From Streptomyces niger (lineage in GTDB: Bacteria > Actinomycetota > Actinomycetes > Streptomycetales > Streptomycetaceae): a DNA stretch of 18,518 nt. Below, piece by piece: positions 1 through 18,518 of the stretch. Under the pieces are notes generated by a model. It ran no database searches and was not told where the DNA came from. It saw nothing but the letters and a program-made list of their open reading frames with translations. Position numbers and translations under genes: made by a program. The stretch lies in contig NZ_JOFQ01000046.1 in assembly GCF_000718305.1 (NCBI RefSeq), forward strand, positions 1 through 18,518, written 5' to 3'. How positions within the stretch are numbered: position 1 is the stretch's first letter; each line of letters opens with the position of its first letter.

Positions 1-125
1 GCAGGCTCCACACCTGATCGACGGCTGCCTAACCGGCACCGGCCTACCACTTGATCCGGTGTGACCCGCACCCGACAACCCTCCGGAAAGGTCAGTAGGA
101 GCCCCGGGTCCGCGAAACGCTGGAG

Positions 126-842
126 ATGTTCGCAGACGACATCGGCCTGTCCTACGACCAGGTCAGAATCTACCGGCTGACGGCCAGCAAGTGGCCGCCC
201 GAGCGCCACGCGCCAGGAGTCTCATTCGATATCCACCGCATCTTGACGAAGCTGGACGACCGCTTCGAGAAGATCCTTGCCCCGCCCCGGCACCCGCGCT
301 CGGGCAAGCTGCAGTGGTCGGGGGATGCGGCGAGGCGGCAGGCGGGCTGGCAGGTCGTGACGCCGCAGTCGGTGCAGGAGAAGGTCGAGGCGATCCACGA
401 CCTGGCGGCCGATGAGCAGGTGGCCGTGCGGGTGGCGACCGACTTCCTGCGCCGGCCCTCGGTGGCCTTCCGTGCCGCGAACGACGACGCCGCCCGGCAC
501 CTGTTCAACAAGGCCCAGAACGAGCGGTGGCAGCAGGCGGAGCAGGCCCGCCAGGAGCCGGTTTCGGGGCAGGAAGAATCTCCGCTGGCCCCGGTGGTGC
601 GCTCGATCGACCGCACGCTGGAGTTCCTCGACCTGGTCGCGGCCTGCCACAAGTTCGTGGACTCCACCAACCACCTGGTGCCGCTCTTCAACGACCGGGA
701 GCTGACCGAGGATGCCCGGGCGGTGATCGAGCACAACGTGGCGCGCGTGCGGGCCGCGTGTGACTGGGTGGCGCACGTGGTCTCGACGGGTGAGACGGAC
801 ATGGACGAGGAGTTGGCCCGGATTCTGCGGGGCGGCGACTGA
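126..842 (+). CDS. DUF6192-like protein, 5' end missing
   Basis: This protein of about 238 residues resembles the Streptomyces DUF6192 family, whose function is not established. The N-terminus carries a helix-turn-helix-like stretch (FADDIGLSYDQVRIYR then TASKWPPERR-like), and the body has the 'LRRPSVAF' segment and charged helices expected of the family. The open frame runs back to position 99, just after a TAG at 96-98. The residues encoded at 99-125 (EPRVRETLE) still look family-like, but no start codon precedes them, and the ATG at 126 has GGAG directly against it rather than at normal spacing. Family members, as I recall them, begin several tens of residues earlier, so I infer loss of the 5' end by a rearrangement near 96-100. 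The bases before that (1-95) show no gene, only a CACCGG/CCGGTG dyad at 37-61. It is followed two bases later by the RacP-like gene. Family name from memory; moderate confidence. Confidence 0.6.
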   Translation: MFADDIGLSYDQVRIYRLTASKWPPERHAPGVSFDIHRILTKLDDRFEKILAPPRHPRSGKLQWSGDAARRQAGWQVVTPQSVQEKVEAIHDLAADEQVAVRVATDFLRRPSVAFRAANDDAARHLFNKAQNERWQQAEQARQEPVSGQEESPLAPVVRSIDRTLEFLDLVAACHKFVDSTNHLVPLFNDRELTEDARAVIEHNVARVRAACDWVAHVVSTGETDMDEELARILRGGD

Positions 843-844
843 TC

Positions 845-1252
845 ATGGCACGGCGCAAGGGAGATGCGGCCCGCGAGCACGCCAAGTGCATCTGCCGCAT
901 ACTTTTGGAGGCGAGGCCGGCCGGGCTGGGGTTCTCCCGGCTGCTGACCGCCTGCGAGCTGCCCCCCAGCCAGGCCCGCGACGGGCTGGCCATGCTGCGC
1001 GATCAGATCGCCGAGGCGGGCCGGCCGCCCCTGGTCTACAGCCGCCGGGACAAGTGGTACCTCTTCACCGCCGACCCCAACGAGCTGGAGTCCTACGAGA
1101 TCTTCTGGGTGCGGGTCAAACTCGTTCAGGCCCGCCGGTTCATCAACAGCACGATCATCCCGCACACCAGGCTGGCCCCGGACGACAAGCGGGTGCGCTT
1201 GATCAACACTCACATCACCGCGGTCGAGTCCGCCCTCGACCTGATCGCCTGA
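845..1252 (+). CDS. RacP-like small winged-helix-type protein
   Basis: A 135-residue protein that I recognise as resembling Streptomyces proteins annotated RacP. It has a basic N-terminus (MARRKGDAAREHAK), then a helical DNA-binding-like region in which 'GFSRLLTACELPPSQARDGL' reads as a helix-turn-helix, followed by 'PPLVYSRRDKWYLFTADP', which fits the beta wing. The C-terminal half is helical. The start ATG lies two bases after the TGA of the DUF6192-like gene, so translation is probably coupled. The same order of DUF6192-like then RacP-like genes is, to my memory, common in Streptomyces. Function unknown; DNA binding is inferred from the fold-like pattern. The gene looks intact even though its partner has lost its start. 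Confidence 0.6.
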   Translation: MARRKGDAAREHAKCICRILLEARPAGLGFSRLLTACELPPSQARDGLAMLRDQIAEAGRPPLVYSRRDKWYLFTADPNELESYEIFWVRVKLVQARRFINSTIIPHTRLAPDDKRVRLINTHITAVESALDLIA

Positions 1253-1283
1253 CCAGCCGGAGCCGGAAAGGGGCGCGAGGCGG

Positions 1284-2141
1284 ATGAGGCAACGCCGCTA
1301 CCCATCGGACACCAGTGACGCGGAATGGCTGGTCATCGCGCCTCTGCTCCCGCCGCCGGCCTGGACGACGCCGCGCGGCGGGCGCCCCGAACGCTGGCCG
1401 CGCCGGGAGATCTTCGACGCGATCCGGTATGTCGTCTCCGAGGGCTGCCGCTGGCGGGCCCTGCCCGCGGACTCCCCTCCGCACCAGACGGTTTACGGGT
1501 TCTTCCGCCGCTGGACGAAGTCCGGGGTCCTGGAGCTGGTCCGCGACCAGCTGCGTCGGCGGGTGCGCTGCCTGGAGGGCGTCTCCCCGAACGGCGTGGC
1601 CTCGGTCATCGACAGCCAGTCGGTCAAGGCCGCGGAGACCGTGGCCAAGTCCTCGCGCGGTTTCGATCCCGGGGAACGCATCAACGGCCGCAAACGGCAC
1701 GTGGTCGTGGACTTGGAAGGGCTTCCGCTGCTGATCAGCGTCACCCCCGCCGACGTTCACGACACCCGGGCGGCCCGCATCGCCCTGACCCGACTGCGGC
1801 GGGCCCACCCGGAGATCACGATCGTGTGGGCCGACCGCGCCTACGCCGGCACCCTCATCACTTGGGCGAGAACGTCCCTGAACCTGACTGTCAAGACCGT
1901 CGCCCGTCCCAAGGACGCGCACGGCTTCGTCCTGCTGCCGCGGCGCTGGATCGTCGAAAGATCGATCAGCTGGTGGATGCACGCCCGGCGGCTGGTCAGG
2001 GACTACGAACGCCTGCCCGCCCACGCCGAGGCGATGCTCAACACCGCTGTCATCACGCTGATGACCCGCCGTCTGACCCGGCCCCGCTGCTTTCCCAGTG
2101 CCGCGGCGCCCCGGCCCGCCGAACTCATCCAGGCCGCGTGA
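1284..2141 (+). CDS. IS5-family transposase (intact, single frame)
   Basis: A 285-residue DDE transposase that cuts and joins the ends of its insertion sequence. The N-terminal DUF4096-type region (YPSDTSDAEWLVIAPLLPPP, then CRWRALPADSPPHQTVY) is followed by the catalytic core. The likely triad is D110 (IDSQSVKAAE), D184 (WADRAYAG) and E225 (WIVERSISWW). 'INGRKRHVVVD' and 'LTVKTVARPKD' are typical of Streptomyces IS5 members. No frameshift or stop interrupts it. The start ATG follows GAGGCGG at very short spacing. I could not identify convincing terminal inverted repeats between 1253-1283 and 2142-2300, so the element's borders are undefined. The left copy of the 47-bp repeat at 2160-2206 lies just behind the stop codon and might be connected with the element. 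Confidence 0.9.
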   Translation: MRQRRYPSDTSDAEWLVIAPLLPPPAWTTPRGGRPERWPRREIFDAIRYVVSEGCRWRALPADSPPHQTVYGFFRRWTKSGVLELVRDQLRRRVRCLEGVSPNGVASVIDSQSVKAAETVAKSSRGFDPGERINGRKRHVVVDLEGLPLLISVTPADVHDTRAARIALTRLRRAHPEITIVWADRAYAGTLITWARTSLNLTVKTVARPKDAHGFVLLPRRWIVERSISWWMHARRLVRDYERLPAHAEAMLNTAVITLMTRRLTRPRCFPSAAAPRPAELIQAA

Positions 2142-2159
2142 GGCAAGCCCTTACCGCCC

Positions 2160-2206
2160 TCGGGGAACAACGGAGCAGCCGTTGGCGCCAAGCGCGTGAT
2201 CTTGGA
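2160..2206. repeat. Left copy of ~47-bp inverted repeat
   Basis: The reverse complement of this stretch matches 6426-6471 at about 41 of 47 positions with one single-base gap. The shared core reads GCGCCAACGGCTG, then C or T, then TCCGTTGTTCCCCGA, and the inward end is TCCAAGATCA. The core itself folds as CAACGG / CCGTTG around five bases. An imperfect AAGCC(G)CTTAC direct repeat lies at 2145-2154 and at 6471-6481, beside each copy. The two copies point toward each other around the regulator/MFS/hydrolase cassette. Confidence 0.75.
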
Positions 2207-2298
2207 CCCTTAGCACAGCGATCCACTCTGCTGCCGGGGTTCGGCGAAGTTCGTATGAGCGGTGTGGTGTGGGGCCACCGTCCGCCGGATGCCGGCGC

Positions 2299-2883
2299 TC
2301 AACGCGGGCTGCGTCGGCTCCGGTAGGCCGCGACGCTGGCCCGGTGTGCGCAGGTACGGGTGCAGTACTGCTTCGAGCCGTTGCGCGAGAGGTCCACGAA
2401 AGTGGCCCGGCAGGTCGGCCCGGCACATACGCCGAGACGAGCCGGACCGAGCGTGGCGATCACGGAGGCCAGTGCGCTGAGCGTAGTCGCGGCAAGGTGC
2501 GCCGCGCAGCGGTCGGTGTCGGAGGTCACCTCGGTCCACCAGCGGTCGTCCTCGTGGCGCAGTACCGGGGTGGCGCGGCTGCGACGCAGACCATCATTGA
2601 TCAGAGCCGCAGCCTCGACCGCGTCCGCGTTCGCCCGTTCGAGCACCTCACGCACCGTCTCGCGCAACGCGCGGACTCCCGCCAGGTCGGCGCGGGTGAG
2701 GTGCCGCGGACCGGTCCCTTGGTTCGCTGCCGAACTCGGAGGCTCAGCCGCGGGATGGTCGTCAAGGAAGTCCCGGAGCTGCTCCACGGTCTCCAGCGCG
2801 TCCTCTCCCTTGATCGGCCTCAAGGTGTTGGCCAGGTCGACGGCCGTCTGGACCACCAATGGACTGTAATACGCATTCCGCAA
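2299..2883 (-). CDS. ABATE/CGNR zinc-finger transcriptional regulator
   Basis: A putative DNA-binding regulator of the CGNR zinc-finger group. The N-terminal part (PLVVQTAVDLANTLRP onward) fits the ABATE-type ligand or stress-sensing domain. The C-terminus holds the finger: CAGPTCRATFVD, then SRNGSKQYCTRTCAHR, giving four cysteines for a zinc site and a basic tail. The signature CGNR is CAHR here, a departure from the family name-giving motif. I place the start at a TTG (2883) because GAGGAG lies nine bases before it, giving 194 residues. A longer reading from a TTG at 2922 would run through the shared promoter and overlap the neighbour's RBS. It diverges from the MFS gene with only 51 bases between, so it most likely controls that gene and itself. 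Confidence 0.75.
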   Translation of the reverse strand: MRNAYYSPLVVQTAVDLANTLRPIKGEDALETVEQLRDFLDDHPAAEPPSSAANQGTGPRHLTRADLAGVRALRETVREVLERANADAVEAAALINDGLRRSRATPVLRHEDDRWWTEVTSDTDRCAAHLAATTLSALASVIATLGPARLGVCAGPTCRATFVDLSRNGSKQYCTRTCAHRASVAAYRSRRSPR

Positions 2884-2934
2884 TTGACGTATCTCCTCAC
2901 TGCTCCGTAACGTTACACGCAAAGGAGCTTTCGC
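2884..2934. promoter_or_regulatory. Shared CGNR/MFS promoter with GTAACGTTAC operator
   Basis: The gap between two divergent genes holds a perfect ten-base palindrome, GTAACGTTAC, at 2907-2916. On the plus strand TTGACG (2884-2889) lies 18 bases before TAACGT (2908-2913), a fair -35/-10 pair whose -10 is covered by the palindrome. AAAGGAG (2921-2927) is the RBS for the MFS gene, and GAGGAG on the minus strand (2893-2898) is that of the regulator. Repression by occlusion of the -10 is inferred; the binding protein is presumably the adjacent CGNR regulator. Confidence 0.5.
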
Positions 2935-4380
2935 ATGTCACAACATACCCGGCAGGGGACGACGCCGCAGACGATCCCGCCTGGAGGTGCGCCGGCATCG
3001 GAGCGAACGGATGCCCCGGGCGGGCGTCGGCTGGGGCTGACTCTGGGGATGCTGGTGCTGCCGATGTACGTGGCACTGGGAGCGCCGTCGGTGGCCCTGC
3101 CGGCCATCGGCCGCGCACTCGCGGTGCCGTTCGGGGCCACCGCATGGATTCTCGCCGCGTGGTCGTTGACCTCTGCGCTCGCGATGCCGGTCGCGGGTCG
3201 ACTGTTGGTCCGCTGGAGCCCCTTCCAGGTCCTGGTCGCCGGGGTCGTGGCGCTCGCCGCGGGCTCCGCGCTCGCCGGAGCCGGGCCGGCACTGTCCGTC
3301 GTGATCGTCGGCCGACTGATCGGCGGCGCTGGGGCGGGCGCGACGGTGATCGCCGTCTTTGCCGCGGCCACCGCCCTTCCCGGGCGGCAACGGATCCGCG
3401 TGCTGGGAATCATCGCGGCGGCCAGCGCGACGGCGTCGGGGTGCGGGACACTGATAGGCGGGGCGGTGACCGCATGGCTCGGGTGGCGTGCCGTGCTCGC
3501 CATCCCGGTCCTCGCGCTGCCCCTTCTGCTGGCCGCATTGCCGAGCAGGCGCGCGCTGACGCGGAGCGGTAGCGGCGAGCGAAACGGCTCGACCGAGCGA
3601 CTCGATATCGTCGGCGCGGCCGTGCTGTCGGTACTCGCCGGCTCCTTGATCACGTTGCTGCAGGCACACTCGGTCGGCCTGCCCGCTCCGGTCACGCTCG
3701 TCGTGGCCGCCGCCGGGGCGCTCGCCGCCGTGGGACTGTGGTGGCGCGTGCGCAGCACGCCCGACGGGTTCGTGCCTCGGCGGGTGATCGCATCCCGCGG
3801 CTTCCTGGCGGCCGGGCTCATCGGCGGGACCGTCTTCGCCGGCTACTACGGGGTGCTGTTCCGCGCCCCGTCCCTGATCGAGCAGGCCACGGGCGGTGGC
3901 CCCCTGGAAGCCGGCGTGCTCCTGGTCCCGGCCGCCGCCTGCTCGGTGCTGGCCGGGCGGCTGGTCGGCACCTTGACCGACCGGTTCACCGGCTGGCAGG
4001 TGTCGGCCGGGCTTGCGGCACTCACCGTCATCGGAGTGCTCGTGGTCGCGGTCTCCACCGGGCCGGCCCCGATCGTCCTCGGCACGGCCTTGACCGTGTG
4101 CGGGTTCGCCGGTGCCCAAGCCGTACTGGTGAGCCTCGCGCCGGACCTGGTCGCCGCGGACGACCGCCACACCGCACAGGGCCTGCTCAACTTCATGAAC
4201 GTCCTGGGCGGCGGGATCGGTCCGGCCGCTGTCGCAGGTCTGTCCGGCATCGTGCCGGCGCCGGTGGCCCTCGCCGTACTCGCGGCACTCCCCCTGTCCG
4301 GACTCCTCCTCAGCCTGACCCGGCGCCCAACCGCCGACCGCCGCCCCGAACCCGGAGCCACGCGTGGGAGCCCGCGCTGA
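2935..4380 (+). CDS. MFS drug:H+ antiporter-type exporter, 14 TM (DHA2-like)
   Basis: A 481-residue integral membrane transporter, likely exporting a small organic compound in exchange for protons. After a hydrophilic N-terminus of about 32 residues I count 14 hydrophobic segments, the number typical of the DHA2 group. They begin with LGLTLGMLVLPMYVALGAPS, and AGRLLVRWSPFQ stands in the loop between segments 2 and 3 where motif A sits. GAGAGATVIAVFAAA and ASGCGTLIGGAV in segments 4-5 are the glycine-rich helices expected of exporters (motif C-like). The start ATG at 2935 has AAAGGAG seven bases upstream. It is followed after 52 bases by the epoxide hydrolase, so the two are probably co-transcribed. 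The substrate cannot be told from sequence. Confidence 0.88.
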   Translation: MSQHTRQGTTPQTIPPGGAPASERTDAPGGRRLGLTLGMLVLPMYVALGAPSVALPAIGRALAVPFGATAWILAAWSLTSALAMPVAGRLLVRWSPFQVLVAGVVALAAGSALAGAGPALSVVIVGRLIGGAGAGATVIAVFAAATALPGRQRIRVLGIIAAASATASGCGTLIGGAVTAWLGWRAVLAIPVLALPLLLAALPSRRALTRSGSGERNGSTERLDIVGAAVLSVLAGSLITLLQAHSVGLPAPVTLVVAAAGALAAVGLWWRVRSTPDGFVPRRVIASRGFLAAGLIGGTVFAGYYGVLFRAPSLIEQATGGGPLEAGVLLVPAAACSVLAGRLVGTLTDRFTGWQVSAGLAALTVIGVLVVAVSTGPAPIVLGTALTVCGFAGAQAVLVSLAPDLVAADDRHTAQGLLNFMNVLGGGIGPAAVAGLSGIVPAPVALAVLAALPLSGLLLSLTRRPTADRRPEPGATRGSPR

Positions 4381-4432
4381 CAGTCCACCCGCATCTGATC
4401 CGACAACGCCTCGACCAGCAAGGAGCCTTGCC

Positions 4433-5554
4433 ATGTCCGCCGAGCCATTCGAGGTCGGCATCACCGAAGCCGAGATCGCGGACCTGCGTGAACGATTGCG
4501 ACGGACACGGTGGCCCGAGCGCGAGCCGGTGGACGACTGGTCACAGGGGCTGCCGCTGGCGTATGCGCAGGAGCTGTGCCGCAGCTGGGCCGAGGACTAC
4601 GACTTCGGGTTCGCCGAGCGGCTGAACGTCTTCCCGCAGTACCGCGACACCATCGACGGGCTGGGCATCCACTTCCTGCACGTCCGCTCGCCGGAGCCGG
4701 ACGCATTCCCGCTCGTGCTCACGCACGGGTGGCCGGGTTCGGTGCTCGAGTTCCTGGAGGTCCTCGGTCCGCTGACCGACCCCCGCGCGCACGGCGGTGA
4801 CCCGGCGGACGCGTTCCACGTGGTCGCGCCGTCGTTGCCCGGGTACGGCTGGAGTGACAAGCCGTCGACGACCGGGTGGGGCATCACTCGCACCGCGCGC
4901 GCCTGGGACACGTTGATGGTCTCGCTGGGTTACGAACGGTACGGCGCGCAGGGCGGTGACTGGGGTTCGGCGGTGTCCGCGGCGCTGGGCGAGGTGGCGC
5001 CCGATCGGGTCGCCGGCGTCCACCTGAACCTGGGATCCGTGGCGGCAGGCACGTTCGACGACCCGACGCCCGCGGAGCTGGCGAATCTCGAGGCCGAGAA
5101 GGAGATGCAGCGCACCGGCCGGGGGTACTCGGCGATCCAGGCGACCCGGCCACAGACGCTCGGCTACGGCCTCACCGACTCCCCGGCCGGGCAGGCCGCC
5201 TGGATCGCCGAGAAGTTCTGGGCGTGGACGGACAACGACGGCCATCCCGAGGACGCGTTGTCGCGGCAGACGATTCTCGACGAGATCTCGGTCTATTGGT
5301 TCACCGCGTCGGCCACGTCGTCGGCGCGCCTGTACTGGGAGAGCTTCGCCAACTTCCGGGACAAGGTGACCGCGCCATCCGGGCTGTCGGTCTACCCGCG
5401 CGACATCACCCGCCCGTCGAGGCGGGAGGCCGAGCTGCGGTTCACCGACCTGCGCTGGTTCGAGGAGCTGCCGCACGGCGGCCACTTCGCCGCGCTGGAG
5501 CAGCCGGAGTCGCTGGTCAAGCAGGTGCGCGGGTTCTTCCGCCTGTTCCGCTGA
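4433..5554 (+). CDS. Epoxide hydrolase (EHN-type, alpha/beta hydrolase fold)
   Basis: A 373-residue hydrolase of the microsomal-type epoxide hydrolase group, which opens epoxides to diols. The first ~110 residues form the EHN lid domain (FEVGITEAEIADLRERLRR, TRWPE, YGWSD later). The oxyanion motif HGWPGS is at 99-104, the nucleophile D176 lies in GAQGGDWGSA, and the catalytic His is H351 in HGGHFAALEQPE. Y301 (SARLYWES) is a candidate epoxide-activating tyrosine, and D324 in YPRDITRP sits where the charge-relay acid is usually found. The start at 4433 is chosen for AAGGAG seven bases before it; an earlier in-frame ATG at 4364 overlaps the MFS gene and adds 23 unlikely residues. The context next to an efflux pump suggests detoxification of a reactive compound. 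Confidence 0.88.
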   Translation: MSAEPFEVGITEAEIADLRERLRRTRWPEREPVDDWSQGLPLAYAQELCRSWAEDYDFGFAERLNVFPQYRDTIDGLGIHFLHVRSPEPDAFPLVLTHGWPGSVLEFLEVLGPLTDPRAHGGDPADAFHVVAPSLPGYGWSDKPSTTGWGITRTARAWDTLMVSLGYERYGAQGGDWGSAVSAALGEVAPDRVAGVHLNLGSVAAGTFDDPTPAELANLEAEKEMQRTGRGYSAIQATRPQTLGYGLTDSPAGQAAWIAEKFWAWTDNDGHPEDALSRQTILDEISVYWFTASATSSARLYWESFANFRDKVTAPSGLSVYPRDITRPSRREAELRFTDLRWFEELPHGGHFAALEQPESLVKQVRGFFRLFR

Positions 5555-5571
5555 CTGTCCGCGACCGGCCC

Positions 5572-6002
5572 ATGAACGAGGCCATGACCACCGTGTGCCT
5601 GACCCTGGTCGCCACCGGCGCACACGACCGCGTCCTGGGCGTCGCGTCCGCCACCGCCCCGGCACCCTCATCGAGATGGCCACCAACTACGGCTTCAGCT
5701 CCGCGAAGGCCATGGCCCTGAGCCTGTTCGTCGCCAAGATCCACGGCCTGGCCGTGGCCGAGGTCGCACGCGGGCAGGGCATCGCCGCCGCCCTGCTCAA
5801 GCGGACCTGGCAGGTCCACCAGCAGCTCGGATACTTCCTGCTCTACGGCGCCTACGAGGCCGACCGCCGCCTGGACGGCTTCTACGACCGGTGCGGCTAC
5901 ACCGTCCTCGCCCCCGTCGAGAGCTTCTCTCTTGACCGCATCGCCCTGCCCTTCGGTCTCACCGCAGGCGAAAGCGAGTGCATGTTCACCCGCTGGCGCC
6001 CC
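5572..6002 (+). pseudogene. GNAT N-acetyltransferase, frameshifted
   Basis: The frame starting at 5572 gives MNEAMTTVCLTLVATGAHDR and VLGVASAT, then the acetyltransferase continues in another frame from about 5662 (GTLIEMATNYGFSSAKA). Adding one C in the run at 5655-5660 would join them, so either the gene has lost a base or the read has. The downstream part contains the acetyl-CoA loop (VARGQGIAAALLKR, Q-x-x-G-x-A pattern) and the usual C-terminal strands (LDGFYDRCGYTVLAP). The GNAT-like part ends at about MFTRW (5996-6002), but no stop codon follows; the frame runs on into the small protein at 6075. It lies 17 bases after the epoxide hydrolase and probably belonged to its operon. Confidence 0.65.
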
Positions 6003-6074
6003 GCCACTGACCCATCCCCCAGCCCACCGCTACCGCCAAAAACGGTTCCGATACTCACCAGGCCAGGAGGGCCC

Positions 6075-6380
6075 ATGCCGCAGTACAACAAGCGACTCGA
6101 CCCCGTCGGCGACGACGGGCTGACCCGCACCCGACAAGCAGTCGCGCGCCGCTGGGGCACCGTCCTTCGCGAACTTCCCCGGCTCGCCGAAGCGGTAGAG
6201 AAGGAAGACTTCGAGACCATCGCCGAGCGAGGCGAGCAACTGGCGCACGTGCTCGACTACCTGTCCCGTGAGGCACGCACCGCCGATCGCGCCCCCATCG
6301 CCGACAAGGGCGCCGTCTTCGGCGCCGTCGACCCCGACGCGCTCACCTCACCAGTCGGCCAAGCACTCCACGGCCGCTGA
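6075..6380 (+). CDS. Small hypothetical protein, 101 aa
   Basis: I do not recognise this protein. It begins MPQYNKRLDPVGDD, has a charged helical middle (LRELPRLAEAVEKEDFET, IAERGEQLAHVLDYLS) and a loose C-terminus (DKGAVFGAVDPDALTSPVG). No signal peptide or membrane segment is seen. AGGAGG at 6065-6070 stands four bases before the ATG, which supports independent initiation. It is in the same frame as the end of the GNAT sequence with no stop between, so it could also be the tail of a fused protein. A strong terminator follows ten bases after the stop. Confidence 0.5.
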   Translation: MPQYNKRLDPVGDDGLTRTRQAVARRWGTVLRELPRLAEAVEKEDFETIAERGEQLAHVLDYLSREARTADRAPIADKGAVFGAVDPDALTSPVGQALHGR

Positions 6381-6389
6381 GCGCAACAA

Positions 6390-6421
6390 CGCGGACCCCG
6401 GCAACCCCGCCGGGGTCCGCG
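6390..6421. terminator. Strong hairpin terminator between convergent genes
   Basis: CGCGGACCCCGGC (6390-6402) pairs perfectly with GCCGGGGTCCGCG (6409-6421) around a six-base loop, a 13-bp GC-rich stem. There is no U-tract, which is usual in actinobacteria. It lies just after the small ORF and just past the end (6423) of the degenerate minus-strand gene, so it could serve both directions. Confidence 0.8.
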
Positions 6422-6422
6422 T

Positions 6423-6931
6423 CTATCCAAGATCATCACTTAGCGCCAACGGCTGTTCCGTTGTTCCCCGAAGCCGCTTACGGGCCGGGGGCCCACCGCT
6501 CGGCCCGGCCGGGCGGCCCTCGGGGCCGAGGAGCCGCCGTAGGAACTCGGCGCCGGCCTTCACCTGCTCCGGCGACAGCCCCGTCTCCCGCTCCACCCGC
6601 TGCGGACTGAAGTGCTCATCCGGGTGGGCCCAGACCAGCTCGGCGATGGTACGCGCCCAGCATTCCTCGTCCGACGGTGGCGGCCGCAGCCGCCTGACGA
6701 GTCCTTGCAGGCACTTGGCCGAGCAGACCATCACCAGCCGCGTCGTTGCGCTCGGGATGATCGGGATAGACGGCTGACGGGTCGGGCACCACCGACAGCA
6801 GCGGGTCATCCCCGTCGAACAGACCCGGCTCCATGATCTCCCCGCACCCGTCGCAGTCGACCAGGCAGGGGGGGCAACTCGTCGTCCTCGTCCTCGTCAT
6901 CCCACTGCTCATCCGGTAATTCGGGGTCCAT
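6423..6931 (-). pseudogene. Hypothetical gene broken by two frameshifts
   Basis: Three consecutive frames on the minus strand make one protein. The ATG at 6931 gives MDPELPDEQWDDEDEDDELP. A run of seven C (plus-strand G 6868-6874) then shifts the frame to LVDCDGCGEIMEPGLFDGD and VVPDPSAVYPDHPERND. A second shift near 6745-6755 leads to RLVMVCSAKCLQGLVRRLR and AELVWAHPDEHFSPQRVERE. The pieces abut without overlap, as expected of one decayed gene. With six C the first shift disappears; the second needs loss of two bases or gain of one (mod 3). CxxC in 'CDGCGE' and the later 'CSAKC' suggest a zinc site. I recall similar uncharacterised Streptomyces proteins, but no function is known. The 3' end runs into the 47-bp repeat. 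Confidence 0.6.
6426..6471. repeat. Right copy of ~47-bp inverted repeat
   Basis: This is the partner of 2160-2206 in inverted orientation, with about 41 of 47 positions identical. It holds the same CAACGG / CCGTTG hairpin (loop CTGTT). It lies within the 3' end of the broken minus-strand gene, where it is read as GTTEQPLALSDDLG before the stop. Confidence 0.75.
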
Positions 6932-6977
6932 ATCCGGCCTCTACTCCACACCCGAGATCGGCAGTGACGGCTCCCAT

Positions 6978-7033
6978 GAGAACTGACTTCCCGATACGAG
7001 GCGCTGTCATGTCGGCCTCAGAAGCAAGTTCTC
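6978..7033. repeat. Short imperfect inverted repeat at the GNAT break
   Basis: GAGAACTGACTTC (6978-6990) and GAAGCAAGTTCTC (7021-7033) are inverted with 11 of 13 matches and 30 bases between. The right arm covers the last codons of the truncated acetyltransferase, so it marks the breakpoint. It may be a remnant of a small mobile element or only a hairpin. Confidence 0.4.
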
Positions 7034-7233
7034 AGGGCCTGCTGTACGAGGTGCGAGGCCAGGCCCTGGCCGGCGAAGGCCTCGTCGATTTCGGTGTGAT
7101 GGAAAACGCGAACGCGCTGTTCATCGCGGTCGCGATAGGCGGTGAGGCCGGCGGCTCCGCCGTCGACCAGGACTTCGTACCGGTGCTTGGCATCCACCCG
7201 CTGAACGGTCGGAGCGGCGGCAGGCTGTGTCAT
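7018..7233 (-). CDS. YjdJ-type GNAT acetyltransferase, C-terminally truncated
   Basis: This 71-residue product matches the first two thirds of the small CoA-binding acetyltransferases of the YjdJ/Acetyltransf_CG type: RYEVLVDGGAAGLTAYRDRD, then VFHHTEIDEAFAGQGLASHLV with the acetyl-CoA binding Q-G-x-A. Family members run to about 95-110 residues and end with a segment around a conserved cysteine/proline stretch. Here the frame stops at RTCF right where a short inverted repeat begins. The start at 7233 has AAAGG seven bases upstream and lies ten bases after the pirin stop, so it was the second gene of a pirin operon. It is probably inactive. Confidence 0.65.
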   Translation of the reverse strand: MTQPAAAPTVQRVDAKHRYEVLVDGGAAGLTAYRDRDEQRVRVFHHTEIDEAFAGQGLASHLVQQALRTCF

Positions 7234-7243
7234 CGGGTGCCTT

Positions 7244-8227
7244 TCAGCGGCGTGTCGGGTTCTTGCGGGGCGCGAGGGTGGCGTTCGGAAGGGCGGGGGC
7301 GGGAAGGCGGTCGCCGTCGTAGTCGTCGACGCTGCCGAAGCGGTCGGATGCGTTCTCCCAGGCGTGCCGGGCTTCGACGATGTCTTCATGGCTGCGGCCG
7401 ATGAAGTTCCACCACATGACGATCTCTTCCTCGAACGGCGTCCCGCCGAGCAGGACCGCCCGAGCGGGGGTGCCCGACTCGTTCGTCAGCGTCAGCGTGT
7501 CGTTGCCTGTGCCGAGGTAGCCGAGTTCCGACGGGCGCAGAAGTGTTCCGGCCATGCGGATGTCCCCTTGGTCGACGAGCAGGCCGTACTCGAAGCCCGT
7601 CTGCACCGGGAGTGTGGTCGTCGAGCCCGGATCGAGGACGAGTTCGGCGCCGAGCAGGGGCTTGAAGGTACGCACCGGTGACGTGTCACCAACCAGGGAG
7701 CCCAGGAAGACTCTGAATTCCGCGCCGCCTTCTCGGACCGGGCTCGGCACGTAATGCTGGAAGTCCCGGCTGGTGTTCCGGTGGTCTTCGGGCAGCGCAA
7801 CCCACAGCTGGACGCCGTGCAGAATGGTGGTGTCGGCGGTGGAGACCTCCGAGTGGCTGATGCCGTACCCGCCCGTCATGAGGTTGAGCTCGCCGGGCCG
7901 CACGAACGCGTGGCTGCCCAGGCTGTCGCGGTGCTCGATCTCCCCCCTGAACAGCCAGCTCACCGTCTGCAGGCCGATGTGCGGGTGCGGCGCGACGACC
8001 ATGCCGCCCGTTTCGGTGACGTCGTCCGGGCCGTAGTGGTCGACGAAACACCAGGCACCGATCAGCGTCCGAGCCCGCTGCGGCAGTGTGCGCCGCACCG
8101 TCATGGCTCGCGGTCCGCCCAACGGGACGTCCCGCGCGGACACCACGTCGACCTGTGACGCGGCCTCCGCACGGTCGGCGGCAGCGCAGCGCACCTCCGC
8201 GGGATCAGCTTCGGCATTGCTCATCAT
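7244..8227 (-). CDS. Pirin family protein
   Basis: A 327-residue cupin-fold protein of the pirin family. Bacterial members bind a metal, and some act as quercetin 2,3-dioxygenase-like enzymes or bind partners in redox regulation. The metal ligands are in place: H81 and H83 (APHPHIGLQTVSW), H125 and E127 (GISHSEVS). The second cupin and C-terminal part follow (GAELVLDPGSTTTLPVQ, PFEEEIVMWWNFIGRS). The start ATG at 8227 has GGAGGG six bases before it; a second ATG follows at once. The frame stays open upstream to 8821, but that extension lacks pirin features. It is followed at ten bases by a truncated GNAT and diverges from an AhpD-like relic, which fits a former redox-stress group. Confidence 0.9.
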   Translation of the reverse strand: MMSNAEADPAEVRCAAADRAEAASQVDVVSARDVPLGGPRAMTVRRTLPQRARTLIGAWCFVDHYGPDDVTETGGMVVAPHPHIGLQTVSWLFRGEIEHRDSLGSHAFVRPGELNLMTGGYGISHSEVSTADTTILHGVQLWVALPEDHRNTSRDFQHYVPSPVREGGAEFRVFLGSLVGDTSPVRTFKPLLGAELVLDPGSTTTLPVQTGFEYGLLVDQGDIRMAGTLLRPSELGYLGTGNDTLTLTNESGTPARAVLLGGTPFEEEIVMWWNFIGRSHEDIVEARHAWENASDRFGSVDDYDGDRLPAPALPNATLAPRKNPTRR

Positions 8228-8293
8228 GCACTCCCTCCCACCCCTGGTCGATTCCGAGGTGATTTCACATTCAACAACCATCCCTGATAATAA

Positions 8294-8623
8294 TTCCGCG
8301 CCCCTCACCTGCACGGCAGAGCGAGCAAAGGCGCGTTGCGCGCCGGCGAGACCACTCAGCGCCTGGGCGTGCTGGCCGCCTGGCGCGACACCGAGCTGTT
8401 CACGGAGCGGGAACGCGCGGCACTCGCCCTGGCGGAGGCGACCACCGCCCCCGAGGATGCCGCCGCCCAGGAAAGCGCCGACACTGCGCGCCGGGCCCTC
8501 GACGACGACCAGATCTCGGCGGTGATATGGGTAGCGATCACCATCAACGCGTTCAACCGGGTCTCGATCCTGAGCAAGCATCCTGTCCGCGACCTCCTGA
8601 CCGTCGGCCGTTCCCCGGTGTGA
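8294..8623 (+). pseudogene. AhpD/carboxymuconolactone decarboxylase-like, N-terminal half lost
   Basis: From about 8336 the frame reads RAGETTQRLGVLAAWRD, FTERERAALALAEATT and VIWVAITINAFNRVSI, which match the C-terminal two thirds of the ~150-residue AhpD-like CMD proteins. These are peroxide-reducing or related enzymes acting through a CxxC pair. The segment before the HxxG-like 'HLHGRASKGA' (from 8306) should carry that CxxC, but the frame opens only at 8294 after TAA, and no cysteine pair is present. The only starts are weak (TTG at 8336). I therefore take it as a 5'-deleted relic, divergent from the pirin gene. Confidence 0.6.
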
Positions 8624-8858
8624 CGACGGTGGAGAGGAACTGGCTGCGCCACACCTGGGGCATCCGCGCCAGGCCGATTGCAGCTCCGCGCGGAGCGCGC
8701 GGCGTGCTGCGGCGAGCCTGGGGGCGAGCGTCGGAACAGCGGCGAGGAGTTCTCTGATGTACGCATCTTGGGGCTGGGAGTACACCACCGGGCCCTGCAT
8801 TGTGGTGCTGTATGAAACCAACCGGGTATCGGGACGACCGAGGTGGAGAGCTGGGCTC
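8624..8858. other. Gene-free gap with a possible coding relic
   Basis: No complete gene is seen. On the minus strand, 8800 down to about 8656 reads MQGPVVYSQPQDAYIRELL and AAVPTLAPRLAAARRALRAE with GC-rich third positions, like the start of a real protein. It has no RBS and dissolves into non-protein-like sequence. I do not recognise it. Confidence 0.2.
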
Positions 8859-8860
8859 TC
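8846..8860 (-). terminator. Small hairpin at the end of the ABC permease gene
   Basis: GAGAGC / GCTCTC forms a perfect six-bp stem around TGG, overlapping the permease stop codon (8859-8861). It could end transcription of the ABC operon, though the stem is short and the loop tight. Confidence 0.3.
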
Positions 8861-9647
8861 AGCGTTTGGTGGTGCCGTTGAAGAGGGTGCGCGACCAGGC
8901 GTAACCGACGAGGGCGATGCCAGCGCACCAGGCGAGCGAGATCCAGCCGTCGTTGCCGATCGCCGAGCCGGTCAGCAGGCCGCGCAGGGTCTCGGTCATC
9001 GGCGTGAAGGGCTGGTTCTCGGCGAACCACCGCAGGCCCGGGGCCATCGTGCCGGCCGGCACGAACGCGGAGCCGAGGAACGGCAGGAACTGGATGAGCA
9101 GCGGCTTGTTGCTCGCGGACTCCACCGTCTTGGAGATCAGGCCGAGCGCCGCCGACAGCCAGGCCACGGCGAACGCGATGGCCGTGATCAGGCCGGCCGC
9201 CGCCAGCCACTCGACCGGGGTCGCTGACGGGCGGAAGCCGAGCGCGAGGGCCACGGCCACGACCAGGATCAGGCTCACCAATGTGGTGAGAACACTGCCG
9301 ACGACATGCCCCGTCATGAACGACGAACGGGTGATGTTCATGGTGCGGAATCGGTTGACGATGCCCTCGGTCATGTCCTGACAGACCGCGATCGAGGTCG
9401 ACATGGCTCCGGCGGCCACGCCCATGATGATGACGCCGGGCGTCAGATACTCCAGATACGCCGACCGGCCGCCATTGCCGGGGAGCCCGGCGCCGATCGA
9501 GTCCCCGAAGGCGTACACGAAGAGCAGCAGCATCAGGATGGGCATCATGGCTGGGCCCAACGACACGGCCGGGTAGCGGAGCGCGTGCTTGATGTTGCGC
9601 CGCAGCATCGTCATCGAGTCGTGCACGGCGTAGGTGAGGGTACTCAT
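8859..9647 (-). CDS. ABC-2 type exporter permease (DrrB-like)
   Basis: A 262-residue membrane subunit of a two-gene ABC-2 exporter. Six hydrophobic segments are visible. The first (AVSLGPAMMPILMLLLFVYA) follows an amphipathic N-terminus, and LTPGVIIMGVAAGAMSTSIA leads into the conserved 'DMTEGIVNRFRTMNITRSS' coupling helix. Later come SVLTTLVSLILVVAVALAL and the 'FLPFLGSAFVPAGTMAPGLRWFAENQPFTP' region, whose ENQPFTP is a hallmark of DrrB-type proteins. The ATG overlaps the stop of the ATPase gene in an ATGA (9644-9647), so the two are translationally coupled. Substrate unknown: DrrAB pumps daunorubicin, but relatives vary widely. Confidence 0.9.
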   Translation of the reverse strand: MSTLTYAVHDSMTMLRRNIKHALRYPAVSLGPAMMPILMLLLFVYAFGDSIGAGLPGNGGRSAYLEYLTPGVIIMGVAAGAMSTSIAVCQDMTEGIVNRFRTMNITRSSFMTGHVVGSVLTTLVSLILVVAVALALGFRPSATPVEWLAAAGLITAIAFAVAWLSAALGLISKTVESASNKPLLIQFLPFLGSAFVPAGTMAPGLRWFAENQPFTPMTETLRGLLTGSAIGNDGWISLAWCAGIALVGYAWSRTLFNGTTKR

Positions 9648-10672
9648 CTCTGGGTCTCCTTGACGTGAAGAGCGGCGCCCGTGCCGCCGTCGCCGGTCAG
9701 GGCGAGGAACACGTCGTCGAGGTCGGGGGTGTGCACGGAGAAGTCGGCGGCGCGCACGCCGGCGGCGTCGAGCCGGTCGAACAGGGTGCGCAGGGCGGCG
9801 AGGTCACCGTCGCCCGCGATGCGCAGGGTGAGTTCCTCGTCGTCACGGAGTGCGCCGACTGCGCCGGGGAAGGCGGCGGCCGCCCGCTCGTACTCGTCCG
9901 TCTCGTTGAACCGCAGGCGTACGTGGCTGCCGGGAATCTGCGCCTTGAGTTCGTCGGAGGTGCCCTCGGCGACGATCCGGCCGCCGTCGAGCACGGCGAT
10001 CCGGTCCGCCAACTGGTCGGCCTCTTCGAGGTATTGGGTGGTGAGGAAGATGGTGACACCGCCCGCGACCAGCGAGCGCACGGTCTCCCACATGGTGCGT
10101 CGGCTGCGCGGGTCGAGCCCGGTCGTCGGCTCGTCCAGGAAGATCACCCGGGGATCGCCGACCAGTGTCATGGCGATGTCGAGCCGGCGCCGCATACCGC
10201 CGGAGAAGGTCGCGGCCCGGTTGCCCGCGACGTCCGCGATATCGAACCGCTCAAGCAGTTCCTTCGCGCGCTTCCTCCCTTCACGCTTGCCGAGTCGCAG
10301 CAGATCGGCCACGAGGAGCAGGTTCTCCTCGGCAGTGAGCAGGTCGTCGAGCGCGGCGAACTGCCCGGTGACGCCGATCGCGGCACGCACTCCGGCGGGA
10401 GAGGTCGCGACGTCGTGCCCGGCGACCTGGGCCTGCCCGCCGTCTGCGGCGATGAGCGTGGACAGGATCTGCACGGTGGTGGTCTTGCCGGCGCCGTTCG
10501 GGCCGAGCAGTGCGAACACGGACCCGGCCGGAATGCGCAGGTCGATGCCGTCGAGCACGGTCTTGTCGCCGTACGACTTGCGCAGACCGACGGCGGAGAT
10601 GGCATCGGCGCCGACGCCGGGAGACTGCGGGCCGCCGTTTCGAGTTGTTGTGGGCATGACAGACGAAGGCAT
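9644..10672 (-). CDS. ABC exporter ATPase (DrrA-like)
   Basis: A 342-residue ATP-binding subunit that drives the adjacent permease. Walker A is GPNGAGKTT (57-65), the Q-loop TGQFAALD starts at 102, the signature FSGGMRRRLDIA is at 156-167 and Walker B VIFLDEPTTGLD at 176-187. The switch position reads TTQYLEEAD, with Gln for the usual His, as is normal in the DrrA group. The C-terminal ~90 residues are the DrrA-type extension, ending DFSVHTPDLDDVFLALTG. The start at 10672 has GGGAGG about six bases before it. A longer frame from 10840 would translate the 33-bp tandem repeats and is rejected. Confidence 0.9.
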   Translation of the reverse strand: MPSSVMPTTTRNGGPQSPGVGADAISAVGLRKSYGDKTVLDGIDLRIPAGSVFALLGPNGAGKTTTVQILSTLIAADGGQAQVAGHDVATSPAGVRAAIGVTGQFAALDDLLTAEENLLLVADLLRLGKREGRKRAKELLERFDIADVAGNRAATFSGGMRRRLDIAMTLVGDPRVIFLDEPTTGLDPRSRRTMWETVRSLVAGGVTIFLTTQYLEEADQLADRIAVLDGGRIVAEGTSDELKAQIPGSHVRLRFNETDEYERAAAAFPGAVGALRDDEELTLRIAGDGDLAALRTLFDRLDAAGVRAADFSVHTPDLDDVFLALTGDGGTGAALHVKETQR

Positions 10673-10737
10673 GGAGCCCTCCCGTTCGAAGGCCGAGGTT
10701 TTTGGAGTTTCTGGCAGTGGTGAGCACCCGGGCCGGC

Positions 10738-10869
10738 GCTCAGCCCCGGGAGCAGGCGAGGAGCAAGCGAGCAGCGACCAATGAGTGGGCGAGGAGCAGG
10801 CGAGCACCGGGCAGTGAGTGGGCGAGGAGCAGGCGAGCACCGGGCAGTGAGTGGGCGAGGCGCGGACGA
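10738..10869. repeat. 33-bp tandem repeat, three copies plus a worn fourth
   Basis: Copies lie at 10771-10803, 10804-10836 and 10837-10869, with a diverged one at 10738-10770. The shared core is GTGGGCGAGGAGCAGGCGA. The middle copy matches each neighbour best over its 5' or 3' half. As 33 is a multiple of three the array stays open in several frames (11-residue repeats) but shows no protein logic. It fills the gap between the DUF4097 gene and the ABC ATPase gene. Confidence 0.85.
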
Positions 10870-10927
10870 GCGGCGCAGCGGTTTGCAGGCCCGGCGCCCG
10901 GCGCCCGGCGGCGGAAGAGTGTGCGAG

Positions 10928-10975
10928 CCGACGCTCAGAGTCGGACGGCTCAGAATTGGGCGGCTCAGAATTGGG
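10928..10975. repeat. 15-bp duplication over the DUF4097 stop codon
   Basis: CGGCTCAGAATTGGG occurs twice in tandem (10946-10960, 10961-10975). The DUF4097 stop codon (10965-10967) is in the second copy, so the gene's last codons and stop are duplicated downstream. Beyond it CCGAC / GTCGG (10928-10944) could fold into a weak hairpin. Confidence 0.75.
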
Positions 10976-11807
10976 CGCGACGCACGTCGATGTTGCCCCA
11001 GCGAGTACGGGCGCGGACCTTGACGATCTCCTCCGTCTCCTCGGGGGCTTCGGCGTCGGCGAGTGCGTTGCTTACCTGCCCGCGCTCGGTACTGACGTCG
11101 AGCCAGGCGGCGGTGCCCGGGCGGATGCCGATCTCGATGAGACCGTAAGAGGTCTCCAACTGAACGGTGCCGCGCGCTGCTTCGGCGACGCGCAGGGCGC
11201 CACCGGCAGTGGTGGCGGCGACCGAGCCCTCGGCACGCGTGATGTCGATGTCACCATGGGCACTGCTCACCCGAAGGTCACCGGTCGCGACGCCGACGGT
11301 CGTGGTGCCGTGCGAGTTCTTCAGCACCGCGGAGCCGTCGACGGTACCGACGCGCAGGCTGCCGGTGCTGGAGGTGATTTCGGCGTTGCCCTCGATCCGG
11401 TCGACGATGATCGAGCCATGGGAGGTGGTCAACCGGAGCGGCCCTGTCGCATCGAAGCGCACGTCACCGGTCGAGGCCTTCACGCGGACCTCGCCGAGCC
11501 GGCCCTCGCCGAGTACCTGGGCCCAGGCGCCGGTCATGTCGACGCTCGACCCCGTAGGCAGTTCGACCGTCACGTCAACGAGGCCGGAGGGCCCGATGAA
11601 GCGGCGCTCCTTCGTCCTGATGGTCAGTACGCCACTCGCGTACGTGACCTCGGTCTGCTCGGCGGCCTGCACGTCCTTGTCCCGCTTCGGGTTGCCCGGA
11701 CGTACCTCGACGACGGTGTCGGGGCGGTCGCTCGCGGCAAAGCGGATGGCCCCGGCCCCTACGTGGGCGGTGACCGAAATCGGTTCGGGAGTGTCGAACG
11801 AAGGCAT
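10965..11807 (-). CDS. DUF4097 family beta-strand repeat protein
   Basis: A 280-residue protein of the DUF4097 (putative adhesin) family, predicted to form a right-handed beta-helix from short repeated strands. The repeats are easy to see: VRVKASTGDVRFDATG, LRLTTSHGSIIVDRIEG, AEITSSTGSLRVGTVDG, LKNSHGTTTVGVATG, LRVSSAHGDIDITRAEG and so on, each with T/S-x-x-G-x-I/V. There is no signal peptide or membrane segment, so in this setting it is probably cytoplasmic despite the adhesin name. The start at 11807 has GAGGA about ten bases before it. It lies 82 bases behind the RHH gene and ahead of an ABC exporter, an order I recall from other Streptomyces, so a shared role in one module is likely. The biochemical role is unknown. 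Confidence 0.85.
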   Translation of the reverse strand: MPSFDTPEPISVTAHVGAGAIRFAASDRPDTVVEVRPGNPKRDKDVQAAEQTEVTYASGVLTIRTKERRFIGPSGLVDVTVELPTGSSVDMTGAWAQVLGEGRLGEVRVKASTGDVRFDATGPLRLTTSHGSIIVDRIEGNAEITSSTGSLRVGTVDGSAVLKNSHGTTTVGVATGDLRVSSAHGDIDITRAEGSVAATTAGGALRVAEAARGTVQLETSYGLIEIGIRPGTAAWLDVSTERGQVSNALADAEAPEETEEIVKVRARTRWGNIDVRRAQF

Positions 11808-11889
11808 GGCTGTACCGTCCTCATGAGTCCTTGGGTCGTCCCCGCTGGTGGGACGTGGTGGGTGAAGTGGTGCGGGCTCGGGCGTGCGG

Positions 11890-12414
11890 TCAGCGCACCC
11901 AGCCTGTGAAGCCCTGTCCGAGGGTGCGGGTCTTCTGCGTCGGCTGCGGCCGCGCGCCGCCGTCGACCGCGGCCGACACCGCGCGCACCAGCCAGGCGTT
12001 GACCGACAGGCCCTCGCGGCTCGCAGCCTCCTCGGCACGCGCCTTGAGGTGGGCCGGCAGGCGCAGATTGACGCGGGCGGTGCCGCCCTCGTCGCCGTCG
12101 GCGGGCGCCGGCGCCGGCGCCGCGAGCGGCTCGACGGGCGCGGCGGCAGTCTCCGTGGCGCCACCGTCGGTGGGCGGCGGTGTGACCACGAAGTCGGGGT
12201 CGAGCCCGCGCAGTCGTACGTCGACCGAGCCGGGGGCGAGCTCACGGGTGATCTCACCCATCGCAGCGGAGAGCACGTTGAGCATGGTCAGCCGGGTCGC
12301 CGACTCCAGCGGAGCGGTGAGCCGCTCGGCCAGCTCGCGAGCATCGTCCCCGCCGGCTTCGGCGGCCACCGCGAGTTCACGGCGGAGGTTGTCGACATAC
12401 GGGGTGAGGTCCAT
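11890..12414 (-). CDS. Ribbon-helix-helix (HicB-like) regulator
   Basis: A 174-residue protein with two parts. The N-terminal ~75 residues are helical (MDLTPYVDNLRRELAVAAEA, LLESATRL-like, SAAMGEITRELAPG), followed by a Pro/Ala-rich linker. Next comes an RHH domain at roughly 112-155: ARVNLRLPAHLKARAEEAAS, then REGLSVNAWLVRAVSAAVD, where R-V-N-L-R-L is the DNA-reading beta strand. Such proteins are often labelled HicB antitoxin, but no HicA toxin gene is present on either side. The start at 12414 has no strong RBS. The upstream region carries an array of TGGCGCCA boxes, which this protein very likely binds. It heads a minus-strand series with DUF4097 and the ABC genes. Confidence 0.75.
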   Translation of the reverse strand: MDLTPYVDNLRRELAVAAEAGGDDARELAERLTAPLESATRLTMLNVLSAAMGEITRELAPGSVDVRLRGLDPDFVVTPPPTDGGATETAAAPVEPLAAPAPAPADGDEGGTARVNLRLPAHLKARAEEAASREGLSVNAWLVRAVSAAVDGGARPQPTQKTRTLGQGFTGWVR

Positions 12415-12424
12415 GACGCCATGA

Positions 12425-12613
12425 TGGCACCAAAGTGGCGCCACAAGCAAGAGGGGATGGCACCTTGCATGAACGGACTGCGTCGAGAGTTCATGTAGAG
12501 ACGCCCTGACCTGCAGAGACGCACGGAATTCGATCCGGGGCCACCATGGCGCCATGCACGCGCGAGCGAAGGACATGGCGCCACGCGGTGCCAGATAGCG
12601 CCATGCGGCGCCA
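12425..12613. promoter_or_regulatory. Array of TGGCGCCA-type boxes before the RHH gene
   Basis: Eight-base boxes close to the palindrome TGGCGCCA start at 12425 (TGGCACCA), 12436 (TGGCGCCA), 12458 (TGGCACCT), 12547 (TGGCGCCA, within CATGGCGCCATG), 12576 (TGGCGCCA), 12586 (CGGTGCCA), 12596 (TAGCGCCA) and 12606 (CGGCGCCA). The first three step by 11 and 22 bases, and the last four by exactly 10. Such same-face spacing is typical of operators filled cooperatively by RHH dimers. The array probably mediates autoregulation of the downstream RHH gene and its module. Confidence 0.65.
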
Positions 12614-12747
12614 CCCAAAACGCACAGCTGGTCGAGGTGGTCACGCCGTTCGAGGACACCCACTTCGGGACCAGGCTACTGACCGTCCGCGACCCCGACG
12701 GTCGGCTGTGGAACCTCCAGGCTCCTGCCGGGAAAGAACCGCAATGA
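12613..12747 (+). pseudogene. VOC/glyoxalase-fold protein, C-terminal remnant
   Basis: The frame ending at TGA 12745-12747 reads AQLVEVVTPFEDTHFGTRLL, TVRDPDGRLWNLQAPAG. The 'G-T-R-x-L-T-V-R-D-P-D-G-R-x-W' pattern is the last beta-alpha-beta unit of vicinal-oxygen-chelate proteins such as bleomycin-resistance or glyoxalase relatives. The N-terminal part is absent: the frame runs into the last TGGCGCCA-type boxes upstream, and no start codon with RBS is present. I take it as a relic left by a rearrangement. Confidence 0.5.
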
Positions 12748-12758
12748 GAGGCGGCACC

Positions 12759-13344
12759 ATGAGGGGCGAGGTCACCGGACGGCCGGACAACACTGCGGTG
12801 CGTTGCGCAACTTTGGCGAGCGATGCATGTCCGACTCGATGCAGCACCGCATGTGCTGGCGGACGAGGTCGGGCTGCAGCTGGTGGCCCCCGATGCCGAT
12901 TGGCGACGCCGTCCGGACATGGACCCGGCGGCCACCAGCGCCTGTCGGGCGGCAATGGTGGCCCGTGCTTGCTTCATCGAGGACCTGGTCACGGAGCAGA
13001 CGGAGCAGGTCGAGCTCGGTGTCACCCAGTACGTCATCCTGGGGGCCGGCCTGGACACGTTCGCCCAACGCAGGCCGGAGGTTGCCTCCCGCTTGCAGCT
13101 CTTTGAGGTCGATCAGCCCGGCACCCAGGCATGGAAGCGCCGGCGCCTGGTGGAGCTCGGCTACGGCATCCCCGAGTGGCTGCATCTGGTGCCGGTTGAC
13201 TTCGAGGCGGGCGAGTCGTGGTGGGATCAGCTCGCCGCTGCGGGATTCGATCCGCGCAGTCCGGCGATCATCGTGTCCACCGGCGTCAGCATGTACCTCA
13301 CCGAGGACGCAACCAGTGCCACTCTGCGCCAGATCGCTGCCCTA
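12759..13344 (+). pseudogene. SAM-dependent methyltransferase (LCM/PPM1-like), frameshifted and cut
   Basis: The gene begins at ATG 12759 (MRGEVTGRPDNTAVR). One extra base in the 'GCAACTTTGG' stretch (about 12807-12816) shifts the frame. Without it the protein runs on as CALWRAMHVRLDAAPHVLAD, EVGLQLVAPDADWRRRPDMD. The rest carries motif I of this class I family (TQYVILGAGLDTFAQRRPEV), the acidic strand end LQLFEVDQPGTQAWKRRRL and IIVSTGVSMYLTEDATSATL. The frame ends at about LRQIAAL where an IS begins (13342-13345). A start at ATG 12823 would avoid the frameshift but lose conserved N-terminal residues. The C-terminal ~90 residues are not found beyond the IS. Family members methylate diverse acids, including polyketides; no substrate can be named. 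Confidence 0.75.
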
Positions 13345-13360
13345 GGTCGTGTCCGCAAAG

Positions 13361-14110
13361 TCATGGCAGCCAAAGTCGTAGGCAGGCGAGGGTGACCATG
13401 GCCTGGTAGTGGCGGGCGCGTTTGTCGTAGCGGGTGGCCATCCCGCCGCCGGATGCGGCCGTTGATCTGGTCGATCCGCTCCGGGATGGCGGCCTTGATG
13501 CCGCGGCCGCGCAGGTAGGCGCGGATCTTCGTGGACGAGTAGCCCTTGTCCGCCGCGACGAGAGCGGGGCGGGTGCGAGGGCGGCCCGGCCCGCACCGCT
13601 GGATGCGGATGCGGGCCATCACCGCCTCGAACTGGGTGCAGTCATTGACGTTGCCGCCGGTGAGGGTGAAGGCCAACGGGCGGCCCCGGCCGTCGCACGC
13701 GAGGTGGATTTTGGTGGTCAGTCCGCCGCGGGAGCGGCCGATCGCCTCGCCGGGCCGGTCCTGCCCTTTTTTCGGGCGCCGGCGGCATGCTGGTGGGCCC
13801 GCACGGTGGTGGAGTCGACACACACGATCGACCAGTCGACATCGCCAACAGCGTCGCAGTGCTGCTGGACGTGGGCCAGCAGACGGTCCCAGGTGCCGTC
13901 GGCCGACCAGCGGCGGAAGCGCTCGTAGATTGTTTTCCACGGGCCGTAGCGTTCCGGCAGGTCCCGCCAGGCCGCCCCGGTGGACAGCTTCCACAAGATC
14001 CCGTTCATCACCTGCCGGCGGTCCCGCACCGGCCGCCCCATCCGCGGCGGAGCCAGCATCGGCTCGATCACCGCCCATGCCTGATCAGTCAGCTCATGAC
14101 GACGCACCAC
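13361..14110 (-). pseudogene. IS5-family transposase with internal deletion
   Basis: The first frame (GTG at 14110 or 14107) reads VVRRHELTDQAWAVIEPMLA, CVDSTTVRAHQHAAGARKKG with the first catalytic Asp. A -1 slip leads to RSRRGL-type sequence (SRGGLTTKIHLACDGRGRPL, VAADKGYSSTKIRAYLRGRG) with the second Asp. After 'RIDQINGRIRR' the family sequence jumps, in another frame, to MATRYDKRARHYQAMVTLAC and the stop at 13361-13363. The missing piece, by comparison with the transposase at 17540-18391, is about 35 residues (GSRGGRPPAFDKxxY...VERCFNRLKQWRG) and contains the third catalytic residue. The protein cannot be active. Confidence 0.85.
13766..13772 (-). promoter_or_regulatory. A-AAA-AAG slippery site for -1 frameshifting
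   Basis: On the minus strand the heptamer AAAAAAG is followed by GG, exactly where the OrfA frame (AGARKKG) gives way to the OrfB frame (RPKKGQDRPGEA) through a -1 slip. This is the canonical programmed frameshift site of IS427-like elements, still present in a dead copy. Confidence 0.7.
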
Positions 14111-14148
14111 GAACCGACCAACGACCAACCGACTTTGCGGACACGACC

Positions 14149-14175
14149 TAGGCCGTGTCTTCAAAGTGGGACTGT
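14149..14175. mobile_element. Probable terminal fragment of another IS
   Basis: Directly beyond the IS, TAGGCCGTGTCTTCAAAGTG resembles both the terminal repeat of that IS (GGTCGTGTCCGCAAAGT) and the right end of the element at 18415 (GGCCGTGTCTCCAATTG). It suggests that an earlier IS joined or deleted this site before the present IS inserted at its CTAG. Confidence 0.4.
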
Positions 14176-14201
14176 CGGGTGACACTCGGCTTGCCATCCC
14201 G

Positions 14202-14600
14202 CTATGAGGTCCTCGGTGGATCGGTGCGGGCATCGTAGGCGGTGCGGGCATCGTCGATCCGGGCGAGGTGCGCGACGCTCCATTCGAGCAGAGGCGCGGT
14301 GGCCTCGCGCAGGGTGATGCCCATCTCGGTGAGCTCATAGCTAACATGTGGCGGCATCACGTCGTGGACGGTGCGGGTCAGGATTCCGTCGCGCTCCAGG
14401 CCGCGCAGCGTCACGGTGAGCATGCGCTGACTGATTCCGTCGATGGCCCTTTTGAGCTCGGTGAAACGGCGCGGTCCATCCCTGAGATTGCGCACGACCA
14501 GCAGCGACCACTTGTCTCCGACGATGCCGAGCACGACCCGGGTCCGGCACGCATCGCTAGGCCGCGCCACCGATTGCGGATCGCCCTGTGCCGCGTCCAT
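14202..14600 (-). CDS. HxlR family transcriptional regulator
   Basis: A 132-residue winged-helix regulator of the HxlR/MarR-like group. The core reads CRTRVVLGIVGDKWSLLVVR, NLRDGPRRFTELKRAIDGIS, QRMLTVTLRGLERDGILTRT, with the family's conserved 'GDKWSLLVVRNL-DGP-RF-EL' and 'IS-RML---LR-LE-DG' patterns, then the wing (VSYELTEMG) and a C-terminal helix. The cysteine near residue 18 is the one that redox-sensing members use. The start ATG at 14600 has GGAGGT five bases before it. It diverges from an alpha/beta hydrolase gene and most likely represses it; the repeats between the genes are candidate operators. Confidence 0.9.
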   Translation of the reverse strand: MDAAQGDPQSVARPSDACRTRVVLGIVGDKWSLLVVRNLRDGPRRFTELKRAIDGISQRMLTVTLRGLERDGILTRTVHDVMPPHVSYELTEMGITLREATAPLLEWSVAHLARIDDARTAYDARTDPPRTS

Positions 14601-14615
14601 GGTTACCTCCAGAGA

Positions 14616-14706
14616 ACCGAGGCACCGAAAAGTGCCTTATTGCCTGCGGCGCGTCGTGTGCACCAGCATGCTCTTGGTGCTCATACGGTACCGAGGCACG
14701 AAAAGT
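14616..14706. promoter_or_regulatory. HxlR/hydrolase intergenic repeats (operator candidates)
   Basis: ACCGAGGCACCGAAAAGT (14616-14633) recurs as ACCGAGGCACGAAAAGT (14690-14706), 74 bases apart, differing by one base. The first includes the dyad GGCAC / GTGCC. One copy lies close to each of the divergent genes, as expected for a regulator that controls both directions. Confidence 0.55.
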
Positions 14707-14774
14707 AACCGCCAGAGCCGCGAACCAGCGGCATGCGCGTGACCGTGCTCTTCTGCTCCTGCGAAGGAAGATCG

Positions 14775-15500
14775 ATGTCCACATTTCTGCTGATACACGG
14801 CGCTTGGCACAGCGGACGGTGCTGGGAGCGGGTGGTACCGCTGCTGGAAGCCGCCGGGCACCGGGTGTTCGCGCCGTCCCTGACCGGCTACGGCGACAAG
14901 GCACACCTGCTCGGTCCGGAGGTGGGTCTCGACACGCACGTCGACGACGTGGTCGGGCTGATCACCGAGGAGAACCTCAGCGAGGTCGTACTCGTCGGCC
15001 ACAGCTACGCAGGGCTGGTGATCTCCTCCGCGGCCCACCGGATTCCGGAACGCATCGCGCACCTGGTCTACCTCGACGCGATGGTCCCGGAGGACGGCGA
15101 GTCCGCAGTCGACGTCCACCCCGTGACACGGCAGCTGATCGAGCTCGCCGAGAAGTCCGAGAGCGGCTGGCGCGTGCCGCCGATGCCCGAGCAGCCCGCG
15201 CCCTTCGGCCTGTTCGGCGTCACAGACCCGGTTGACGTCGCCTGGCTGCACGGGATGCTCTCGGACCAGCCGGTGCGCTGTCTGCAGCAGCCGGTGCGAC
15301 TGGGCAACCCGGCTGCTGACGCGATCCCGCGCACGCACATTCACAATGTCGGCGCCATGCCGGCTGGCGTCACCCGTCGCCCCGTCCCCCCGATCCAGCC
15401 CAACGGCGCTGCCGCCCAGGTCTGGGAGTTGCCCACCGGCCACGACTGCATGATCACCATGCCGACCGAACTCAGCGAACTGCTCCTCAAACTCTCCTAG
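14775..15500 (+). CDS. Alpha/beta fold hydrolase (esterase-like)
   Basis: A 241-residue cytoplasmic hydrolase of the small salicylate-esterase/hydroxynitrile-lyase-like branch. The oxyanion loop is FLLIHGAWHSGRCWERV, the nucleophile Ser is in LVGHSYAGLVI (about residue 82), an acidic candidate lies in LVYLDAMVPEDGES, and the catalytic His is in PTGHDCMITMP near the C-terminus. ATG 14775 is chosen for GAAGGA six to eight bases upstream; the upstream in-frame ATG at 14733 adds 14 atypical residues. It faces the HxlR gene. The C-terminal part (RLGNPAADAIPRTHIHNVGA, MPAGVTRRPVPPIQP) looks less conserved than the rest. Its stop lies five bases before an inverted repeat. Confidence 0.85.
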   Translation: MSTFLLIHGAWHSGRCWERVVPLLEAAGHRVFAPSLTGYGDKAHLLGPEVGLDTHVDDVVGLITEENLSEVVLVGHSYAGLVISSAAHRIPERIAHLVYLDAMVPEDGESAVDVHPVTRQLIELAEKSESGWRVPPMPEQPAPFGLFGVTDPVDVAWLHGMLSDQPVRCLQQPVRLGNPAADAIPRTHIHNVGAMPAGVTRRPVPPIQPNGAAAQVWELPTGHDCMITMPTELSELLLKLS

Positions 15501-15504
15501 CCAG

Positions 15505-15556
15505 GGTGGCTTTGTTCACGGGTAGCGACAGCAGATGTTCACCGCCCTGGGAGGCG
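15505..15556. repeat. Left ~52-bp imperfect inverted repeat of SDR/TetR unit
   Basis: This stretch (outer end GGTGGCTTTGTTCACG, later GTTCACCG and GGAGGC) matches the reverse complement of 17469-17520 over 52 positions without a gap, about 36 identical. CCAGGG stands at its outer side (15501-15506) and again at the right border (17519-17524). Confidence 0.65.
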
Positions 15557-15608
15557 CTCACCTGATGCGGTGTTCGATGTCCACGAGAAGCGACAGCGTT
15601 CTCGCCGT

Positions 15609-15659
15609 TCCGGTCTGCGGCGGATCCGCCGCAGACCGGAGTCCTGGACGTCGTCCAGG
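15609..15659. terminator. 32-bp perfect palindrome plus second hairpin
   Basis: Positions 15609-15640 form a perfect palindrome centred on GGATCC, with arms TCCGGTCTGCGGCGGA and its complement. A second hairpin, CCTGGAC / GTCCAGG around GTC, follows at 15643-15659. They lie between the convergent hydrolase and SDR genes and probably end transcription from both sides. 15557-15608 shows nothing I recognise. Confidence 0.6.
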
Positions 15660-15674
15660 GCGGGCGGTCGGATG

Positions 15675-16571
15675 TCACTTGTGTTGCACGCCGTGACCGC
15701 CGTCCAGGGGCGCCAGCCGCCGGCTGAGCTCGAGGACCTTCGCGATGGTCCGGGGGTCGTCGGCACCACGGAATACGGGGGCCGGACGGGCCCCGGGCCC
15801 GATGAGTACGCCGGTCTGCCCCTCGAGTGAGGCATCGGTGGCTGCGAAGACGGACGGCGAGGCGGCCACCGACGCGGGGCCGGCGGTGGCGCGTGTGAAG
15901 GTCCGGCGCACCAGCGGCCACAGCAGACGCAGTGGCGGGGAGACGATCTTCGGTGAGGTCATGGTGCCGTCGGTCATGCTGGTGGCGGCGCCGCCGGGAT
16001 CGGCCGCGAAGACGGTGACCCCGGCGCCGCGGAGGCGTTCAGCCAGGTGAAGGGTGTAGGCGAGGTTGGCGAGCTTGGCTCGGCCGTACCAGTGGAAACC
16101 GTAGTAACCGCCCGGCGGTTCCACAGTGTCAAAGGTGCGCTTGGCGGCCTTGACGGCGGCGGAGGTGACGTTGACGATCCGGCTTGGTGCGGCCGCCTGG
16201 AGCTGGTCGAGCAGCAGCTCGGTCAGCAGATACGGCGAGAGGTGGTTGACGGCGAAGGACGCCTCGATGCCGTCGACGGTCTGCTGCCGCCTGGTGAACA
16301 TCGCTCCGACGTTGTTGACCAGCACCTTCAGCGGGCCCTCGGCTGCCAGGTGCGCGGCCAGCGCACGGGCCTGGTCGAGCGAGGCAAGGTCGGTGGCCAC
16401 GAATCGCGGTGCGGCTCCGGTCGCGACCGCCGTGATCTCCTCGATGGCGCTCGTGCCGCGCTCGGCGTTACGGCCGACCACCGTCACGGCGTACCCCTGC
16501 CGCGCGAGTCCCTTCGCGGTCTCCAGGCCGATGCCCCCGGTACCCGCCGTCACCACTGCCCGCTCGCTCAT
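15675..16571 (-). CDS. SDR family NAD(P)-dependent oxidoreductase
   Basis: A 298-residue Rossmann-fold short-chain dehydrogenase/reductase. The nucleotide loop TAGTGGIGLETAKGLA is at the N-terminus, VVGRNAER follows strand 2 (Arg there suggests NADP preference), ATDLASLDQ and VLVNNVGAM are the usual middle motifs, and the catalytic residues are Ser in VNVTSAAVK and Tyr/Lys in WYGRAKLAN. The layout resembles retinol dehydrogenase/WWOX-like members. The start ATG at 16571 has GAGGGG about eight bases before it; a GTG at 16586 is the alternative. Two dyads just upstream suggest control by the TetR protein encoded next to it in the same direction. Substrate unknown. Confidence 0.9.
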   Translation of the reverse strand: MSERAVVTAGTGGIGLETAKGLARQGYAVTVVGRNAERGTSAIEEITAVATGAAPRFVATDLASLDQARALAAHLAAEGPLKVLVNNVGAMFTRRQQTVDGIEASFAVNHLSPYLLTELLLDQLQAAAPSRIVNVTSAAVKAAKRTFDTVEPPGGYYGFHWYGRAKLANLAYTLHLAERLRGAGVTVFAADPGGAATSMTDGTMTSPKIVSPPLRLLWPLVRRTFTRATAGPASVAASPSVFAATDASLEGQTGVLIGPGARPAPVFRGADDPRTIAKVLELSRRLAPLDGGHGVQHK

Positions 16572-16597
16572 GACCTCGCCCCTCACTGCCGCAGAAG

Positions 16598-16654
16598 TGG
16601 ATAGTTATCCGCTTCGATGGGCGCACGCTAACACAACCGGATAGCCATCCGGTT
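16598..16654. promoter_or_regulatory. Two TetR-type operator dyads before the SDR gene
   Basis: GGATAGTTATCC (16599-16610) and AACCGGATAGCCATCCGGTT (16635-16654, eight-base arms around AGCC) share the core GGATAG-YY-ATCC. They lie between the TetR and SDR genes, 28 and 64 bases ahead of the SDR start. Binding of the adjacent TetR protein is inferred. Confidence 0.65.
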
Positions 16655-16723
16655 AGTGCGGGGAAGACGAACAGCCCGACGGACCGCCGGACCGACACGG
16701 GCAGGAGACGAGGTGCGCCGCCG

Positions 16724-17296
16724 TCAGCGCGGCGGGCGCAGCCCCTCCAGCAGAACGCCCAGGTAGAGGTCCCGGCGTGCACCGCCCCCGGAGCGCACCG
16801 CATGTTGCACACCGCACAGCAAGCGGCGCACGTCCTCGGCGTCGACACCGTCTCTGATCGCGCCACTCAGACGGGCGCGGTCCAGCAGGCCGGTGACCGC
16901 CTGGTCGAGCTCGGCCCTCATGTCCGAGGTCTGCGCATTGGCGTCGGCCGCAGATTCCAGCACGGCCGCGAAGTCCGGGTCGTCGAGCATGCGGTCGAGC
17001 GCGAAGCGCAGCAGACGGTGCAGGCCCGCGCGCGGGTCGTCGGCGGCGACCGCCGCCTGCGCCTCTGCGATCAGTTCCCGGAAGCCTTCCGCCGAGAGCG
17101 CCTCAACCAGCGCATGGCGGTTGGGGAAGTGCCGGTAGACCGTCCCGACACCCACTCCGGCAAGCCGGGCGATGGCGTTCAGCTGCAGTGACGTGTCACC
17201 AGCGGCCAATTGCTCGCGGGCGATGCGCAGGATCCGGGCGCGATTGCGCACTGCATCCGCCCGCAGCTCTGTCTCCTGCCCCGCCCTCGGTCTCAC
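16724..17296 (-). CDS. TetR family transcriptional regulator
   Basis: A repressor of about 190 residues. The N-terminal helix-turn-helix is clear (RNRARILRIAREQLAAGDTS, LNAIARLAGVGVGTVYRHFP, NRHALVEALS); the C-terminal helices form the ligand pocket and dimer face (LHRLLRFALDRMLDDPDFAA, DQAVTGLLDRARLSGAIRDG). I place the start at GTG 17296, which gives a normal-length basic N-terminus (RPRAGQETELRADAVR); the RBS is weak, and longer frames to 17407 have no TetR-like residues. The SDR gene lies 152 bases downstream behind two dyads. 17297-17468 shows no gene. Confidence 0.88.
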   Translation of the reverse strand: MRPRAGQETELRADAVRNRARILRIAREQLAAGDTSLQLNAIARLAGVGVGTVYRHFPNRHALVEALSAEGFRELIAEAQAAVAADDPRAGLHRLLRFALDRMLDDPDFAAVLESAADANAQTSDMRAELDQAVTGLLDRARLSGAIRDGVDAEDVRRLLCGVQHAVRSGGGARRDLYLGVLLEGLRPPR

Positions 17297-17468
17297 GGCC
17301 CCAGCATAAGCAGCCAGCAGGCCGCAGTCAGAGCCGAGGCCAACCGAGACGCACAGCCACACACGGGAGACACCGGACGACGGCAACGAGCACTCAACTC
17401 CTGCCATGCCCGGCGGCTGCAGCGCTGTCGCATCTCGTGATCGGTTCGATTCAACGTACGGAGACTCC

Positions 17469-17520
17469 TGCCTCCTAAATCGGTGAACCGACGCTGCTCA
17501 TCCTCGTGAACAGAGCCACC
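17469..17520. repeat. Right ~52-bp imperfect inverted repeat of SDR/TetR unit
   Basis: The mirror partner of 15505-15556; the outer end on the plus strand is CGTGAACAGAGCCACC. About 36 of 52 positions agree, with the outer 16 bases differing at one. The CCAGGG at 17519-17524 is the second copy of the possible target duplication, and the next IS starts at about 17524. Confidence 0.65.
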
Positions 17521-17523
17521 AGG

Positions 17524-18415
17524 GGCTGTCGTCAATGTGTCACGCCCACATCAGGAGCGAGGCGAGGGTGACAGCTGCCTGGTAGGACTCGGCGGTCTTG
17601 TCGTAGCGGGTCGCGATACCCCGCCACTGCTTCAGGCGGTTGAAGCAGCGTTCCACCATGTTGCGCTGCTTGTAGAACTGCTTGTCGAAGGCCGGCGGGC
17701 GTCCGCCCCGGCTGCCGCGCCGGAGCCGGTTGCGGACCTGGTCGGCCCGCTCGGGGATGGTGTGGCTGATACTCCGGCGTCGCAGCCAGGCCCGGATGGC
17801 CCTGGAGCTGTAGCCCTTGTCGCCCAGGACATGGGCGGGCCGCACGCGGGGCCGTCCCGGGCCGATGCGGGGCACCCGGATCGCCTCCATCACGGCGGTG
17901 AACTGGGTACAGTCGCTGGTGTTGCCGCCCGTGACTGTGAAGGCGAGCGGACGCCCGAAGGCATCGCAGACCAGGTGAATCTTGCTGGTCAGACCACCCC
18001 GGGAGCGTCCGAGGCCGGGGCTGCGGGGCCCCCCTTTTCGGGCCCCGGCGGCATGCTGGTGGGCGCGGATGACGGTGGAGTCGACCGATACCAGCCAGTC
18101 GACCTCTCCCCCCGCGTCCGCCCGGGCAACGGCGGCATGGAGCATCCGCTCAAAGGTGCCGGCCAGGGCCCACCGGCGAAAGCGGGTGTGCAGCGTGTGC
18201 CAGGGGCCGTACCGCTCGGGCACGTCCCGCCAAGCCGTGCCCGTCCGGAACTTCCACACGATCCCGTTGAGCACGGTGCGGTCATCCAACCGCTTCCGCC
18301 CCCGCAACGACACGGGCAGCAGTGGCCGGACGAACTCCCACTCTGCATCGGACAGTTCATGGCGACGTACCACCCAACCATGATCCACCACTCAAGATCA
18401 ATTGGAGACACGGCC
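17524..18415 (-). mobile_element. IS5-family (IS427-like) element, apparently complete
   Basis: The right end, read inward, is GGCCGTGTCTCCAATTG (18415-18399); the left end is GGCTGTCGTCAATG (17524-17537). They agree when a two-base gap is allowed, so they are imperfect terminal repeats. The element of about 892 bp holds one transposase gene. CTAG occurs at the right border (18415-18418) but not at the left, so no target duplication is seen. Confidence 0.7.
17540..18391 (-). CDS. IS5-family transposase, OrfA and OrfB in one frame
   Basis: A 283-residue DDE transposase. The N-terminal part reads WVVRRHELSDAEWEFVRPLL, WRDVPERYGPWHTLHTRFRR. The catalytic residues are Asp in WLVSVDSTVIRAHQHAAG, Asp in HVLGDKGYSSRAIRAW, and Glu in NMVERCFNRLKQWRG. 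Relatives usually need a -1 slip in the ARK(K)G region; here the minus-strand AAAAGGGGGG (at about 18032-18041) is read straight through as RKGGPRSPGLGRS, giving one continuous frame. The start ATG is at 18391; GTG codons at WVVRR are alternatives. It looks functional and could act on related ends nearby. Confidence 0.9.
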   Translation of the reverse strand: MVDHGWVVRRHELSDAEWEFVRPLLPVSLRGRKRLDDRTVLNGIVWKFRTGTAWRDVPERYGPWHTLHTRFRRWALAGTFERMLHAAVARADAGGEVDWLVSVDSTVIRAHQHAAGARKGGPRSPGLGRSRGGLTSKIHLVCDAFGRPLAFTVTGGNTSDCTQFTAVMEAIRVPRIGPGRPRVRPAHVLGDKGYSSRAIRAWLRRRSISHTIPERADQVRNRLRRGSRGGRPPAFDKQFYKQRNMVERCFNRLKQWRGIATRYDKTAESYQAAVTLASLLMWA

Positions 18416-18418
18416 TAG

Positions 18419-18518
18419 CTGTATTGATCACGAGCGTTGTTGACACTCGCAGGGCTTGATCAATGGCGAAGACCTCCGGTGTGGTGGAGGTGTCTAGGCT
18501 TCACCGCACAACGGAGGT
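18419..18518 (+). other. Right edge: leader of a gene beyond the window
   Basis: TTGACA at 18440-18445 is a consensus -35, though no good -10 follows at 17-18 bases. ACCTCC / GGAGGT (18472-18491) can fold, and GGAGGT at the last six bases (18513-18518) looks like an RBS. A plus-strand gene probably starts within ten bases past the end; its identity cannot be told. Confidence 0.35.

Follow-up and report, generated by a model that had tools for sequence, protein, structure and literature searches.

Several ribbon-helix-helix (RHH) regulators bind arrays of short DNA sites. The met boxes recognized by MetJ abut at 8 bp, and the heptads of Omega (pSM19035), many of which are bound together by cooperative RHH dimers, follow one another in tandem at 7 bp, without helical phasing and in the company of plasmid copy and partition genes. 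Arc of phage P22, an autorepressor, uses two half-sites, on which dimers are placed 11 bp apart (centre to centre) and contact each other. A fourth group, the HicB antitoxins, is encoded by genes that adjoin hicA.

The accessible text of Ravi et al. (2024; PMC11237479) describes a Toastrack/ABC-type operon of actinobacteria that carries an RHH transcription factor replacing the GntR one; no operator, promoter, or correspondence between ribbon and box was found in that text. The locus analyzed here likewise places an RHH factor in an actinobacterial Toastrack/ABC-type operon. Among the matches listed by title in the open literature (subscription journals and preprints lie outside this scope), nothing relevant was found on TGGCGCCA or on TGACGTCA with Streptomyces. 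The same was true of TGGCGCCA paired with a Streptomyces repressor and of HicB paired with DUF4097 or with an autoregulated Streptomyces ABC transporter, and the combination of RHH, leaderless, and actinobacteria yielded a toxin-antitoxin paper alone.

Box arrays upstream of an RHH gene

An 18,518-bp stretch of DNA from Streptomyces niger (contig NZ_JOFQ01000046.1; hereafter, the window) was analyzed. The 300 bp upstream of the start codon of its RHH gene (A of the ATG at 12414, minus strand) contain nine boxes that match TGGYRCCA with at most one mismatch, at offsets of -7, -18, -29, -51, -140, -169, -179, -189, and -199 from that A, which has index 0 (Table 1). Read on the plus strand, the boxes at 12414, 12425, and 12436 are separated by 11-bp steps, the box at 12458 (TGGCACCT) lies 22 bp beyond, and the box at 12547 stands apart from the rest. 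The four distal boxes (12576, TGGCGCCA; 12586, CGGTGCCA; 12596, TAGCGCCA; 12606, CGGCGCCA) are spaced by exactly 10 bp. An earlier note on this DNA had reported eight boxes, with exact 10-base steps in the distal set and steps of 11 and 22 in another; when the region was read directly, its positions and both spacings proved right and all eight boxes were present, and the array has a ninth, at 12414 to 12421, outside the interval that it covered.

Dinucleotide shuffles of the same 300 bp contained a mean of 0.75 boxes (maximum, 5), and at least nine boxes occurred in 0 of 2,000 shuffles. Exact boxes numbered 4, whereas the shuffles contained 0.05 on average (maximum, 2). In the window as a whole, 8-mers resembling TGGCGCCA (at most one mismatch) are not enriched (21 versus 18.0 expected), so the signal resides in the clustering and spacing of the boxes.

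Table 1. Features of the RHH locus, in window coordinates
Feature	Position	Strand	Remark
Box C (-7), TGGCGTCA	12414..12421	-	its final A doubles as the start codon's first base (A of the ATG)
Box B (-18), TGGTGCCA	12425..12432	-	
Box A (-29), TGGCGCCA	12436..12443	-	
Box D (-51), AGGTGCCA	12458..12465	-	22 bp from box A
Lone box (-140)	12547..12554	-	commonest place of the lone box in the best 80 named loci is -128
Four distal boxes, exactly 10 bp apart (-169, -179, -189, -199)	12576..12613	-	
TTTYCGCAGGTCAGGG-like element	12502..12519	-	resembles an element conserved between the arrays in relatives
Predicted -10 hexamer CATCAT (-12..-7)	12421..12426	-	bridges boxes B and C; column profile of the best 80 named loci
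Predicted -35 hexamer TTGCTT	12445..12450	-	separated from the -10 by 18 bp
RHH regulator gene, 174 aa	11890..12414	-	Pfam HicB, 21.5 bits (cut-off 21), residues 115-145
DUF4097 (Toastrack) gene	10965..11807	-	usual downstream partner; 40.5 bits
DrrA-like ABC transporter ATPase gene	9644..10669	-	scanned stretch; start codon unfixed
ABC-2 permease gene	8859..9647	-	

Many proteins of the family carry the database name "toxin-antitoxin system HicB family antitoxin." The protein encoded in the window has a ribbon, RVNLR, at about residues 114 to 118 and also scores below threshold with RHH_5 (16.9; cut-off, 26) and NCBIfam YlcI_YnfO_N (27.2; cut-off, 30). Its AlphaFold model, from which secondary structure alone was taken (mean pLDDT, 58; pTM, 0.28), consists of two N-terminal helices reaching to residue 58, a strand pair and a linker, both of low confidence, and an RHH part at residues 113 to 151 (strand 113-115, helices 121-134 and 138-151), with block pLDDT values of 68 to 78 over residues 121 to 150 and 37 to 47 over residues 101 to 120. 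RHH-type matches in a PDB sequence search were weak (Arc, DUF1778 proteins, and KacA; E, 0.03 to 0.46), and the RHH stretch against the Arc chain gave an E of 0.031. The TAL-repeat proteins that headed this search were rejected as repetitive-helix artefacts; no stretch alone passes an E of 1. Its sequence and the predicted succession of a ribbon strand and two helices place the protein in the RHH (MetJ/Arc) class.

The earlier note had compared the boxes to those bound side by side by MetJ and Omega, a likeness with which the spacing disagrees: the pitch is 11 bp in the proximal set and 10 bp in the distal set, and neither abutting 8-bp boxes nor tandem heptads are found here. MetJ does share with this locus an array of 8-bp palindromic boxes, but no methionine genes are present among the annotated neighbours of the RHH gene. 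The resemblance to Omega lies in the arrays of many short boxes. By the pitches given above, the system appears closer to Arc than to either, as the pitch of about one helical turn between Arc sub-sites agrees with that of the array in the window. Unlike the two half-sites of Arc, however, the arrays here comprise three to nine boxes, include a distal set at 10 bp, and have box C on the start codon. HicB antitoxins are similar in database name and in a marginal Pfam score, but no HicA partner was found among the window proteins scanned, DUF4097 is the usual downstream neighbour, and the RHH part is C-terminal in the model, behind a helical N-terminal region. The layout is widely conserved, and the array is very probably an autoregulatory operator.

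Conservation and genomic distribution

The gene was found in 35 of 61 genomes, namely the window's genome and 60 relatives (E ≤ 1e-8). From a scan of named genomes, the best 80 loci were kept, mostly from Streptomyces, with Kitasatospora and a few others; no two of their upstream regions reach 90% identity in an ungapped comparison over 120 nt, and two weak matches in the window's own genome (L003 and L004) are outside the upstream sets. At the class level, the family is present in 138/394 genomes and 53/137 genera (E ≤ 1e-8), and 60 divergent loci were picked from this list by hand, hence non-randomly, to spread over families. A second profile detected the family in 47 of 396 genomes at the phylum level (E ≤ 1e-6), from which 22 new loci were examined. 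In L247, L249, L251, L252, and L254 there is no box at the start used, and some of these starts are uncertain.

Aligned on the ATG, the best 80 named loci yield the consensus boxes A (TGGCGCCA, -29 to -22), B (TGGTGCCA, -18 to -11), and C (TGGCGTCA, -7 to 0) and a weaker box D at -51, a position occupied exactly in 30/80. With a proximal box scored as 7 of 8 letters of TGRNNYCA within 1 bp of its position, all three boxes were found in 75 of these loci and two in the other 5. Three-box matches were obtained in 0/3,200 in-gene controls and in 38/1,600 upstream-shifted controls, the latter being expected where the distal array sits. The divergent loci possess three boxes in 52/60 cases, two in 7, and none in 1 (controls: in-gene, 2/2,400; shifted, 2/1,200). 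The comparison that the earlier note had proposed, a search of orthologous promoters for boxes with 10- to 11-bp steps, thus came out in its favour.

The two sets keep distinct pitches. In the best 80 named loci, proximal pairs of exact boxes number 48 at 11 bp and 0 at 10 bp, and distal pairs number 39 at 10 bp and 3 at 11 bp. The distal set of Streptomyces-type loci occupies approximately -166 to -228, with the lone box near -128. At least two exact distal boxes (TGRYRYCA) are present in 24/31 loci of relatives but in only 6/60 divergent loci, and this rarity makes the distal array look like an elaboration within the window's order (Streptomycetales). A further, TTTYCGCAGGTCAGGG-like element is conserved between the arrays of Streptomyces-type loci (about -95 to -79 in relatives), as seen in a comparison of the 52 named loci that possess a box close to -128. 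Scored as GCAG[GC]TCA, it occurs within 200 bp upstream in 42 of the best 80 named loci and 0/60 divergent ones, and it is perhaps the site of a second regulator.

Box pairs are nearly confined to RHH genes. The pattern TGGYRCCA-N2/3-TGGYRCCA occurs at five places in the 8.49-Mb genome, of which one is at the window, three are at an RHH paralogue, and one is in a hairpin with 14-bp arms (by eye); the reversed control pattern occurs at none. Across the 61 genomes, 37/41 box-pair places fall in the 300 bp that precede an RHH start, and the reversed pattern, as a chance control, has 9 places. Three of the four off-locus pairs are hairpins (G000:C16, G014, and G016), and one is a real array (G015). 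A perfect box pair is present in 26 of the 35 genomes with the gene and missing from 9; the 26 genomes without the gene include 2 with a pair, both of them hairpins. A stricter promoter pattern matched 23 places in 295 genomes of the genus, with all control columns at 0, and 21 of the matches are followed, at the distance predicted, by the ATG of an RHH gene. This pattern has a 2-base gap after TTGC where most family members have 3, so the 23 matches represent a sub-class and no census, the own-genome match being the paralogue and the window itself being missed.

The other two matches differ. At G015:C1:6563130 (L064 / L280), the same promoter and box array precede a gene for a GtrA-like membrane protein (by eye), and at L262 (G223:C1:3459044), an RHH-type promoter leads into a DUF4097-like operon (by eye) with no RHH gene between them. 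These two exceptions suggest control in trans. Hairpins of the form GGGGCC(T/C)TGGYRCCA plus an inverted copy, distinct from the RHH boxes, were observed in three genomes of the genus (L037, L053, and L058), two of them (L053 and L058) adjoining a MerR-like gene (by eye). The RHH paralogue of the window's genome (G000:C12:208979-209564; L002, L094) is 74% identical and has boxes at -7, -18, -29, -152, and -163; where the window has DUF4097-ABC, the paralogue is followed by a gene resembling those for cytochrome P450 (by eye).

Among named loci of the best 80 that are eligible, with at least 2.4 kb of downstream sequence, a DUF4097 homologue lies downstream in 67/68, an ABC ATPase in 63/68, and a permease in 54/68; the corresponding counts for eligible divergent loci are 50/56, 18/56, and 16/56. 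The RHH-DUF4097 pair is therefore the core, and the transporter is optional. The partner counts agree with the claim of the earlier note that the regulator has no HicA partner, and HicA was not found among the 15 window proteins scanned. On the far side of the array, no family of open reading frames (ORFs) of at least 90 codons is common to more than 7 of 75 loci. Upstream neighbours are thus hardly shared, and the array goes with the RHH unit; the explanation that the distal array serves a divergent gene was rejected on the same count. Three ORFs of the window (1284-2141, 13227-14078, and 17540-18391) encode DDE transposases (all match Pfam DDE_Tnp_1, and two of them contain the IS4/5 domain DUF4096 as well); the ORF at 13227-14078 overlaps the end of a methyltransferase ORF (12823-13395). 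Beside the distal array, a short ORF tail at 12625 to 12744 (plus strand) resembles the C-terminal remnant of a glyoxalase-type protein (by eye; Pfam negative).

Predicted promoter and the ribbon residue

The ATG-aligned best 80 named loci have a near-fixed promoter, with CTTGC at -37 to -33 and a -10 element at -12 to -7 that reads CATGAT (CATCAT in the window). TTGC is found near -36 in 78/80 of them and TTG in 79/80; TTG is also found in 56/60 divergent loci. The -10 pattern [TC]ANNNT is present in 80/80 of the best named loci and is partly forced by the boxes: boxes B and C supply its C, its A, and its final T, which leaves the T at -10 (77%) and the A at -8 (93%) as the sole box-independent letters. 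No Shine-Dalgarno (SD)-like word occurs at -18 to -4 in these 80 and the 60 divergent loci (0/140). The 22 phylum-search loci are poorer, with TTG in 15, [TC]ANNNT in 14, and an SD word in 2. The geometry of the -35 and -10 elements puts the canonical +1 on the A of the ATG. From this placement and the absence of the SD word from 140 loci, we infer that the RHH mRNA is leaderless, with transcription predicted to start on the ATG and the operator lying over the core promoter.

Many divergent loci read TGACGTCA or TGACATCA in place of TGGCGCCA, and the box letter tracks the middle residue of the ribbon, R-x-N/T/S-x-R; like the interleaving of the proximal boxes with the predicted -35 and -10 elements, the overlap of box C with the ATG, and the concentration of the distal set in the window's order among the loci sampled, this point is absent from the earlier note. 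Loci with Asn have G at box position 3 in 286/343 boxes, and loci with Thr or Ser have A in 102/139 (168 of 171 loci counted; L033, L202, and L220, whose ribbons were misread by the text rule, were left out). The TGACGTCA form presumably shares its GACGTC core with the met box AGACGTCT, and we take the Thr/Ser residue to occupy the place of Thr25 in the K-x-T strand of MetJ.

Concordance was scored on a tree of 124 rows, from whose alignment the ribbon columns had been removed and which included 21 of the phylum-search loci (L255 was too short). Eight rows with fewer than two boxes were unscored; 112 of the remaining 116 loci are concordant (57 with Asn and G3/C6 boxes, 55 with Thr/Ser and A3/T6 boxes), and 4 are discordant. 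An earlier 103-row tree gave 50 and 49 concordant loci and 3 discordant ones. The trees took in 12 of the 80 named loci, picked at random. The residue changes 5 times on the 124-row tree (weakly supported) and 2 times on the 103-row tree. On well-supported branches, either tree contains a single independent pair, which makes the sign test uninformative; on all branches, the numbers are five and two. The link between box and ribbon is thus a strong pattern that falls short of proving repeated co-evolution.

A candidate autorepression operator and competing explanations

Given the conservation of the boxes, their positions, their near-exclusivity to RHH genes, and their covariation with the ribbon residue, we consider it likely, with good confidence, that the array is the operator for cooperative autorepression by the RHH protein encoded directly below it. 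One RHH dimer would bind each 8-bp palindromic box, with its ribbon in the major groove. Spaced by 11 bp, the three proximal boxes would all face the same side of the helix and would together span the -35/-10 spacer, the -10 element, and the predicted start site. Neighbouring dimers, one helical turn apart, would touch and cover the promoter up to +1, making the first base of the start codon part of the operator. Occupancy would exclude RNA polymerase, and in this way the regulator would tune both its own expression and that of the DUF4097-ABC operon. In the window's order, the distal array at 10-bp pitch probably adds cooperativity, by spreading or looping, and would sharpen the switch; as a second platform 100 to 230 bp upstream, it might raise the local concentration or close a loop. 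More speculatively, an envelope or substrate signal could release the operator via the N-terminal region or DUF4097. The earlier note's proposal of a cooperative autoregulatory switch and no toxin-antitoxin unit stands as the best reading, in that the operator is at the regulator's own promoter, regulator-specific, cooperative-looking, and outside a toxin-antitoxin context; the binding, repression, and cooperativity it entails, and the leaderless start, are what we infer.

The RHH protein may instead bind the same boxes for activation or dual control, the distal array recruiting polymerase at low occupancy and the proximal boxes repressing at high occupancy. A distal array 100 to 230 bp upstream and a conserved element near -95 in Streptomyces-type loci would suit such an arrangement, and AmrZ, an RHH protein, is described as both activator and repressor. 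We nevertheless regard dual control as rather doubtful, since the widely shared part of the array is the proximal triple over the core promoter and at least two exact distal boxes occur in only a few (6/60) of the divergent loci. It appears very unlikely that the boxes serve a different DNA-binding protein (a global regulator or a nucleoid protein) for which the RHH gene would be a mere target. The further conserved element between the arrays would fit this explanation, and RHH binding to the boxes is itself a prediction; against it, box pairs accompany RHH genes across the 61 genomes, the matches in gene-less genomes are hairpins, and the letters of the boxes vary with the ribbon residue of the RHH protein.

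The database names and a Pfam HicB score just over the cut-off would agree with the operator of a HicB-type antitoxin in a toxin-antitoxin unit. The usual neighbour is DUF4097, however, HicA is absent from the scanned proteins of the window, and a leaderless promoter would leave no space for hicA ahead in the transcript, which renders this explanation highly improbable. Repeats that arose by chance or as structural elements (GC-rich palindromes, hairpins, or terminators) would account for the ordinary frequency of TGGCGCCA-like 8-mers in the window, for the hairpins among the off-locus matches, and for the places matched by the reversed control, but the clustering, the fixed positions, and the conservation across families in the orthologue comparison contradict them, and we give this explanation almost no credence.

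Taken together, the predictions for the autorepression operator may be combined in a broader proposal, which we offer tentatively as somewhat short of probable. The regulator and operator would form an approximately one-to-one pair throughout the actinobacteria, in which operator, -10, and start codon are one unit of 11-bp pitch at a leaderless gene and a single ribbon residue (Asn versus Thr/Ser) sets letters 3 and 6 of every box (TGGCGCCA versus TGACGTCA). The window's order would have added the array of 10-bp pitch, converting autorepression into a switch of two modules that acts cooperatively on a membrane-stress (Toastrack-ABC) operon. If this is true, the many proteins now catalogued as orphan "HicB antitoxins" or as "histidine kinase" would form a large family of self-regulating transcription factors, for which an operator, a predicted start site, and a simple letter code are already at hand. 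The family would offer more than 100 natural regulator-operator pairs for studying how RHH ribbons read DNA and would provide a handle on the signal that controls Toastrack-transporter operons.
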